64,000 nt of DNA from Bordetella parapertussis (GTDB lineage: Bacteria; Pseudomonadota; Gammaproteobacteria; Burkholderiales; JACQAP01). The notes below the pieces were generated by a model. It had not been told where the DNA came from. It did not search any database and worked only from the letters and a program-made list of their open reading frames with translations. Below are positions 1 through 64,000 of this stretch, in pieces; the first letter of the stretch is position 1; each line of letters starts with the position of its first letter. Position numbers and translations under genes: made by a program. The stretch lies in assembly GCA_945900965.1 (NCBI GenBank), contig CAMDKM010000002.1, positions 124,001 through 188,000 of the forward strand, in the 5' to 3' direction.

Positions 1-20
1 TCTGGTTCGATATGAAGTGA
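1..20 (+). other. possible 3' end of an upstream coding sequence
   Basis: Read from base 3, the first bases give W-F-D-M-K followed by TGA at 18-20. This could be the tail of a gene lying left of the window. The stretch is too short to identify, and a chance reading is equally possible. Confidence 0.15.
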
Positions 21-87
21 GGATAACGCAGACCGGATTAGGGTTGAACGGGGCGGAATCGTGAGTGGTTGCCGGTAGGGAGGTTCT

Positions 88-1380
88 ATGCGTTGTCTGA
101 TTTCGCTCATTTCGTTCTTCCTGATTGTCAATGGTCCGGCGCTGGCCCAGGATCTGGCCGCCACGGTCGATCAGAAGGTTCGTGCGCTGGAATCGAAGAT
201 CATTTCCTGGCGGCGTGACATTCACCAGAACCCGGAACTGTCCAATCGCGAAGTGCGAACCGCGAAGCTGGTGGCCGATGAGCTGCGCAGGCTTGGCTTG
301 GAAGTGCAAACAGGAGTGGCGCGGACAGGAGTGGTGGGCCTGCTCAAGGGCGGTAAACCAGGAGCGGTGGTGGCCTTGCGGGCCGACATGGATGCGCTGC
401 CGGTGGTTGAAGAGTCGGATCTTCCCTTCAAATCCACGGTGAAAGCCGAATATCTTGGTCAGCAGGTCGGCGTCATGCACGCCTGCGGACACGATGCCCA
501 TGTGGCTATTCTGCTGGGGGTCGCCTCGGCGTTGGCGAGCGTGCGCGAACGAATTCCCGGGACGGTCAAATTCATTTTCCAGCCGGCCGAGGAGGGTCCG
601 CCACCGGGAGAAACCGGCGGTGCGCCGTTGATGGTCGCCGAAGGCGTGCTGGACAATCCCAGGCCGGCCGCCATCTTTGGATTGCACGTCATCGCGGGGG
701 TGCCGGCTGGCATGATTACCTATCGCCCGGGTCCGTTGATGGCCAGTGCCGACTGGCTTTACATCACTGTCAAGGGAAGGCAGACCCACGGTGCGTTTCC
801 CTGGTCGGGGATCGATCCGGTGGTAACTTCCGCCCAGATCATCACCGGGCTGCAAAACATCGTGGCGCGGCAGATCGATGTGTCCAAGGAGCCAGCGGTG
901 GTGACTGTTGCCACGGTTCACGGCGGCACGCGCAAGAACATTATTCCGGATCAGGTCGAAATGTCGGGAACCATCCGCACTTTCGATGAAGACATGAGGC
1001 AGGACGTTCATGCCCGCATCAAACATATCTCCGAATCGATTGCCGGGGCTAATCATGCTGTTGCCGAAGTGAAGGTGGATAAGGCCGTTCCGGTTACGGT
1101 TAACGATCCGGCCTTGACGGAGAAAATGCTGCCGACCTTGAAGCGTATCGGTGGCGCAGGGGGATCCAGGCCGCAACAACGCGTGATGGTGGCCGAGGAC
1201 TTCTCCTACTTCCAGGAGAAAATTCCCGGCTTGTTTTATTTTGTCGGCGTCACTCCCATGGATCAAGACATGAGTAAGGCGGCGCCGAATCACTCGCCGC
1301 GTTTTTTCGTGGATGAATCGGGCTTGCTGCAAGGGGCCCGCTCGCTTGCCGCCCTGGCGGTTGATTTCCTGTTGCAGTAA
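88..1380 (+). CDS. periplasmic M20-family amidohydrolase
   Basis: The 430-residue product belongs to the M20/amidohydrolase family (IAA-amino acid hydrolase, hippurate hydrolase type), which hydrolyses N-acyl amino acids or related amides with a two-metal centre. A Sec signal peptide ends near residue 20 (PALA-Q), so the enzyme is probably periplasmic, which is less usual for the family. Visible motifs are DMDALP near residue 100, the metal-binding HACGHD at 131-136, the paired glutamates of PAEEG at 168-169, and NHSP near 401-404 close to the C-terminus. A GGGAGG ribosome site lies 4 bases before the ATG. The length is typical. It has no same-strand partner. The exact substrate cannot be inferred. 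Confidence 0.88.
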   Translation: MRCLISLISFFLIVNGPALAQDLAATVDQKVRALESKIISWRRDIHQNPELSNREVRTAKLVADELRRLGLEVQTGVARTGVVGLLKGGKPGAVVALRADMDALPVVEESDLPFKSTVKAEYLGQQVGVMHACGHDAHVAILLGVASALASVRERIPGTVKFIFQPAEEGPPPGETGGAPLMVAEGVLDNPRPAAIFGLHVIAGVPAGMITYRPGPLMASADWLYITVKGRQTHGAFPWSGIDPVVTSAQIITGLQNIVARQIDVSKEPAVVTVATVHGGTRKNIIPDQVEMSGTIRTFDEDMRQDVHARIKHISESIAGANHAVAEVKVDKAVPVTVNDPALTEKMLPTLKRIGGAGGSRPQQRVMVAEDFSYFQEKIPGLFYFVGVTPMDQDMSKAAPNHSPRFFVDESGLLQGARSLAALAVDFLLQ

Positions 1381-1414
1381 AAGATAGACCGGGCAGCGCA
1401 GAACGAAGATTTAT

Positions 1415-1446
1415 GTCGGCGGGTTACGCTTCGCTAACCCACCCTA
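1415..1446. repeat. REP-like palindrome
   Basis: The stretch carries GGGTTA and TAACCC arms at 1421-1440 separated by an eight-base CGCTTCGC-type loop, flanked by further complementary G/C bases. Palindromes of this wording are widespread in proteobacterial intergenic DNA. It lies just after the amidohydrolase stop and may act as a transcript-end structure. Confidence 0.5.
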
Positions 1447-1649
1447 CGAAAGATGCTTGTCTTTGTAGGCAACTCCCGCGTATGGATTGACTCGTTCAGA
1501 ATTGAATCTTCATGACTCGTGCTCATGCGAGTCCTGACTGCGTTACTACCCTGCGGAATGGATCTGGCTGCCGAGGAGGCTCCACCGCCAGAACTACTGA
1601 CGATGTTGGCCAAGAACAAAGTCGAAAGTGCATGGGAGTTGATTCGATC

Positions 1650-1961
1650 ATGGGTTTTCGCAAAGAGCCTGACGCCTATTACAAAACGGCGCTTTCCGAC
1701 CTTCAAGGTGCTTGGGGTCTGTTGAGAGAAACGGTCGTCGGAAAATTCGGCTTTCCGAACTCGGACAAGCTGCTATTTCATATTGACGAGGCGATGAGCT
1801 GGGAATGCGTGAGGAATTTGAAACTCATGAAGGAGGCCCTTCTGATTGTACATAACCTTGCCAGCCAATACGCGCCACAGGAAATAATCGATGAGGTGGA
1901 GGGCGTAAGGGGAAGTCTAGATGAAGTCTTCGCTGCCATCGCGGAAGGCGAGAAAATCTGA
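1650..1961 (+). CDS. hypothetical protein, 103 residues
   Basis: I do not recognise this gene. The predicted product is a soluble, acidic, mostly helical protein without signal peptide or membrane segment. I prefer the ATG at 1650 because a GGAG lies 11 bases upstream and the sequence before it does not read like protein; an in-frame ATG at 1632 is an alternative. Its codons are less GC-biased than those of its neighbours, which suggests an acquired gene. It stands alone between the amidohydrolase and the convergent TlpA operon. No function can be assigned. Confidence 0.5.
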   Translation: MGFRKEPDAYYKTALSDLQGAWGLLRETVVGKFGFPNSDKLLFHIDEAMSWECVRNLKLMKEALLIVHNLASQYAPQEIIDEVEGVRGSLDEVFAAIAEGEKI

Positions 1962-2033
1962 GCCAGCAATTGCTTCGCTTTCCAATTCTCGGGCTCAATG
2001 CCGAAGAGTTTTTACCGCAAAGATTATTGTCGC

Positions 2034-2522
2034 CTATCTGCCTTGCCGTTTGATCCACGCCTCCAGTTTTTCCTGCTTTATTGTCCCGCTATGCGCTTGC
2101 GCAAGATGGTTGGCGTCGTACAAGTAGGTTCTTGGCAGTTCACCTTGCCATTTCCGGTCAACGGCATAGCGGATTCGCTCGGTAAACGTATCCGCGAAAG
2201 CATAGAGTTCGACGCCGCCCATTTCGTAGCGGGACAGAATTGAGGAGATCGTCGCTCGCTCCTCCGGCGTGTCGGCTGCCACTAGGAGAATGGCGGTATC
2301 GGGGTATTTGCGCCGCAGTTCACTCCATCGGGGCAGGTCTTCGCGGCAGGGGGCACAGTGCACCGACCATAACGCCAGAACAAATGGTCGCCCAATCAGG
2401 GCGTTCTTGATCTTCGCCAGACTGGTCGCATCGAATTCCTGGAGACTATTCTGGGCCAGTGCGCCAAAGGGCATCACCAGCAGAAGCAGGACGACGCCAC
2501 GGCGAATTGCGATACCGATCAT
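2034..2522 (-). CDS. TlpA-like periplasmic thioredoxin-fold protein
   Basis: The 162-residue product has a signal peptide (cleavage after GALAQ, about residue 24) and a thioredoxin fold with the redox pair C56-A-P-C59 in a WSVHCAPC context, as in TlpA/ResA-type thiol-disulfide proteins. Such proteins reduce disulfides or service metal sites in the periplasm. It is the last gene of a minus-strand operon: its ATG overlaps the stop of the Asp-box protein gene by 4 bases (ATGA), so translation is probably coupled. The usual Trp-Cys of TlpA is replaced by a spaced W-S-V-H-C. The substrate is unknown. Confidence 0.8.
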   Translation of the reverse strand: MIGIAIRRGVVLLLLVMPFGALAQNSLQEFDATSLAKIKNALIGRPFVLALWSVHCAPCREDLPRWSELRRKYPDTAILLVAADTPEERATISSILSRYEMGGVELYAFADTFTERIRYAVDRKWQGELPRTYLYDANHLAQAHSGTIKQEKLEAWIKRQGR

Positions 2523-3682
2523 GGTACGGGTGTCACGGACAAGGGCATGTCGCTGCGGTTCCAGAATACGTAGAATCGCCCGCCGGTCTGAAGAAGCCGT
2601 GGTTGGTCGGAAGCGTATTCGGCTGTTGCGAGGTCATGTTGTTCCCAGCGCCTGCCGTTATCCGCGGAAACAAGTGCCCGCAGATGGGTGCGGATTCCGT
2701 CATATTCCTTCCAGGTGATAACGACGTGGCTGCTGTTCACGGCGATATCGGCATGGGCCGCCGCTTCGCCACCCACACTGCGCTGCGCCTGCACCCCGGA
2801 TTCCACAAGTCGCCCGTAGTGCACACCTTCCTTGCCGGGCGCCTGCGTAAACCATACGGCGTGAAGCACGCCGTCGCGTCCCGCCGCCAGCGAAGGCCCA
2901 TGATGCGGGCAGCCTTCGATTTCCCAATTATCGAACGTGGCTCGGCGAAAAGACGTGGTTCTCCCGGAACCATCCATTCCAGCAAGCGCATGGTCGCGAA
3001 TGCCTGGCTCGAACACATGGCGCCAGAAGGCCAGCAATCCGCCGTCTTTCCTCGGCACCAGTGCGATGCGACAACATTCGCAACTGTTGTCCGCCAACTT
3101 GTAGTCGCCGCGAAATGTGGCGCCGCGATCGTCGGACATTGCCACATAAACAGCCGCACCGGCGTAGGATTGTCCAAGTGCTTTGGCAGCCTCCAAGTCA
3201 CGCTTATCGATCCATGCCACGTAAATCCGGCCCTGGTCTCCCACGGCCAATGCGTCGAAGCGATGAGTGATCTCCTGGCGGTCGGCGTGTACGGTGACAG
3301 GTTCGGAGAAGTTTTCTCCACCATCGGTCGAGCGGGCGAAGCGAATTTCGCCGGTGTAGGGTTTGGAGAGGGGCTTGGTCCAGGTTACATAAACTTCACC
3401 CTCAGGCCCGGTGGCGATCTTTGGACGCGCTTCGCCCTCTGCCGCGATGGCTTCGGGTACGGTATTTATCCTCACGGGATCGGACCAGGTCTGCCCGGCA
3501 TCAGAGGACTGGCGCACCACCACGTGTTTCTCGTCGCGGTAGGCGGCCCAAAGTATTCCTTTAGTGTCGAATGCCGCCGAAGCGCCCAGACCTGCGTTGG
3601 TATGTTGTCCATGCGCTGCATGGGCCGCACCCGCCCACAGGCCCAGGCTAGCCAAGGCCGCAATAAAGCATCGAACTACCAT
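2519..3682 (-). CDS. exported Asp-box (sialidase/BNR-like) beta-propeller protein
   Basis: The 387-residue product starts with a signal peptide (cleavage near HAAHG, residues 20-25) and then carries repeated Asp-box motifs S-x-D-x-G-x-x-W/F: SSDAGQTW near 59-66, STDGGENF, SDDRGATF and SADNGRRW. This is the pattern of a six-bladed sialidase-like propeller. The motif is structural, so sialidase activity is not implied, and I see no clear arginine triad. The gene overlaps the TonB-receptor stop codon (ATGGTAG) upstream and the TlpA-like gene downstream. That arrangement suggests one transcript and a periplasmic or surface role in handling the receptor's substrate. Confidence 0.75.
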   Translation of the reverse strand: MVVRCFIAALASLGLWAGAAHAAHGQHTNAGLGASAAFDTKGILWAAYRDEKHVVVRQSSDAGQTWSDPVRINTVPEAIAAEGEARPKIATGPEGEVYVTWTKPLSKPYTGEIRFARSTDGGENFSEPVTVHADRQEITHRFDALAVGDQGRIYVAWIDKRDLEAAKALGQSYAGAAVYVAMSDDRGATFRGDYKLADNSCECCRIALVPRKDGGLLAFWRHVFEPGIRDHALAGMDGSGRTTSFRRATFDNWEIEGCPHHGPSLAAGRDGVLHAVWFTQAPGKEGVHYGRLVESGVQAQRSVGGEAAAHADIAVNSSHVVITWKEYDGIRTHLRALVSADNGRRWEQHDLATAEYASDQPRLLQTGGRFYVFWNRSDMPLSVTPVP

Positions 3683-5799
3683 TTCAGCTCCACGCCCGCG
3701 AAGTAGGTGCGCGGCGATCCGGGTGAATACACCGGGGTGGCCGATGAGATCGAGGCACTGTCCGCGTATCGTTCATCCGTCAGGTTCTGAATGCTGCCAA
3801 AGATTTCAAAGTGTGTTCCGGCTTTCCAGTTCAGCCGAAGGTGGTAGAGGTCATGCCCTTCGTACTTGGTGGTATTGGTATCGTCCATCCAGTACGAGCC
3901 GAGCTTTGCCCACTCGAGTTGCCAGCGCAGGCTTTCCGAGGGTAACCAGGCAAGACGCGTGTTGGCCATCACCCTGGGCGCACTGGACATTTCCTTGCCG
4001 CTCAAGTCCACGTTCCCTGGCGTCGCGGAAATAACCCAGTGCTCGAAAGTGTGTTTGGCGTAAGACAATGCAATATCCGCCTGCCATTGCGGATGCAGGC
4101 GTGCAGCCAGTGCCAGCTCCGCGCCACGGTGATTGGTTTCTCCTGCATTCACCGATTGTGTCAAATTGGTCACAGTATCTCGATAACTCACGATATCGTC
4201 AGTCTTCTTCAGGTCATAAATGGAAAATTCGTAGTCCACGATGCCGGCTTGCCCACGCAATCCGATCTCGAACTGCCGGGCCTTTATGGGCTGCAAAGCA
4301 AGGGCCGAATCGGTCTGCGCGGTAGAAGCGATCAGAGTAGCGCCGCGCGAGGGACGAAAAAGCTGCGACTCGGAGGGCGCGCGAAAACCGAAGTTCCATG
4401 ATGCGAATAAATGGGTATTGGGTTCAAGTGCATAAGTGGCACCTAGCTTGGGGGTCAGCCGACTGAAGCTCACGCTGGTATCGGCCGCCTGGCCGTAAAA
4501 ATTGGCGCCCACCTGCACGGCACCGGAGGCAAGATGATTGTCGAATTCGTAGCGCATGGTGTCGTAGCGCAAGCCGGCGGTCAGTCGTAGCGCATCGGTG
4601 AGGGAGGTTTCCCCATGCACATAGGGGGAGATGCCGCGAAAGGTGACGTCGTAATCATACACACGCGTACCCAGGGTATAACTCAGCCATTGTCGTGATG
4701 CTCCGGTGCCGATAGGTGTGGTGATTAAGGTATCTTCTTCGCGCCCGCCCGGACTCACATCGATGTCCACCCCTGCGATGATCCGGGTGCGCATGAGATC
4801 GAAATCCCTCCGCCACTTCGCCATCAGGCCGTAAGAGTTGTTTTGGGTGTTGTACACGGTGGGATCAAAGGCCAGGGAGAAGGAGGCCAGCAAGTCCATG
4901 CTGTTGTGACGCAGGAATGGAGTCAGGCTCACCAGCGAATCTCCCATCGCCCAGTCGAGCGTAGACGACAGGCGCAGGGCTTCAACCTTGCGGAAAGCGA
5001 TAGGGGTGTTGTTCTTGGTGGGGTTGTTCTCATAGTCGGCGCGGATGAGCGGCGAGTTGGCGCCGGTTTCCTGATCGACTTTCGAGAACGACAAAACGGA
5101 TTTCGCCATGAATCCGCCGTCGCCATGATCCCAGCGCAACGTTCCGCTCTGGCGGTCGTAGGCGGTTTCGTCGCGCCAACCGTCGGTATGGGTGAAATTC
5201 AGATCGGCCCGCAAGCCGCCGCCGCTGTCGTTGCCAAATCCCCCGCCGACCAGTGTGCGCCATCAGCCAAAGCTGCCCGCCTCGAAAGACCCATAGGCTT
5301 CGCTATCCTCCGGCGGGCGGCGGGTCTTGACGTTGATCACACCGCCGATGGCGTCTGACCCATATAGTGCGGTGGCGGGGCCACGCACGACCTCCACCCC
5401 GGCCGACTGCGGCACATTGATCTCATAGAGCGCGTTGTGATTGAAGAAGCCGGTGGAGCGCGTCGGTATGCCATCTTCCAGAAACAAATAAACCGGGTTG
5501 GTGGTGAAGGGATGTCGAATGGCGGTTGTATGACCCTCGCCATTGGTGATCGCAACCGATACACCCGGAATCTGACGCAGGACCTGGGACGGATGGGCAG
5601 GCTTGTCCTGCTGCACGACCTCTTCGCGCACGCGGCCCACGGAAGCCGGTGTCTCGACCAACTTCTGCTCTTCGCGAGTGCCTGTCACGATGATCTCGTC
5701 CGTGACCAAACCAACTTGATCCTGACCTGAAGCGGCGCTGGCACAGGCTAGAAAGGCCAGACTTGGCAGCCAACGGCTGCGCGGAGTGAATTGCGACAT
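3676..5799 (-). pseudogene. TonB-dependent outer membrane receptor, interrupted by one in-frame TGA
   Basis: Residues 1-178 (5799 down to 5266) contain a signal peptide, a TonB-box-like DEIIVTG and a complete plug domain (ALYGSDAIGGVINV). A TGA at 5263-5265 then interrupts the frame. Without any frameshift the reading continues W-R-T-L-V-G-G-G-F through the rest of a 22-strand-type barrel, ending in a consensus terminal strand (FAGVELKW) at 3679. Frame is kept exactly: 48 bases separate the stop from the TTG that begins the next open stretch. A single CGA-to-TGA or TGG-to-TGA change explains it. Either the receptor is inactive in this strain, or this is a sequencing error. The gene heads the receptor, Asp-box and TlpA operon. 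Confidence 0.85.
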
Positions 5800-5918
5800 G
5801 ATCTTATTCTCCGATTATCCAGCGTCATTAGGTGGCGTGCTCGGGCATTCTTGTACCCATTTAGCATGGTGCAATCCTAGACGGACAATCGCTTTTTGAG
5901 AATGTGACACGTTGCCGC

Positions 5919-5933
5919 GCGACAATTTGTCGC
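5919..5933. promoter_or_regulatory. perfect 7+1+7 palindrome upstream of the TonB-receptor operon
   Basis: GCGACAA and TTGTCGC face each other around one base, about 120 bases before the receptor start. A palindrome of this size in the only upstream space of the operon is a candidate operator. Its GACAA/TTGTC core resembles boxes bound by metal-responsive OmpR-type regulators, but that link is a guess. Apart from it, the 289-base space 5800-6088 shows nothing clear. Confidence 0.35.
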
Positions 5934-6088
5934 AGGCCTCTATTGAACCGGCGTTTACGTCGAATCGGCATCGTCGCGACCAGGAGGACGCTGCCCTGGT
6001 CGGTATGCTCGACAAAGCCTTCGGAGTGGGCGGGTATTCGGAAGGTATTGGTGAGAAACACCGATACGCGAAGCCGTTCGCTCAAGTC

Positions 6089-6685
6089 TCAATCATCACT
6101 CGGCGCGGTCTTGATAACCCTCTTTGCTTTCAGCAACACCACCGCCGCCCCGCCACCGCCGTCAGGCGGCCGCGCCTGAACAAAGGCGAGCACTTCGTCG
6201 CGTTGTGCGAGCCAGTTGCCGATCTTTCGTTTCAGGACCGGTTCGTGATTTTCCGAGCGCAGGCCTTTACCGTGCACGATTCGAACGCAGCGCAAACCGT
6301 TTCGCAGTGCGTGGTTGAGGAAATCGACCAGCAAGGTGCGGGCTTCTTCGGAGCGTAGCCCGTGCAAGTCCAGATGATCCTGGATCGACCAGTGCCCTCC
6401 GCGCAGCCGGCGAAGTACCTGCGTGGACAGGCCCGGGCGCAGAAATACCAGTTCCTCGCCGGTTTCGAGACCGATTTCCAGGGGAATATTGTCAGACAGG
6501 CTATCCTCGAGCACGGCCGCCGCGTCGCGTTGAGATTGGATGGGTACCGGCGGCGGGGGCTTCTTGCGAAGACTCGCACGGCCCGGATCGGGAAGCACCG
6601 CGACGCCCTTCAGCGCATCGCGCAGCAAGACCTCGTCATCCGCAGGCGCTTCGGGCATTGATTCGTCGACGGTACGTTTTCGCAT
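6089..6685 (-). CDS. Smr-domain protein
   Basis: The 198-residue product has a charged N-terminal half and a C-terminal Smr domain (residues about 105-190). The signature LDLHGLRSEEAR is followed by RIVHGKGLRSE and a C-terminal GGGGAAVVLL strand. Stand-alone Smr proteins of this size in proteobacteria (SmrA/SmrB/YfcN-like) are nucleases acting on DNA or on mRNA at collided ribosomes. The HGKG loop expected for catalysis is intact. It is cytoplasmic and stands alone on the minus strand, with trxB next upstream across a repeat-filled gap. I do not assign a gene symbol because the SmrA and SmrB branches cannot be separated here. Confidence 0.85.
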   Translation of the reverse strand: MRKRTVDESMPEAPADDEVLLRDALKGVAVLPDPGRASLRKKPPPPVPIQSQRDAAAVLEDSLSDNIPLEIGLETGEELVFLRPGLSTQVLRRLRGGHWSIQDHLDLHGLRSEEARTLLVDFLNHALRNGLRCVRIVHGKGLRSENHEPVLKRKIGNWLAQRDEVLAFVQARPPDGGGGAAVVLLKAKRVIKTAPSDD

Positions 6686-6703
6686 GAAAAGTCAAAATTC
6701 TTC

Positions 6704-6884
6704 AACACGAAGGATCACGAAGGAAACACGAAGGACACGAAGGACGGCAAAAAGAACATTTAATCAGTCTCAAGCAGGCAAGGGTGTTCATCGGGTGCTC
6801 CTTGGAAGCTGTTGGCTTGTTTTGACGCGCTTGGCGATCCTGAATCGTCTTTCCTTCGTGTTTCCATCGTATACCTTCGTGGCG
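6704..6884. repeat. CACGAAGGA-type arrays in inverted bracket arrangement
   Basis: Four near-identical CACGAAGGA units stand at 6704-6746. Reverse-complement units (TTCCTTCGTG, ACCTTCGTGG) stand at 6851-6884, about 105 bases away. A transcript could fold the two ends together. The same family reappears at 37141-37294. Confidence 0.75.
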
Positions 6885-6891
6885 AGGCGGT

Positions 6892-7956
<1,065 letters not shown>

Positions 7957-7997
7957 CTATAATTCTTTGAAAGCGAAAACTATTTCTCCATCACCGA

Positions 7998-10295
7998 ATG
8001 CGCGTTGCGCCGAAGTCCACTGCCAAGACCCTCCCACGCAAACCCTTGTCGCCGAAAATCGCGGCTTTGCTGCGGGAATCCTGGTGGCTGTTGCGGATAG
8101 GGGCGGCGCTTTATCTGGCGCTGGTACTGTCCAGCTTTCACAAGGCTGATCCGGGCTGGTCGCATCAGGGCAGCGGTGCACATGTCGTAAATGCCGGAGG
8201 CAGTGCCGGCGCCTGGATTGCCGACATGCTGCTCTATGTGTTCGGATTTTCCGCCTGGTGGTGGGTGGTGTTCCTGATTGCGGGCGTGGTCTGGGGATAC
8301 CGAAGGATCGAAAGTGCCGTCGAGTCGGACCGGCGTTCCGCCCTGGTGGCCACCTGCGGTTTTGCTCTGATGATTATTTCCAGCAGCGCCTTCGAAGCCC
8401 TGCGTTTGTATCGCCTGGAGACTCAATTGCCGCAAATGGCCGGGGGCATATTGGGCGAGGTGATCAGCAATTTCATGATGGAAGGCCTGGGCTTTACCGG
8501 CGGGACCATGATCCTGCTGATTCTATGGGGCGTCGGGTTTTCGCTGTTCAGCGGTATTTCATGGATGCTGGTTATCGAGAAGCTTGGGGCGGGAATCGAA
8601 GCGGTGCACCTGCTGGTGCGCAATCGCTGGGGCGCGCGCCAGGATAGGGTGGCGGGAGAACGGGCGACGGTTAAACGCGATGAAGTCGTGCAAGTCGAGC
8701 GCAAGCGTTTCGAGGAGCACGAACCGATCCGGATCGAGGCGCCCAAGATCGATATTCCCAAATCGGATCGGGTGAACAAGGAAAAGCAAAAGCCCTTGTT
8801 CGAAGATCTTCCGGATTCGCCCTTGCCGCCGCTGCATCTGCTGGACGAACCCAATACGGATCTGGAGCTATTGTCCGAGGAAACGCTCGGTTATACCTCC
8901 AGGCTGATTGAGAAGAAGCTGCTGGATTTCGGCATCGAAGTCAAAGTGGTGGCGGCGCAACCCGGTCCGGTGATTACCCGCTATGAAATCGAGCCGGCCG
9001 TTGGCGTAAAAGGCAGCCAGATCATTAATCTGGTGCGCGATCTGGCGCGGGCCCTGTCCGTAGTCAGCGTTCGGGTAGTGGAAACCATACCCGGCAAGAC
9101 CACCATGGGCCTCGAAATTCCCAATCCGAAGAGGCAGGTTGTGCGCTTGTCGGAAATCCTGAGCTCCAAGGTGTATGGCGACATGGGATCGCTGTTGACC
9201 CTGGTGATGGGCAAGGACATCGCCGGTGCCCCGGTTGTGGCGGACCTCGCGCGCATGCCCCATTTGCTGGTGGCCGGCACCACCGGTTCGGGCAAGTCGG
9301 TGGCCATCAACGCCATGATCCTGTCGCTGCTTTACAAGGCACCGGCCAAGGACGTGCGGATGATTTTGATCGACCCCAAGATGCTCGAATTGTCGGTCTA
9401 TGAGGGTATCCCGCATTTGCTGGCCCCCGTGGTCACGGATATGAAACAGGCGGCACACGCGCTTAACTGGTGCGTTGGCGAGATGGATCGGCGCTACAAA
9501 TTGATGTCCGCGCTGGGCGTGCGCAATCTTTCCGGGTTCAGCCAGAAGTTGCGCGAAGCCGAAAAAGCCAGCAAGCCGCTGACCAATCCATTCACCTTGA
9601 CGCCGGATAATCCCGAGCCGGTGACCGACCTGCCCTTGATTGTGGTGATCATCGACGAACTCGCCGACATGATGATGGTGGTGGGCAAAAAGGTCGAGGA
9701 GCTGATAGCCAGGCTGGCGCAAAAAGCGCGCGCGGCGGGCATTCACCTGATCCTTGCCACACAGAGGCCTTCGGTCGATGTCATCACCGGTTTGATCAAG
9801 GCCAATATTCCGACGCGGGTGTCGTTCCAGGTATCCAGCAAGGTGGATTCGCGCACCATCCTCGATCAGATGGGCGCCGAACAATTACTGGGCCAGGGCG
9901 ACATGCTTTACCTGCCGCCCGGAACCGGTTATCCGCAGCGGGTTCACGGCGCGTTTGTGGCCGACGACGAAGTGCACAAGGTGGTCGAATACCTCAAGTC
10001 GCGCGGCCGACCCCAGTACATCGACGAAGTGGTGGAAGGCGTAGACTCCGACATTGAAGGGGAATCCGCGGGAGAAAATGGCGCCGATGGAGAAGCCGAT
10101 CCCCTGTACGACCAGGCCGTGGATATCGTGCTCAAGTCGCGTCGTGCCTCGATATCACTGGTCCAGCGCAACCTTCGTATTGGCTACAATCGGGCAGCAC
10201 GTCTGATTGAACAAATGGAGCGCTCGGGGCTGGTTTCCAGTATGCAATCCAACGGCAATCGCGAAGTAATCGCGCCGTCGAGAACGGAGGCATGA
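7998..10295 (+). CDS. ftsK: DNA translocase FtsK
   Basis: The 765-residue product is a septum-anchored ATP-driven DNA pump for chromosome dimer resolution and segregation. Residues 30-190 hold four to five membrane segments. A short linker follows, then the RecA-like motor with Walker A GTTGSGKS (about residue 430) and Walker [14 protein letters not shown]. The C-terminal gamma winged-helix domain (about 695-760) carries the [14 protein letters not shown] helix that reads KOPS sites. The linker is short compared with E. coli FtsK (1329 residues) but normal for betaproteobacteria. The stop overlaps the lolA start region, so the two genes are co-transcribed. Confidence 0.96.
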
Positions 10296-10297
10296 GA

Positions 10298-10987
10298 ATG
10301 CAGGGGCGAGGGGAAATGCAGGGGCGAGGGATGAGGGGCGAGGGGCGAGGGCAAAGGCAATCCGCGCACCTACGGATCCTGGGGCTTATTTTAGTGCTTG
10401 CGGTAATGTGGGGGCCAGCGCAGGTACAGGCGGGTCCTATCGAGAAACTGCGCGCATTCATCGGCGAAACAAGATCGGCAAAGGCCAGCTTTGCGCAAAC
10501 CGTGTTCGATGCGGGTGGTGCGGTTCAGCAGGAATCTTCGGGCTCGGTGCAGTTTCAGCGGCCGGGGAAATTTCGCTGGGAATACCTCAAGCCGTTTCCT
10601 CAACTGATTGTGGGCGACGGCGAAAGTCTGTGGATCTTTGACCCGGACCTCAATCAGGTCACCCGGCGCAAACTGGGCAAGGCATTAGGTAGCAGCCCCG
10701 CGGCATTGCTGGCCGGAGCCGATGACGTGGAAAAATATTTTTCGCTCAGCGCCATCGGGCTGAAGAAGAAACTCGAATGGCTGGAGGCGAAACCCTACGA
10801 CGAAGATAGTTTGTTTGAAAAAGTCCTGATGGGGTTCCGCGGCAACTCGCTGGAAGAAATGGAGCTGCACGATCACTTCGGACAGAAAACCCTGATCCGG
10901 TTTCTGAAGTTTCAGCGCAATCCTGCCGCCGCTGCCGATATTTATACGTTCATTGTGCCGGAGGGTGCGGACGTGGTGACGGAATAA
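10298..10987 (+). CDS. lolA: outer membrane lipoprotein carrier LolA
   Basis: LolA ferries lipoproteins across the periplasm from LolCDE to LolB. The mature part starts after AQVQA and shows family features: FAQTVFDAGG, a SGSVQFQRPGKFRWEY segment, and DPDLNQVTRR. GGAGG at 10286-10290 fits the ATG at 10298 best (7-base spacing); another ATG at 10292 overlaps the ftsK stop (ATGA). The first 20 or so residues are odd: they are encoded by GGGGCGAGG-type repeats and read as Gly/Arg/Met-rich sequence before a normal signal peptide. The n-region is therefore unusually long and basic, or translation begins further downstream. Confidence 0.92.
   Translation: MQGRGEMQGRGMRGEGRGQRQSAHLRILGLILVLAVMWGPAQVQAGPIEKLRAFIGETRSAKASFAQTVFDAGGAVQQESSGSVQFQRPGKFRWEYLKPFPQLIVGDGESLWIFDPDLNQVTRRKLGKALGSSPAALLAGADDVEKYFSLSAIGLKKKLEWLEAKPYDEDSLFEKVLMGFRGNSLEEMELHDHFGQKTLIRFLKFQRNPAAAADIYTFIVPEGADVVTE
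10300..10358 (+). repeat. GGGGCGAGG-type short tandem repeats inside the lolA 5' end
   Basis: At least five copies or partial copies of GGGGCGAGG follow the lolA start and extend its predicted N-terminus. The wording matches repeats at 52550-52580 in an intergenic space, so these are probably the same repeat family invading the gene boundary. Confidence 0.6.
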
Positions 10988-11028
10988 TTCGCCAGACGCC
11001 GATCGCGAGGGAGGATGCAGGAAGTTCT

Positions 11029-11172
11029 TTGACGCAAAGGCGCAAAGACGCAAAGAAATTTCTGGCATGAATCAAAATGCGGCGATTGTGCGCATGTTTC
11101 CTGAGGTGATCGCATAGGGAGCCTGATTGCGTACTTGCGCGCACTTGTTCTTGGGTTTCCTTTGCGTCGAGG
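11029..11172. repeat. GACGCAAAGG heptamer array with a reverse-complement partner
   Basis: Four CGCAAAG units at 11029-11060 face a CCTTTGCGTCGA unit at 11158-11172 in inverted orientation. The pair occupies most of the lolA-rarA gap. The same units recur at 38277-38597. Confidence 0.65.
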
Positions 11173-11195
11173 TTTTCTGCTCAGAATCGTCCCAT

Positions 11196-12509
11196 ATGAC
11201 CGACCTGTTTGAACCGCGGCAACCCGCCGCGCCGCTGGCGGAACTCATGCGGCCGAAAAATCTGGAGGAGGTCGTTGGTCAACGGCATTTGCTTGACGAG
11301 GGCAAGCCGCTGCGAGTGGCCTACGAGTCGGGCAAGTTGCATTCGATGATTTTGTGGGGGCCGCCGGGAGTGGGGAAAACCACGCTGGCGCGGCTGATGG
11401 CGGCAAGCTTCGATGCCGAATTTGTTTCGTTATCGGCGGTGTTATCGGGGGTCAAGGAAATCCGCGAGGCCGTGGCGGCTGCCGAAAGCACGCTGCAACG
11501 ATCCGGTCGTCCGACCCTGCTCTTCGTGGATGAGGTGCATCGCTTCAACAAATCGCAGCAGGATGCCTTTCTGCCGTTTGTGGAGCGTGGACTGGTGACG
11601 TTTATTGGTGCTACCACTGAAAATCCTTCGTTCGAAGTCAACGCCGCTTTGCTCTCGCGCGCCGCGGTCTACGTCCTGCAGCCGCTCGCCGAGTCCGATC
11701 TGTCGACATTGTTTTCGCGGGCGGTATCGAAGGTGTACCCGGAGTTGGGGTTTACAGACGACGCTTGCGGCCTGGCCGTCGGCGCGGCCGACGGCGACGC
11801 TCGGCGGCTGCTCAATATTGTAGAAACCCTGGGTACCGCCGCGCGCTCGCGCAATATTTCGACAATCGACTCAGCTTTTGTCCAATCGACTCTGGCGCAA
11901 AATCTGCGCCGCTTCGACAAGGGAGGGGATGCCTTCTACGATCAGATTTCTGCACTTCACAAATCCGTTCGAGGGTCATCTCCCGACGCCGCGCTGTACT
12001 GGTTGACCCGTATGCTGGATGGTGGCGCCGATCCGCATTACCTGGGCAGGCGGCTGGTGCGCATGGCGATCGAGGATATCGGCTTGGCCGATCCCCGTGC
12101 GCTCAGTCTATCGCTCGATGCCTGCCAGACGTACGAACGCCTGGGCACGCCTGAGGGCGAGCTGGCTCTGGCCCAAGCCGCTATTTATCTCGCCTGCGCG
12201 CCCAAATCGAATGCCGCGTACGTTGCGTATAATTCGGCGCGCGCCCTGGTCCAGTCCGACAAATCCCGTCCGGTGCCGGAGAATCTTCGCAATGCCCCCA
12301 CCAAGCTCATGAAGGAACTCGGCTACGGTCGGACCTACCGCTACGCACACGATGAACCGGAAGCTTATGCCGCAGGCGAGACCTATTTGCCGGATGGCAT
12401 TGAACGGCCGAATTTCTACCAGCCCACCTCGCGCGGCCTGGAAGGCAAGATTGCGGAGAAACTTGCGCATTTGCACGAGCTGGATCTGAACGCAAAGAAA
12501 AAGAACTGA
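11196..12509 (+). CDS. rarA: replication-associated recombination protein A (RarA/MgsA)
   Basis: The product (437 residues from the chosen start) is a clamp-loader-like AAA+ ATPase acting at stalled replication forks. It has Walker A GPPGVGKTTLAR (about residue 55), Walker B LLFVDEVHRFN, sensor 1 IGATTENPSFEVN, an arginine-finger region and the C-terminal tetramerisation domain. I chose ATG 11196 because MTDLFEP matches the family N-terminus; an in-frame ATG at 11127 would add a heptamer-repeat-encoded extension. It is followed closely by serS on the same strand, as in many proteobacteria. Confidence 0.95.
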   Translation: MTDLFEPRQPAAPLAELMRPKNLEEVVGQRHLLDEGKPLRVAYESGKLHSMILWGPPGVGKTTLARLMAASFDAEFVSLSAVLSGVKEIREAVAAAESTLQRSGRPTLLFVDEVHRFNKSQQDAFLPFVERGLVTFIGATTENPSFEVNAALLSRAAVYVLQPLAESDLSTLFSRAVSKVYPELGFTDDACGLAVGAADGDARRLLNIVETLGTAARSRNISTIDSAFVQSTLAQNLRRFDKGGDAFYDQISALHKSVRGSSPDAALYWLTRMLDGGADPHYLGRRLVRMAIEDIGLADPRALSLSLDACQTYERLGTPEGELALAQAAIYLACAPKSNAAYVAYNSARALVQSDKSRPVPENLRNAPTKLMKELGYGRTYRYAHDEPEAYAAGETYLPDGIERPNFYQPTSRGLEGKIAEKLAHLHELDLNAKKKN

Positions 12510-12544
12510 AAAGCGTTCGAGGCAAGGGCGCAACGAGAAAGTAA

Positions 12545-13840
<1,296 letters not shown>

Positions 13841-13881
13841 TATTTAACGGGCGACGTACGAAGTACGAGGCGCCTGACCCT

Positions 13882-13922
13882 TTATCCCTCAATCCTCAAT
13901 CCTCAATCCTCGATCCTCACGC
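13882..13922. repeat. TCCTCAA tandem heptamers
   Basis: Five tandem copies of TCCTCAA/TCCTCGA-type units lie in the 99-base gap between the convergent serS and mltF genes. They are reverse complements of the GAGGATTG-type arrays near 52.6 kb. Confidence 0.6.
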
Positions 13923-13939
13923 CGAAGGCGTGACGGCCA

Positions 13940-15433
13940 TCAGGGCATTATCTGAAGGGGCAGATCGGGCTCCTGCTCCGACTCCAGGGAGTCGTCGAAG
14001 AGCGGCTGATGGGGTTTTTCGTAGCGCAGGAGAATATCGTAGAAATTGCGAATATTTTCCGTCAGAACGACCGCTTCTCCGCTACGAGCAAAACCGCGTT
14101 TGACTGTGGTGTAGTAGTCCGATCTCGCGAGCAGCGGAAGCGCAATCTTCAGATCGCTCCACAAATTGGGATTGAGACCTTCGCGCTGGGCAAGAACCCT
14201 CGCGTCTTCCAAATGGCCGTAACCGATGTTATAGGCCGCCAGCGTCATCCAGGTACGGTCTGGTTCGCGTATCTGATTCGGCAAGGAATCTTTCAGCATG
14301 CTGAGGTAGCGCGCGCCCGCAAGGATATTTTGATGGGGGTCGAGACGGTCGCTGACACCCATGCGGTCGGCGGTCTCAGAGGTGAGCATCATCAGCCCGC
14401 GCACACCCGTAGGGCTGGTGGCCAGGGGATCCCAGTGGGACTCCTGGAAACCCAGAGCGGCAATCAATCGCCAGTCGATTCCGGTGAGTTCTTCCGCTTC
14501 CACGAACATGGCGCGGTAGCGGGGTAGCGCTGTACTGCGGCGCTGAAGGAAATTGAGCACGTCATACCTGGTCAGCCGCTCGACATGTCCGAAATAGCGC
14601 TCATGCAGGGCGCGTAGCGTGCCATTCGCCCGAATTCGGCGGAAAAATTCGTGTGCCTGATTGACAAGGAGAGGATTGGCATTTTTGGGAAATGCCCAAG
14701 CCAATTCGACGGGCGTGCCCAGATCAAAGGCGCGTCCTGTCATAGGGTAGAAATTCCGGGCCAGCGCCAGCACATGGGAATCCGAAACTACATTATCAAA
14801 TTCGCCATTGGCCAGTCGTTCGACGAGTGTGATCGGGTCATTGGCGAATATGGTTTGCCATTTCAATGTCGGTGTGGCCTCGAGTTCCTCGGCGAGTTGC
14901 TCGGCGCCGTTGGAACCTTCGATCACCGCGACTTTTTTACCGATGAGATCGCCTATTGTTCGCGGAGGCGGCAGATCGGTGCGGTATGCCACGGTCTTGC
15001 GAACGGAGAAATATGGCGGGCCAAATTGGAAGCGCTTTTTACGCTCGGGGCTGATACTCACACCCGCTGCGGCAAAATGCGCGACTCCTCGTTCCAGGGC
15101 AGGAAGAATTTCGGAGAGTTCGCCACGCTCGACAATTTTCAGCCTCATGCGCATGTCCGAGGAAAACATTTGGAGCAAGTCTTCCTCAAGCCCGGCATAA
15201 CCGCCGTCGGCGCCGATAAAGCGGGTGGTTGGGCTATTGCGAACCAGTACCACCATTTCGTCGGTAGAGCCAAATATCGGTGCAAGATGCTCGCGAGGCT
15301 TGACGTCGACGTAAAGGTAGGCCACATACGCGAGAGCGCTTGCTCCGAAGACGGCAAGTACCTTTCCTCGATGGCCCAAAAATGTCATCCGCAACATCTC
15401 AGGCGCGTGCTTCCGCAACTCCGACATTCGCAA
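13940..15433 (-). CDS. mltF: membrane-bound lytic murein transglycosylase F
   Basis: The 497-residue product fuses an N-terminal membrane anchor (residues about 17-40), a periplasmic solute-binding type 3 domain (about 60-290) and a C-terminal SLT catalytic domain (about 305-440). The catalytic glutamate sits in ALGFQESHWDP, followed by TGVRGLMML and the AAYNIGYGHLEDA motif. MltF cleaves peptidoglycan to 1,6-anhydro-muropeptides. The domain order and length are those of E. coli MltF (518 residues). It is transcribed away from tRNA-Ser, whose 5' end lies 36 bases upstream. Confidence 0.93.
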   Translation of the reverse strand: MRMSELRKHAPEMLRMTFLGHRGKVLAVFGASALAYVAYLYVDVKPREHLAPIFGSTDEMVVLVRNSPTTRFIGADGGYAGLEEDLLQMFSSDMRMRLKIVERGELSEILPALERGVAHFAAAGVSISPERKKRFQFGPPYFSVRKTVAYRTDLPPPRTIGDLIGKKVAVIEGSNGAEQLAEELEATPTLKWQTIFANDPITLVERLANGEFDNVVSDSHVLALARNFYPMTGRAFDLGTPVELAWAFPKNANPLLVNQAHEFFRRIRANGTLRALHERYFGHVERLTRYDVLNFLQRRSTALPRYRAMFVEAEELTGIDWRLIAALGFQESHWDPLATSPTGVRGLMMLTSETADRMGVSDRLDPHQNILAGARYLSMLKDSLPNQIREPDRTWMTLAAYNIGYGHLEDARVLAQREGLNPNLWSDLKIALPLLARSDYYTTVKRGFARSGEAVVLTENIRNFYDILLRYEKPHQPLFDDSLESEQEPDLPLQIMP

Positions 15434-15468
15434 GGCAATCCATTACAGGTAAAATAACACACTCTTGT

Positions 15469-15561
15469 GGAGAGGTACCGAAGTGGCCATAACGGCGCTG
15501 ACTCGAAATCAGATGGTCAGGGAGACCTGACACGTGGGTTCGAATCCCACCCTCTCCGCCA
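15469..15561 (+). tRNA. tRNA-Ser (anticodon CGA)
   Basis: The gene is 93 bases long with encoded CCA. The acceptor arms GGAGAGG (15469-15475) and CCTCTCC (15551-15557) pair fully. The anticodon loop CTCGAAA holds CGA at 15504-15506. A long variable arm (GTCAGG gaga CCTGAC) and the T-loop GGTTCGAATCC mark a serine tRNA. The outermost anticodon-stem pair appears to be a G-A mismatch. Its 3' end is the integration site of the adjacent island. Its own terminator now lies beyond the island at 24853-24887. Confidence 0.96.
15548..15561 (+). repeat. left attachment site (attL) inside tRNA-Ser
   Basis: CACCCTCTCCGCCA forms the end of the T-arm, the acceptor strand and the CCA. It matches 24840-24853 exactly, and the match ends at once on both sides. 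Confidence 0.88.
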
Positions 15562-15777
15562 TATAGGTTTTTAACTCATTGATATATCACTTGTTATCGA
15601 AGACATTCTGCATTTACCCACAACCCTACCCACAGATTGAACTTTGCGCCGCCCGCCGAAGCGTGAGGACGGGCTAAAGTCGCGTTACGCGCGAGCTTCA
15701 CTTGACTCGTGAAGTCCGTATTCTTGTTGTAGCCTTCCGAGCACAAGCGAAAGAAAGGGACCGGTCGAGGAGGGGAA

Positions 15778-16203
15778 ATGACTTCAACGCTGGAATACAT
15801 CGCCGGTTTGCTAGCTTTTCTGGTGGCATTCTTAGTAGTTGGTTTCTGGTTTGATTCGTTTTCACCAAATCAGGAAGTGTTCGTCTATCCGGTGGTCTGC
15901 GAAGGCCAAGAAAGCATTTGGCAGTGTCACAAGTCGATTCATACTTTGGGTCGGACTGGATACAAGGTCTATCCAGAACAACAGCGTGTTGTCTACTGGG
16001 ACGAGGAGAAAAACGACGGGCCTTTGCCTTTGGTGGCCTGTGTAGTCCGCGACAAGGACAATTGGACTTGCCAGTATCCAGACGGATCGGGCACGTTGAA
16101 AATGATCGATGGAGACTTCGCGATTTCTGCCGAGAGTCAAATAACCTACATCGATAGCTGGCGATACTGGTTTATTCGCCTTGCCCGAAAGATTGGGCTT
16201 TAG
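15778..16203 (+). CDS. hypothetical membrane-anchored protein, 141 residues
   Basis: The product has one N-terminal membrane segment (residues about 8-27) followed by a soluble domain with three well-spaced cysteines (VVCEG, WQCHKS, WTCQYP) and many aromatic residues. This suggests a small periplasmic beta-rich domain. A strong GAGGAGGGG lies just before the ATG. It is the first gene inside the island and is isolated from the minus-strand block that follows. I do not recognise the family. Confidence 0.6.
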   Translation: MTSTLEYIAGLLAFLVAFLVVGFWFDSFSPNQEVFVYPVVCEGQESIWQCHKSIHTLGRTGYKVYPEQQRVVYWDEEKNDGPLPLVACVVRDKDNWTCQYPDGSGTLKMIDGDFAISAESQITYIDSWRYWFIRLARKIGL

Positions 16204-16213
16204 GGGCGGGATC

Positions 16214-16750
16214 TCATGCTGCTCCTGCCCCTGTAGTTTCATCCTGCTCCACCAGCACTGTTACCCCAAGCTCCGCCTCAAGTTCCGCGATACGCTGGGC
16301 GACATCACCCAAATTGACGTTGATTCGGATAGTCGGCGCGTCCACGCCATACACACGGCGCAGCAGCTTTTCCAACTCCCATTGTGCGCTCTTGACGCGC
16401 GCCTCGGCTACCTTCAATAGTTCTCGTTGCCGTGAGATTTCGAGCAGTGCGTTTTCACCAGCCGCACCTATCAGTGCCGCCTTGACCGCATCCAGTTCCG
16501 TCAATGCCTGGGCATGACGGGCCAGAGCGCGGGCGGTTTGTGCGTCGATCCAGTCAGCTTCCCGCAACTTCCAAAGCAAAGCGTAAATCGTCACGGGTCC
16601 GGATTGGTACTCCACGCATAGGTCTGCTATCTGCTCGCCATTGCGATAGCGTTCCAGGATTTCGTCCGCGACTTGTGCCCTTTCCACCTCGGGCAAGTGG
16701 GCAAAAGGGTTGGCCTTGTACCCAGTTCGTTGTGTCAGTGCTTTTCGCAT
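16214..16750 (-). CDS. terminase-small-subunit-like HTH protein
   Basis: The 178-residue product begins with a helix-turn-helix-like region (ILERYRNGEQIADLCVEYQ, then TIYALLWKLREADW). It continues as a long alpha-helical arm and ends with KSAQWELEKLLRRVYG, a wording I associate with small terminase subunits and related phage DNA-binding proteins. It is the last gene of the alpA operon, 5 bases after the TubC-N-like gene. In satellites, small-terminase-like proteins can redirect helper packaging; here that is only a possibility. No large subunit is present in the island. Confidence 0.5.
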   Translation of the reverse strand: MRKALTQRTGYKANPFAHLPEVERAQVADEILERYRNGEQIADLCVEYQSGPVTIYALLWKLREADWIDAQTARALARHAQALTELDAVKAALIGAAGENALLEISRQRELLKVAEARVKSAQWELEKLLRRVYGVDAPTIRINVNLGDVAQRIAELEAELGVTVLVEQDETTGAGAA

Positions 16751-16755
16751 GGACG

Positions 16756-17085
16756 TTAGTTTCTGCCTCTCAAGCGCATGGCGATATCACGGAAGCAGGT
16801 CAGCGCCGCCACCGGATCAGACAGGGCAATTTCCAGGGCCAGGGCATGCTCGGCATCCGTGAAGGCGTAATTCTCGCCGGCCTTGCGGACAAGGTGGCGC
16901 AATTCGGTTTCGCCATCGTTCGCCGCTCGCAGTGCATCCAACAGTTCGGCCTTGTGTTCCCGCAGGATCGGCAACCAGCGGTTGACCGCTTCGCCGGTAC
17001 CCACCGCCTTGATGCTGCCGGGCGGTGATAGCGCCAGCATTACGCCGTCCGCCTGGGCTTGCTTGATGATCGTCGCCGGGGTCAT
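16756..17085 (-). CDS. TubC-N-like small protein
   Basis: The N-terminal 50 residues of this 109-residue product (MTPATIIKQAQADGVML, then PPGSIKAVG, then LPILREHKAELLDAL) resemble the TubC N-terminal docking domain. That fold is often found in short proteins encoded beside mobile-element primases. The C-terminal half (FTDAEHALALEIALSDPVAALTC) is helical. Its ATG overlaps the primase stop as ATGA, so translation is coupled. The role is unknown; a partner-docking function for the primase-helicase is plausible. Confidence 0.6.
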   Translation of the reverse strand: MTPATIIKQAQADGVMLALSPPGSIKAVGTGEAVNRWLPILREHKAELLDALRAANDGETELRHLVRKAGENYAFTDAEHALALEIALSDPVAALTCFRDIAMRLRGRN

Positions 17086-19328
17086 ATTTTCACCTCCACG
17101 ACCGCAGGCGATCCGGGCCCCGGCCGAAGATGGCCAACTTTATCGAAGGCGTCCAAGCTTTTTGTGTGGCCATCTTCGGGAAATTTGGCCACCTTCGAGG
17201 GTAATCGCCAAGACCATCCCGCCTTCAATCCGTCCTTGACAGCATCCACGCCCAGCGCCTTTTGTGCCCGGCGCAAGGTGCGCTCGGAGAAACCGGCTTC
17301 CCGTCCTTCGACATAAACCCGCAGCGCCGCGATAGCCCCATTCGCTAGCAGCCCCGTTAGAAATTCCTTGGCATCCTCGATAGCGCTGCGTTCTTCGGAG
17401 TCGCCCGAATCCTCGGCACTTGCCAGCAGTTCCCGCGCGCTACCCTCAATGGCTGCACCCCACTGGAGCACATGCACAGCGATCTCGGGATGCGCGTCTA
17501 CCGTTCCGGGCGCCAGATCGTAGGCAAACCCGCCACCGTCCGGCCCAATGTTCGATTTCGCGCGCGCGAAAATACGTCCGCCGCCGTCATCATCTGAGCG
17601 CTTCGCCGCAGCCAGCACCACGCGCGCCAGTGCGCCAAAGGCGAGACTGCCGGTCACCCGCTCGGTGACTTCCCGGCCCGCCGTGCCCTTACTGAAATGC
17701 GTAATACCCAAGACCGCCGCGCCGAGTTTCTGTCCTACGTCCACCAGCGGTTGCAGCCCGCGCCGGACTTCGGCGTTTTTGTGCGAGTCGCCCGCCACGG
17801 CGGACACGATCGGGTCAACGATCAGCAGCTTGATTTCCCCGGCATCTGCCAACGCTGGCAACAACATCGGCATGTCCCGCGCCGGGTCGAAGGGTTCGCG
17901 GCCCTCAAGCGTAGACTTGCTGCCGACGAATTTAATTCGGGTCATGTCCGCGCCCATGGCAATCAATCGCGGGACGAGGGTGTCCGCGATGTCATCCTCG
18001 GCGGACCAGATCAGCACGTTGCCGGCTTCGTAGGGCGTGCCATCCGGCCAGCAGCCGCCACTCGATACCGTCGCCGCCAACGCCAGGGCGATCATTGTCT
18101 TGCCGGTGCCGGGTGCGCCGGCGAGCACATGGAGCTTGCCGCGTGCCAGGTAGCCGTTCCAGAGCCAGTTCACCGCTTCCGGCTTGACGCTCGCGCCGTC
18201 TATCAATTTCACGGTATCGACAAACTGCGTCGTATCGCCGGCGGAAGTTTTTGAAACGGCAGCCTTGGCGCCGCCTGAATGGGAGTGCCGCCGCCGCGTT
18301 TCCTGCGAACCATCAATCAGTGCCCGCACGTCCTGCCAATGCTTATCAGCGCAGGAATTGTGCTGACACTTGAATCCAAGCACGCCGTCAGCGGCTCGAA
18401 ATACTGCCGCCTCGCCTTTGCCGTGGTCGGGATTGAACGGGCAATGCTCCAGCTTGTAGCGATCCCGGCCTTCGTGCATGTCCTGCTCATATGGGATGCC
18501 CAGCCGTGAAAGAAAATCTAACAAGTCGAATTCGCTGCGCCGCGCGCTATCGCCGGCGAAGCCCGCAACTTGTTCCGTCATGCTCTTTACCGGATGCAGC
18601 GCCCGTAGTTGTTCGGGCGTGACTACTACGCCCCGCGCCGGTGTTGATACCAACCGCGACAGCCGCCACGGGGTGAGGGGAGTATGGTCGCCCTTGGTCG
18701 CCACGGTGCCGAACAGCTTCGTGATACGTCCGGCGTTGAACACAGATTGATCGACAGTTACAATGGCATCGTCTAATCGCGCGGCCAGCCCAGACAACGC
18801 GCCTTTAACAAGGTCACGGCTCGGCGTATCGTTGGGCAGATCAATCGGGTAAACGAGGTGCAATCCATTGCCGGATTCACCGGCCAGCGGTTCGGGCCAG
18901 CCTTGGTCCCTCAGGAACTGATAACACGCTCGCCCCCGAGCCTTCGCCGCCAGAAGTTGCGCGTCGGTGGCGGATGTATCCTTCGGCCTCACTGGATCGA
19001 AGTCGAGCAACAACCAGCGCCGCCTGAGCACGTTCACATCTGTTGTGGTCGCCGCCGCGAACTCCTGAATCCGGTTGCAATACCGCCCCAATAGTTGAGG
19101 ATCAATCTGATTCAGCGTGACATAAACCGCCGCGTTCTCAGCATTGAGTTTCACCGCCGCATCTGCCAATTCTTGCCGGTGCTCACCATCGAAATAACCG
19201 GCATCGGTGCGCTTCTTGCCCTTGTGAAATGCGCGTAGCTCAACTACGTCCGCCAGCCCGAACAGCGCCGACAGTGCAGCGAGTATCGCGGTCCTGTCTG
19301 GCCTCGGGATTGAAAGCGGTGCGTTCAT
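17082..19328 (-). CDS. mobile-element primase-helicase (RepA-like)
   Basis: Starting at ATG 19328, where it overlaps a 45-codon gene by ATGA, the product has 748 residues. The N-terminal half looks like an archaeo-eukaryotic-type primase: a LLLDFDP acid motif, SGNGLHLVYPID and an AGRITKLFGT segment. A probable zinc ribbon follows (CPFNPDH, then FKCQHNSC). The C-terminal half is a RecA-type ATPase with Walker A GAPGTGKTMIAL and LLIVDPIVSAVAGD, as in RepA hexameric helicases. Such fusions start replication of plasmids and islands. The frame is open upstream to 19625, but that part does not resemble the family. Confidence 0.85.
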   Translation of the reverse strand: MNAPLSIPRPDRTAILAALSALFGLADVVELRAFHKGKKRTDAGYFDGEHRQELADAAVKLNAENAAVYVTLNQIDPQLLGRYCNRIQEFAAATTTDVNVLRRRWLLLDFDPVRPKDTSATDAQLLAAKARGRACYQFLRDQGWPEPLAGESGNGLHLVYPIDLPNDTPSRDLVKGALSGLAARLDDAIVTVDQSVFNAGRITKLFGTVATKGDHTPLTPWRLSRLVSTPARGVVVTPEQLRALHPVKSMTEQVAGFAGDSARRSEFDLLDFLSRLGIPYEQDMHEGRDRYKLEHCPFNPDHGKGEAAVFRAADGVLGFKCQHNSCADKHWQDVRALIDGSQETRRRHSHSGGAKAAVSKTSAGDTTQFVDTVKLIDGASVKPEAVNWLWNGYLARGKLHVLAGAPGTGKTMIALALAATVSSGGCWPDGTPYEAGNVLIWSAEDDIADTLVPRLIAMGADMTRIKFVGSKSTLEGREPFDPARDMPMLLPALADAGEIKLLIVDPIVSAVAGDSHKNAEVRRGLQPLVDVGQKLGAAVLGITHFSKGTAGREVTERVTGSLAFGALARVVLAAAKRSDDDGGGRIFARAKSNIGPDGGGFAYDLAPGTVDAHPEIAVHVLQWGAAIEGSARELLASAEDSGDSEERSAIEDAKEFLTGLLANGAIAALRVYVEGREAGFSERTLRRAQKALGVDAVKDGLKAGWSWRLPSKVAKFPEDGHTKSLDAFDKVGHLRPGPGSPAVVEVKI

Positions 19329-19462
19329 CGCCCGATCACGCGCAGCAGCACCAGCAAGACGCACCATCCGGCCTCGCGGGCGTAGTTCATCCGCGAAGCG
19401 GCCATCCTGCGCCGTTCTTCGGCAGCATATCGCCATATCCAGACGCGCTGGCCTCGCGTCAT
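19325..19462 (-). CDS. 45-residue coupled small protein between alpA and the primase gene
   Basis: This small gene links its neighbours by an ATGA overlap at both ends: 19459-19462 with alpA and 19325-19328 with the primase gene. The product has a basic N-terminal half (MTRGQRVWIW, EERRRMAASR) and a hydrophobic C-terminus (WCVLLVLLRVIG). I do not recognise it. It may be a real small protein or only a ribosome-coupling frame. The double overlap argues that it is translated. Confidence 0.5.
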   Translation of the reverse strand: MTRGQRVWIWRYAAEERRRMAASRMNYAREAGWCVLLVLLRVIGR

Positions 19463-19701
19463 GCCGGCCTCCTGCGCTCGGCGACCAACCTCGCGACGAG
19501 TCGCCTGATATCCTGGTCGCTGGCACCAGCGACGCGTGCCGTAATGATCTGATCAATCTCTTGAGCTGGCCAACCCGCGCACCTCGCGCCGAGCGCCACT
19601 GGTGGAACCATAAGGCCGTCAGCAATGTCGGTATAGATTGTGGATCGCCCGCGCGGGTATCTCTGGCGCAGACTGTTCATCCGAAGAATTATCTCTGTCA
19701 T
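19459..19701 (-). CDS. alpA: AlpA-family transcriptional regulator
   Basis: The 80-residue product is a MerR/Xis-like winged-helix protein of the AlpA type. LRQRYPRGRSTIYTDIADG is the recognition helix-turn-helix, followed by the VPPVALGARCAGWPAQEIDQ wing and linker. In P4-like elements, AlpA turns on integrase or excision functions. Here it heads the replication operon, which suggests control of both excision and replication. Inverted repeats and a GTGGGTAG motif stand directly upstream. Confidence 0.82.
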   Translation of the reverse strand: MTEIILRMNSLRQRYPRGRSTIYTDIADGLMVPPVALGARCAGWPAQEIDQIITARVAGASDQDIRRLVARLVAERRRPA

Positions 19702-19750
19702 GTATTTTCCGTTTCGTCTCGTGACGCCCCGGACAATACACAGGTGTTTT

Positions 19751-19833
19751 CCCGGAATGCTTGCTTTCCGGGCATGAACTATGGGCGACGGTGTTTGACG
19801 CCCGAATTAGGGCGAAGCTCCCTAGGTGGGTAG
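19751..19833. promoter_or_regulatory. inverted repeats and GTGGGTAG motif upstream of alpA
   Basis: CCCGGAA-N8-TTCCGGG (19751-19772) and CGCCC-N6-GGGCG (19799-19814) lie in the alpA upstream space, followed by GTGGGTAG at 19826-19833. The complement of that motif (CTACCCAC) also occurs beside both attachment sites. These are candidate operators for AlpA or for a repressor. Confidence 0.4.
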
Positions 19834-19868
19834 AGGGAAGGTTTGCAGCTGACTCGTCACTGCCGCGA

Positions 19869-20495
19869 TCAACGCGGACTCAGTTTGATTTCTCTCAGAA
19901 TAGCGTGCAAACGCTTAAATGAACAAGATTTGTCAATGGCTCTTGTTCCGTTTCTGGTGCGGTACCTCAATCTTCCATTTGGCATTTCTTCAGGGTCATC
20001 GATCTCTAGCAACTCGAAGTCAATAGGGTCTTCGCTCGCTTGCCTGATATCCTCGATTCTATCGCCGTCGCTAAGTTTGCCTATGAGATCGTTGAAGTCT
20101 GACGGTGCTAATCTCCGAACCAAGCGTTTGAGTAATCCTGCATTGCCCTGCTTATTTTTTCCTGCGTCCTTCTTCTTTCGCCGCTCGCTTATCGCCGCTC
20201 GCAAAACGTCAGAGAGATCGGCGAGCTTTGCTGTTGCATCCACGCTCACAGAGCGCTCTGTCGCATCGTGTCGATCGGTCGCTGCAAGATATCCTTTCTT
20301 GCGCTGTGCTCTCTTGCCTTCGTAAAGGAGTGCATCGACGTCAGTGTCGGTCCAGTCCTTGACGGGCGCATTCTTAATGCGCCGCAATTCCTCCGGTGTA
20401 GTTTTCGGCAGATCGCCGGGCGGATAGTGTGCAGGGTTAACTTCGGCGCCCTTCACGGGCACTTGTGTGGCCTTGCGCCGTTTGCTCTTGGACAT
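19869..20495 (-). CDS. hypothetical protein, 208 residues
   Basis: I do not recognise this protein. It is highly charged: a Lys/Arg-rich N-terminus (MSKSKRRK), a central helix with ERRKKKDAGKNK, and a C-terminal part with an acidic patch (EDPIDFELLEIDDPEEMP). The wording LPKTTPEELRRIKNAPVKDWTDTDVDALL suggests a nucleic-acid or partner-binding accessory protein of the island. It lies upstream of alpA on the same strand, 167 bases away. Its coding pattern looks genuine. The function is unknown. Confidence 0.6.
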   Translation of the reverse strand: MSKSKRRKATQVPVKGAEVNPAHYPPGDLPKTTPEELRRIKNAPVKDWTDTDVDALLYEGKRAQRKKGYLAATDRHDATERSVSVDATAKLADLSDVLRAAISERRKKKDAGKNKQGNAGLLKRLVRRLAPSDFNDLIGKLSDGDRIEDIRQASEDPIDFELLEIDDPEEMPNGRLRYRTRNGTRAIDKSCSFKRLHAILREIKLSPR

Positions 20496-20584
20496 AGTGC
20501 GCTTCCCTTCGCACCCTGAAAGAAGGATCGCGCCAGCGCCGCAGGGAAACGGCGTTTTCGGTAGCTGGCCTAGGCGCGACTTGG

Positions 20585-20746
20585 CGAATCATACTCGCGC
20601 GGGTCCTCTTTTTGTCTCGCGGTATGTCGATACAGTCCCTTTTCACGAGGGGGGTAGAGAGGGAGGCGACTACTGCCACAGCCAGGGCCGGGTGGGACTT
20701 GTCCGCTCCTACCTCCTTTTGCTGGCATGGCTCACAGAAAAAGCAT
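20585..20746 (+). repeat. copy A of a duplicated ~165-base non-coding element
   Basis: It shares with 23303-23466, in the same order and near-identical spacing, the blocks GGGTCCTCTTTT (20601), ACAGTCCCTT, GGTAGAGAG, GACTAC and TACCTCCTTTT (20710), then TGGCA and an A-rich end. Reading frames shift between the copies, so a conserved protein is unlikely. Confidence 0.7.
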
Positions 20747-21090
20747 CTTTTTTCTGTCCACGCTGCGAATTCCGTTGCCGAATCATGATCGGCTACGTCG
20801 CCTGCGATAAACCCGCAACCGTTGCGCCGTCGCTGCACCGGTGGAATCCCACGGCAGTAGTCGTGGCCACACCTGACGCTTTGTCCGCCCGTCACGCCGC
20901 CTGCGAGCGCAACCCGCGCGCCGGGCTGCACCGGTGGTCACGCACGCAACGCCGCTTGGTTTGGCAGCCACTGTGGTGTCGGGTGCTTCGCCCGTCACGT
21001 CGTCCGGCCCGTTAAGGGCGCTCCCGTCGTGTCGTGCTGCGCGCCTGCCTCTTGCAGGCCGGGGTAAGCCGAAGTGCAAGCACCGGCTCA

Positions 21091-21168
21091 ACATAGCGTC
21101 GCGTTACGCAAAGTTGCTTTCGCAACCGCTCGCGCGCCCTGACGGGTTCGCGTAACTGAGCGTTATGT
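21091..21168. repeat. attC-like imperfect palindrome
   Basis: The ends ACATAGCG-TC-GCGTTACGC and GCGTAAC-TGA-GCGTTATGT are complementary with small offsets, and an inner GTTGC-tttc-GCAAC hairpin lies between them. The folded shape recalls an integron attC site, but the core bases do not match well and no IntI gene is in view. A structured origin or RNA is equally possible. Confidence 0.35.
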
Positions 21169-21430
21169 CTTGCGCCCCAGCCTGCGAGGTGGTTGCGCGT
21201 GAACGCGCGCCGTTGGCGTTAAAGTTCATGTGGGGTCGGCCAAGGCCCACCCCGCGCCCCGGGGTGTTGTGCGGTCGTGCTTTCAGCACCACCGCGCCAA
21301 GTGCTTTTGCCCCGCCCGCCCGCGGTCTGCTGTGCGCGGCGCGCGCCCAAGGTCGCGCGTTTCCCGTGCTCGCAGCCCTCTCCCATCCGCCCCACGGGGC
21401 TCCCCAAAAATTTCTTTGGTAGTACACGTT

Positions 21431-21706
21431 TCAGTGCTTCTGATGCTCTTGCTCCAACATCCCCAGCACACCGATCACCATCTCGCAACCATCTCCGATC
21501 CACTTCGCCTGTTCGTCGTTTATCGTCTCGCTCGAAAGCACGTCAAGCGCATCCGACAGTGGTAGCTCGCCAAATCTTGCGCGATAGTGGGCACACTGGA
21601 CTGCTAAAATCCTGGCGCACTCCTGCAAGTCTTTACGCTCTGCTCGGTCAAGGAATTCATCAGAAAGCTGTAATAAGGCGGCAAATCGCGCTATAACCTC
21701 AGACAC
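21431..21706 (-). CDS. hypothetical protein, 91 residues
   Basis: The product is an acidic, all-helical small protein (LLQLSDEFLDRAER, then LSDALDVLSSETIND, ending in LGMLEQEHQKH). The start is GTG at 21706, preceded by GGAGGA at a good distance. It stands alone between the gene-free segment and the divergent nuclease gene. I do not recognise it. The strong ribosome site supports translation. Confidence 0.6.
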   Translation of the reverse strand: MSEVIARFAALLQLSDEFLDRAERKDLQECARILAVQCAHYRARFGELPLSDALDVLSSETINDEQAKWIGDGCEMVIGVLGMLEQEHQKH

Positions 21707-21904
21707 AAATTAATCCTCCATTTTTTGGAATATCCTTGGCTCTATGAAACGAGCGCGGAAGGCGGCAAATGATCCATACGAAGATCCGACACTATCGGTC
21801 ATTATGTGCTGGACTACTCCCCTGGCCATCGTCGCATGCATCAGCGCAATAGCATTTATCGCATGGGTTCTGAGTTCCTAGCATTCTGCCGTGGTCGGAG
21901 CATT

Positions 21905-22450
21905 GTGAAAAAGAAATTACAAGCCAAGGCGTGTCTATTGCTGGTTTTTGCCTGGGCGACTAGCCCCGCGTTCGCCGACATTCTGTCCGGGCGGGTCGTG
22001 GCGGTTGCCGACGGTGACACCATCACCGTACTGGATTCCAGCAATCGGCAACACAAGGTGCGCCTTTCCGGTATTGATGCTCCAGAGAAGGCGCAACCAT
22101 TCGGCAATAAGTCAAAGCAACACCTTGCCCAACTCATTTACGACAAGGCAGTTATCGTCGAATGGACGAAGCGCGATCGCTACGGTCGCATTGTTGGCAA
22201 GGTTCTAGTCATCTCCCCGGAACTGTGTCCCTCCACGCGGCCAGACTGTCAATCGTTGATCGACACCGGACTTGCGCAAATTACGGGGGGTCTTGCGTGG
22301 CACTACAAGAAATATGAAGGGGAGCAGACGGTGGAAGATCGTCAGCTTTACTCAGATGCGGAGGCCAAGGCTAGAGCGCAGCGGACTGGATTGTGGGAGG
22401 ACAGTAACCCCGCGCCACCTTGGGAGTGGCGGCATCGAAGGCAAAACTAG
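21905..22450 (+). CDS. secreted thermonuclease-like (SNase) protein
   Basis: From the GTG at 21905, which begins a clear signal peptide ending at SPAFA, the product has 181 residues. It carries an SNase domain with VADGDTITVLD, VRLSGIDAPEKAQPFG, the catalytic-type KRDRYGRIVGKV and TGLAWHYKKYE. The conserved Asp, Arg and Glu positions of staphylococcal nuclease are recognisable. It should cleave DNA/RNA outside the inner membrane. In-frame ATGs at 21806 and 21863 would hide the signal peptide. Exported nucleases of this kind are common island cargo, often linked to DNA uptake or transfer. Confidence 0.85.
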   Translation: MKKKLQAKACLLLVFAWATSPAFADILSGRVVAVADGDTITVLDSSNRQHKVRLSGIDAPEKAQPFGNKSKQHLAQLIYDKAVIVEWTKRDRYGRIVGKVLVISPELCPSTRPDCQSLIDTGLAQITGGLAWHYKKYEGEQTVEDRQLYSDAEAKARAQRTGLWEDSNPAPPWEWRHRRQN

Positions 22451-22620
22451 ATTGGTTGGGGAAAAAGTGTTGTGAAAATTCCCAGCGTGTAAATCACTGG
22501 GCCGAGCAAAGCGCGCGTGGCGAATAGTGCGCCGGGTAAAAGCAGTACGAGATAAGCAGGGGGGAAGGAATTCGCGCAGCCCGCTTTGAATTGTTTGCTG
22601 GCCAAACTGCGCGAGATCTT

Positions 22621-22869
22621 CTATTTACGTTGCCGAGGTGGCCTATACACGTCGAGGTCCGGATTCTTAGTGCCCGTTTGTCCGGTGTAGGGATTGACAT
22701 TGCCTCGGGTTGAAAAATTGTCCATGTTGGAATTGTTGGGACTGGTGCGATAATGCCCTTCAACGTAGGTGCCGTCACTCTTGACGTGTGGTCTTACATA
22801 AACATCGCGGGCAAATGCTACTTGCCCAACAAGTAACGCCGCAAACAATGCTACGATAAATCTCTTCAT
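22621..22869 (-). CDS. small secreted protein, 82 residues
   Basis: A clean signal peptide (MKRFIVALFAALLVGQVAFA) precedes about 60 residues rich in Asn, Tyr, Pro and Thr: YVRPHVKSDGTYVEGHYRTS, then NPYTGQTGTKNPDLD. This wording recurs in small exported proteins encoded near phage-type or mobile genes. AAGGAGAAAG precedes the ATG. It faces the nuclease gene tail to tail, with 170 bases between. The function is unknown. Confidence 0.72.
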   Translation of the reverse strand: MKRFIVALFAALLVGQVAFARDVYVRPHVKSDGTYVEGHYRTSPNNSNMDNFSTRGNVNPYTGQTGTKNPDLDVYRPPRQRK

Positions 22870-23016
22870 GGCTTTCTCCTTTTAACCGGCATGGATGCCG
22901 TTACGATATAGCAGGGCGTCCACTTATAGAGCTAATGCGAGTAGCATTTTGAGTGGCTTCATGGAGATTCTCTCCAATATTGGTGCGAGCGAGCAATCAG
23001 CGTTGGTGACGCATGA

Positions 23017-23334
23017 TCACTTTACGATGAAGTCGTGAAACGAAATGTCGGCTTTTCCTGAGACGGCCGTCAGTCCATTGGTGAAGGGAATGTAGGGATA
23101 TCCCTTCGTGCCAAGTTCTTCGTGATGAGGGGCCGTTCGTTTCAGCGGCCCGAACCACGAGTGACGGAAGCCGTGCTGGCGTCCAGCGCGCCCGCCTGGC
23201 GTCTCTGTGCTCCTCATTGCAAACCTTTTCAGATTCGGCAGCCATTCCTCGTTCCACGCCGTGCTCTCGACGCTCCCCGGCCCCTGCGGCGATGGCGCGA
23301 TGTTGAATATTACTCGGACGGGTCCTCTTTTCAT
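23017..23334 (-). CDS. doubtful hypothetical protein
   Basis: An open frame of about 105 codons begins at ATG 23334 with GGAG 5 bases upstream, inside copy B of the duplicated element. The translation has no recognisable domain. Another frame of the same strand is open over much of the same bases, and in copy A this frame is closed by a TGA after KRGPARV. I therefore regard coding as uncertain; the 595-base space 22870-23464 may be largely non-coding. Confidence 0.25.
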   Translation of the reverse strand: MKRGPVRVIFNIAPSPQGPGSVESTAWNEEWLPNLKRFAMRSTETPGGRAGRQHGFRHSWFGPLKRTAPHHEELGTKGYPYIPFTNGLTAVSGKADISFHDFIVK

Positions 23335-23466
23335 TTCCACTCCGCCGACACAGTCCCTTATATACGGCGGTAGAGAGTAGGGTGACTACGCAACACGCGA
23401 TGGCCAGCCGGTACTTGCCGCCCTTACCTCCTTTTTTCTGGCAAGTTTCCAGGAAAAGGATTGCTT
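23303..23466 (+). repeat. copy B of the duplicated ~165-base non-coding element
   Basis: This copy (GGGTCCTCTTTT at 23320, TACCTCCTTTT at 23425) abuts the 3' end of the integrase gene. The distance between those two blocks is 105 bases here and 109 in copy A. On the minus strand both copies contain a strong AAAAGGAGGTA-type ribosome site without a normal start codon after it. Confidence 0.7.
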
Positions 23467-24694
23467 AATTTACCTTGCGCATCGGGACAACCTTCCCGCT
23501 CCTGGGCCGCTGTTCGCAGTGTTTGGCCCAGTCGGCCGCCAGTCGCCGGCGCTTCTCGAACAAATCCCCGCGCCGATAAGCCGCCTCGACCTTGTCGCCC
23601 ACTGTGTGCGCCAGGGCCATTTCCAGCACCTCGCTGGGGTACGCCGTTTGTTCCGCGCCCCAATCCCGGAACGCCGAGCGAAATCCGTGCGCGGTGATAG
23701 TCTTGCGGCCCATGCGCCTGAGCAGCGCCAGCATGGCCATGTTGGATAGCGGCTTGTCTGATTTGAGTCCGGGGAATACGTAGGCGTCTCCGAGTTTCAA
23801 TTGCTCGCGGACAATTTCCAGCGCCCGTGCGGCAAGAGGTACGCGGTGTTCCTTTGCTGCCTTCATGCGCGCGGCTGGAATAACCCACAGTGCTTTATCG
23901 AGGTCGAACTCGGAGGGCAGGGCGTTGATGACTTCGCCGGTTCTCGCCGCGCACAGGATTAGAAACTCCAATGCTCTGGCGGCAGTTCCGTCTTGGCCAC
24001 GCAGGTCTTTCATGAACGCGCCGATGTTGTCGTAGGCCAGCGCGGGATGATGTTTGACGCGCGACTCTTTCGGAATGCCGGCCAGCAGCTTGTCCAAGTG
24101 GCCGCGCCAGCGGGCGGGATTGTCCCCGGTTCGGTAGCCGCTCACCGTGGCCCAATCGAGCACGGACTGAATACGCCCGCGAAGCCTGCTTGCCGTTTCC
24201 GGCTTCGTTGTCCAGATCGGTTGCAGCACCTTGACGATCAGGCCAGTATCGATATTCTGAACCGGTAGGGCGCCGATCACGAGGTAGCAATACGTCTCCA
24301 GTGTGGCCTTCCACTGCCCGGCGTGCTTGGGGTTCTTCCATTTGCCGCCGTGCGCCGCGATATATCCTTCCGCGCAGGTCTGGAAGCTGACGATTCTTGC
24401 CTTGGAAAGCGCTTCTTGCGCGCGGTTCGCGCGGCGCACTTCGATTGGGTCTATGCCATCGACAAGCAGAAGCCGGCAGCTTGCCGCGCGCTTGCGGGCC
24501 TCGGCCAGGTCAATTGCGACCAAAGGGCCGATTCCCATTTCTCGCGGCTTCGCTTTGAGGGTGTAGCGGAATATCCAGGACTTCGAGCCGGAGGGGCTGA
24601 CTTGCAGATACAGCCCGCCGCCATCCGAAAAATAGCCCGGCTTTTTCTGGTTAATAACCGACTTGGCCGACAGTCGTTTGATCTCGCGAGCCAT
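23465..24694 (-). CDS. int: P4-type tyrosine integrase
   Basis: The 409-residue product (from ATG 24694; 24697 is also possible) has the N-terminal DUF4102-like arm domain (KPGYFSDGGGLYLQVSPSGSK), a SAM-like core-binding domain and the catalytic domain. Catalytic residues are visible: R in AARTGEV, H-x-x-R in HGFRSAF, H in MALAHTV and the nucleophile Y in VEAAYRRG. It lies just inside the right attachment site and is transcribed into the island, the normal position for a tRNA-targeting integrase. It should insert the element into tRNA-Ser and, with an excisionase such as AlpA, remove it. Confidence 0.96.
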   Translation of the reverse strand: MAREIKRLSAKSVINQKKPGYFSDGGGLYLQVSPSGSKSWIFRYTLKAKPREMGIGPLVAIDLAEARKRAASCRLLLVDGIDPIEVRRANRAQEALSKARIVSFQTCAEGYIAAHGGKWKNPKHAGQWKATLETYCYLVIGALPVQNIDTGLIVKVLQPIWTTKPETASRLRGRIQSVLDWATVSGYRTGDNPARWRGHLDKLLAGIPKESRVKHHPALAYDNIGAFMKDLRGQDGTAARALEFLILCAARTGEVINALPSEFDLDKALWVIPAARMKAAKEHRVPLAARALEIVREQLKLGDAYVFPGLKSDKPLSNMAMLALLRRMGRKTITAHGFRSAFRDWGAEQTAYPSEVLEMALAHTVGDKVEAAYRRGDLFEKRRRLAADWAKHCEQRPRSGKVVPMRKVN

Positions 24695-24708
24695 CATCTA
24701 CCCCCGTT

Positions 24709-24825
24709 CCTACCCACGTTATTAACTTGGATAGTGCTGGATTGAGTTGGACGTGTCAAGACAACAGAATCGATTTCTCCTATGAAATTATCTATGAAAA
24801 CGGACGAAGCTGGATTTTCTTGGAC
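24709..24825. promoter_or_regulatory. candidate integrase arm-type sites beside attR
   Basis: TGGATTGAGTTGGAC (24738-24752) and TGGATTTTCTTGGAC (24811-24825) are direct repeats differing only at the three central bases. CCTACCCAC at 24709-24717 is also found beside attL at 15625-15633. Short repeated sites between an integrase gene and its core site usually bind the integrase arm domain or an excisionase. Confidence 0.45.
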
Positions 24826-24839
24826 AATGGTTGGGCGGA

Positions 24840-24853
24840 CACCCTCTCCGCCA
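24840..24853 (+). repeat. right attachment site (attR)
   Basis: CACCCTCTCCGCCA is an exact copy of the end of tRNA-Ser at 15548-15561. It is followed at once by the displaced tRNA terminator. Confidence 0.88.
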
Positions 24854-24887
24854 ATAAAAAACGCCGCCTTGCGCGGCGTTTTTTATT
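24853..24887. terminator. intrinsic bidirectional terminator, originally of tRNA-Ser
   Basis: A perfect 15-base stem (GCGGCG core with A-rich and T-rich outer ends) closes on a CTTGC loop. It starts directly after the CCA copy in attR. It is therefore most simply read as the terminator of the tRNA before the island entered. Confidence 0.9.
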
Positions 24888-25105
24888 GGCGCGGAAGGCG
24901 GGTGCGGGAACCCACTGGTTCGACTAAGCGAGCGCTGCTCGCCTAGCCGCAAGCGCATCCGCCGAAGGATGGCCAGATCATCTTGAAGCGGGACCGCCAC
25001 AATCCAACTCGAAAAACATCAGGCTTGCGCGATGTTTTTATTGGCAGAGAGGGCATGGGTAAAAACGTACTGGTTCAAGAATGCGAGCTGCGCTCGCCGC
25101 GACGT
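24871..25105. repeat. two degenerate copies of an ~80-base segment between attR and mfd
   Basis: The stretch 24871-24955 and the stretch 25026-25105 align over TTTTTATTGGC, a GG-rich middle, ACTGGTTC and a GCGAGC-GCTCGC palindrome. The rest of the 435-base gap 24698-25132 shows no gene. The two may be relics of a tandem tRNA or terminator duplication. Confidence 0.45.
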
Positions 25106-25132
25106 AAATGCAGCCAATGACCACAGGTTGAG

Positions 25133-28100
25133 TTAGTGCAAAGATTTCAGAAGTTCGAGAATCCTCGCAACGCGGGACGGTGTATCAGCCGAAGTGATGT
25201 CGACGCGAATTTTGTCCGGTCCGGAAAAACGTGCGCCCTTGCGGGATTGGACCAATTTGATGATTTTTGCGGGATCGATGGGGGGATTGGGTACGAATTG
25301 CAACAGCACACTTTCTGGTCCGGCATCGACGCGGGCCACGCCTAATGGTTTAGCAGAGATACGCAGGCGGTGGGTTTCGAGCAGGCATTTGACTGGCTCG
25401 GGCGGCAGGCCGAAGCGGTCGATCAGCTCTTCGTGCATGGATTCGAGTTCGTCGGCGGAGTCGCAGTTGGCGAGGCGTTTGTAGAGCACCAGGCGTTCGT
25501 GGATGTCCGGGCAGTAATCGGACGGCAGCAGTGCCGGGGCGTGGAGATTGATTTCGGTGCCAGCATTGAAATTGCCGGACAGCTCCGGTTGTTTTCCGTC
25601 CTTTAGCGATTTGACGGCGGTGTTGAGCATGTCGGCGTAAAGGTTGAAGCCAATTTCCTGCATTTCTCCGCTCTGCGATTCGCCAAGCACTTCGCCGGCG
25701 CCGCGGATTTCGAGGTCGTGCATGGCGAGATAAAAACCCGATCCGAGTTCTTCCATGGACTGGATGGCTTCCAGGCGTTTTTTCGCCAGACTGGTGAGCG
25801 CGTCTTCGTCCGGCGTGAGCAGGTAGGCGTAGGCCTGATGGTGCGAGCGGCCGACACGTCCGCGTAATTGATGTAATTGCGCCAGGCCGAAGCGGTCGGC
25901 ACGATTAATTAGAATTGTGTTGGCAGTGGGCACATCGATGCCGGTTTCGATGATGGTGGTGCACAGCAGGATATTGAAGCGCGACTGGTAGAAGTCGCGC
26001 ATCACCAGTTCCAGTTCCCGCTCGGGCATCTGGCCGTGAGCGATGCGGATTCTTGCCTCCGGCAGCAATTTCAACAGCCGGGTTTCAATGTTCTGAATGG
26101 TGTCGATTTCGTTGTGCAGGAAATAAATCTGTCCACCGCGCTTGAGTTCGCGCAGGGCCGCCTCGCGGATCAGCCCATCGCTTAGTGGAGAAACAAAGGT
26201 CTTGATCGCCAGACGTCTTTGCGGTGCGGTGGCAATTACCGAGAAATCGCGCAGCCCCTCCAGGGACAGCGCCAGGGTGCGGGGAATCGGCGTGGCAGTC
26301 AGGGTAAGTACATCGACTTCCGCGCGCAGTGCCTTGAGTTGTTCTTTCTGGCGAACGCCGAAACGATGCTCTTCGTCGATGATGACCAGGCCGAGATTCT
26401 TGAAATTGATGCCGCGCGAGAGTAGTTTGTGAGTGCCAATCGCGATATCGATACGTCCATCTCCGAGACCTTTGATGGCGGCGGTGATTTCTTTGGCCGA
26501 ACGGAAGCGGGACAGTTCGGCGATTTTGACCGGCCAATCGGCAAAGCGGTCCGAAAAAGTCTGAAAGTGCTGCTCCGCGAGCAAGGTGGTGGGAACCAGC
26601 ACGACGACTTGTTTGCCGTCGGCCACCGCGACAAAAACTGCACGCAGTGCGACTTCGGTCTTGCCGAAGCCGACGTCGCCGCAAATCAGGCGGTCCATCG
26701 GTTTGCCAGTCTGCATGTCCTTCAAGACGGCCTCGATGGCGGCGGACTGGTCGGCCGTTTCCTCGAAAGGAAAGCCTTCGCGGAAGGCTTCGTAGTCATG
26801 CAATTTGATTTTGAAGCCATAACCTTTGCGCGCGGCGCGCTGGGCGTAGAGGTTCAATAGCTCCGCTGCTGTGTCGCGAACCTGTTCGGCGGCTTTTTTC
26901 CTGGCTTTTTCCCATTGACCGCTGCCCAGTTTGTGCAGCGGCGCGTTGTCGTCGGCCATGCCGCTGTAGCGGCTGATCACGGCAAGTTGCGACACCGGTA
27001 CATAAAGTTTGTCGCCGCCTCCGTATTCCAGGGTCAGGAATTCGGTCATGCCCTCGCCCAGATCCATATTGGCCAGCCCGAGGTAACGGCCGATACCGTG
27101 TTGCGCATGGACCACCGGGTCGCCCACCCTGACTTCGGACAGGTCGCGCAACATGCCTTCGGCGGAAGAGCGTTTTTCGCGCGACGAGCGAGTCCTGGCC
27201 TGGGCAGGATAGAGTTCGTTTTCAGTGATAATCGCGAAACCGGACTCGATGCCGATAAACCCGTTATGCAGAGGGGCCACGGTCAGCATGAGCCGCGCCT
27301 TGCCTTGGACGAATTCCTCCCAGTTTTTGGCGATATCGGGTTGCACGTCGTATTGCTTCAACAAACTAAGCAAGGTTTCGCGACGGCCAAGACTTTCCGC
27401 AGTCAGAAGCACGCGGCCTGCAAATTTCTGGCAGAACGTCGCCAGGCCATTGACCGGATTAGCGGCGCGACGCTCGACGGCCACTGCCGGGGCGTCGGAG
27501 GTAGGAGTCGCGGGAGCGTCCGTATCCCGAGTGTCGCCGAAGTCGATGCGTGAAAATTTCTTGAGCCCGCCAAAAAATTCGTCTTCACGCAGAAACAATT
27601 CGCCCGGCGGCAATAAGGGACGATCCGGGTCGCCGCGCAAGAGATTGAAGCGGGATTGAGTATCTCGCCAAAACTGCCCGACGGCGTCGCCGCCGCCATG
27701 TTGCAGGCACAGCAGCGTCGTTTCCGGAAGGTAGTCGAACAGAGTGGCCGTCTGCTCGAAAAACAACGGCAGGTAATATTCGATGCCGGCCGGCAGCAGG
27801 CCCTGGCTGACGTCCTTGTATATGCGGCTTTTGGAAGGATCGCCCTCGAAGGTTTCGCGGAATCGGCTGCGAAATGCGGTGCGGGCCGCATCGTCGGTCG
27901 GGAATTCCCGAGCAGGGAGAAGCCGCACGTCGTTCACTTTGTAAATACTGCGCTGGGTATCAACATCGAAGGTACGGATGGTGTCGATTTCCTCGTCGAG
28001 CAGGTCGATTCGATACGGCAGTGCGCTGCCCGTCGGAAACAGATCGATGACGCCACCCCGAAAACTGAACTCGCCCGGCGATACAACCTGGCTCACGTGG

Positions 28101-28546
28101 CTGTAACCGGCCAGAACCAATTGCCGGCGCAACTCATCGGCGCCCAGCTTTTCGCCCTGCTTGAGAAAAAAAGTGTAGCCGGCAATGAAGGTGGTGGGTG
28201 GCAGCCGGTAGACCGCGGTGGTAATCGGCACAACGGCTATATCGAACGCGTTGTGGGTGATCTGATAAAGGGTGGCGAGCCGCTCGGAGATCAGATCCTG
28301 ATGCGGCGAAAAACGGTCGTAAGGCAGCGTTTCCCAGTCCGGCAGTAGCAACACTCGCAGTTGCGGTCCGAAAAATGTCAGCTCTTCGCGCAGTCGCTCC
28401 GCGTCCTGTGCGGTGGCGGTGAATACCAGCAAGCGTTTCGACGTGAGGGCGAGCGTAACCAGCGCCAAGGCGTCGGCGGAACCGTGCAAGGGCGGAAATT
28501 CAGTACGAGCCCCCGGGGAGGAGGCGGGCAGGGGCAGTTGCAGCAT
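25133..28546 (-). CDS. mfd: transcription-repair coupling factor
   Basis: The 1137-residue product removes RNA polymerase stalled at DNA lesions and recruits UvrA. The UvrB-homology region (residues 1-340), the RNAP-interaction domain with VGDPVVHAQHGIGRY (about 480), and the RecG-like translocase follow in order. Walker A is CGDVGFGKTEVALRA (about 625), the DEEH box is VIIDEEHRFGV, and the arginine-rich motif is QLRGRVGRSHHQAYAYLL. The C-terminal TRCF domain completes it. The length is typical (E. coli 1148). Its upstream partner is the iron operon on the same strand, 71 bases away. Confidence 0.97.
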   Translation of the reverse strand: MLQLPLPASSPGARTEFPPLHGSADALALVTLALTSKRLLVFTATAQDAERLREELTFFGPQLRVLLLPDWETLPYDRFSPHQDLISERLATLYQITHNAFDIAVVPITTAVYRLPPTTFIAGYTFFLKQGEKLGADELRRQLVLAGYSHVSQVVSPGEFSFRGGVIDLFPTGSALPYRIDLLDEEIDTIRTFDVDTQRSIYKVNDVRLLPAREFPTDDAARTAFRSRFRETFEGDPSKSRIYKDVSQGLLPAGIEYYLPLFFEQTATLFDYLPETTLLCLQHGGGDAVGQFWRDTQSRFNLLRGDPDRPLLPPGELFLREDEFFGGLKKFSRIDFGDTRDTDAPATPTSDAPAVAVERRAANPVNGLATFCQKFAGRVLLTAESLGRRETLLSLLKQYDVQPDIAKNWEEFVQGKARLMLTVAPLHNGFIGIESGFAIITENELYPAQARTRSSREKRSSAEGMLRDLSEVRVGDPVVHAQHGIGRYLGLANMDLGEGMTEFLTLEYGGGDKLYVPVSQLAVISRYSGMADDNAPLHKLGSGQWEKARKKAAEQVRDTAAELLNLYAQRAARKGYGFKIKLHDYEAFREGFPFEETADQSAAIEAVLKDMQTGKPMDRLICGDVGFGKTEVALRAVFVAVADGKQVVVLVPTTLLAEQHFQTFSDRFADWPVKIAELSRFRSAKEITAAIKGLGDGRIDIAIGTHKLLSRGINFKNLGLVIIDEEHRFGVRQKEQLKALRAEVDVLTLTATPIPRTLALSLEGLRDFSVIATAPQRRLAIKTFVSPLSDGLIREAALRELKRGGQIYFLHNEIDTIQNIETRLLKLLPEARIRIAHGQMPERELELVMRDFYQSRFNILLCTTIIETGIDVPTANTILINRADRFGLAQLHQLRGRVGRSHHQAYAYLLTPDEDALTSLAKKRLEAIQSMEELGSGFYLAMHDLEIRGAGEVLGESQSGEMQEIGFNLYADMLNTAVKSLKDGKQPELSGNFNAGTEINLHAPALLPSDYCPDIHERLVLYKRLANCDSADELESMHEELIDRFGLPPEPVKCLLETHRLRISAKPLGVARVDAGPESVLLQFVPNPPIDPAKIIKLVQSRKGARFSGPDKIRVDITSADTPSRVARILELLKSLH

Positions 28547-28570
28547 GGTGCGGCGTTGTGCGAAGCCGCA

Positions 28571-28607
28571 ATTATAGGCCTGAACCCGGCGTCAAGACCG
28601 GGTTCAG
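28571..28607 (-). promoter_or_regulatory. inverted repeat and TATAAT upstream of mfd
   Basis: CTGAACCCGG and CCGGGTTCAG (28580-28607) form a 10-base stem in the gap after the FTR1 operon. On the minus strand a TATAAT follows at 28576-28571, 25 bases before the mfd ATG. The hairpin lacks a T tract, so it may be a weak terminator or an operator over the mfd promoter. The -35 element is not clear. Confidence 0.35.
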
Positions 28608-28617
28608 AGAAAGGCTT

Positions 28618-30183
28618 TCAGTAAAATTCGTATTCTAGTCGGAGAATCGCCCGATTGTCGCTGGAAACGGAAGTCGTTCCAAACAGGAAGGCGGCGCTGT
28701 AGCCGATTTTGCTCTTGTTGCCAAGGCCGATGCTGCCGTATAAGGCCGGGCCGATCCAGTGCTCCTGAGTATTGAAGTCGCCACTATGGCCTATGCGGCC
28801 GGTTTCGCCGAATAGCTCCACAGCGGGTTGCAGGCTCGGACTCATGAGATATTTGGCCCGCGCACCGTAGGCGAATACCGTGCCGCTCGACGCACCGCTG
28901 CCGATTTGGCGCTCGAAGATAAGATTTGCGGTGCCGACCCATTTGTCGAATGTTTTTTCAAATATTGGCACCAGCTTCAGTTCGTCAGTACCGCCGTGGG
29001 CGGCGTTCTCATATTCGATCAGGAAGCCGAAGTCGGCAAAATACTCGCCCTGGTCGGTTAACTGAAAGCGGTTCTCCCACTCGAACGCTTCGCGAGTCAT
29101 GGGCCCGTTAGGTGGATTCTCGTAGCCTGCATAGAATTCGCTGAACCAGAAATCCGTGAACCCGTAGCCGCCGCCGATTTTGTGTTTCTGGCCGCCGTCC
29201 CGCGCGGCGTCATTGTCCATATCGTGGTAGCCGCGATATTCGACTTCGGCCTCGCCTTGATCGACATTGGGAGAATAGACCTTGTAGGGCGCGGCCTGCG
29301 TCTGGCTGGGCGCCGAGATCCACAGCGTAGTTGCAAATATTGCCGACACAAGCAGCGCAAAAGCGGGACTCCTGGATACAGGATGTCGTTTGCCAATAGT
29401 CATCATAAGTCCTCCGATAAGAGCAAAGGTTAACAAGTACGCGAGAATCTGAATGCCGGAAGGGTTCGCTACATAACCAATCAGGGCCTTGAGAAATTGC
29501 CCCAACAGCGATTGTTCTTCAATCAGCCACGAACTGTCCCAGAGTTGTTCGCCAAGAGCAGGGACCAGCCCCGCCTGCAGCAGAAAGCCCGCTGATTGGG
29601 CAGCGAGACCGCTGGCGAGAAACAGAATCATCGCGCCAGTAACGTTGAAAAAGTGCCGGAGAGGAATGCCGAGAATGCCTATATAGAGCAAGACACCCAC
29701 CATGACTCCGGCGCCGAGCCCGGCCAGCCCACCCACCGCCATTTGCCCGGCACTGCCGCCGCCGGCAGAGATGCCATAAAGGAAAAGCACGATTTCCGCG
29801 CCTTCGCGCAAGACCGCTAGTCCAATGGCGCTCGCCAGTACCCAAAGGGGCAGGGAGCCCGCAGCGATGCCGCGACCGACAGATTTCATCTGCGAGGCCA
29901 CTGCCTGGCCATGGCGGCTCATCCATACGTTATGCCAGCCCAGCATCAGCACTGCCGCGCCGAGAATGGATGCATTGAGAATTTCCTGGCCGACACCAGA
30001 AGCGGCTTCGCCGATGGCGCCGGCCAACGCGGCGATCACCATAGCCCCCACGATTCCCGCCAGCACGCCGGCACCGGCGACGGCGAAGCGGCCAGGCACG
30101 CCACGGCTCGCGGCCAGTACGATGCCTATGATCAAAGCCGCTTCGAGGGCTTCGCGAAAAACAATAACGGCGGTTTCAAACAT
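28618..30183 (-). CDS. FTR1-family iron permease fused in frame to an outer-membrane-like protein
   Basis: Residues 1-262 are an FTR1/EfeU-type permease with seven membrane segments and both iron-binding motifs, REALE (residues 10-14) and REGAE (about 126-130). Such permeases normally end near residue 270-280. Here the frame continues without a stop into a Sec signal peptide (KRHPVSRSP, a hydrophobic stretch, then SQTQA-AP) and about 220 residues of alternating beta-barrel-like sequence ending in RLEYEFY, a typical outer-membrane C-terminus. GGAGG plus two ATGs at the junction allow separate translation of the second part. The operon also holds a cupredoxin gene 9 bases upstream and a Fur box. 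Confidence 0.88.
   Translation of the reverse strand: MFETAVIVFREALEAALIIGIVLAASRGVPGRFAVAGAGVLAGIVGAMVIAALAGAIGEAASGVGQEILNASILGAAVLMLGWHNVWMSRHGQAVASQMKSVGRGIAAGSLPLWVLASAIGLAVLREGAEIVLFLYGISAGGGSAGQMAVGGLAGLGAGVMVGVLLYIGILGIPLRHFFNVTGAMILFLASGLAAQSAGFLLQAGLVPALGEQLWDSSWLIEEQSLLGQFLKALIGYVANPSGIQILAYLLTFALIGGLMMTIGKRHPVSRSPAFALLVSAIFATTLWISAPSQTQAAPYKVYSPNVDQGEAEVEYRGYHDMDNDAARDGGQKHKIGGGYGFTDFWFSEFYAGYENPPNGPMTREAFEWENRFQLTDQGEYFADFGFLIEYENAAHGGTDELKLVPIFEKTFDKWVGTANLIFERQIGSGASSGTVFAYGARAKYLMSPSLQPAVELFGETGRIGHSGDFNTQEHWIGPALYGSIGLGNKSKIGYSAAFLFGTTSVSSDNRAILRLEYEFY
29403..29415 (-). promoter_or_regulatory. internal ribosome site and ATG pair at the FTR1-barrel junction
   Basis: On the minus strand, GGAGG (29415-29411) is followed after 4 and 7 bases by ATG (29406) and ATG (29403). 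Both are in frame with the FTR1 gene and begin a complete signal peptide. Starting here would yield a separate 261-262-residue exported barrel protein. Confidence 0.65.
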
Positions 30184-30192
30184 GATGGGCCT

Positions 30193-30534
30193 CTATTTGG
30201 CAACGATCCGGCCTTGGGCCGTATCCTGGTGAAATTCGCCAAAAATCTCGTAGCTGCCGGGTTTCAATGGCCCTATAAAAATGTTGGCCTTGGATTTTCC
30301 GGGGATGATTTTTTCGCGATTAAGGGAATGGCTCTCGAATTCTTCGGGCGTTGCATCCTGGTTATCGACAATGAGCTTCACTTTTTTGCCGGCCGGAATT
30401 TGCAGTTCGGCCGGCTCAAAACGATGTTCCTTGATGACAAGGGTAAATACCTCCTGGGCAGCCACCGATCCCGCGGCAGCCATCAAGGCCCCACCCATCG
30501 CGATGGCACAAAAGATAGATCGAAAGTTCAACAT
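30193..30534 (-). CDS. periplasmic cupredoxin-domain protein of the iron operon
   Basis: The 113-residue product has a signal peptide ending at SVAAQ (residue about 26) and a cupredoxin_1 domain like that of EfeO or the small partners of FTR1 permeases. The motifs are IKEHRFEPAELQIPAGKKV, a EEFESHSL segment and the terminal GEFHQDTAQGRI. It probably oxidises or delivers iron, possibly with copper, to the FTR1 permease encoded 9 bases downstream. A Fur box upstream indicates induction by iron starvation. Confidence 0.88.
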   Translation of the reverse strand: MLNFRSIFCAIAMGGALMAAAGSVAAQEVFTLVIKEHRFEPAELQIPAGKKVKLIVDNQDATPEEFESHSLNREKIIPGKSKANIFIGPLKPGSYEIFGEFHQDTAQGRIVAK

Positions 30535-30569
30535 GGCAGTGTCCTCGGTTAAAGAAATGCGGCAAAGCC

Positions 30570-30588
30570 AATGATAATGATTCGCATT
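30570..30588 (-). promoter_or_regulatory. Fur box
   Basis: The minus-strand reading AATGCGAATCATTATCATT closely follows the Fur consensus of inverted NATNAT hexamers. It stands 36 bases before the cupredoxin ATG, in position to cover the promoter. Fur-Fe(II) would repress the cupredoxin-FTR1 operon when iron is sufficient. Confidence 0.85.
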
Positions 30589-30693
30589 AATAAGTCAAGT
30601 CATTTTGCACATCAGTCGAGGAAAATCCTGTCAAAGATTTGAATTTAAGGATGTTTGTTGCCTTTGGCGCGGCCCCGGTCGATAATCTCGTCG

Positions 30694-31407
30694 GTGAAAA
30701 GTCCTCAGTTCTTTGCGCTAATCCCTGCCGCCGGCACCGGTTCCCGAATCGGCGAGCAGCGTCCCAAGCAATATCTGACCTTGCTGGATCAGCCGATGTT
30801 GCATTACGCGATCAGGACACTTTGTTGGCACGCGGCGATCACACGTACGTTCCTGGTTCTCGGCCCCGATGACGACTGGTTCGCCACTTTCGATTGGTCA
30901 GCGTTTTCCGAGAAACTAACGGTATTCCGCTGCGGCGGGGCCAGTCGCGCCCAGAGCGTGCTGAATGGACTCATAGCGATGGAACCCGAAGTCGGGCAAG
31001 ATGACTGGGTGATGGTGCACGATGCAGCGCGTCCTTGTTTGTCCCAAGTCATGGTCGATCGCCTGATTCAGGAAGTTGGCGCAGACTCGGTAGGAGGGTT
31101 GTTGGCGCTGCCGGTGTCAGACACTTTGAAGCGCGCGGATCAGGGCAGGGTATTGGCGACCGAACCTCGAGAAAAATTCTGGTTGGCGCAGACTCCGCAA
31201 ATGTTTCGCCTGGGGCTACTCTTGCGTGCCCTGCGCGAAGCGAACCTGGCATCCGTGACCGATGAAGCCTCCGCGGTGGAGGGGCTTGGCTTTCAACCGA
31301 AGTTGGTCGCAGGCGATCCCGGCAATCTCAAGGTTACGGTACGGCAAGATTTATTTTTGGCCGAGTCGATTATCAAACAATCCTCCAGACTGCCTTCCAG
31401 CACATGA
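30694..31407 (+). CDS. ispD: 2-C-methyl-D-erythritol 4-phosphate cytidylyltransferase
   Basis: IspD makes CDP-methylerythritol in the MEP isoprenoid pathway. From GTG 30694 the product has 237 residues and begins [22 protein letters not shown], the nucleotide-binding signature. [12 protein letters not shown], a TDEASAVE segment and a [12 protein letters not shown]-terminus are also family marks. An upstream in-frame TTG at 30655 adds residues unlike the family. ispF follows 46 bases later. Confidence 0.95.
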
Positions 31408-31453
31408 TGCCAAACCCTTCATTGCCAAGACCGCATTTTGGGAGACTGTCGTG

Positions 31454-31936
31454 ATGAGGGTTGGACAGGGATTCGATGTGCATGCATTGGTTGCCGGGCC
31501 GCCCTTGATTATCGGCGGCGTAACAATTCCTTACGAAAAGGGACTCGATGGCCATTCCGATGCGGATGTTTTGCTGCATGCAATTTGTGACGCATTGCTT
31601 GGGGCGGCAGGGATGGGGGACATTGGTCGCCATTTTCCCGACACGGATCCCGCCTATCGAGGCGCCGACAGCAGAAAGCTGCTGCGCAGCGTAGCAAGCC
31701 TGCTGGAAAAGGCCGGCTTCGAAATTATTAACGTCGATGCCACGATTATTGCTCAGGCACCCAAGATGGCGCCGCACGCCACGGCGATGGTCAATAACAT
31801 CGCCACGGACCTCGGCCTGGCAGCCACTTGTGTCAACGTCAAAGCAAAAACGACAGAGCGCCTGGGATTTACCGGACGCAGTGAAGGGATCGCCGCGGAG
31901 GCCATCGCTCTGCTGGAATGGCGACAGGGAAAGTAG
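31454..31936 (+). CDS. ispF: 2-C-methyl-D-erythritol 2,4-cyclodiphosphate synthase
   Basis: The 160-residue enzyme closes the cyclodiphosphate in the MEP pathway. The zinc ligands are in GFDVHAL (D and H) and [22 protein letters not shown] and the C-terminal [13 protein letters not shown] complete the active site at the trimer interface. The ATG at 31454 matches the family start ([10 protein letters not shown]); the open frame upstream overlaps the ispD end and is not coding. It overlaps slightly with the thpR reading frame downstream. Confidence 0.96.
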
Positions 31937-31950
31937 GCGTAAAGGGCCGA

Positions 31951-32472
31951 ATGCCGGAAAAGTCGCGATTGTTTTTTGCGCTCTGGCCTGACGATTCGAT
32001 TCGAAAATCCCTTGCTGCCACGGCAGCGACGATGAATGCTTTCTTGCGCGGTCGAGCCACACGCGAAGAAAATTTGCACCTTACACTCGTATTCCTTGGC
32101 GATGTGCATGCCGCCAAAATTCCGGCATTGTTAAGTCCCGCCGCGCCGTCTGCGCTGACATTTAACTTGCTGTTGGATCATTGGGGTTGTTGGGCGCACA
32201 ACGGCATCGGCTGGGTCGCGCCAAGCGAAATTCCGGGGCCGCTCGCGGGATTGGTAGACGACCTGGCAACTTGGCTGGGCAAGATGGGATATGTATTGGA
32301 GCGGCGAGCCTACCGTCCGCATGTCACTTTGGTCAGAAAAGCGCGCGCAGCGGCATTGCCGGATTTGCCGGCAACAATTATTTGGCCGGTCCGGGAATTT
32401 GTATTGCTCCAATCGCGGCAGGATTTCGCCGACTCGAAATACGAGATACTCGGGCGCTGGCCGCTCGGCTAG
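31951..32472 (+). CDS. thpR: RNA 2',3'-cyclic phosphodiesterase (2H family)
   Basis: The 173-residue product has the two H-x-T-x motifs of 2H phosphoesterases, HLTL (about residue 45) and HVTL (about 124), and the opening RLFFALWPDD. ThpR/LigT hydrolyses 2',3'-cyclic phosphate RNA ends and can ligate tRNA halves with 2'-5' links. I use ATG 31951, 15 bases after the ispF stop; an earlier ATG at 31918 lies inside ispF. It is probably part of the ispDF transcript. Confidence 0.9.
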   Translation: MPEKSRLFFALWPDDSIRKSLAATAATMNAFLRGRATREENLHLTLVFLGDVHAAKIPALLSPAAPSALTFNLLLDHWGCWAHNGIGWVAPSEIPGPLAGLVDDLATWLGKMGYVLERRAYRPHVTLVRKARAAALPDLPATIIWPVREFVLLQSRQDFADSKYEILGRWPLG

Positions 32473-32543
32473 GGTCCGCAGTACAGATGACATTCATATT
32501 AATTTCTCCGCTATGACCACGGCCACTGAATACCACTGAACGC

Positions 32544-34043
32544 ATGAAAGAACAATTCGACGTCCTGATCGTGGGTGGCGGTATCAATGGTGCGGGCATC
32601 GCGCGCGATGCATCGGGCCGTGGGTTAAAAGTGGCATTGTGCGAACGCGGGGATTTCGGCGGCGAGACCTCGAGCGCCAGCAGCAAACTTATTCACGGTG
32701 GATTGCGGTATCTGGAAACCAACCAGTTCAGGCTAGTACGCGAGTCCTTACGCGAGCGGGAAGTTCTGCTGCGTGTCGCAGGCCACCTGGTCAAGCCATT
32801 GCGATTTGTGCTGCCCCATCAACCGGACTTGCGTCCGGCCTGGATGATCAGAATTGGCCTGTGGATTTACGACACTCTGGGTGGCGGCAGGACGTTGCCC
32901 GGCAGTCGCAGGGAGAACTTGCGACGGTCGCCGTTTGTGGGGGAATTGCTGCCGCAATACCATACCGGCTTTTCCTATTCGGATTGCCAGGTTGACGACG
33001 CGCGGCTGGTGATCGCCAACCTGATCGCGGCAAAGCGCGATGGCGCCAGAATTCTGCCGCGCACGGCGTGCGTGGCATTGAGTCCGGAACAAGGACTCTG
33101 GCGGGCGCGCTTGCGTACGCTGGCCGGCGAAGAAAGCGAGTTGCAGGCCCGTACGGTGGTGAACGCTACCGGACCCTGGGTCAAGCAGTTTATCGACGAA
33201 ATTGCCTTGTTGCCCGGGCAAACAGAGGTGAGGTTGGTGAAGGGGAGCCATATCGTGGTGCCGAGAAAGATCGTCGGCGACCACGCTTACATCGTGCAGA
33301 ACCACGACCGCCGGATCGTTTTTCTGATTCCCTTCGAAGAGAAATTCACGCTCATTGGCACCACGGAATCGGTTCTCGCAATGCCGGCATCCGGCATCGG
33401 CGTCACCGAACAGGAAAGTCATTATCTGATCGAGGCGGCCAATCGATATCTTGCCCATCCAGTACGGCCGGAAGAAATTGTCTGGCGCTACGCCGGCGTG
33501 CGTGCCCTGTACGACGATGGCCGCGACAACCCATCGGATGTCACGCGGGATTATTTTCTGCTGCGTCAGTCCGCTGCGAACGACGCGCCCCTATTGTCGG
33601 TATTCGGCGGGAAAATCACGACCTATCGAAAACTGGCGGAACATGTTGTGGACAAACTGGAATTGTCAACCTCGGATCGGAATCGCCCCTGGACCGCGGC
33701 CGCGCCACTTCCCGGCTCCGACTGTTTACGAAGCAGCGGGGAACTCGCACAAGGCCTGATTCGAAAGTTTGCTTTGCTGCCGGTTGAGGCGATTGAAGGC
33801 ATTGTCCGGCGCCACGGGACCCTTGCGCACGATGTTCTGGACGGCGCGAATTCGGCGCAAGGCCTGGGAAGACATTTTGGCGCCGGGCTTACGGAAGGCG
33901 AAATCGACTATTTCATCGAACAGGAGTGGGCCAGCACCGCGGACGACATCTTGTGGCGGCGGAGCAAAATCGGACTCCACCTGGACGCGGCCCAACGGGC
34001 GGGGGTTGAAAGCTACGTGAAAACGCGAACGCCGCGTGCGTGA
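32544..34043 (+). CDS. glpD: glycerol-3-phosphate dehydrogenase, respiratory
   Basis: The 499-residue FAD enzyme oxidises glycerol-3-phosphate to dihydroxyacetone phosphate at the inner membrane and feeds quinones. The FAD motif VLIVGGGINGAGIARDASGRG opens the protein. SASSKLIHGGLRYLE, a VNATGPWV segment, RVTRDYFLL-type (DVTRDYFLL) and VFGGKITTYRKLAEH are diagnostic of GlpD/GlpA. The C-terminal domain is complete. It stands 71 bases after thpR, and no glpFK genes are nearby. Confidence 0.95.
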   Translation: MKEQFDVLIVGGGINGAGIARDASGRGLKVALCERGDFGGETSSASSKLIHGGLRYLETNQFRLVRESLREREVLLRVAGHLVKPLRFVLPHQPDLRPAWMIRIGLWIYDTLGGGRTLPGSRRENLRRSPFVGELLPQYHTGFSYSDCQVDDARLVIANLIAAKRDGARILPRTACVALSPEQGLWRARLRTLAGEESELQARTVVNATGPWVKQFIDEIALLPGQTEVRLVKGSHIVVPRKIVGDHAYIVQNHDRRIVFLIPFEEKFTLIGTTESVLAMPASGIGVTEQESHYLIEAANRYLAHPVRPEEIVWRYAGVRALYDDGRDNPSDVTRDYFLLRQSAANDAPLLSVFGGKITTYRKLAEHVVDKLELSTSDRNRPWTAAAPLPGSDCLRSSGELAQGLIRKFALLPVEAIEGIVRRHGTLAHDVLDGANSAQGLGRHFGAGLTEGEIDYFIEQEWASTADDILWRRSKIGLHLDAAQRAGVESYVKTRTPRA

Positions 34044-35960
34044 TCAGCGCATTAATTGGGCCAGACTTTGGGCGTCGAGGGTGTGGCCAGCAATATTGCC
34101 CTGATAGGCGTCGCAGCCAAGCGTTTTCAGAAAATCCAGTTGAGCCTGAGTCTCCACCCCTTCGGCCACCACCTTCAAGCGCAAATTCTTCGCCAGGTTG
34201 ATGATGGCCCGAACGATCGCCGAATCGTTGACGTCGCGCGGAAGGTCTTCGATAAAACCGCTGTTGATCTTGAGTTTGTTGATGGAGAAGCGTTTGAGGT
34301 GGTTCAGGCTGGAATAATCGTTGCCGAAGTCGTCAATGGCCAGACTCACTCCAAGTTCATGCAACTGGTCCAGAGTGTTTGCCACTTCCCTGACGTCCTG
34401 CAAGATCGCCTTTTCGGTCAATTCAATCTCAAGCTGGGCAGGCTTTATGCCATGTCGAGCCAGTGCCGCCGCGACACTCTGCGCCAGACTCGCGCGCCGA
34501 AACTGGAACGCCGATAAATTAATCGCTATCGGGACGACCGAAATCCCGTTCTTCTGCCAGGCATCGATCTGGCGGCAGGTGGCTTCCAACACCCAATTAC
34601 CAATCAAGTGAATGACATCCGATTCCTCTTCGAGCGAAACAAAACTCTCGGAAAAGAGCACTCCTTGCTCGCTATGGTTCCAGCGCACCAGCACTTCCGC
34701 GCCAATCAGCTTATTGTCGCGGGCCAGGAATTGCGGTTGAAAATGCAGGCGCAACTCGTCACTCTCCAAGGCGTGGTGCAACTGGTTTGCCAGAAGCAGT
34801 CTTTCGGCAACCGGCGCGACAAGTTCTTTGGTGAAAAACTCGAAGCGATTGCGGCCGCCTTTCTTGGAGTAATACATCGCGGCGTCTGCATTCCGGATCA
34901 GATCCTCCGTGGACAATCCATCGTCCGGGTAGACGCTGATGCCTACGCTGGCCGACATCGACGCTTCCTTGCCTTCGACAACAAAGGGCTGCTCAAAAGT
35001 ACCCAGCACCTTGGTGGCCACCAGTGCCGCTTCGCTCGGATCGCGCAGCGCCGACAGTACGATCAGATACTCGTCGCCAGAGTGCCGACAGACCGTGTCC
35101 GTTTCGCGCACGCAGCCGCGCAAGCGGGCGGCGACCGTCTGCAGCAGAATGTCGCCGGCGCGATGGCCGTAGGTGTCATTGACCTCCTTGAAGTGGTCAA
35201 GGTCGATAAACAATAATGCAACCCTTGATTTCATGCGTTTGGCCGATGCCAAGGATTGCTGCAGTCGATCCTGAAACAAGGTTCGGTTGGGCAGGCCGGT
35301 GAGCAAGTCGTGGTGGGCCAGAAAACGTACCCGCGCGTCCATATCCTTGCGCTGAGAGACGTCTTCGGTCACAAACAGAACCTTGATCGGCTCGCCGTCC
35401 TGGTTGAGCAGGGCATCGCCCTTGGTGCGCAGCCAGCGTTCAGAGTTATCGCTGTCCTTCACCCGGTACTCGATATCCAGATTGCTGGTGCCGTTCAGGC
35501 ATTCGTCGAGCGCCTGTTTGAACCGCGGACGGTCTTCGCCATGCATCGACTGCAACAGCACGTCGAATTCAACATCCGGGTTGTCGCCGCGAATGCCAAA
35601 CAAACGCATGCTCATATCGGAACAATGGACCGTGGTACTGCGCACGTCGTATTCCGTAGTGCCGATTTCGGCAAATGTCAGCGCAAGTTTCTCGCGATCC
35701 AGGCTAGATTTCAGCGCGTCGAGCGTTGTCCGGTTGAGTGCCTCGGCATCGCGCAGCTTTTCGGTGGCCGCCAGCAATTGGTTGCTTGCACTTTGCAATC
35801 TGTCCTCGGTGGCGTCCAAGCGCGCGTGGGTGAGAGCCAATTCGGCTTCGAGCCCGGGGGTGCGATTTTGCGCGGCGCCTGGCCGCCGTGCCGGAGTTCG
35901 CCCTGAGGGGGCATCGACCTTGGCAGTCTTGCGTGGCTTGGATTGTTTTGGAGAACTCAA
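34044..35960 (-). CDS. PAS-GGDEF-EAL signalling protein with altered signature motifs
   Basis: The 638-residue product has a basic N-terminus, a coiled coil (about 35-85), a PAS domain with PAC motif (about 90-205), a GGDEF domain (about 215-375) and an EAL domain (about 385-635). There is no membrane segment. The diguanylate cyclase signature is SGDEY instead of GGDEF. The EAL signature is EVL, the KID triad reads KIN, and the final loop is YQGNIAGH. Other EAL ligands remain (NLSAFQ, ELTEKA, DDFG, EGVETQAQ). Phosphodiesterase activity is possible but may be reduced. It converges with glpD end to end. Confidence 0.92.
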   Translation of the reverse strand: MSSPKQSKPRKTAKVDAPSGRTPARRPGAAQNRTPGLEAELALTHARLDATEDRLQSASNQLLAATEKLRDAEALNRTTLDALKSSLDREKLALTFAEIGTTEYDVRSTTVHCSDMSMRLFGIRGDNPDVEFDVLLQSMHGEDRPRFKQALDECLNGTSNLDIEYRVKDSDNSERWLRTKGDALLNQDGEPIKVLFVTEDVSQRKDMDARVRFLAHHDLLTGLPNRTLFQDRLQQSLASAKRMKSRVALLFIDLDHFKEVNDTYGHRAGDILLQTVAARLRGCVRETDTVCRHSGDEYLIVLSALRDPSEAALVATKVLGTFEQPFVVEGKEASMSASVGISVYPDDGLSTEDLIRNADAAMYYSKKGGRNRFEFFTKELVAPVAERLLLANQLHHALESDELRLHFQPQFLARDNKLIGAEVLVRWNHSEQGVLFSESFVSLEEESDVIHLIGNWVLEATCRQIDAWQKNGISVVPIAINLSAFQFRRASLAQSVAAALARHGIKPAQLEIELTEKAILQDVREVANTLDQLHELGVSLAIDDFGNDYSSLNHLKRFSINKLKINSGFIEDLPRDVNDSAIVRAIINLAKNLRLKVVAEGVETQAQLDFLKTLGCDAYQGNIAGHTLDAQSLAQLMR

Positions 35961-36123
35961 TACCGTTAATCCGAAAAAGTTTGCGTGGGTAACCTGCCAC
36001 CTCGCATTCTCAGGTTGACCAATACATTGTGCGGGAATTCTGGCGCCCGGGGAAGCAGACTGCTCGTACGCGTTGTTTCATACGCAAAGCCGATTTCCCC
36101 ATCAGCTCCCGCAGTGGTTCTTA

Positions 36124-37050
36124 TCAAAAATTGACGTTTCTGGGACCTTTGAGTTTAAGGATGGCCCGTGCATCGTCGGGTGTTGCAACTTCCAGGCCGA
36201 GTTCTTCCAGGATTCGGCGGATTTTGGCCACTTGGTCGGCGTTGGTTTTCGCCAACTGCCCTTTGCCAATCCACAGGCTGTCCTCCAACCCTACCCGAAC
36301 GTTACCGCCCATTACCGCGGATTGGGTAGCGATGTACATCTGGTTGCGCCCGCCGCCGAGTACCGACCACTGGTACTGGTCGCCGAAAAGCCGATCCGCG
36401 GTGCGTCGCATGTGCAACACATCTTCCGGATGGGGCCCGATCCCGCCGCGAATTCCGAATACGGACTGAATAAACAGGGGCGGTTTGACCAACCCGCGAT
36501 CGAGAAAGTGCGCCGCGGTGTATAAATGCCCGATGTCGTAACACTCAATCTCGAAGCGCGTGTCATTGTCGCTGCACGATTGCAGAATGTAAGCGATGTC
36601 TCTAAACGAGTTCTTGAAAATTCGGTCGTCGGAGGTTTCCAGGTAGGGTTTTTCCCAATCATTTTTCCACTGCTTCACACGTGGGATCATTTCATAGAGT
36701 CCGAAATTCATGGACCCCATGTTCAGCGAGGCGACTTCGGGCTTCAACTGCAAGGCTGGTTGAAGGCGGTCCTGGATGCTCATGGTCGGCGCGCCGCCCG
36801 TGGTGAGGTTGATTACTACATTCGAGCCTGCCTTGATCTTGGGCAGGAACTGCATGAACATTTTCGGATCCTGGGTGGGCCGCCCGTCCTTCGGCTCGCG
36901 CGCGTGCAGATGCACTATGGCGGCGCCGGCTTTTGCCGCACCGATGGCAGCCTCGGCAATCTCCTCCGGTGTGATCGGCAGGTGAGGGGACATCGACGGC
37001 GTATGAATCGAGCCGGTGACGGCGCAGGTAATGATGACTTTGTTTGCCAT
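36124..37050 (-). CDS. BKACE-family (DUF849) beta-keto acid cleavage enzyme
   Basis: The 308-residue TIM-barrel enzyme condenses a beta-keto acid with acetyl-CoA and releases acetoacetate and a CoA ester. The zinc-binding H47-L-H49 lies in AAIVHLHAREP, and INLTTGG and GLEDSLW close the pocket. The 3-keto-5-aminohexanoate cleavage enzyme and the dehydrocarnitine cleavage enzyme CdhC belong here. The next gene upstream encodes a carnitine-dehydrogenase-like protein, so dehydrocarnitine is a reasonable but unproven substrate. The 263-base gap between the two genes holds a long inverted repeat. Confidence 0.88.
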   Translation of the reverse strand: MANKVIITCAVTGSIHTPSMSPHLPITPEEIAEAAIGAAKAGAAIVHLHAREPKDGRPTQDPKMFMQFLPKIKAGSNVVINLTTGGAPTMSIQDRLQPALQLKPEVASLNMGSMNFGLYEMIPRVKQWKNDWEKPYLETSDDRIFKNSFRDIAYILQSCSDNDTRFEIECYDIGHLYTAAHFLDRGLVKPPLFIQSVFGIRGGIGPHPEDVLHMRRTADRLFGDQYQWSVLGGGRNQMYIATQSAVMGGNVRVGLEDSLWIGKGQLAKTNADQVAKIRRILEELGLEVATPDDARAILKLKGPRNVNF

Positions 37051-37140
37051 GGTTTGTTGCTCCAGTTAAGTCAATTGCAAAATGCTATTAACACGAAAGT
37101 AACGAATACCCTCGCGATAGCGTGGAGTACCCTTTTAGGA

Positions 37141-37294
37141 AACACGAAGGATCACGAAGGAAATCACATAAGCAAAGTATTCCCTAATTGTTCGAAGAAT
37201 GACGGCATCCACGGGTTTTTGCCGTTTTTCCGTTTCTGGAATGTCGATTGCCTTCGTGTACTTTTCCTGTTTTTCCTTCGTGATCCTTCGTGTT
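37141..37294. repeat. perfect 23-base inverted repeat made of CACGAAGGA units
   Basis: Bases 37141-37163 are the exact reverse complement of 37272-37294; each arm contains two CACGAAGGA-type units. The 108 bases between hold no gene. The structure lies within the spacer of two same-strand genes, so a transcript crossing it would form a very stable stem. Confidence 0.9.
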
Positions 37295-37313
37295 AAATGC
37301 CTGTCATCGAATA

Positions 37314-38249
37314 TCAGACGTTCTTTGAAATCTCGCGTTTGTGGGCGATCAGCGCCATCAGTCGGCGATCGCGCCAGGCTTCGCGTCTGGCATGCTGGTC
37401 TTGTGGCATGATTTTACGGCGATCGGCTTCTATCCTCGCCACCAGGTTGTCGTCCCAGGGTTCCTGCTTCACGTCCTTCATCATGCCATGCAAAACCGGA
37501 CCGTAGCGCCGGGCATAGTCCGACACGCCGCCGGGCGCGTTCAGATCGATGGTCTCGAACGGGCCCATGAATGACCAGCGCAAACCGAGGCCATCCTTGA
37601 TACATTTGTCGAGATCTTCGACGCTGACATAATTCTCTTTCACCAGTCGCCACGATTCGAGCAGAAGCGCTGCCTGCAGACGGTTCAGGATAAAGCCCTC
37701 AACTTCCTTTTTGACGGTGATGGCTACCTGGCCAACTTTTTCCTGAAGGGCCCGGGTTTTTTCCACGACCTCGGCGCTGGTCCAGGGCGCAGGGGATATT
37801 TCCACAACAGGCACAATGTGCGGGGGATTTACCGGGTGGGCGACGATACAGCGATGACGGCCCTTCAGGCCTTCGCTGAATCGGGAAGTCTGGATCGTCG
37901 AAGTCGAACTGGCGAGAATACAATGGGCCGGTGCCGCTGCGTCCAACTGGCGAAAGACTTCGCGCTTGACGTCGAGATTTTCCGAGGTGTTTTCCTGCAC
38001 GTAGTCGGCATTCCTGACTGCCTGCGCCAGATCGGGCACCACACTTACTCGAGCGGCGACAACGCCAGCGGCTTCGCCGATCAGGCCGAATTCCTTCAAC
38101 TCCGTCAGGCCTTCTTCGATAAGGGCAAGCGCCTTGTCCGCGGCACCGGGGACGGTGTCATAGAGTTTGACCAGGTGCCCGGCACGAGCGAACACCATGG
38201 CCCAGGCGCGCCCGATCAGACCGGTACCAATGATTGCAATTTTTTCCAT
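37314..38249 (-). CDS. 3-hydroxyacyl-CoA dehydrogenase family protein, carnitine dehydrogenase-like
   Basis: The 311-residue NAD-dependent enzyme opens with the Rossmann motif IIGTGLIGRAWAMVFARAG. The C-terminal 3HCDH domain follows, with the catalytic histidine in VAHPVNPPH and the glycine-rich GGVSDYARRYGP. Single-domain proteins of this size include L-carnitine 3-dehydrogenase, L-gulonate dehydrogenase and lambda-crystallin. The neighbouring BKACE gene is the usual partner of carnitine dehydrogenase, which supports that reading. Together they would turn carnitine into betainyl-CoA and acetoacetate. No thioesterase is present next to them. Confidence 0.85.
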   Translation of the reverse strand: MEKIAIIGTGLIGRAWAMVFARAGHLVKLYDTVPGAADKALALIEEGLTELKEFGLIGEAAGVVAARVSVVPDLAQAVRNADYVQENTSENLDVKREVFRQLDAAAPAHCILASSTSTIQTSRFSEGLKGRHRCIVAHPVNPPHIVPVVEISPAPWTSAEVVEKTRALQEKVGQVAITVKKEVEGFILNRLQAALLLESWRLVKENYVSVEDLDKCIKDGLGLRWSFMGPFETIDLNAPGGVSDYARRYGPVLHGMMKDVKQEPWDDNLVARIEADRRKIMPQDQHARREAWRDRRLMALIAHKREISKNV

Positions 38250-38276
38250 TTTTGTTTTGCCTTAAAAGAAAATCTT

Positions 38277-38597
38277 GACGCAAAGGCGCAAAGGCGCAAA
38301 GGCGCAAAGGCGCAAAGAAAAACACACAAAGGAAACCCAAATCAACTAAGGAAACACTGAATAAGTTCCCAAATGTCATTCCCGTGAAAACGGGAATCCA
38401 GGATTTTCAAAGCCATCTGGTTCCCCGCCTTTGCGGGGAAGACACTTATTCAGCGTTTCCCCTAATGCTAAAGGCCGATAAGTTGCTCGCACGTCATTGC
38501 GTCGTACACACATAAGAAGTCATTTCTCGGTTTTCTTTGCGTCTTTGCGCCTTTGCGTCAGGTTCTTGTTCTTCTTTTCGTCTTTGCGTCTGGTTTT
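38277..38597. repeat. GGCGCAAA heptamer arrays bracketing an intergenic element
   Basis: Five tandem GGCGCAA-type units (38277-38320) face reverse-complement units CTTTGCGTCTTTGCGCC and CGTCTTTGCGTC (38527-38597). The 352-base space 38250-38601 between the dehydrogenase and SDR genes contains these arrays, a MITE-like element and no gene. Confidence 0.8.
38350..38460. mobile_element. 111-base MITE-like palindromic element with a dRS3-like core
   Basis: The ends GGAAACACTGAATAAGT (38350-38366) and ACTTATTCAGCGTTTCC (38444-38460) are inverted repeats with one mismatch. They are flanked on both sides by CTAA, a possible 4-base target duplication of the type made by IS5-family transposases. Inside, ATTCCC-N8-GGGAAT at 38378-38397 matches the neisserial dRS3 consensus, and a CCCCGC-ctttGCGGGG hairpin follows. 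No coding capacity is present. Confidence 0.7.
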
Positions 38598-38601
38598 TGC
38601 C

Positions 38602-39378
38602 TTACCCCAGCATTTCTACCCCTGCACAAACCGATAAGGCCTGCCCGGTAATGTGTTTTCCGGCATCACTGGCCAAATACAGTGCCATGTTCGCGATATC
38701 GTAAGGGCTGACCATCTTGCCCATGGAAACACGTTCCAGCGAAATCTTGCGTTGCTCCTCGAAACTGATCCCGAGCGCCTTGGCCTTCGCGCCAATCACC
38801 CTGTCCATGCGTTCTCCTTCGACGACGCCGGGCTGAATGGCGTTCACCCGGATGTTGTCCCGACCCACTTCCATCGACAGGCTCTTGCTGAATCCGACAA
38901 CCGCCCATTTCGCCGCGGCGTAGGGCGTTCGCAGAGGGAATCCGAGCCGTCCTGCGGCCGAGGAGAGGTTAATGATCGAGCCGGCGCCGGTTTTTTTCAG
39001 CATCGGCATGGCAAGCCGAGTGCAATAGAACATGCCGTTCAGGTCGATATTGATGCAGCGCTCCCACTCCTCGACTGCGATGTCCTCGACCTTGCCGGTC
39101 GGGCCGGCTATGCCGGCATTGTTGATCAGACAATCGAGTCCGCCGAGCTGTTGCCGCACATCGGCAAAAAGCCTGTCGACATCGGCGCGCTTCGAAACGT
39201 CGGCAAGGGATGCCGAGACCCCTGGGAAAGTATTTAAGGTGTCGTCGATGGACGATTGCGCCACATCGCAGATATGCACCCGGGCGCCTGCCTTGCGAAA
39301 GACATCGGTCATGGCACGGCCGATACCGGCGGCGCCTGCGGTGATTAAGACTCTTTGTCCGGTGACTGAAATTTCCAT
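38602..39378 (-). CDS. short-chain dehydrogenase/reductase
   Basis: The 258-residue classical SDR has the cofactor motif ITAGAAGIGRAM (residues 12-23, with Ala in place of the first usual Gly), LINNAGIAGPTG, the catalytic serine in NLSSAAG and Y-x-x-x-K in TPYAAAKWAV. It reduces or oxidises a hydroxyl group with NAD(P). It lies upstream of the dehydrogenase and BKACE genes on the same strand, across a 352-base repeat-filled space. It may serve the same catabolic route, but the substrate is unknown. Confidence 0.9.
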   Translation of the reverse strand: MEISVTGQRVLITAGAAGIGRAMTDVFRKAGARVHICDVAQSSIDDTLNTFPGVSASLADVSKRADVDRLFADVRQQLGGLDCLINNAGIAGPTGKVEDIAVEEWERCINIDLNGMFYCTRLAMPMLKKTGAGSIINLSSAAGRLGFPLRTPYAAAKWAVVGFSKSLSMEVGRDNIRVNAIQPGVVEGERMDRVIGAKAKALGISFEEQRKISLERVSMGKMVSPYDIANMALYLASDAGKHITGQALSVCAGVEMLG

Positions 39379-39567
39379 GTATCGTCAAGCCTTCAAGTTG
39401 ATCCAATGCCGTGATGGATTTCGTGGGAAGATCGCCGAGATCTTCAACAGCGCCGGATTATAACCACTAAAGTCCGCAAACCCTTTCGAGCAGGATCGGC
39501 TAGAATTTTTGGCCTCGCCCATCGTGCCGGCCTTGCGACCTTTACTCGAACCTACTGCCGAATTGTC

Positions 39568-40245
39568 GTGAACATCCTGGCTCTGGAAACTTCAAGCGAG
39601 CAATGCTCGGTGGCATTACAATCCGGCGACGCATTGGTCTTGCGGCTTGTTCGCGCCGGGCAGAGCCATTCCGAGTTGATTTTGCCGATGGTCAAGGAAG
39701 TGCTGGACGAGGCGCAGTTGCGGTTGTCGCAAGTGGATGGCATTGCGTTTGGCGCCGGGCCGGGATCGTTTACCGGGCTGCGTATTGCCTGTGGCGTGGC
39801 ACAAGGCTTGGCTTTTGGGGCTGGTATTCGGGTGGCGCCCATCGGTACTTTACTGGCTCTGGCCGAGGCAACCCGGGCTGCGCGCGTGCTTGCCTGTCTG
39901 GATGCGCGTATGGGCGAAATCTATCATGCGGCCTACCAGTTGCAGGCCGAAGGCTGGCAGGAAATTTCCGTGCCGATGGTCTGTCGGGCCGAGTCGGCAC
40001 CGTTGCTGTCGGGTGACAATTGGCTGGGCTGCGGCAGTGGCTTTGCGGTGTATTCCGAGGCGTTGACGCGAAGATATCGCGGGCAGCTGAAACAGGTGCG
40101 GCCGGATCTGGTTCCGAACGCGCGTGAAATCGCCAAGTTGGCGGCGCCAGTATTCGCGAGGGGTGCGGGGCTCGCCGCGGAAGCGGCCAGTCCGATCTAT
40201 GTGCGCGATCGTGTGGCGCTCACAAGCGCGGAACAAAAACGATGA
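39568..40245 (+). CDS. tsaB: tRNA threonylcarbamoyladenosine biosynthesis protein TsaB
   Basis: The 225-residue protein partners TsaD and TsaE in making t6A37 of tRNAs that read ANN codons. It starts with GTG at 39568 and shows ILALETSSEQCSVAL, GQSHSELILPMV and the hallmark GAGPGSFTGLRIACGVAQGLA. It has the ASKHA fold but lacks the metal-binding pair of TsaD, as expected. Its stop overlaps the rimI ATG (ATGA). tsaB-rimI is a conserved proteobacterial pair. Confidence 0.95.
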   Translation: MNILALETSSEQCSVALQSGDALVLRLVRAGQSHSELILPMVKEVLDEAQLRLSQVDGIAFGAGPGSFTGLRIACGVAQGLAFGAGIRVAPIGTLLALAEATRAARVLACLDARMGEIYHAAYQLQAEGWQEISVPMVCRAESAPLLSGDNWLGCGSGFAVYSEALTRRYRGQLKQVRPDLVPNAREIAKLAAPVFARGAGLAAEAASPIYVRDRVALTSAEQKR

Positions 40246-40703
40246 GCGCCCGTCTGGTACCGCAAGTGGCATGGCGCCCGATGTGTGCCACCGACCTAGA
40301 CCAGGTGATGTCGATCGAACCGACGCTGTATTCGCACCCTTGGACCCGCGGCAATTTCGATGACTCGCTCAAGGCCGGCTACAGTTGCTGGGTGGCGGAG
40401 AGGGAAGCCACGATAGTAGGGTACGGCGTACTCATGATCGGTTTTCGCGAAGCGCATTTACTGAATGTCAGCGTGGCGGTCGACTGGCAGAGACAGGGCC
40501 TGGGCCGTGCGCTGCTGGAGAAATTTGTCGAGTTGGCGCGCCGAAACGACACCGTGCAATTGTTGCTCGAAGTGCGCCCGTCCAACGAAGGCGCGCGTCG
40601 TCTATACGCCGGGTTCGGGTTTCGGGAAATCAGCGTCCGGCGCGGTTATTATCCGGCTGGGGGCGGACGTGAGGATGCCATTCTCATGGGGCTGGTCCTG
40701 TGA
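40242..40703 (+). CDS. rimI: ribosomal-protein-alanine N-acetyltransferase
   Basis: The 153-residue GNAT enzyme acetylates the N-terminus of ribosomal protein S18. The acetyl-CoA loop is WQRQGLGRALLEKF, followed by LLLEVRPSNEGARRLYAGFGF and a C-terminal GREDAILMGL, all typical of RimI. It overlaps tsaB upstream by 4 bases and the uracil-DNA glycosylase gene downstream by 4 bases (GTGA). This indicates one translationally coupled operon. Confidence 0.94.
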   Translation: MSARLVPQVAWRPMCATDLDQVMSIEPTLYSHPWTRGNFDDSLKAGYSCWVAEREATIVGYGVLMIGFREAHLLNVSVAVDWQRQGLGRALLEKFVELARRNDTVQLLLEVRPSNEGARRLYAGFGFREISVRRGYYPAGGGREDAILMGLVL

Positions 40704-41422
40704 ATCGTCGCGCGCGGATATTGGCCGAGCTCGAGCTCTCGCCGATGTACCGACGGCGCACGCTCGCCGCGATGGATTTGGCAAAGGATGACGATCGGGT
40801 TATGCCAACGGCGGCGCCTGACGAACGGGCCGCGATTATCGCGGCAATGGATTGGGCGCAACTGCGTTCCGCAGTGGCAGCCTGCACTCAATGTATTTTG
40901 CACCAGGGCCGCAAACAAGCGGTATTGGGCGTGGGAGATGAAAAGGCGCAATGGCTGTTTGTGGGCGAGGGGCCGGGTGCGGAAGAAGACGCACGTGGCG
41001 AACCCTTTGTTGGGCAGGCGGGCAAGCTGCTCGATAACATACTGGCGGCGATAGGGTTGAAGCGAGGGGAAAATGTCTATATCGCCAATGTGGTCAAGTG
41101 CCGGCCGCCGGGCAATCGCACGCCCTTGCCGAAAGAGGCGCAGGCCTGCGAACCCTTTCTTGCCCGCCAGATCGAATTGATCGGGCCGCGGTTGATTGTG
41201 GGACTGGGCAAGGTTGCGGCCCAGAATCTCCTCGGTACCGACGCCACGATTGCCAGCCTGCGCGCGCAGCTTCACTCCTACCGGGGCACGCCGCTGATTG
41301 TGACCTACCATCCTGCCTATCTGCTGCGCAACCTTACCGACAAGGCCAGGGCCTGGGAAGATCTGTGTTTTGCGGTGGAAACCATGCGGGCATTGAAAGA
41401 CAAGATTGCAGCCCCCACTTGA
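40700..41422 (+). CDS. family 4-type uracil-DNA glycosylase
   Basis: The 240-residue product removes uracil from DNA. It has ACTQCILHQGRKQAV and the other cysteines of a 4Fe-4S cluster, motif A GEGPGAEEDARGEPFVGQAGKLLD and motif B YHPAYLLRN. The first 45 residues are a charged leader. The GTG start overlaps the rimI stop. The tsaB-rimI-udg order recurs in betaproteobacteria. A phage-polymerase-related domain annotation would describe the same family. Confidence 0.92.
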   Translation: MNRRARILAELELSPMYRRRTLAAMDLAKDDDRVMPTAAPDERAAIIAAMDWAQLRSAVAACTQCILHQGRKQAVLGVGDEKAQWLFVGEGPGAEEDARGEPFVGQAGKLLDNILAAIGLKRGENVYIANVVKCRPPGNRTPLPKEAQACEPFLARQIELIGPRLIVGLGKVAAQNLLGTDATIASLRAQLHSYRGTPLIVTYHPAYLLRNLTDKARAWEDLCFAVETMRALKDKIAAPT

Positions 41423-41450
41423 GCGTCGTGCTGTTATTGCGGAGTTTTTC

Positions 41451-42065
41451 ATGAAACGAACTGTCGTCTTCTCGCTATTTCTGCTTGCAGCGCTGGTTAT
41501 GAGCGGCTGCGGTTACAACACCTTGCAGTCGCAGGACGAAGGTATCAAGGCCGCCTGGGGGGAAGTGCTGAACCAATACCAGCGCCGCGCGGATCTGGTG
41601 CCCAACCTGGTGGAAACGGTCAAGGGATTCGCCGCACAGGAGAAAGATGTGCTGCTGGGGGTGACCAATGCACGCGCGACGGTTGGCGGCATTCAGGCCA
41701 CGCCGGAATTGGTGAACAATCCGCAGGCCTTTGGCAAATTTATCGCCGCGCAGGGCGAGATGAGTTCGGCATTGTCGCGCCTTCTGGTGGTGGCGGAAAA
41801 TTATCCGCAGCTCAAGTCCGATGCCAATTTCCGCGATCTGCAGGCGCAGTTGGAAGGCACGGAAAACCGCATTACCGTGGCGCGCCAGCGTTATATTCGT
41901 GCTGTCCAGGATTACAACGTAACGGTGCGCTCGTTCCCGTCCAATCTCACGGCCATGTTGTTCGGTCATCAGGTCAAGCCTTCGTTGACGGTGGAAAACG
42001 AGCAAGCGATCGCCAAGCCGCCGGCGGTTTCGTTTACCGAACCGTCGCCCCCGAAAGCCAAGTAA
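41451..42065 (+). CDS. lemA: LemA-family lipoprotein
   Basis: From ATG 41451 (GGAG 9 bases upstream) the 204-residue product has a lipobox signal peptide (LVMSGC-G). A long helical LemA domain follows with NQYQRRADLVPNLVETVKGF and a RQRYIRAVQDYNVTVRSFPSN motif. LemA proteins are membrane-tethered helical bundles of unclear role that are often encoded with TPM-domain proteins, as here. The next gene starts 4 bases after its stop, so the three genes form an operon. Confidence 0.92.
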   Translation: MKRTVVFSLFLLAALVMSGCGYNTLQSQDEGIKAAWGEVLNQYQRRADLVPNLVETVKGFAAQEKDVLLGVTNARATVGGIQATPELVNNPQAFGKFIAAQGEMSSALSRLLVVAENYPQLKSDANFRDLQAQLEGTENRITVARQRYIRAVQDYNVTVRSFPSNLTAMLFGHQVKPSLTVENEQAIAKPPAVSFTEPSPPKAK

Positions 42066-42069
42066 TGGC

Positions 42070-42921
42070 ATGAAGCTTTTCCCCGCGGTTTTTTTGGCAG
42101 CCGCGCTGGCCGGATTTACTGCACCTGCTTTGGCACAGGAGCGGCCGATCCCGGCGCTTAGCGGGCGTGTCGTCGATGAGAGCGCTGCGCTGGACCCCAC
42201 GCAGCGGCGCGATCTGGAAGCCAAACTGCAAGCATTTGAGCAGGCCAAGGGTAGCCAGATCGTGGTGTTGATTACCTCGACCACCTATCCCGAACCTATT
42301 GAATCATTCAGTCTGCGTGTGGCGGAAGCTTGGGGGATCGGGCGCAAAGGGGTGGACGATGGCTTGCTCATTGCCATCGCCCGATCGGACCGGACCATGC
42401 GGCTGGAAGTGGGTTACGGGCTGGAAGGTGTCATTACCGACGCAATGGCGCGGCGGCTGATCGAGGAAGTATTCGCGCCAGCCTTTCGCGCCGGCGAATT
42501 TGCTCAGGGACTCAACGATGGCATCGACAGGCTGCTGCGTGTCATCGATGGCGAGCCGCTGCCGGAGCCCGCTCGCAGCCAACCGGGCGATGGGGATCTA
42601 CGCTCGCTGGAAACCTATTTTGTGCTGTTCTTGGCAATAGTTTTTGCCCTGGGTGGCGTGTTGCGGGCCTTGTTTGGGCGCCTGCCGGCGGCAGGGCTGA
42701 TTGGAGCCGGGACAGGCTTTCTTGCCTGGCTGATTGCCGCGCCGGTGCTGCTGGCTGTGCTGGTCGGCGCGATTGGATTTGTCCTGGTGTTATTCGGTGG
42801 TTTCGGTCGCGGGGGACTGGGCGGGCACCAGAGCGGTGGATGGAGTGGGGGCCCGGGAGGTGGTGGCTTTCGCGGCGGTGGTGGCGGTTTTGGCGGGGGC
42901 GGTGCCTCGGGCCGTTGGTGA
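42070..42921 (+). CDS. TPM-domain protein with glycine-rich tail (YgcG-like)
   Basis: The 283-residue product has a signal peptide ending near ALAQE. A TPM_phosphatase domain follows (residues about 30-160) with GRVVDESAALDPTQR, the VLITSTTYPEPIE strand and RLEVGYGLEGVITD. Two membrane segments lie near 180-200 and 215-245, and the tail is rich in Gly, Ser and Trp. It is co-transcribed with lemA. The LemA-YgcG pair is widespread. TPM domains have been linked to membrane-protein quality control, but the function here is not known. Confidence 0.9.
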   Translation: MKLFPAVFLAAALAGFTAPALAQERPIPALSGRVVDESAALDPTQRRDLEAKLQAFEQAKGSQIVVLITSTTYPEPIESFSLRVAEAWGIGRKGVDDGLLIAIARSDRTMRLEVGYGLEGVITDAMARRLIEEVFAPAFRAGEFAQGLNDGIDRLLRVIDGEPLPEPARSQPGDGDLRSLETYFVLFLAIVFALGGVLRALFGRLPAAGLIGAGTGFLAWLIAAPVLLAVLVGAIGFVLVLFGGFGRGGLGGHQSGGWSGGPGGGGFRGGGGGFGGGGASGRW

Positions 42922-42922
42922 T

Positions 42923-43420
42923 ATGAGTATCAAGCGGTGGTTGCGACACTTGATGCTGCCGCGCTGGGTCGCGGGAAGGCGTTTTCCACATGCCACGATG
43001 GCCCGCATCGAGCGGGCGGTGAGCGAATCGGAGCTGCGTCACGGCGGTCAGGTACGGGTGGCGGTGGAGTCCTGTCTCGATATCGGTGCCCTGATGCGGA
43101 AACAGACTGCGCGAGAACGCGCACTGGACGTGTTTTCCGAACTACGAGTTTGGGATACCCGTGACAACTGTGGTGTACTGATTTATCTACTGCTTGCCGA
43201 TCACGATGTTGAAATCGTGGCCGATCGCGGCATCGCCGAGCGGGTCGGCCAATCGCAATGGGAAAACATCTGTCTGGCAATGGAGGCCGAGTTTCGTGCC
43301 GGACGTTTCGAGACCGGTGTGCTGCGAGGTATCGAGCGAATATCCACTTTGCTGGCGCTGCATTTTCCGCGTCGCGGCGAGCGTGGCGACAAGCTGCAGG
43401 ACCAGCCGGCGCTTCTATAG
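42923..43420 (+). CDS. second TPM-domain protein, short cytoplasmic form
   Basis: The 165-residue protein starts at ATG 42923, one base after the previous stop, and lacks a signal peptide. It has a TPM-like core: ERAVSESELRHGGQVRVAVE, then VWDTRDNCGVLIYLLLADHDVEIVADRGIAERV and WENICLAMEAEFRAGRFETGVLRGIE. Paired long and short TPM genes behind lemA are common in betaproteobacteria. Its single domain may act with the membrane-bound partner. Confidence 0.88.
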   Translation: MSIKRWLRHLMLPRWVAGRRFPHATMARIERAVSESELRHGGQVRVAVESCLDIGALMRKQTARERALDVFSELRVWDTRDNCGVLIYLLLADHDVEIVADRGIAERVGQSQWENICLAMEAEFRAGRFETGVLRGIERISTLLALHFPRRGERGDKLQDQPALL

Positions 43421-43422
43421 TG

Positions 43423-43549
43423 GCGAGGATCGGGGATCGAGGGGACGAGCGCCGCGTAGCGGCGCGCAGAATGTTTTTATGGCGGATTGCTGTTTGCCGT
43501 TCACTGATTACCGATTACCGATCACCCGTCACCCCTCACGCATTTACTC
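43423..43549. repeat. GATCGGG and CGATTAC arrays around a GCGCCGC hairpin
   Basis: GGATCGGGGATCGAGG (43426 on) and a reverse-type array of GATTACC and GTCACCC units (43503-43549) flank a 7-base stem GCGCCGC-gta-GCGGCGC (43449-43465). The hairpin may end the lemA operon. The space holds no gene. Confidence 0.6.
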
Positions 43550-43552
43550 CTC

Positions 43553-44788
43553 CTAAGGCTTGGTATCTTGGTCGTGCCAGTGGCGGCGCGTGAGCAGGTA
43601 CATCGTGACTGAAATGAACAGGCCAAAGGCGATGACGATGGTGTGCATCGACATTTTGGCATTGATCATCAAGGCATAGATGCCGAGCATGACCAGGATG
43701 GAAAGGTTTTCGTTGAAGTTCTGTACTGCGATCGAATGTCCCGCGCCCATCAGCAAATGGCCGCGATGTTGAAGCAGCGCGTTCATGGGAACCACAAAAT
43801 AGCCGCCCATTACACCGATTATGAATAACAGTCCGACCGCGATGCGCCAGTCGGTGACAAACACCATTCCAATGACCACCATACCCATCGCTATTCCCAC
43901 CGGCAGAACCCGTACCGATTTTTCCAGGGTCACGAAGCGTGCCGCCAGGACCGAGCCTGCGGCAATTCCCACTGCCACCACCGCCGATAATTGCGTCGCC
44001 CTTTCAAGGTCGAACTTCAAGGCCATCGCAGCCCAGGTCAGAATGATCAATCGCAATGTGGCGCCGGCGCCCCAGAATATGGTGGTCACCGCCAGCGATA
44101 TCTGACCGAGCGGGTCGCGCCACAACAATCGCAGGCTATTCCAGAAATCCTGAACAAGGAACAGCGGATTGCGCCGCGGCGGCTTATGGTCGATGGCGAC
44201 TTTGGGGATGTAAAGATTGATGATCGCCGCAACACAATATAGCAAAAGTATGACAACGATGGCCAGTTCCGGGGCGGTATCTATCCAGAGATCGAATCCC
44301 GGGATGTCCATGCGCGTGAAAACATAGCCCGACAAATGCGTGCCCACTAGAAATCCGCCACAAATGGCGCCAAGAATGATGGCAGCCACGGTCAGTCCTT
44401 CCATCCAGCCATTGGCGACCACCAGTCTGTCGTGAGGCAGATATTCGGTAAGAATGCCGTATTTGGCGGGCGAATACATGGCGGCGCCGACGCCAACGAT
44501 GCCATAGGCAAACAGCGGATGCATGCCCAGAAGCATGGCCACGCAGCCCAGCAGTTTTACGGCGTTGGCCACAAACATGACGCGCCCCTTGGGCAGCGCG
44601 TCGGAGAACGAGCCCACGAACGGCGCCAGAACGATATAGGCGAATACAAAGAACTGCTGCAGCACCGGCGTTTGCCAGGGCTGGGCGTTGAGGTTCGTCA
44701 GCATGGCGATGGCGGCGAACAGCAGCGCGTTATCCGCCAGCGCGGAGAAGAATTGCGCGGCCAGAATGATGTAAAAACCGCGGCTCAT
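43553..44788 (-). CDS. lplT: lysophospholipid transporter LplT
   Basis: The 411-residue MFS protein has 12 predicted membrane segments. It opens FYIILAAQFFSALADNALLFAAIAML, shows FSDALPKGRVMFVANAVKLLGC and VGAAMYSPAKYGILTEYLPHDRLVVANG, and ends with MYLLTRRHWHDQDTKP. LplT flips lysophosphatidylethanolamine inward for re-acylation. In enterobacteria it is coupled to aas, but no aas gene is adjacent here. It diverges from alr across a 235-base space. Confidence 0.93.
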   Translation of the reverse strand: MSRGFYIILAAQFFSALADNALLFAAIAMLTNLNAQPWQTPVLQQFFVFAYIVLAPFVGSFSDALPKGRVMFVANAVKLLGCVAMLLGMHPLFAYGIVGVGAAMYSPAKYGILTEYLPHDRLVVANGWMEGLTVAAIILGAICGGFLVGTHLSGYVFTRMDIPGFDLWIDTAPELAIVVILLLYCVAAIINLYIPKVAIDHKPPRRNPLFLVQDFWNSLRLLWRDPLGQISLAVTTIFWGAGATLRLIILTWAAMALKFDLERATQLSAVVAVGIAAGSVLAARFVTLEKSVRVLPVGIAMGMVVIGMVFVTDWRIAVGLLFIIGVMGGYFVVPMNALLQHRGHLLMGAGHSIAVQNFNENLSILVMLGIYALMINAKMSMHTIVIAFGLFISVTMYLLTRRHWHDQDTKP

Positions 44789-45023
44789 CGACTCGGCATG
44801 GACATGATTCGGTTGGGGGATTCTGCGCGATGGACGGCCGTTTCTTGACGGCCGGCGGCTTTATACCATAGATGGCATTGCCGTTTATCGAACAATCCGC
44901 GGGAGTTTCCGGGGGCAAACGCATAAAATGTCGTGCCGTGACATTTTGACCGGATGTGACCCGTGACTTTCCCTTCCCGAATTGCCCATCCGCTTGGGTT
45001 GAAGAGCGAATAGATCGACACCC

Positions 45024-46097
45024 ATGAGCCGCCCGATCCAGGCCAGAATAGATCTGGCCGCCCTGAAGAACAATTTTTCCGTGGCGCGCCGGCTGACTGC
45101 ATCCTCCCGCATTGTCGCCGTGATCAAGGCCAATGCTTACGGCCACGGCGTGCTCAGAGTGGCTCGCGCGCTTGGCGATGCCGACGCTTTTGCACTACTC
45201 GAAATCAATGACGCGGTCCGGCTCCGGGAGGCCGGCGTCCGGGCTCGCATAGTGTTGCTGGAAGGTTTTTTTTCGGCGGCGGAATTACCGGTTATCGTGC
45301 GGTACGATTTTTCGGTCATGGTGCACGCCGAGGAACAGATAAGGTGGCTGGAAGAATTGCCGGCCGGCGCCAAGCTCGATATTTTCCTCAAGTTCAATAC
45401 CGGCATGAACCGGCTCGGCTTTGATTGTCGTCAGGCTCGCACCCTTATCCGGAGAATTCGCGGACTGTCCTGCACGAGGGAACTGGTATTGGTCAGTCAT
45501 TTCGCGGATGCCGAAGGTCGCCAGGGCATTGACGCACAATTCGAAATTTTCCAGCAACACGTGGCGCAGGCGGATTTGCCGCGTTCATTGGCCAACTCCG
45601 CCGCATTGCTGCGTTTCCCGGAATCGCACGGCGACTGGGTCAGGCCCGGCATCATGCTTTATGGAGCGAGTCCGCTTGCGGAGCGCAGCGCGCGCGAGAT
45701 CGGCCTCCAACCCGTGATGACGCTGTCCAGCAAAATCATCGCGGTCCAGCATCTTCGCAAGGGCGAGAGCGTAGGTTATGGCGGAATGTTTTCCGCGCCG
45801 GGCGATATGCGCATCGGTGTCGTCGCCTGTGGTTATGCCGACGGTTATCCGCGGCACGCGGCCAACGGTGTGCCGGTGCTGGTGGAGGGTGTCCGAGTAC
45901 CCATGGCGGGGCGCGTGTCGATGGATATGTTATGCGTGGACCTGAGTAGCGTGCCCCATGCCGGCGTGGGTAGTCCCGTTGTTCTGTGGGGTGATGGCTT
46001 GCCCGTGGAAGAGGTCGCCACTGCCGCCGGGACGGTCAGTTACGAACTGTTGTGTGCGCTGGCGGCCCGTGTGCCGGTTGTGGAAGTCGGGCAATAA
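45024..46097 (+). CDS. alr: alanine racemase
   Basis: The 357-residue PLP enzyme makes D-alanine for peptidoglycan. The PLP lysine is K35 in VIKANAYGHG, the catalytic tyrosine lies in SVGYGGMFSAP (about residue 254), and RPGIMLYGASPL and GRVSMDMLCVDL are present. The gene is complete. radA follows after 3 bases, so the two are probably co-transcribed, an arrangement common in betaproteobacteria. Confidence 0.96.
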   Translation: MSRPIQARIDLAALKNNFSVARRLTASSRIVAVIKANAYGHGVLRVARALGDADAFALLEINDAVRLREAGVRARIVLLEGFFSAAELPVIVRYDFSVMVHAEEQIRWLEELPAGAKLDIFLKFNTGMNRLGFDCRQARTLIRRIRGLSCTRELVLVSHFADAEGRQGIDAQFEIFQQHVAQADLPRSLANSAALLRFPESHGDWVRPGIMLYGASPLAERSAREIGLQPVMTLSSKIIAVQHLRKGESVGYGGMFSAPGDMRIGVVACGYADGYPRHAANGVPVLVEGVRVPMAGRVSMDMLCVDLSSVPHAGVGSPVVLWGDGLPVEEVATAAGTVSYELLCALAARVPVVEVGQ

Positions 46098-46100
46098 AAG

Positions 46101-47450
46101 ATGGCCAAACCCAAAACCCTTTATGCCTGCACCGAATGCGGTGGGCAGACGCTGAAATGGCAGGGGCAATGCCCACACTGCACCACGTGGAACACCCTGG
46201 TGGAGACAATCGCGGAAAAAGCGGCTTCGCGCTATCAGGGCTTGGCGGAAAACAGCCGGGTGCAGAAATTGGGCGATGTGCAAGCCGCGGAAACCCCGCG
46301 CAGGCAGACCGGCATCGATGAGCTAGACCGGGTGCTGGGTGGGGGACTGGTGCGTGGCGCGGTGGTGCTATTGGGGGGCGACCCTGGAATAGGCAAATCA
46401 ACTCTGCTCTTGCAGGCGTTGTCGATGATGAGTGCCAGTTGCCGGGCGCTGTATGTGAGCGGGGAGGAATCCGCGCAGCAGATCGCGCTGCGGGCCCGCC
46501 GGCTGAGCGCAAATGCCGCCGCCCTGGATTTGTTGGCTGAAATTCAGCTTGAAAAAGTGCTGGCGGTGCTCTCGGCGCAAAGGCCCGACGTGGCGGTCAT
46601 CGATTCGATTCAGACTCTCTATTCGGAAGCCTTGCAGTCGGCGCCGGGGAGCGTGGCCCAGGTGCGGGAATGCGCTGCGCAGTTGACGCGCTTTGCCAAG
46701 AACGCCGGTACCGCGCTGGTGCTGGTGGGCCACGTCACAAAGGAAGGCGCGCTGGCCGGGCCCAGAGTGCTGGAGCACATGGTCGATGCGGTGTTGTATT
46801 TCGAGGGCGACACCCATTCGAGTTTCCGCCTGGTGCGCGCCATCAAGAATCGATTCGGTGCAATCAACGAGCTGGGGGTATTCGCTATGACCGACCGTGG
46901 CCTGCGCGGCGTATCCAATCCCTCGGCCTTGTTCCTCTCCCAGCACGGCACCGAGGTGGCAGGTTCCTGCGTGATGGTTACCCAGGAGGGCACCCGCCCA
47001 ATGTTGGTGGAAGTGCAGGCCCTGGTTGACGAAGCGCATGCGCCCAATCCGCGGCGGCTCAGCGTGGGTCTGGAGCCAAATCGTCTGGCGATGCTGCTCG
47101 CGGTGCTGCACCGGCATGCCGGCATCGCGGCGTTCGATCAGGATGTATTTGTTAACGCGGTGGGGGGCGTCAAAATCGACGAACCGGCGGCGGATCTTCC
47201 GGTTTTGCTGGCGATCCTGTCCTCGATCCGCAACAAACCGCTGCCGCCCAAGCTTGTCGCCTTTGGTGAAATTGGCCTGGCTGGCGAAGTGCGGCCCGTG
47301 CAGCGTGGCCAGGAGCGGCTGAAGGAAGCGGCAAAGCTGGGATTTCGCACGGCCGTGATTCCCAAGGCCAACGCGCCCAAAACGGTCATCGAAGGACTGG
47401 AGATTATTGCTGTGGAGCGCGTCGAAGAAGCCGTTGCGCGCATGCGCTGA
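46101..47450 (+). CDS. radA: DNA repair protein RadA
   Basis: The 449-residue DnaB-like branch-migration ATPase has the N-terminal C4 zinc finger (CTECGG and CPHC, residues 10-30), Walker A GGDPGIGKSTLLLQ (about residue 92), the RadA-specific KNRFG in RAIKNRFGAINELGVF, and a C-terminal Lon-like domain (VGGVKIDEPAADLPVLLAI, then GEIGLAGEVRPV). It aids recombinational repair and natural transformation. It is complete and lies directly after alr. Confidence 0.97.
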   Translation: MAKPKTLYACTECGGQTLKWQGQCPHCTTWNTLVETIAEKAASRYQGLAENSRVQKLGDVQAAETPRRQTGIDELDRVLGGGLVRGAVVLLGGDPGIGKSTLLLQALSMMSASCRALYVSGEESAQQIALRARRLSANAAALDLLAEIQLEKVLAVLSAQRPDVAVIDSIQTLYSEALQSAPGSVAQVRECAAQLTRFAKNAGTALVLVGHVTKEGALAGPRVLEHMVDAVLYFEGDTHSSFRLVRAIKNRFGAINELGVFAMTDRGLRGVSNPSALFLSQHGTEVAGSCVMVTQEGTRPMLVEVQALVDEAHAPNPRRLSVGLEPNRLAMLLAVLHRHAGIAAFDQDVFVNAVGGVKIDEPAADLPVLLAILSSIRNKPLPPKLVAFGEIGLAGEVRPVQRGQERLKEAAKLGFRTAVIPKANAPKTVIEGLEIIAVERVEEAVARMR

Positions 47451-47492
47451 CGGATGGTAGTGCGACTCTGGAACCGCGCGGACCTGCGCGGC

Positions 47493-48797
47493 TCAGAGCA
47501 CCAATAGCAGAGCCGCCGCGCCGAGGACAAGTACGGCACTGCCAATCCAGATGAGCCTGAGTTGCGAACTTTCCGGCGGGGAAGGGGGGCGAGGCCCGAG
47601 GCTTGGCAACTTTTGCCATGTGCTGCTGGCCGAGGGTTTGTCTGTCTGGCTGCCGAGGTTTTCTTCGGTCTGTGCATTACGATCTTTTTTTTGCCCCTCA
47701 TTGAATCGGTCGAGATTTTTCTCCTCGCCAACCAGTGCCGCGAGGCGCATGGTCGCATTAAACGAATCAAAGGCCTTGGACAGATTCAGATGTGGCTCCG
47801 TCTGATCTGGCCGCGCGATTGCGGGGGCAACTGGCATGGAATCGCTGCGCTGCGCGGCTTCCAATATGCGTGCTTCCTTGTCTTCGTGCCGGCTCAGAAT
47901 CTCGATGGGGTTGGAGATTGCCGCCTCGGTTGCAGTCACGACAATTTTTGCTACTTCGCCCACCAGTGCTTTTGCGGCCTCGCGAAGATCGTTCGCCAGA
48001 TCGGCCACCTGCTGGTAGCGCTCATCGGGTTTTTTCGCCAACGCCTTGGCAATAACGTAATTCAGGATGTCGGGCAATTCCGGGTTAAGCGTGCGCGGCG
48101 CGGGCGGATTGAAGCTCATGGTCTGATACATCACGCCATGGATATCGTCAGCGACAAATGGCGATGATCCGGTAAACATTTCGTAGAGCACCACGCCCAA
48201 CGCGAATATGTCGGAGCGATTGTCCGCGCGTTTTCCCGAAACCTGTTCCGGGGACATATACCGGGGCGAGCCCAGAATTATTCCAGTGGCGGTTTTCACT
48301 TCGTTGTTGCGCATCCTGGCGATGCCGAAATCGGTGATTTTTGCAACCAGATCCTTGAGGATGATGATATTCGCGGGCTTGATATCGCGATGAATTATGA
48401 GGCGCTCGTGGGCGTATTGAAGTCCATCAGCCACCTGCGCGCCTATTTCCAGGGTGTGGGCCAGCGGAATCGGCGTGGGGGCCTGCAACATCTGACGCAG
48501 TTCCTGGCCTTCCAGATATTCCATGGCCATGTAGGCCACTCGTTCGCTGCGGCCGATGTCGTAGATCGTGACAATGTTGCGATGGGACAAGCCCCCCGCG
48601 GCCTTGGCTTCCTGGTAGAAGCGCGCTTCGTATTCGGCCAGCTCCTGCTTGGGTAGGCTCAGGTTGATGGTCTTGATGGCAACGATACGGTCGAGCAGCG
48701 GATCGCGCCCCTTGTATACCAGGCCCATCGCGCCCTGGCCCAGTTCGCCCAGAATCTCGTAGCGTCCCAGGCTGGTGATCATGCTCGTACCGCTCAT
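47493..48797 (-). CDS. membrane-anchored Ser/Thr protein kinase
   Basis: The 434-residue product has a full Hanks-type kinase domain (residues 13-275). The glycine loop is GELGQGAMGLVYKG, the ATP lysine K42 lies in VAIKTI, the catalytic loop is HRDIKPANI, DFG is in ITDFGIAR, and SPRYMSPEQVSG follows in the activation segment. A low-complexity linker leads to one C-terminal membrane segment (about 413-433) with nothing beyond it, so there is no periplasmic sensor. It is the last gene of a three-gene cluster with a TssQ-like lipoprotein and a cyclase. PpkA-type kinases of type VI secretion are related, but no tss genes are in the window. Confidence 0.93.
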   Translation of the reverse strand: MSGTSMITSLGRYEILGELGQGAMGLVYKGRDPLLDRIVAIKTINLSLPKQELAEYEARFYQEAKAAGGLSHRNIVTIYDIGRSERVAYMAMEYLEGQELRQMLQAPTPIPLAHTLEIGAQVADGLQYAHERLIIHRDIKPANIIILKDLVAKITDFGIARMRNNEVKTATGIILGSPRYMSPEQVSGKRADNRSDIFALGVVLYEMFTGSSPFVADDIHGVMYQTMSFNPPAPRTLNPELPDILNYVIAKALAKKPDERYQQVADLANDLREAAKALVGEVAKIVVTATEAAISNPIEILSRHEDKEARILEAAQRSDSMPVAPAIARPDQTEPHLNLSKAFDSFNATMRLAALVGEEKNLDRFNEGQKKDRNAQTEENLGSQTDKPSASSTWQKLPSLGPRPPSPPESSQLRLIWIGSAVLVLGAAALLLVL

Positions 48798-48807
48798 CGG
48801 AAGCTCG

Positions 48808-49194
48808 TTATTTCTTGTTTTTTACGGCCTTAAAAATGGGACCCCAGATGGGATGTCCCGCTTCCGCGTCATCGAGGCTGAATTTGGGATCCAGATCCAG
48901 GGCAATGTCGAATTCTTCGCGGCATGACATCGGCTGCCCGGATACACAAGCGATGAAGGCAAGGAACTTGTGGGCCTTTACCCGGTTCGCAATGTCCAGT
49001 CCTTCTTCAAGTGCGTATCGCAGGCGGCGCGCCGCAATAGGGTAGTGGCCCTCTTCATAGTGACTGACGCCTTGTTCGAGCAAACTTTGACCCGCCGAGT
49101 ATCCCCCAGGGGATCCTTGAAGCGGTGGGAAAGCGCAACCTGCCGTGAGCAACGTAATAAACACACAAAGGGTCCGCCACGATGGGATCGACAT
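48808..49194 (-). CDS. TssQ-like TPR-type lipoprotein
   Basis: The 128-residue product has a lipobox signal peptide (LLTAGC-A). A compact TPR-like helical domain follows: LLEQGVSHYEEGHYPIAARRLRYAL, AHKFLAFIACVSGQPMSCREEF, and a terminal AGHPIWGPIFKAVK. This wording matches the lipoprotein that NCBI names TssQ family, associated with type VI secretion. It lies between the cyclase gene (11 bases) and the kinase gene (10 bases) on the minus strand. It probably sits in the outer membrane facing the periplasm and could bridge the PEGA tail of the cyclase. Confidence 0.75.
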   Translation of the reverse strand: MSIPSWRTLCVFITLLTAGCAFPPLQGSPGGYSAGQSLLEQGVSHYEEGHYPIAARRLRYALEEGLDIANRVKAHKFLAFIACVSGQPMSCREEFDIALDLDPKFSLDDAEAGHPIWGPIFKAVKNKK

Positions 49195-49205
49195 AGCTCA
49201 ATAAT

Positions 49206-50528
49206 TTAGTTGAATTTGTGTTTGATTCGTACCTTCTGATCGACTTTAACGTCGACGGTCTGGGCGAAGGCGGGAAATTTGCCATTCTTTATCTCGACTC
49301 TGCGGGCGCCCGGGGCAACTTCCACTTCATTGACCGGGGGGCTCACTCCGACGCGCTTGCCATCGACAAAAACTTCTCCCCAGGGCGAGATCGCAAGTGT
49401 AATAAGACCTAATGAAGCCGAGGGTGCCGCAGCCGATTCAGCCTGTTCATCCTGCCCCGCGAATGCCGGAAACGGTGCCTCTTCCCCAGCCTTGTTCGTG
49501 TCCGGGGTTCCGCTTCCAACCAGAGGGATGCCCGCGGAACCTTCCGCGCTCGCGGAGGCTTTGTGAGATGCCAGCACTGAAACCCTGCGATCTGGAGCGA
49601 CTTCCTTCGGCGATTTCGCAGTTTCGCGCGGCCTGGGAAATCCGGCGATTGGCCGATCATCCATCGCGGTTCGCGGCGCCGGGGGCGCCTCCGACTGCGG
49701 CATATTTGCGAGCGGTTCGCCCTGGCCGAAAAAATTCAAGGTTACGGCCAGTACAAAGGCAAACACCGACAGGGCGGCCGTGCCATAGGCGATGGTTCGA
49801 TTGCTGGTCCAGGATTCCAGTTTTCTCAACAGGCCGGCCGATCCCGAAGAGACCCGCTTTTTCAGCAGACTCAGGGTGAAAGACCCGGAGCCGGAGGCTA
49901 CCGTCGCACTGGCGCTTTGGCGTTTGCCGTCACGGGAAGATTCGCGTGCGCGTTCGGCAGGGGAGCGCAGAATGCCGTTTTTTATGGAGCTGTGGCCAAC
50001 GCTGTAAATCTCGTGTTCCCGCACATGTTTGTCGGTACGGGAACCTTCGTGGTGGAACAGGGTGCTGTTGCCATCGGAGATATGTGAAACCACTTCAAAA
50101 TAAGAACGCGACACCAGAACCTGCCCGGGTGTGGCAAATCCCATCACGCGCTGCGCGACGTTAATGCCGTCGCCGATGATGTTCGGCTGGCCATTAAGGT
50201 CGCGCACCAGCCGGACCGGACCGAGATTGATGCCAATGCGCGCCGGCAGGCTCGGGGGGGCGTCAGCATCCGGGGCGAAAGCTTCACGCAAACTCATGGC
50301 CACAAACAGCGCGTCCTCAGGGTCGCCAAGGAAGTTGACCGCGACCCCGTCTCCGGTGTCCAGGATGATGCGGTCGTCGGGAACGATGTCTCGAATGGCC
50401 TCGGCAATGAGGGCGTTGAAGCGGTCCTTGAGTTGAATTTGTTCCGAGACGGGGCGTTTCGAATACTCGACAATGTCAAGAAACAGCACGCTACAGATAA
50501 ACGTGCGGTTGGCGCGCTCCGGCATCAT
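49206..50528 (-). CDS. class III adenylate/guanylate cyclase with membrane segment and PEGA tail
   Basis: The 440-residue product has an N-terminal class III cyclase domain (residues about 8-180): metal aspartates in VLFLDIVEYSKR and LDTGDGVAVNFLGD, and the transition-state region DGINVAQRVMGFATPGQ. A linker, one membrane segment (about 253-275), a Pro/Ala-rich periplasmic spacer and a C-terminal PEGA domain (about 370-440: GEVFVDGKRVGVSPP, then EVAPGARRVEIKN) follow. The cyclase faces the cytoplasm and the PEGA domain the periplasm. Nucleotide specificity cannot be read safely. It heads the cluster with the lipoprotein and kinase. Confidence 0.88.
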   Translation of the reverse strand: MMPERANRTFICSVLFLDIVEYSKRPVSEQIQLKDRFNALIAEAIRDIVPDDRIILDTGDGVAVNFLGDPEDALFVAMSLREAFAPDADAPPSLPARIGINLGPVRLVRDLNGQPNIIGDGINVAQRVMGFATPGQVLVSRSYFEVVSHISDGNSTLFHHEGSRTDKHVREHEIYSVGHSSIKNGILRSPAERARESSRDGKRQSASATVASGSGSFTLSLLKKRVSSGSAGLLRKLESWTSNRTIAYGTAALSVFAFVLAVTLNFFGQGEPLANMPQSEAPPAPRTAMDDRPIAGFPRPRETAKSPKEVAPDRRVSVLASHKASASAEGSAGIPLVGSGTPDTNKAGEEAPFPAFAGQDEQAESAAAPSASLGLITLAISPWGEVFVDGKRVGVSPPVNEVEVAPGARRVEIKNGKFPAFAQTVDVKVDQKVRIKHKFN

Positions 50529-50818
50529 GGTTGAGTCATTGCCTGCGTATTGAAAATCACAAGGATCCCGGGTCGAACCAAAACGTCAGGGGAGCCCAAT
50601 CTTATCACCATATTTGTCGGTTACCGCAAGTTCATCGCGTCAGTTTATCCACTTTAGTCAAGCCCTTCGCGATGAAAGCTCCAGAAAATTCTAGGATAAG
50701 TCCAAGTGTCGAGGTATTTCGGTCAACGATTTCCCGGGCGATCGGCCCGCCTTTGTCGGTTCGCGCCAATCCGGGCATCATTCCACATTTCGCCATCTGG
50801 CCCGGAAAAGCCCTGGTA
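50529..50818. other. 290-base space between the divergent cyclase and acyl-CoA ligase genes
   Basis: The frame of the ligase gene is open across this space, but the translation has no family resemblance and mixed composition. I read the space as the divergent promoter region of both genes. I see no clear operator. Confidence 0.5.
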
Positions 50819-52450
50819 ATGAACGCCGACAATTTATTTGACCGAGACTTGAGCAAAAATTCGGCCAATCATGTTGCCTTGTCGCCCTTGTCCTTCCTTT
50901 CCTGGGCGGCGGAAGTCTATCCAGACCGTCCGGCGCTAGTGTACGGCGAATGGGTGGCGACCTGGCGGGCAACCTATGCTCGATGCCGGCGCCTTGCCTC
51001 TGCCCTGACCGTCCGAGGGGTAACGTCGGGGGACACCGTTGCCGTCATGGCCCCCAACATCCCGGCCATGTTTGAAGCCCATTACGGGGTGCCCATGGCC
51101 GGGGCCGTGCTCAATGCTCTGAATACTCGGCTGGATGCCGATGCCATTGCGTTCATGCTCCGGCACGGAGAAGCCAAGGTGCTGATTGCAGATCGCGAAT
51201 ATTTCCCTGTCGTAACCCGGGCGCTGGAAAGCCTGGAACGTAAGCCGCTGGTGATCGACATCGACGATTCCCAGGCAGCAGGCGGCGAGCGGTTTGGTGC
51301 GATGGAATATGAAACATTTTTAGCCTCGGGCGACCCCACATTCGAATGGCAATTGCCCGGCGACGAATGGGATGCCATCGCGCTGTCCTATACCTCGGGC
51401 ACGACCGGCGACCCGAAGGGTGTCGTTACGCACCATCGGGGCGCTTATCTGAATGCGTTGGGCAATATTGTCACCTGGGCGATGCCGCGATTCCCGGTGT
51501 ATTTGTGGACCTTGCCCATGTTTCATTGCAACGGCTGGTGTTTTCCCTGGACCCTGGCCGCCATGGCCGGCACCAGCGTCTGCCTGCGCCGGGTGGAGTC
51601 CGCGACGGTTTTCGACCTAATCCGGCGGCACAAAGTGACCCATTTTTGCGGTGCGCCGGTAGTTCACAACATGCTCGTCAATACACCCGCAGTGCAGCGC
51701 GAAGGGATCTCGCACAAAGTCTCGGCGATGATTGCCGGTGCCGCCCCGCCCCAGGCGGTCATTGAAGGCATGGAGCGCATCGGGTTCGATCTGACCCATG
51801 TGTACGGTCTGACGGAAGTTTACGGTCCGGCCTCGGTCTGCGCCAAACATCCCGAGTGGGAAGATTTGCCCTCTGCCGCGCGTGCGGGAAAAAATGGCCG
51901 CCAGGGCGTGCGCTACGTCCTGCAGGAAAAAATGAGCGTGCTCGACCCGCAAACCCTGCGTCCGGTCCCCCGTGACGGCCAGACCATGGGAGAAATCTTC
52001 TTCCGCGGTAATATCACGATGAAGGGATATCTGAAAAATCCTCGCGCCACGGAGGAAGCTTTCAAGGGCGGCTGGTTTCATACCGGCGACCTGGCCGTGG
52101 TGGACCCGGATGGCTACGTAAAAATCAAGGATCGCTCCAAGGACATCATCATTTCGGGTGGCGAAAACATCTCCACGATCGAGGTTGAAGATGTGCTTTA
52201 CCGGCATCCGCAGGTGCTGGAAGCCGCCGTGGTCGCACGGCCTGATGAAAAATGGGGCGAAACGCCCTGCGCCTTTGTGACGCTGCGAGTTGGAGGCGAG
52301 ACGGTGAGCGAGGCGCAAATTATTGCCTACTGCCGGGAACACCTGGCGCCTTTCAAGTGTCCGCGCAAGGTTGTGTTCGGCCCGCTGCCCAAGACAGCAA
52401 CCGGAAAAATCCAGAAGAACGTATTGCGCGAGCAGGCGAGGACCGCTTGA
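50819..52450 (+). CDS. acyl-CoA synthetase (AMP-forming, AlkK-like)
   Basis: From ATG 50819 the 543-residue ligase activates a carboxylic acid, probably a medium- or long-chain fatty acid, to its CoA thioester. AMP-binding motifs are SYTSGTTGDPKGVV, YGLTEVYGPASVC and GWFHTGDLAVVDPDGY. KDIIISGGENIS and the C-terminal catalytic lysine in PKTATGKIQK complete it. Its residue pattern (MFHCNGWCFPW) is typical of the AlkK/medium-chain branch. It opens a fatty-acid catabolism region, with etfBA next on the same strand. Confidence 0.93.
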   Translation: MNADNLFDRDLSKNSANHVALSPLSFLSWAAEVYPDRPALVYGEWVATWRATYARCRRLASALTVRGVTSGDTVAVMAPNIPAMFEAHYGVPMAGAVLNALNTRLDADAIAFMLRHGEAKVLIADREYFPVVTRALESLERKPLVIDIDDSQAAGGERFGAMEYETFLASGDPTFEWQLPGDEWDAIALSYTSGTTGDPKGVVTHHRGAYLNALGNIVTWAMPRFPVYLWTLPMFHCNGWCFPWTLAAMAGTSVCLRRVESATVFDLIRRHKVTHFCGAPVVHNMLVNTPAVQREGISHKVSAMIAGAAPPQAVIEGMERIGFDLTHVYGLTEVYGPASVCAKHPEWEDLPSAARAGKNGRQGVRYVLQEKMSVLDPQTLRPVPRDGQTMGEIFFRGNITMKGYLKNPRATEEAFKGGWFHTGDLAVVDPDGYVKIKDRSKDIIISGGENISTIEVEDVLYRHPQVLEAAVVARPDEKWGETPCAFVTLRVGGETVSEAQIIAYCREHLAPFKCPRKVVFGPLPKTATGKIQKNVLREQARTA

Positions 52451-52464
52451 TCCCAAGCTGGAGA

Positions 52465-52640
52465 TCGTGAATCAGTGAATGAGTGAATGAGTGAATGTGT
52501 GAAGGAGTGAAGGAGTCAAGGAGTGAAGGAGTGAATGAGTGAAGGGTGCGAGGGGCGAGGCTTGAGGCGTGAGGCGGGAATGCCTCGATCCTCAATCCTC
52601 GATCCCCGATCCTTGCCTTTAATTCCTCAATCCTCGCTCC
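52465..52640. repeat. GTGAATGA octamer array followed by GGCGAGG and TCCTCAA arrays
   Basis: Nine tandem octamers of the GTGAATGA/GTGAAGGA type (52476-52545) pass into GGGCGAGG and GTGAGGC units, then into reverse-oriented ATCCTCAA and ATCCTCG units (52580-52637). The two halves are partly complementary. The array fills the 273-base gap between the ligase gene and etfB. Confidence 0.85.
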
Positions 52641-52723
52641 CAATCTTTTTCCAGGTTGATCACGGAGGCACGCAGGCGCTGCGGTAGAATCCGCACTTTT
52701 CCCAACAGCGAAGGTCTTGCGCG

Positions 52724-53473
52724 ATGAAAGTATTGGTCCCGGTGAAGCGGGTGGTGGACTACAACGTCAAAGTCAGGGTCAAGTCCGATGGCAGCGGTGT
52801 GGAAACCGCCAACGTCAAGATGTCCATGAACCCCTTCGACGAGATTGCCGTGGAAGAGGCGATCCGGCTCAAAGAGGCGGGAACGGTCAGCGAAATCGTG
52901 GCCGTCTCCATCGGGGTGGCGCAATGCCAGGAAACCCTGCGTACCGCCCTGGCCATTGGCGCGGATCGGGCAATCCTGGTCGAAACCACTGGCGAGGTGC
53001 AGCCGTTAGGCGTGGCGAAGTTGCTCAAGGCGATTGCCGATCGCGAACAGCCGGGATTGATCATCCTGGGCAAGCAGGCCATCGATGACGATTCCAACCA
53101 GACCGGCCAGATGCTGGCCGCATTGCTCGGCTGGTCGCAGGCGACTTTTGCCTCCAAAGTAAAGCCCGATGGCGCAAAGCTCAACGTGACGCGCGAAGTG
53201 GACGGCGGCCTGGAAACCATTTCCGTGAAAATGCCCGCCGTGGTCACCACGGATTTGCGTCTGAACGAACCGCGCTACGTCACGCTGCCGAACATCATGA
53301 AGGCGAAAAAGAAACCCCTCGAAACGCTCACGCCTCTGGCGCTGGGAGTGGATGTTGCACCCAGACTCAAGACGCTGAAAGTGGTCGAGCCTCCCAAGCG
53401 CGGCGCGGGCAAATTGGTCAAGAGCGTTGCCGAATTGGTTGAAAAACTCAAAAACGAAGCGAAGGTTATTTGA
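52724..53473 (+). CDS. etfB: electron transfer flavoprotein subunit beta
   Basis: The 249-residue subunit, with EtfA, passes electrons from acyl-CoA dehydrogenases to ETF-ubiquinone oxidoreductase. It opens [19 protein letters not shown] and shows [38 protein letters not shown] and the signature [23 protein letters not shown] with the AMP site. Its TGA overlaps the etfA ATG by one base. Two acyl-CoA dehydrogenase genes lie downstream. Confidence 0.97.
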
Positions 53474-54405
53474 TGAGAATCCTGGTTGTAGCGGAGCACG
53501 ACAACGCGGTTCTGAAGCTGTCGGTTTTGAATGCCATCGCCGCGGCAGTGGCAATCGGCGGCGATATCGATATTCTTGTCGCCGGTCACCAGTGTGCAGG
53601 CGCTGCGCAGCAGGCGGCAAAAATTGGCGGGGTGAAACGAGTGCGAGTTGCCGACGCTGCGCATTACGCGCATGGGATAGCGGAAAATCTCGCGGCTCTG
53701 ATCGTGAGTATCGCCCGGGATTACAGCCATCTACTGGCGCCGGCTACCAGTTTTGGCAAAAACGTCATGCCACGCGTCGCCGCACTGCTCGACGTGGCGC
53801 AGATTTCCGACATTATCAAAGTCGAGTCGCCCGACACCTTCGTGCGCCCAATCTATGCCGGCAATGCGCTGGCGACCGTGCAGTCCATTGATTCGATCAA
53901 GGTCATTACCGTTCGCAGCACCGGCTTCGATGCCGCAGCGGCAACAGGGGGTTCCGCTGCGATAGAAAACCTCGCAACCGTCGCGGATACTGGATTGGCT
54001 TCCATGGTCGGCCAGGAACTTACCAAGTCCGCGCGTCCCGAACTTACTGCTGCGCGCATCATTGTTTCCGGCGGACGGGGCATGGGCAACGGCGAAAATT
54101 TCAAACTCCTCGAAGCATTGGCCGACAAACTCGGCGCGGCGGTCGGCGCCTCGCGCGCGGCGGTCGATTCCGGATTCGTTCCCAACGACTATCAGGTCGG
54201 ACAGACTGGCAAGATCGTCGCGCCTGAGCTCTATGTGGCAGTGGGAATTTCTGGCGCCATTCAGCATCTGGCCGGCATGAAGGACAGCAAAGTCATCGTG
54301 GCGATCAACAAGGACGGCGAAGCGCCTATATTTCAGGTGGCCGACTACGGCTTGGTGGCTGATTTATTCCAAGCGGTCCCGGAACTGACTGCCGCCTTGA
54401 GCTAA
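53473..54405 (+). CDS. etfA: electron transfer flavoprotein subunit alpha
   Basis: The 310-residue FAD-binding subunit starts at the ATG overlapping the etfB stop (TGATG). It shows the N-terminal [11 protein letters not shown] and the FAD domain with [58 protein letters not shown] and [21 protein letters not shown]. It is complete and normal. It forms the EtfAB heterodimer with the preceding gene product. Confidence 0.97.
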
Positions 54406-54416
54406 CCCACACTATC

Positions 54417-55385
54417 TCAGTGATCGACGGGCATTGAAGCCTGCCGTGCAAATGCCTCATTGAGATTCTGCTGCCCATCGAAATTTGCGTGACTCGGGTC
54501 CGGATGGACGTGTCGTATCCATATCGACCGTACGCGATTGGGATAACGGGCACGAATCGCGTGAAAAATTTCCGGGTCTTTTTCCCCATCGTCGCCCAGC
54601 AATATGAATTTCACATGAGGCAGGCGGGCGAAGATACTTTCCAATTTTGCCGTTTTGTAGGCGACTTGATCGGTGATGGGATCACTGGTGGCGTCGTTAG
54701 TGACTTTTTTGGTGATCAGCACGCCGCGTGGAAAGCCGTTGTGCGCGAGAAAATTCTCGATCGGAGTACTCAACTGGCGTGGCGAGGCGGATAAGTAAAT
54801 CATTGCTGCAGTATCGGGATGGAGATTGCCTGCCAGCGAACGCGCCAGAAATTGCGCTGCGCCTGGAACGGCTGCGCGTTGCAGGGCATTTTTCATAAAA
54901 GTGTTACTCAGCAGATCGGATTTGTCGTTGACTTCCGATATAAGCAAGGTGTCGTCGAGATCGGAAATTATCCCGATCTTGTTTTCGGCCGGGACGATGA
55001 GCAGCGATCCGGACGCTTGCGTGACCACATTGGTCGCACTCGCCGCAACCGCTTGCCAGCCACCCGCGAGGCGCGTTTCAACATCGATTTTGAAGTAACC
55101 TTCTGCGTCGGTTTTCGCAGTCCAATTTTCCTGGCCAATGCGGACCGTTACCGCCGCGCCAGCCTCTTCGTCGTTGATCAATTGGCGCAGGTTGCGCCAC
55201 AGGTTGGTCCACCAGCGATCGCCCACACTCGTATCGCGCAACTCGCGCCGCTCGATGACGCGACCCTCGATTGTGAATCCGCGCGTATCGCCAACGGCGG
55301 GGTAAAGCTGGAGCGCAAGTTCGTCTTCCGCCACGGCAGGCAGCGCGAGAAAACCGAGAAGGGCCAATAGCGGCGCGATTTTCAC
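54417..55385 (-). CDS. exported APP1-family phosphatidate phosphatase-like protein
   Basis: From GTG 55385 the 322-residue product has a signal peptide ending at AVAED. An N-terminal beta domain (TIEGRVIERRE, VTVRIGQENWTAKTDAEGYFKI) and a HAD-like APP1 catalytic domain (DUF2183) follow, with the nucleophile motif IISDLDDTLL, YLSASPRQL, LITKKV and ILLGDDGEKDPEIF. Yeast App1 removes phosphate from phosphatidic acid. The GTG overlaps the stop of the upstream phospholipase-A2-like gene (GTGA), so the two exported proteins are co-translated, which fits a joint role in phospholipid breakdown. Confidence 0.85.
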   Translation of the reverse strand: MKIAPLLALLGFLALPAVAEDELALQLYPAVGDTRGFTIEGRVIERRELRDTSVGDRWWTNLWRNLRQLINDEEAGAAVTVRIGQENWTAKTDAEGYFKIDVETRLAGGWQAVAASATNVVTQASGSLLIVPAENKIGIISDLDDTLLISEVNDKSDLLSNTFMKNALQRAAVPGAAQFLARSLAGNLHPDTAAMIYLSASPRQLSTPIENFLAHNGFPRGVLITKKVTNDATSDPITDQVAYKTAKLESIFARLPHVKFILLGDDGEKDPEIFHAIRARYPNRVRSIWIRHVHPDPSHANFDGQQNLNEAFARQASMPVDH

Positions 55386-55900
55386 GGTGTTGATGCCGGC
55401 ACGTTGCTCAGAACCTGGTCGGCTTGTTCGTGCTCTTCCGGGGTCAAGGGCTCGTATCCGCGTGGCCAGGGCCAGCCGTAACCCCAGCGATAAGGCGTTG
55501 GCCACCATGGCGAGCCGCCCACTCGAACACCGGCTAACATGAGTCTTGCGATGGCCGGTTCGCCGACTTCTGCAACACAGGCTTCCAATGCCATATCCGC
55601 TTTCAAGCGTTCGTCGCGGGTGCCGCCGCGCCAGTAGGCGCGATCATGGGCAACACAGCAGTCGCGCCAGATCTGTCGGTGGCGCGGTGTGCCCTCGGGG
55701 AATTCGCTACAGCCATCGGTGGTGAACGGGCTTATCTGGGCATCGGCGTTGGCGCCCGCAAGCAGCATGGCGGCAAGCAGGACTCCGGTACGAAGGAAGA
55801 ATCGCGTGCACGTAGTATGTTGCCCCGGTATCGGGAGGCAGGGATCCGCGCCGCGTTGCGGCGAGAAAGGACGCGTTTGGTCAGTCACTGGACCACTCAT
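55382..55900 (-). CDS. exported phospholipase A2-like protein
   Basis: The 172-residue product has a hydrophobic export segment at residues about 34-54 (LLAAMLLAGANADAQ) after a long hydrophilic leader, so the true start may lie later. The mature part carries DCCVAHDRAYWRGGT at 80-94, the His-Asp core of the phospholipase A2 fold (C-C-x-x-H-D). KADMALEACVAE follows with a further cysteine, and the C-terminus is rich in Trp and Pro. Catalysis is plausible but the calcium loop is not obvious. It shares an operon with an APP1-like phosphatidate phosphatase. Confidence 0.68.
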   Translation of the reverse strand: MSGPVTDQTRPFSPQRGADPCLPIPGQHTTCTRFFLRTGVLLAAMLLAGANADAQISPFTTDGCSEFPEGTPRHRQIWRDCCVAHDRAYWRGGTRDERLKADMALEACVAEVGEPAIARLMLAGVRVGGSPWWPTPYRWGYGWPWPRGYEPLTPEEHEQADQVLSNVPASTP

Positions 55901-56073
55901 GTCGCCGGAGAAATCGAAAATCGCAATTATGACGAAAACGGCCGAAAATTCCCCGGTATCGGAAACACCTTCCGAAGAAATTCATGAATAATGCGCAATC
56001 TTTTTACCCGCCGGCCGCATTCCTTCAAGGGCGCCGTGCCAGTTTTAACCGTTTGATGAATTGGGAGTGAGCC

Positions 56074-57867
56074 ATGTCGATATACGCCGCGCCGATCCGG
56101 GATATGAAATTTGTCCTCAAGGAATTGATCGGGTTGGATGATATCTCCGCCTTGCCGGGCTGCGAGGAGGTTACGGCGGATCTGGTGGATGCGGTGCTGG
56201 AGGAAGCCGGCAAGTTTGCATCCGGGGTTTTGGATCCGCTGAACCGTGGCGGTGATAAGGTCGGTGCGAAACTGGCGAACCATGTCGTGACAGCCGCCCC
56301 TGGCTTCAAGGACGCCTTTGCACAGTATGCGCAGGGAGGCTGGCCCGGGTTGGATTGCGATCCTCAGTATGGCGGGCAAGGGTTGCCGCATATCGTATCG
56401 GCCAAAACGTCGGAAATCTGGAATTCGGCGAACATGGCCTTTGCCCTGTGCCCGATGCTCACAACCGGGGTGATCGCAGCATTGATGCGGCATGGCTCGC
56501 AGGCGCAAAAAGATACCTACCTGCCGAATCTGGTTTCGGGGAAATGGACCGGAACCATGAACCTCACCGAACCGCAAGCCGGGTCTGACTTGTCGGCAGT
56601 ACGTGCGCGAGCCGTCCCGGAAGGCAGCCATTACCGCATTCACGGTACCAAAATTTTCATCACCTGGGGCGAACACGATGTGACCGAGAACATCCTTCAC
56701 ATGGTTCTTGCCCGCACGCCGGATGCACCCGAGGGCGTAAAGGGAATTTCGCTATTCCTGGTGCCCAAGTTTCTGGTCAATGCCGATGGCAGCCTGGGAA
56801 AGCGCAATGACGTGAAATGCGTATCCATCGAGCACAAGCTCGGCATTCACGGCAGCCCGACCTGCGTGATGGCTTATGGCGACGGGGAAGGGGCTATTGG
56901 CTATCTGATCGGGGAAGAGAATCGTGGTTTGGAATTCATGTTCACCATGATGAATTTCGCCCGGCTGGAAGTCGGCATCGAGGGCGTGGCGATCGCGGAG
57001 CGCGCCTATCAACATGCGCTCGATTACGCCAAGACCCGGGTACAGGGCCGCGAGATCGGCGTCAAACAGGGGCAGCGCGTCAGCATCATTCGCCATCCGG
57101 ACGTGCGGCGCATGCTGATGAGCATGAAAGCCCAGATCGAGGCCATGCGTGCGCTGGCGACCCTGGCGTCTTTTCACCTGGACAAGGCTTTGCGCCATAC
57201 CGATCGGGCCGAGCGCGACAGGAGCCAGGCCATGTTCGATTTGCTGACCCCGATAGTCAAGGGCTGGTGCACCGAGCAATCCATCGAAATCGCGTCCATG
57301 GGCGTGCAGGTTCATGGCGGCATGGGTTTTATCGAAGAAACCGGCGCGGCGCAGTATCTGCGCGATGCCCGCATCACGACAATATACGAAGGCACGACGG
57401 GCATCCAGGCGAATGACCTGGTAGGCCGCAAGATTGCCTACGAGAAGGGCATGACGGCCAAAGCCCTGATCGCCGAGATGCGCGCGCTGGACGGCGAACT
57501 GGCAAAGGCTTCCCATCCGGCGTTGACGGTTATCCGCGTCGCGCTGGCCAAAGGCGTGGAAGCCCTGGACGAGGCGACCAACTGGCTGCTCGCGACGTTT
57601 CCCAAAGACATGAAGGCGGCCTCGGCCGGGGCCGTGCCGTTCCTGAAGTTGTTTGGCACCGTGGCCGGCGGATGGTTAATGGCAAAAGCGGCGCTGATTT
57701 CGAAACAGAGACTGGACGCCGGCAACGGCGACTTCGATTTCTATCGCGCAAAAATCGGGACTGCGCGATTTTTCGCGGAACATGTGCTTCCGCTCGCGCC
57801 CACCTACAAGGATCAAATCGTGCATGGGTCGCAGAGTATCCTGGCGTTGGAAGAGCTCCAGTTTTGA
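56074..57867 (+). CDS. acyl-CoA dehydrogenase, long DmdC-like subfamily
   Basis: The 597-residue flavoenzyme oxidises an acyl-CoA to its 2-enoyl-CoA. FAD and substrate motifs are GTMNLTEPQAGSDLSAVRARA and KIFITWGEHD. The catalytic glutamate lies in TIYEGTTGIQANDLVGRK, and a C-terminal helical extension (about 470-597) marks the subfamily that includes 3-methylmercaptopropionyl-CoA dehydrogenase and PA-type FadE paralogues. GGGAGTGAGCC precedes the ATG. Electrons would pass to EtfBA, encoded 1.7 kb upstream. The chain-length preference is unknown. Confidence 0.93.
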   Translation: MSIYAAPIRDMKFVLKELIGLDDISALPGCEEVTADLVDAVLEEAGKFASGVLDPLNRGGDKVGAKLANHVVTAAPGFKDAFAQYAQGGWPGLDCDPQYGGQGLPHIVSAKTSEIWNSANMAFALCPMLTTGVIAALMRHGSQAQKDTYLPNLVSGKWTGTMNLTEPQAGSDLSAVRARAVPEGSHYRIHGTKIFITWGEHDVTENILHMVLARTPDAPEGVKGISLFLVPKFLVNADGSLGKRNDVKCVSIEHKLGIHGSPTCVMAYGDGEGAIGYLIGEENRGLEFMFTMMNFARLEVGIEGVAIAERAYQHALDYAKTRVQGREIGVKQGQRVSIIRHPDVRRMLMSMKAQIEAMRALATLASFHLDKALRHTDRAERDRSQAMFDLLTPIVKGWCTEQSIEIASMGVQVHGGMGFIEETGAAQYLRDARITTIYEGTTGIQANDLVGRKIAYEKGMTAKALIAEMRALDGELAKASHPALTVIRVALAKGVEALDEATNWLLATFPKDMKAASAGAVPFLKLFGTVAGGWLMAKAALISKQRLDAGNGDFDFYRAKIGTARFFAEHVLPLAPTYKDQIVHGSQSILALEELQF

Positions 57868-58212
57868 TGGCCGAGCGGGAATTCAGGACGTTTTGGACCA
57901 CAGGGCAGGGACCAATGGGTGTCTGCCCCGCGAAGCCTGTCCTCGAATGATTTTGTAGGGAAGATGGGAACCAGTTTCCCTTGAAATGCCTGTATTCCCG
58001 TTCTTCGACAAAACCATGCCAGGACAGGTCCCACGGGAACGACAGTTTGGGAGCTTATTTGATATCTCCCTAAATATTTGCAGGGAATTTGCCGTTGACA
58101 GGGACGTCGGGCCTGAGGATCATTCAAGCGATCGGTCCTTGGCGCGCTGGCAGGAAGCGGCAAGACGTACTTGCTTGGTGATTGGCGGGTCGCGACATTA
58201 AGGAGTACTGAA
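57868..58212. other. 345-base gap between the two acyl-CoA dehydrogenase genes
   Basis: I see no convincing gene, repeat array or hairpin here. The last 20 bases hold the AAGGAG ribosome site of fadE. The rest presumably contains a promoter. Confidence 0.45.
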
Positions 58213-60708
58213 ATGACTATTCTTCTCTGGGTGGTTGCAGGGCTGACCTTGTTCTGGGTGCTGGCCTCCTTGTCCGGATCGGCATTCCTCTGGCTGATAG
58301 GTCTTGGGGGATTTCTCGGCGCCTTCTCTACCTGGGGCCAGACGTCATCCACGACGACGCTGTGGATCTGGACTCTGTTCCTTGTGCCAGCCGCCGTGCT
58401 GAGCGTGCCGCCGTTGCGTCGCGCGGTGATTAGCGATCCCTTGTTGCATTGGTTCCGCAAGGCGTTGCCCCAGATATCCCAGACCGAGCAGGAAGCGCTC
58501 GACGCGGGAACGGTCTGGTGGGATGGTGAACTTTTCAGCGGCAAGCCAGACTGGAACAAGTTGCTGGCGATTCCGAAGCCACGATTGAGCTCGGAGGAGC
58601 AGGCGTTCCTCGATGGCCCGGTGGATGAGCTTTGCGGTCTGTGCGATGACTGGGAAATTACCCAGGAGTTGAACGATCTGCCGCCCCATGTCTGGGAGTT
58701 TATCAAGAGCCGGGATTTTCTGGGCATGATAATTCCGCGCAACTATGGCGGTCTGGGCTTTTCCGCGTATGCCCACTCGCAGGTAATTCAAAAACTCGCC
58801 ACCCGCAGTTCCACCGCCTGTGTGTCGGTAATGGTGCCGAATTCACTGGGGCCCGCCGAACTCCTGCTTCATTACGGAACCGAACAGCAGAAGAGTCACT
58901 ACCTGCCGCGATTGGCGCGGGGGCAGGAAATGCCCTGCTTCGCGTTGACTGGGCCGGAGGCAGGCTCGGATGCCGGATCCATTCCCGATTTTGGCATTGT
59001 GTGCCGTGGAATTCACGAAGGGCGGGAGCAGTTGGGCATCCGGCTGACCTGGGAAAAGCGCTACATCACGCTTGGCCCGATCGCGACGCTTCTGGGGTTG
59101 GCGTTCAAGCTGCACGATCCCGATCACTTGATCGGGCAGCAGGCGGATATCGGCATTACCCTGGCCCTGATTCCTGCCTCGCATCCGGGAGTTAACATCG
59201 GGCGGCGCCACAACCCCTTGAACGCTTCATTCATGAATGGCCCCAATTCCGGCAGGGATGTTTTTATCCCGATGGAGTGGGTGATCGGGGGCCGGGAGTT
59301 TGCCGGGCAAGGCTGGCGCATGTTGATGGAGTGCCTGGCCGCCGGCCGCTCGATTTCCCTCCCTTCATCAAGTTCAGGTGCCGCCAAGTTGGCCGCACGC
59401 ACCACGGGGGCCTACAGCCGGGTGCGCAGTCAATTCAAGGTTCCGATTGGCAAGTTCGAGGGGGTGGAAGAGGCGCTCGCCCGGATAGGGGCGAACACCT
59501 ATGCCATCGACGCGGCACGGACCATGACCGCCGGCGCCATCGACTTGGGTGAAAAACCCTCGGTGGTCTCGGCCATCGTCAAATATCATTGCACCGAACG
59601 CGGGCGCGCGGTCATCAACGACGCCATGGACGTGCACGGCGGCAAGGGCATCTGCCTGGGGCCGAACAATTATCTTGGTCGTGCCTATCAGCAGATCCCC
59701 ATCGGCATTACCGTCGAAGGCGCCAACATTCTTACCCGAAGCTTGATTATCTTCGGGCAAGGGGCCATCCGTTGCCACCCTTATGTGCTGAAAGAAATTG
59801 CCGCCACTCGGCAGACGGATCCGGCACGGGCCAGTGTCGAATTCGATCAAGCGTTTTGGGGCCATGTGAAATTTGTCCTGTCGAGTGCTGGCCGCGCTAC
59901 ATGGTTGGGGCTGGGCGGCGCACATATTCTCCCGGTGCCCGGTGCTCCGGAGCTGCGAGATTTTCTGCGCCAGTTCACCCGGCTTTCCGCCGGATTCGCG
60001 CTGACCAGCGATGTTGCCATGCTGTTCCTCGGCGGCGATCTGAAGCGCAAGGAGAAACTGTCAGCCCGTCTGGGCGATATTCTCAGTCAGCTTTATATCG
60101 CTTCGACGGTCGTCAAGCGCTACGAAGACGAGGGCCGGCCAGTTGCCGACCTGCCATTGGTCAGATGGGTGCTTGAGGATTGTCAGTATCGAATACAGGA
60201 GGCATTTTTCGGCGTGTTCAAGAATTTCCCGGGCCGGATTGCTGCTCGATTGGTGCGCACCCTGGTGTTTCCCTGGGGCCGGGTGTATTCGCCGCCATCT
60301 GATCAACTTGGGCATGCCGTTGCGCGATTGATGATCGAGCCATCGCTGACCCGCGACCGGGTGACTGCCGGTATGTTCATTCACCGGGACGCAGGCAATC
60401 CCGTCGGACGCCTGGAACTCGCAATGCTGGCAGCGCCGGAAGGCGAGGCGATTGAGGCAAAGATCCGCAATGGCGTTAGAGCAGGGTCCGTGACAGGGCT
60501 GACCGAAGAGCAACGCGTCAGCAGCGCCCTCGATAAGGGTCAAATCAGCGCGGCCGAAGCCACGCGGTTCCGCAGTTTCAGCGCATTGCGTCGCGATTGC
60601 ATCATGGTGGACGATTTTCCTCAAGAAATTGAGCGTAAGTCCGTGGCACGGGAATCGGCCAGCGTCACCAGTCTCGACAGCGTGGCTTCGCGCAAAACGG
60701 CGGCATAA
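58213..60708 (+). CDS. fadE: membrane-associated acyl-CoA dehydrogenase FadE
   Basis: From ATG 58213 (AAGGAG 9 bases upstream) the 831-residue product matches the large FadE type of E. coli (814 residues). Two N-terminal membrane segments (residues about 2-24 and 48-68) precede the dehydrogenase domain with ALTGPEAGSDAGSIPD and LTWEKRYITLGP. AMDVHGGKGICLGPNNYLGRAYQQIPIGITVEGANILTRS-type sequence surrounds the active site, and a C-terminal DUF1974 region follows (about 560-800). It performs the first step of fatty-acid beta-oxidation at the membrane and delivers electrons to EtfBA. Confidence 0.95.
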   Translation: MTILLWVVAGLTLFWVLASLSGSAFLWLIGLGGFLGAFSTWGQTSSTTTLWIWTLFLVPAAVLSVPPLRRAVISDPLLHWFRKALPQISQTEQEALDAGTVWWDGELFSGKPDWNKLLAIPKPRLSSEEQAFLDGPVDELCGLCDDWEITQELNDLPPHVWEFIKSRDFLGMIIPRNYGGLGFSAYAHSQVIQKLATRSSTACVSVMVPNSLGPAELLLHYGTEQQKSHYLPRLARGQEMPCFALTGPEAGSDAGSIPDFGIVCRGIHEGREQLGIRLTWEKRYITLGPIATLLGLAFKLHDPDHLIGQQADIGITLALIPASHPGVNIGRRHNPLNASFMNGPNSGRDVFIPMEWVIGGREFAGQGWRMLMECLAAGRSISLPSSSSGAAKLAARTTGAYSRVRSQFKVPIGKFEGVEEALARIGANTYAIDAARTMTAGAIDLGEKPSVVSAIVKYHCTERGRAVINDAMDVHGGKGICLGPNNYLGRAYQQIPIGITVEGANILTRSLIIFGQGAIRCHPYVLKEIAATRQTDPARASVEFDQAFWGHVKFVLSSAGRATWLGLGGAHILPVPGAPELRDFLRQFTRLSAGFALTSDVAMLFLGGDLKRKEKLSARLGDILSQLYIASTVVKRYEDEGRPVADLPLVRWVLEDCQYRIQEAFFGVFKNFPGRIAARLVRTLVFPWGRVYSPPSDQLGHAVARLMIEPSLTRDRVTAGMFIHRDAGNPVGRLELAMLAAPEGEAIEAKIRNGVRAGSVTGLTEEQRVSSALDKGQISAAEATRFRSFSALRRDCIMVDDFPQEIERKSVARESASVTSLDSVASRKTAA

Positions 60709-60756
60709 TTTGTGTCGCAGGATTTAGTACGTCTGAACCAAGAAAAGCCCTTGAAT

Positions 60757-60890
60757 CACGGAGTGCACGGTGCACACGGAGAAAATCTAAGAACTTACAA
60801 TGTTCTGGCCGCTCACTCAGATGGTGAACGTGCGCAGATTAATATCTCAATATTTTACCCCGTGATCTCCGTGTTCTCCGTGATTCAATT
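60757..60890. repeat. CACGGAG units in inverted bracket arrangement
   Basis: TTGAATCACGGAG with further CACGG units (60753-60783) faces its reverse complement CTCCGTGATTCAA (60877-60889) with CTCCGTG units before it. About 75 bases lie between. No gene is present in the 222-base gap after fadE. Confidence 0.75.
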
Positions 60891-60930
60891 GCCTTTTGTC
60901 GGTTGAAAGGTAGCCGCGAAGCTCAATTGG

Positions 60931-61362
60931 ATGGATACTTTGCCGAATACTGAGAAAACAATGCAAGCCGGAAATGCACAAGGGCTCCCGGCGGGGAAAG
61001 ACCCGGTTCTTCGATTGGTGCCGATGCCTTCGGACGCCAATTACACCGGCGACATATTCGGTGGCTGGATCATGTCGCAAGTGGACGTTGCGGGCAGTAT
61101 TCCGGCCATCAGCCTGGCGCAGGGAAGGGTAGCGACCGTCGCGGTCAACTCCTTTGTCTTCAAGCAACCGGTTTTTATCGGCGATCTGGTGAGTTTCTAT
61201 GCCGAGGTTGTGCGGGTGGGGAAAACATCCATTACAGTGGACGTTGAAGTCTATGCGCGGCGGCGAACGCTGCATGAAGTGGTAAAGGTTACCGAGGCCA
61301 CGCTGACCTATGTGGCAGTGGACGACCAGCGCCGTCCTCGACCGGTAAAAGCGCCTGGCTAA
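60931..61362 (+). CDS. acyl-CoA thioesterase, YciA-like hotdog protein
   Basis: The 143-residue hotdog-fold enzyme hydrolyses acyl-CoA. It shows VPMPSDANYTGDIFGGWIMSQVDVAG with the catalytic Asn/Asp region, RVATVAVNSFVFKQPVFIGDLVSFYAEV and KTSITVDVEVYARR, all typical of YciA. The start may be ATG 60931 or 60961; both have weak ribosome sites. It lies between fadE and fadL and probably recycles CoA during beta-oxidation. Confidence 0.92.
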   Translation: MDTLPNTEKTMQAGNAQGLPAGKDPVLRLVPMPSDANYTGDIFGGWIMSQVDVAGSIPAISLAQGRVATVAVNSFVFKQPVFIGDLVSFYAEVVRVGKTSITVDVEVYARRRTLHEVVKVTEATLTYVAVDDQRRPRPVKAPG

Positions 61363-61410
61363 CAGAGTAGACTATTTCACACTAGTTTGTCTGTTAAGGA
61401 GGCGAAAAAC

Positions 61411-62730
61411 ATGGAACCGCAACTCAACAAGTTTGTCATGGGAGCAATGATTGCTGCCGCCTTTGCGGGCGGTTCCGGCGCTGCTTCGGCGGCGGGGTTT
61501 GCCCTGATCGAACAAAACGCCACCGGCATCGGCAATGCGTTTGCAGGCGCCGCGGCGGTGGCCGAGGACGCGAGCACCATATATTTCAATCCGGCGGGCA
61601 TGACACGCCTGTCTGGCCGGCAGGCAGTCGTGGCGTTGCACGCGATCGATTTCAGTGCAAAATTTTCCAACTCTGCTTCCAGCAAACCGGCGGCAATCGT
61701 TACCAATCCACTCGGCGGCAATGGAGGTGACGCGGGGAGCGTTGCAGCGGTGCCAAACGGCTATTTTGTGATGCCCGTCAACGAAAAGATGACATTTGGA
61801 ATTGGCGTGAACGCGCCGTTCGGGCTCAAGACGGAATACGACGATACCTGGGCGGGGCGATTTCAAGGCATCAAGTCCGACCTTAAGACGATCAACGTAA
61901 ATCCGGCACTGTCGTTTAAAGTCAATGACACAGTTTCTGTGGGTGTCGGAATTAACTATCAGAGCATTGAGGCGGAACTTACCAATGCAGTAGTGCTCGC
62001 GCCAAATACCGAGGGACGCACCAAACTGGAAGCGGACGATACAGCATGGGGCTGGAATGCAGGTATTTTGTTCCAGGTCGGACCTTCCACGCGTATCGGG
62101 GCCAGCTATCGCTCCACGATCGACTACACGCTGGAAGGCGATGTGACGACAACAACCGCCGCTGGAACGGTAGTGCCCACGGCCAGCGGTCCCGCCAACG
62201 CGGATGTCACGCTTCCCGATACGTTTTCTGTCAGTGTGGCACACAAAATGAACGATCAATTCGAATTGTTAGGTGATATTTCGCTGACGCGTTGGAGCGA
62301 AATTGACACCATTACCATAATGAATTCGTCGAACGGCACCATTCGCGATATTCTTTCGCTGGACTTCGACGACTCCTATCGGATGTCAATTGGGGTCAAT
62401 TGGAATCGCGACGACATGTGGACCTGGAGGGCAGGCATCGCCTATGACCAGACTCCGGTCAAGAATGCAAACACCCGGACTGTTCGGCTACCCGACAACG
62501 ACAGGACGTGGATTTCTTTGGGTGCCAAGTACAGATTGACTGGTTCCGCAGCAATCGATTTTGGATTCTCACACTTGATGCTCGGCGATGCCGACATCAA
62601 TTTCACTCGTAGCCAACAGACGCCAGGATTGACCGTTCCGACCCCTGCAGCGGGGACCCAATCAGTGGTCAATGGATCCTATGAAGGTTCGGTAAACATT
62701 CTCAGTATTCAATATACCCAAAGTTTCTGA
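61411..62730 (+). CDS. fadL: long-chain fatty acid outer membrane transporter FadL
   Basis: From ATG 61411 (AAGGAGGCG upstream) the 439-residue product has a signal peptide ending at AASAA. It opens AGFALIEQNATGIGNAFAGAAAVAEDASTIYFNPAGM, the diagnostic N-terminal hatch of FadL. Alternating beta strands follow to a C-terminal NILSIQYTQSF. It admits hydrophobic substrates, chiefly long-chain fatty acids, across the outer membrane. It lies between the thioesterase gene and the 3-hydroxyacyl-CoA dehydrogenase gene. Confidence 0.95.
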   Translation: MEPQLNKFVMGAMIAAAFAGGSGAASAAGFALIEQNATGIGNAFAGAAAVAEDASTIYFNPAGMTRLSGRQAVVALHAIDFSAKFSNSASSKPAAIVTNPLGGNGGDAGSVAAVPNGYFVMPVNEKMTFGIGVNAPFGLKTEYDDTWAGRFQGIKSDLKTINVNPALSFKVNDTVSVGVGINYQSIEAELTNAVVLAPNTEGRTKLEADDTAWGWNAGILFQVGPSTRIGASYRSTIDYTLEGDVTTTTAAGTVVPTASGPANADVTLPDTFSVSVAHKMNDQFELLGDISLTRWSEIDTITIMNSSNGTIRDILSLDFDDSYRMSIGVNWNRDDMWTWRAGIAYDQTPVKNANTRTVRLPDNDRTWISLGAKYRLTGSAAIDFGFSHLMLGDADINFTRSQQTPGLTVPTPAAGTQSVVNGSYEGSVNILSIQYTQSF

Positions 62731-62826
62731 TGCGTGATTCTGCGGCGGATCAATTACGGCCCGCCGTCGTTTAAAGTTCAAAATAGCGCTGCCGATAAGA
62801 CTGGTTGTCAAGGCGAGGGTAAATCC

Positions 62827-64000
62827 ATGGCAGGCAAATCTCCTTTTTTGGTTCGCAAGGTCGCCGTGCTCGGCGCCGGTGTCATGGGTGCGCAGATTGC
62901 CGCGCACTTGGTCAATGCCAATGTCGAAACGATTCTTTTCGAGCTGACGGCTAAAGAGGGGAATCCCAACGACCTGGTCCGCAAGGCGGTGGACGGGCTG
63001 AAGAAGCTTGATCCCGCGCCGCTGTCGGTGCCCGGGCGGGCGGAGTTCATCCAGCATGCCAACTACGATCAGGATCTTGCACGCCTAAGCGAGTGCGACA
63101 TTGTGATCGAGGCAATTTCCGAGCGCATGGACTGGAAGAAATCGCTGTACGAAAAGGTGGCGCCGCATCTGGGCGAGCGGACCATTTTTGCCAGCAACAC
63201 TTCGGGATTGTCGATCAATACACTTGCCGGTGCCGTGCCTAAGGCATTGCGGCCCCGATTCTGCGGAGTGCATTTTTTCAATCCGCCGCGTTATATGCAC
63301 CTGGTGGAGTTGATTGCCTGCAAAGACACCGAAGGCGGGGTGCTGGATAACATCGAGGAATTCCTGGTCACCACGCTTGGCAAAGGGGTGATCCGCGCCA
63401 AGGATACGCCCAATTTCATCGCCAACCGGGTTGGCGTGTTTTCGATACTCGCGGCCTTTTATCACACCCGTCAGTTCGGTCTGGGTTTCGATGAAGTTGA
63501 TGCCTTGACCGGTTCGCTCATCGGTCGGCCGAAAAGCGCCACTTATCGGACGGCTGACGTGGTCGGCCTGGACACGCTGGCACATGTCGTCAATACGATG
63601 AAGGAAACCCTGCCCGATGACCCTTGGCACAAGTTCTACGACGTGCCGGACTGGTTCAGGAGCCTGCTCGACCACAAAGCGCTGGGTCAAAAATCGGGCA
63701 AGGGGGTGTATCAGAAAGTCGGGAAGGAAATTCGGGTGCTCGACGCGCTCAAGGGCGACTATCGGCCCTCGGGCGGCGAGGCCCATGAGTCGGTGGTGGA
63801 GATTCTCAAGAACAAGAACCTGAAAGAGCGTTACACGCTATTGCGCGCCAGTACGCATCCGCAGGCGAAATTCCTGTGGGCCTCTTTTCGGGACATGCTG
63901 CATTACTGCGCCGTGCATCTGGAATCGATCGCCGACAATGCACGCGACCTCGATCTTGCAGTTCGCTGGGGTTTTGGCTGGAATCAAGGGCCATTCGAAA
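62827..64000 (+). CDS. 3-hydroxyacyl-CoA dehydrogenase of the FadN/FadB type, cut by the window edge
   Basis: The 391 residues in view start with VRKVAVLGAGVMGAQIAAHL, the NAD-binding motif. FASNTSGLSINTLA, the catalytic histidine region CGVHFFNPPRYMHLVEL and TPNFIANRVGVF follow, then the C-terminal 3HCDH domain (FDEVDALTGSLIGRPKSATYRTADVVGLDTL). The continuing frame after KSGKGVYQKVGKEI, with a repeated 3HCDH-like RDLDLAVRWGFGWNQGPFE at the edge, fits the long FadN-type enzyme with a C-terminal enoyl-CoA hydratase part. It is the third step of beta-oxidation. A thiolase gene would be expected to the right. Confidence 0.92.
   Translation, partial: MAGKSPFLVRKVAVLGAGVMGAQIAAHLVNANVETILFELTAKEGNPNDLVRKAVDGLKKLDPAPLSVPGRAEFIQHANYDQDLARLSECDIVIEAISERMDWKKSLYEKVAPHLGERTIFASNTSGLSINTLAGAVPKALRPRFCGVHFFNPPRYMHLVELIACKDTEGGVLDNIEEFLVTTLGKGVIRAKDTPNFIANRVGVFSILAAFYHTRQFGLGFDEVDALTGSLIGRPKSATYRTADVVGLDTLAHVVNTMKETLPDDPWHKFYDVPDWFRSLLDHKALGQKSGKGVYQKVGKEIRVLDALKGDYRPSGGEAHESVVEILKNKNLKERYTLLRASTHPQAKFLWASFRDMLHYCAVHLESIADNARDLDLAVRWGFGWNQGPFE

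Follow-up and report, generated by a model that had tools for sequence, protein, structure and literature searches.

A conserved fusion of an FTR1-type permease and an outer-membrane barrel as a putative polyprotein for two membranes

Within the window (the whole stretch of 64,000 nucleotides analysed here), one open reading frame joins an FTR1-type iron permease to a signal peptide and a predicted outer-membrane barrel, and the same fusion recurs in 36 further genomes. Our preferred reading, to which we assign a probability of roughly 0.74, is that its product is a polyprotein from which signal peptidase I releases an outer-membrane channel, leaving a permease in the inner membrane. With slightly less assurance, we also consider it probable that this polyprotein is conserved and widespread, its two products being made 1:1 and sorted to two membranes by an internal signal peptide that is cut. 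The features underlying this reading are collected in Table 1.

Table 1. Features of the fused gene and its operon, in window positions
Feature	Position	Strand	Basis
Fused open reading frame: FTR1 permease, signal peptide and predicted 12-stranded outer-membrane barrel, 521 aa	28618..30183	-	translation; stop-free in 36 other genomes too
Candidate FTR1/EfeU-type permease, 7 TM helices, residues 1-264	29392..30183	-	PF03239, modelled helices, loop charges
Possible internal start within TM7, unconserved in the family: GGAGG followed by an in-frame ATG pair (residues 260-261)	29401..29415	-	sequence, shuffles
Positive, predicted cytoplasmic linker and internal signal peptide that ends in TQA and has its hydrophobic core at about residues 273-289	29293..29391	-	sequence, model, loop charges
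Predicted signal peptidase I cut TQA297/A298, between 29293 and 29292	29290..29295	-	AxA-type motif, family-wide
Predicted mature 12-stranded outer-membrane barrel, residues 298-521, C-terminal end ...LRLEYEFY	28621..29292	-	AlphaFold2 pLDDT about 97; PDB barrel matches
Upstream gene of the operon, encoding a periplasmic cupredoxin of 113 aa	30193..30534	-	PF13473 E 5.2e-30
Fur box-like site ATTAATGCGAATCATTATC (15/19), overlapped by a second site at 14/19	30567..30591	-	best match in window

Two envelope proteins in one reading frame

Translation of the fused gene runs through all 521 codons without an internal stop. Residues 1-263 match PF03239 (FTR1) with an E-value of 6.7e-28 and 98.2 bits, against a Pfam gathering score of 25.3, and the AlphaFold model places seven membrane helices, at moderate confidence, ahead of the signal segment. 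Two REXXE motifs are present, REALE (R10-E14) in TM1 and REGAE (R126-E130) in TM4, and their R and E positions are more than 90% conserved across the fused set. This combination of Pfam score, motifs and helices marks the permease half as a candidate iron permease of the FTR1/EfeU family, with a predicted N-out/C-in topology. Against the EfeU equivalog NF041756 the fused protein scores 122.9 bits, below the curated cut-off of 255.

For the second half, AlphaFold2 (54 sequences in the alignment) predicts a high-confidence barrel preceded by a disordered signal peptide. The best matches among solved structures are outer-membrane barrels, namely 4rl8 (a COG4313 channel) and FapF, with autotransporter domains also found; VIA Z is 21.1 against 4rl8 and FapF 5o65, over 211-214 residues with an rmsd of 2.7-2.8 and 9-12% identity. 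The barrel-family profile yielded no match among PDB sequences, and the window barrel none in Pfam, including PF13557 (Phenol_MetA_deg), up to E 1. Among barrel relatives, 2 of 54 match PF13557 (best E 8e-4), and some match general outer-membrane barrel models. The fold shared with 4rl8 does not by itself make the barrel a member of COG4313/PF13557. The open frame, the PF03239 match and the predicted barrel bear out the sequence-only reading, which had a single frame encoding both permease and outer-membrane barrel; its claim of an iron-type operon, with a Fur box and a cupredoxin beside the fused gene, is upheld by the 15/19 site and the PF13473 match.

That 15/19 site is the best over all window positions on both strands. 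Each of the 17 fused loci inspected has a cupredoxin motif upstream, and in most of them the best Fur-box match exceeds shuffled sequence. The window genome encodes Fur-family proteins and signal peptidase I, and has only one FTR1 gene and one barrel gene; besides the cupredoxin, the neighbours of the fused gene are what we take to be mfd and ispD. The simplest reading of this arrangement would be an Fe(II) route made up of channel, cupredoxin and permease. Elsewhere in the family, a TonB-type receptor gene lies downstream of the barrel at one locus (L102), a cupredoxin accompanies the barrel in the absence of a permease at three (L071, L097, L135), and an RND pump adjoins it at another (L075). 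Because barrels adjoin RND pumps, or a cupredoxin where there is no permease, the substrate of the barrel family may include more than iron, with copper as a candidate.

The junction and the proposed cleavage

All 36 fused proteins tested carry an AxA-type site no more than 8 residues from the mature barrel (baseline 0.35) and a hydrophobic core before it, whose minimum 10-residue mean is 2.14 (barrel control 0.68); the cut site was assessed from motif and hydrophobicity. Loop net charges across the fused set alternate (+2.1/-2.0/+2.0/0/+1.8/-2.0/+2.2) and the linker is positive, which would place the linker in the cytoplasm and the signal segment running from inside to outside. A positive linker followed by a hydrophobic stretch is, judged by sequence, the layout of a signal peptide that would enter the translocon from inside. 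Over 50 codons at the junction, pN/pS for pairs of fused relatives is 0.07-0.62, with fewer protein-changing than silent differences, which indicates that the protein sequence of linker and signal peptide is conserved by selection.

The model leaves about 22 residues between signal helix and strand 1, roughly 8 nm when stretched, and the periplasm is about 20 nm wide, so that an uncut chain could not occupy both membranes. Given the AxA site, the signal-peptide layout and this short tether, we prefer cleavage by signal peptidase I. The sequence-only reading had argued that a fused form is hard to place in two membranes and had turned to a second start or a recent stop-codon loss. The difficulty is real for an uncut chain, but a second start would be dispensable, since an internal signal peptide would make the chain cleavable and remove the problem. 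Its expectation of two products from one gene now appears likely, on the strength of the internal signal peptide and the family-wide AxA site.

We propose that the FTR1 permease would be made first, with its C-terminus left in the cytoplasm as its predicted seven-helix topology implies, and that the following hydrophobic segment would engage the Sec translocon anew, acting as an internal signal peptide. A cut by signal peptidase I, presumably at TQA/A, would leave the permease in the inner membrane, and the spent signal segment would either remain as an eighth permease helix or be degraded. The freed barrel would cross the periplasm, and BAM would presumably insert it into the outer membrane as a channel of 12 strands. 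When iron is short, as sensed through Fur, the operon would yield the cupredoxin at the same time as the permease and the channel, the latter two in a 1:1 ratio, and the products would form an uptake route for a presumed substrate of Fe(II) (or Fe/Cu).

Several relatives (L063, L066, L088, L092, L146 and L147) have Phe at P2' of the predicted site, of the AQA/GFK and ADA/NFK type. E. coli LepB is reported to cleave inefficiently when the P2' residue is aromatic (PMC10269814). Such Phe residues may reflect another signal peptidase specificity or incomplete cleavage.

Distribution of the fused gene and alternative explanations

After removal of duplicates, the in-frame fused gene is present in 37 genomes, the window genome included, the named records being from Alpha-, Beta- and Gammaproteobacteria, at identities from 60% down to about 36%. 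In the order of the window, one genome of the same genus (60%) and one of another family (48%) carry the fusion (G001 and G009), and other members have separate adjacent permease and barrel genes. Of 80 loci recovered when GTDB contigs were scanned with a barrel alignment, 18 are fused, 50 have the permease as a separate gene and 12 lack an adjoining permease; additional fused genes came from samples of the class and of the phylum. Where a source is named, nearly all fused genes derive from metagenome-assembled genomes (MAGs).

Several candidates were set aside during classification. Long frames near separate barrels, such as L035/G181 (516 codons), are open but out of frame; L077 has a stop at the junction and is counted among the 50 separate loci; and in G555, G758 and G665 the two genes are simply separate. 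The barrel family is mostly proteobacterial, and its occurrence in an Elusimicrobia MAG (L090) and a Planctomycetota MAG (L110) may reflect horizontal transfer or binning error. A Hydrogenophaga plasmid (NZ_CP044976, 150424-152100; G051) carries a separate FTR1 and barrel pair, in two copies on one replicon.

In the concatenated tree, 36 fused and 3 split rows separate from 46 split rows with 99% SH-aLRT support, and the fusion is an old clade. The tree is rooted at its midpoint, and we infer the direction of change from that root. Fused and split states change 4 times on this tree and 5 times on the permease tree; the 4 changes are compatible with, and no proof of, one old origin followed by splits, which we prefer to repeated gain of the fusion. 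Later break-up of the fusion is the simplest reading of L064 and of the three split rows nested in the fused group. In L064 (5890-6816, a Parvibaculum MAG) the barrel gene lies behind a metal RND pump of CusA/CzcA type and keeps a degraded piece of FTR1 TM7 (SIGYTARTVPLRLLFLRQLCLIGGLMRS) ahead of its signal peptide; together with L062 and L090, it offers a natural split version for comparison.

A recent stop-codon loss, one of the explanations initially put forward for the continuous frame, or a sequencing error or assembly chimera, now has a vanishingly small probability. The draft assembly of the window genome has 103 contigs, and related lineages do have separate genes; nevertheless, the fusion recurs across that whole range of identities in 36 other, independently assembled genomes whose frames are likewise stop-free, it forms an old clade, and its junction is under purifying selection. 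The sequence-only reading had listed, as counting against it, homologues that are always separate genes with a stop at this site, together with a resequenced stop here; homologues are in fact fused in those 36 genomes. It is also quite improbable that the fusion stays uncut, the barrel being tethered to the permease as a single protein that spans two membranes or is anchored in the inner one. The frame is open and conserved and the AlphaFold model holds both parts, but such a protein would sit poorly with an AxA site retained throughout the family, with a tether too short to bridge the periplasm, and with the same barrel being a free protein in relatives.

Ribosomes might instead restart at ATG 29406 or 29403 and make a barrel with its own signal peptide of 37-38 aa, a full-length product being optional. 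The GGAGG (29415-29411) and the ATGs (29406-29404 and 29403-29401) lie exactly where they had been reported and at a suitable spacing. Among the 38 fused rows tested, the window SD energy of -9.5 is matched or beaten by 1 of 100 synonymous shuffles, and in the sister L061, whose best start is TTG, 3 of 100 are as good, both values being uncorrected for the number of rows; a start and SD that exceed 97-99% of shuffles in window and sister are not predicted by a pure polyprotein. The survival of the L064 barrel apart from its permease, with TM7 remains in front, and the ATG ATG that follows a stop in L062 also speak for such a start. However, the ATG pair does not fall exactly at the junction, as had been claimed: the model places it at residues 260-261, within the TM7 helix that spans 243-264, and the Met belongs to an 'IGGLM' stretch found in many fused permeases. 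When each ATG, GTG or TTG able to begin a signal peptide of 16-45 residues was scored, 12 of the 38 rows had no ATG in the possible start region and four, from three genomes (L088, L146, L147), had none of the three codons, so the family as a whole is independent of an internal start. As a set, fused rows exceed shuffles only a little in start and SD strength, and in 76% of rows at least 10% of the shuffles are as good; SD strength discriminates weakly, with overlapping values for fused rows (-5.3), separate genes (-4.8) and shuffles (-3.8). Signal peptides of separate barrels, moreover, are mostly 23-32 aa, below 37. We judge internal initiation an unlikely explanation of the fused gene: as a general mechanism it is not supported, given the TM7 residue and the start-less rows, while in the window genus, because the SD is stronger than expected there, internal initiation or dual use is possible.

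Implications and comparison with known systems

FTR1 permeases with cupredoxin partners have been known before, as has, from FbcH, the principle of a polyprotein. In the literature searched, we found no description of a permease-barrel fusion in one conserved precursor, and no outer-membrane barrel named as a partner for FTR1/cupredoxin iron uptake. Polyproteins are rare in bacteria, and the only precedent named, FbcH, has both products in one membrane. If the polyprotein reading is true, one natural precursor supplies both envelope membranes, a signal peptide can work mid-chain directly after a multi-span transporter, and translation can set the stoichiometry of inner-membrane permease to outer-membrane channel. 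An outer-membrane barrel family whose window member matches nothing in Pfam is thereby tied to FTR1/cupredoxin iron uptake.

The predicted 12-stranded barrel resembles the COG4313 channel Pput2725 (4rl8; PMC4493636) and FapF (5o65), but COG4313 is linked to hydrophobic compounds, whereas iron genes lie beside the fused-barrel family. Autotransporters (type V) share the barrel, as the structural matches indicate; here, in contrast, the N-terminal part is a predicted 7-TM inner-membrane permease and no secreted passenger. Close counterparts are also the adjacent FTR1 and barrel pairs of Burkholderiales and relatives, where homologues of both parts are arranged in this order but as separate genes, with a stop and an own start, on the opposite side of the main split in the tree.

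With EfeU/FTR1 (EfeUOB) and FtrC (FtrABCD), the permease half shares the FTR1 domain, REXXE, 7 TM helices and a partner cupredoxin, but differs in having a barrel attached. Among the genes adjoining the fused gene we found neither EfeO (M75) nor EfeB, as EfeUOB would have, and neither FtrA (P19-like) nor FtrD (polyferredoxin); of the FtrABCD partners, only a cupredoxin adjoins. A parallel in principle is FbcH of Bradyrhizobium japonicum, reportedly described by Thony-Meyer et al. in 1991 as a cytochrome b/c1 precursor that is cut into two proteins. Here too, one gene encodes a polytopic inner-membrane protein whose C-terminus is predicted to lie inside, and behind it an internal signal peptide leads into a protein for export; the window genome has no separate copy of permease or barrel, as would be expected of a polyprotein of the FbcH type. 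The two differ in destination: both FbcH products belong to one inner-membrane complex, whereas the second product here would be an outer-membrane barrel.
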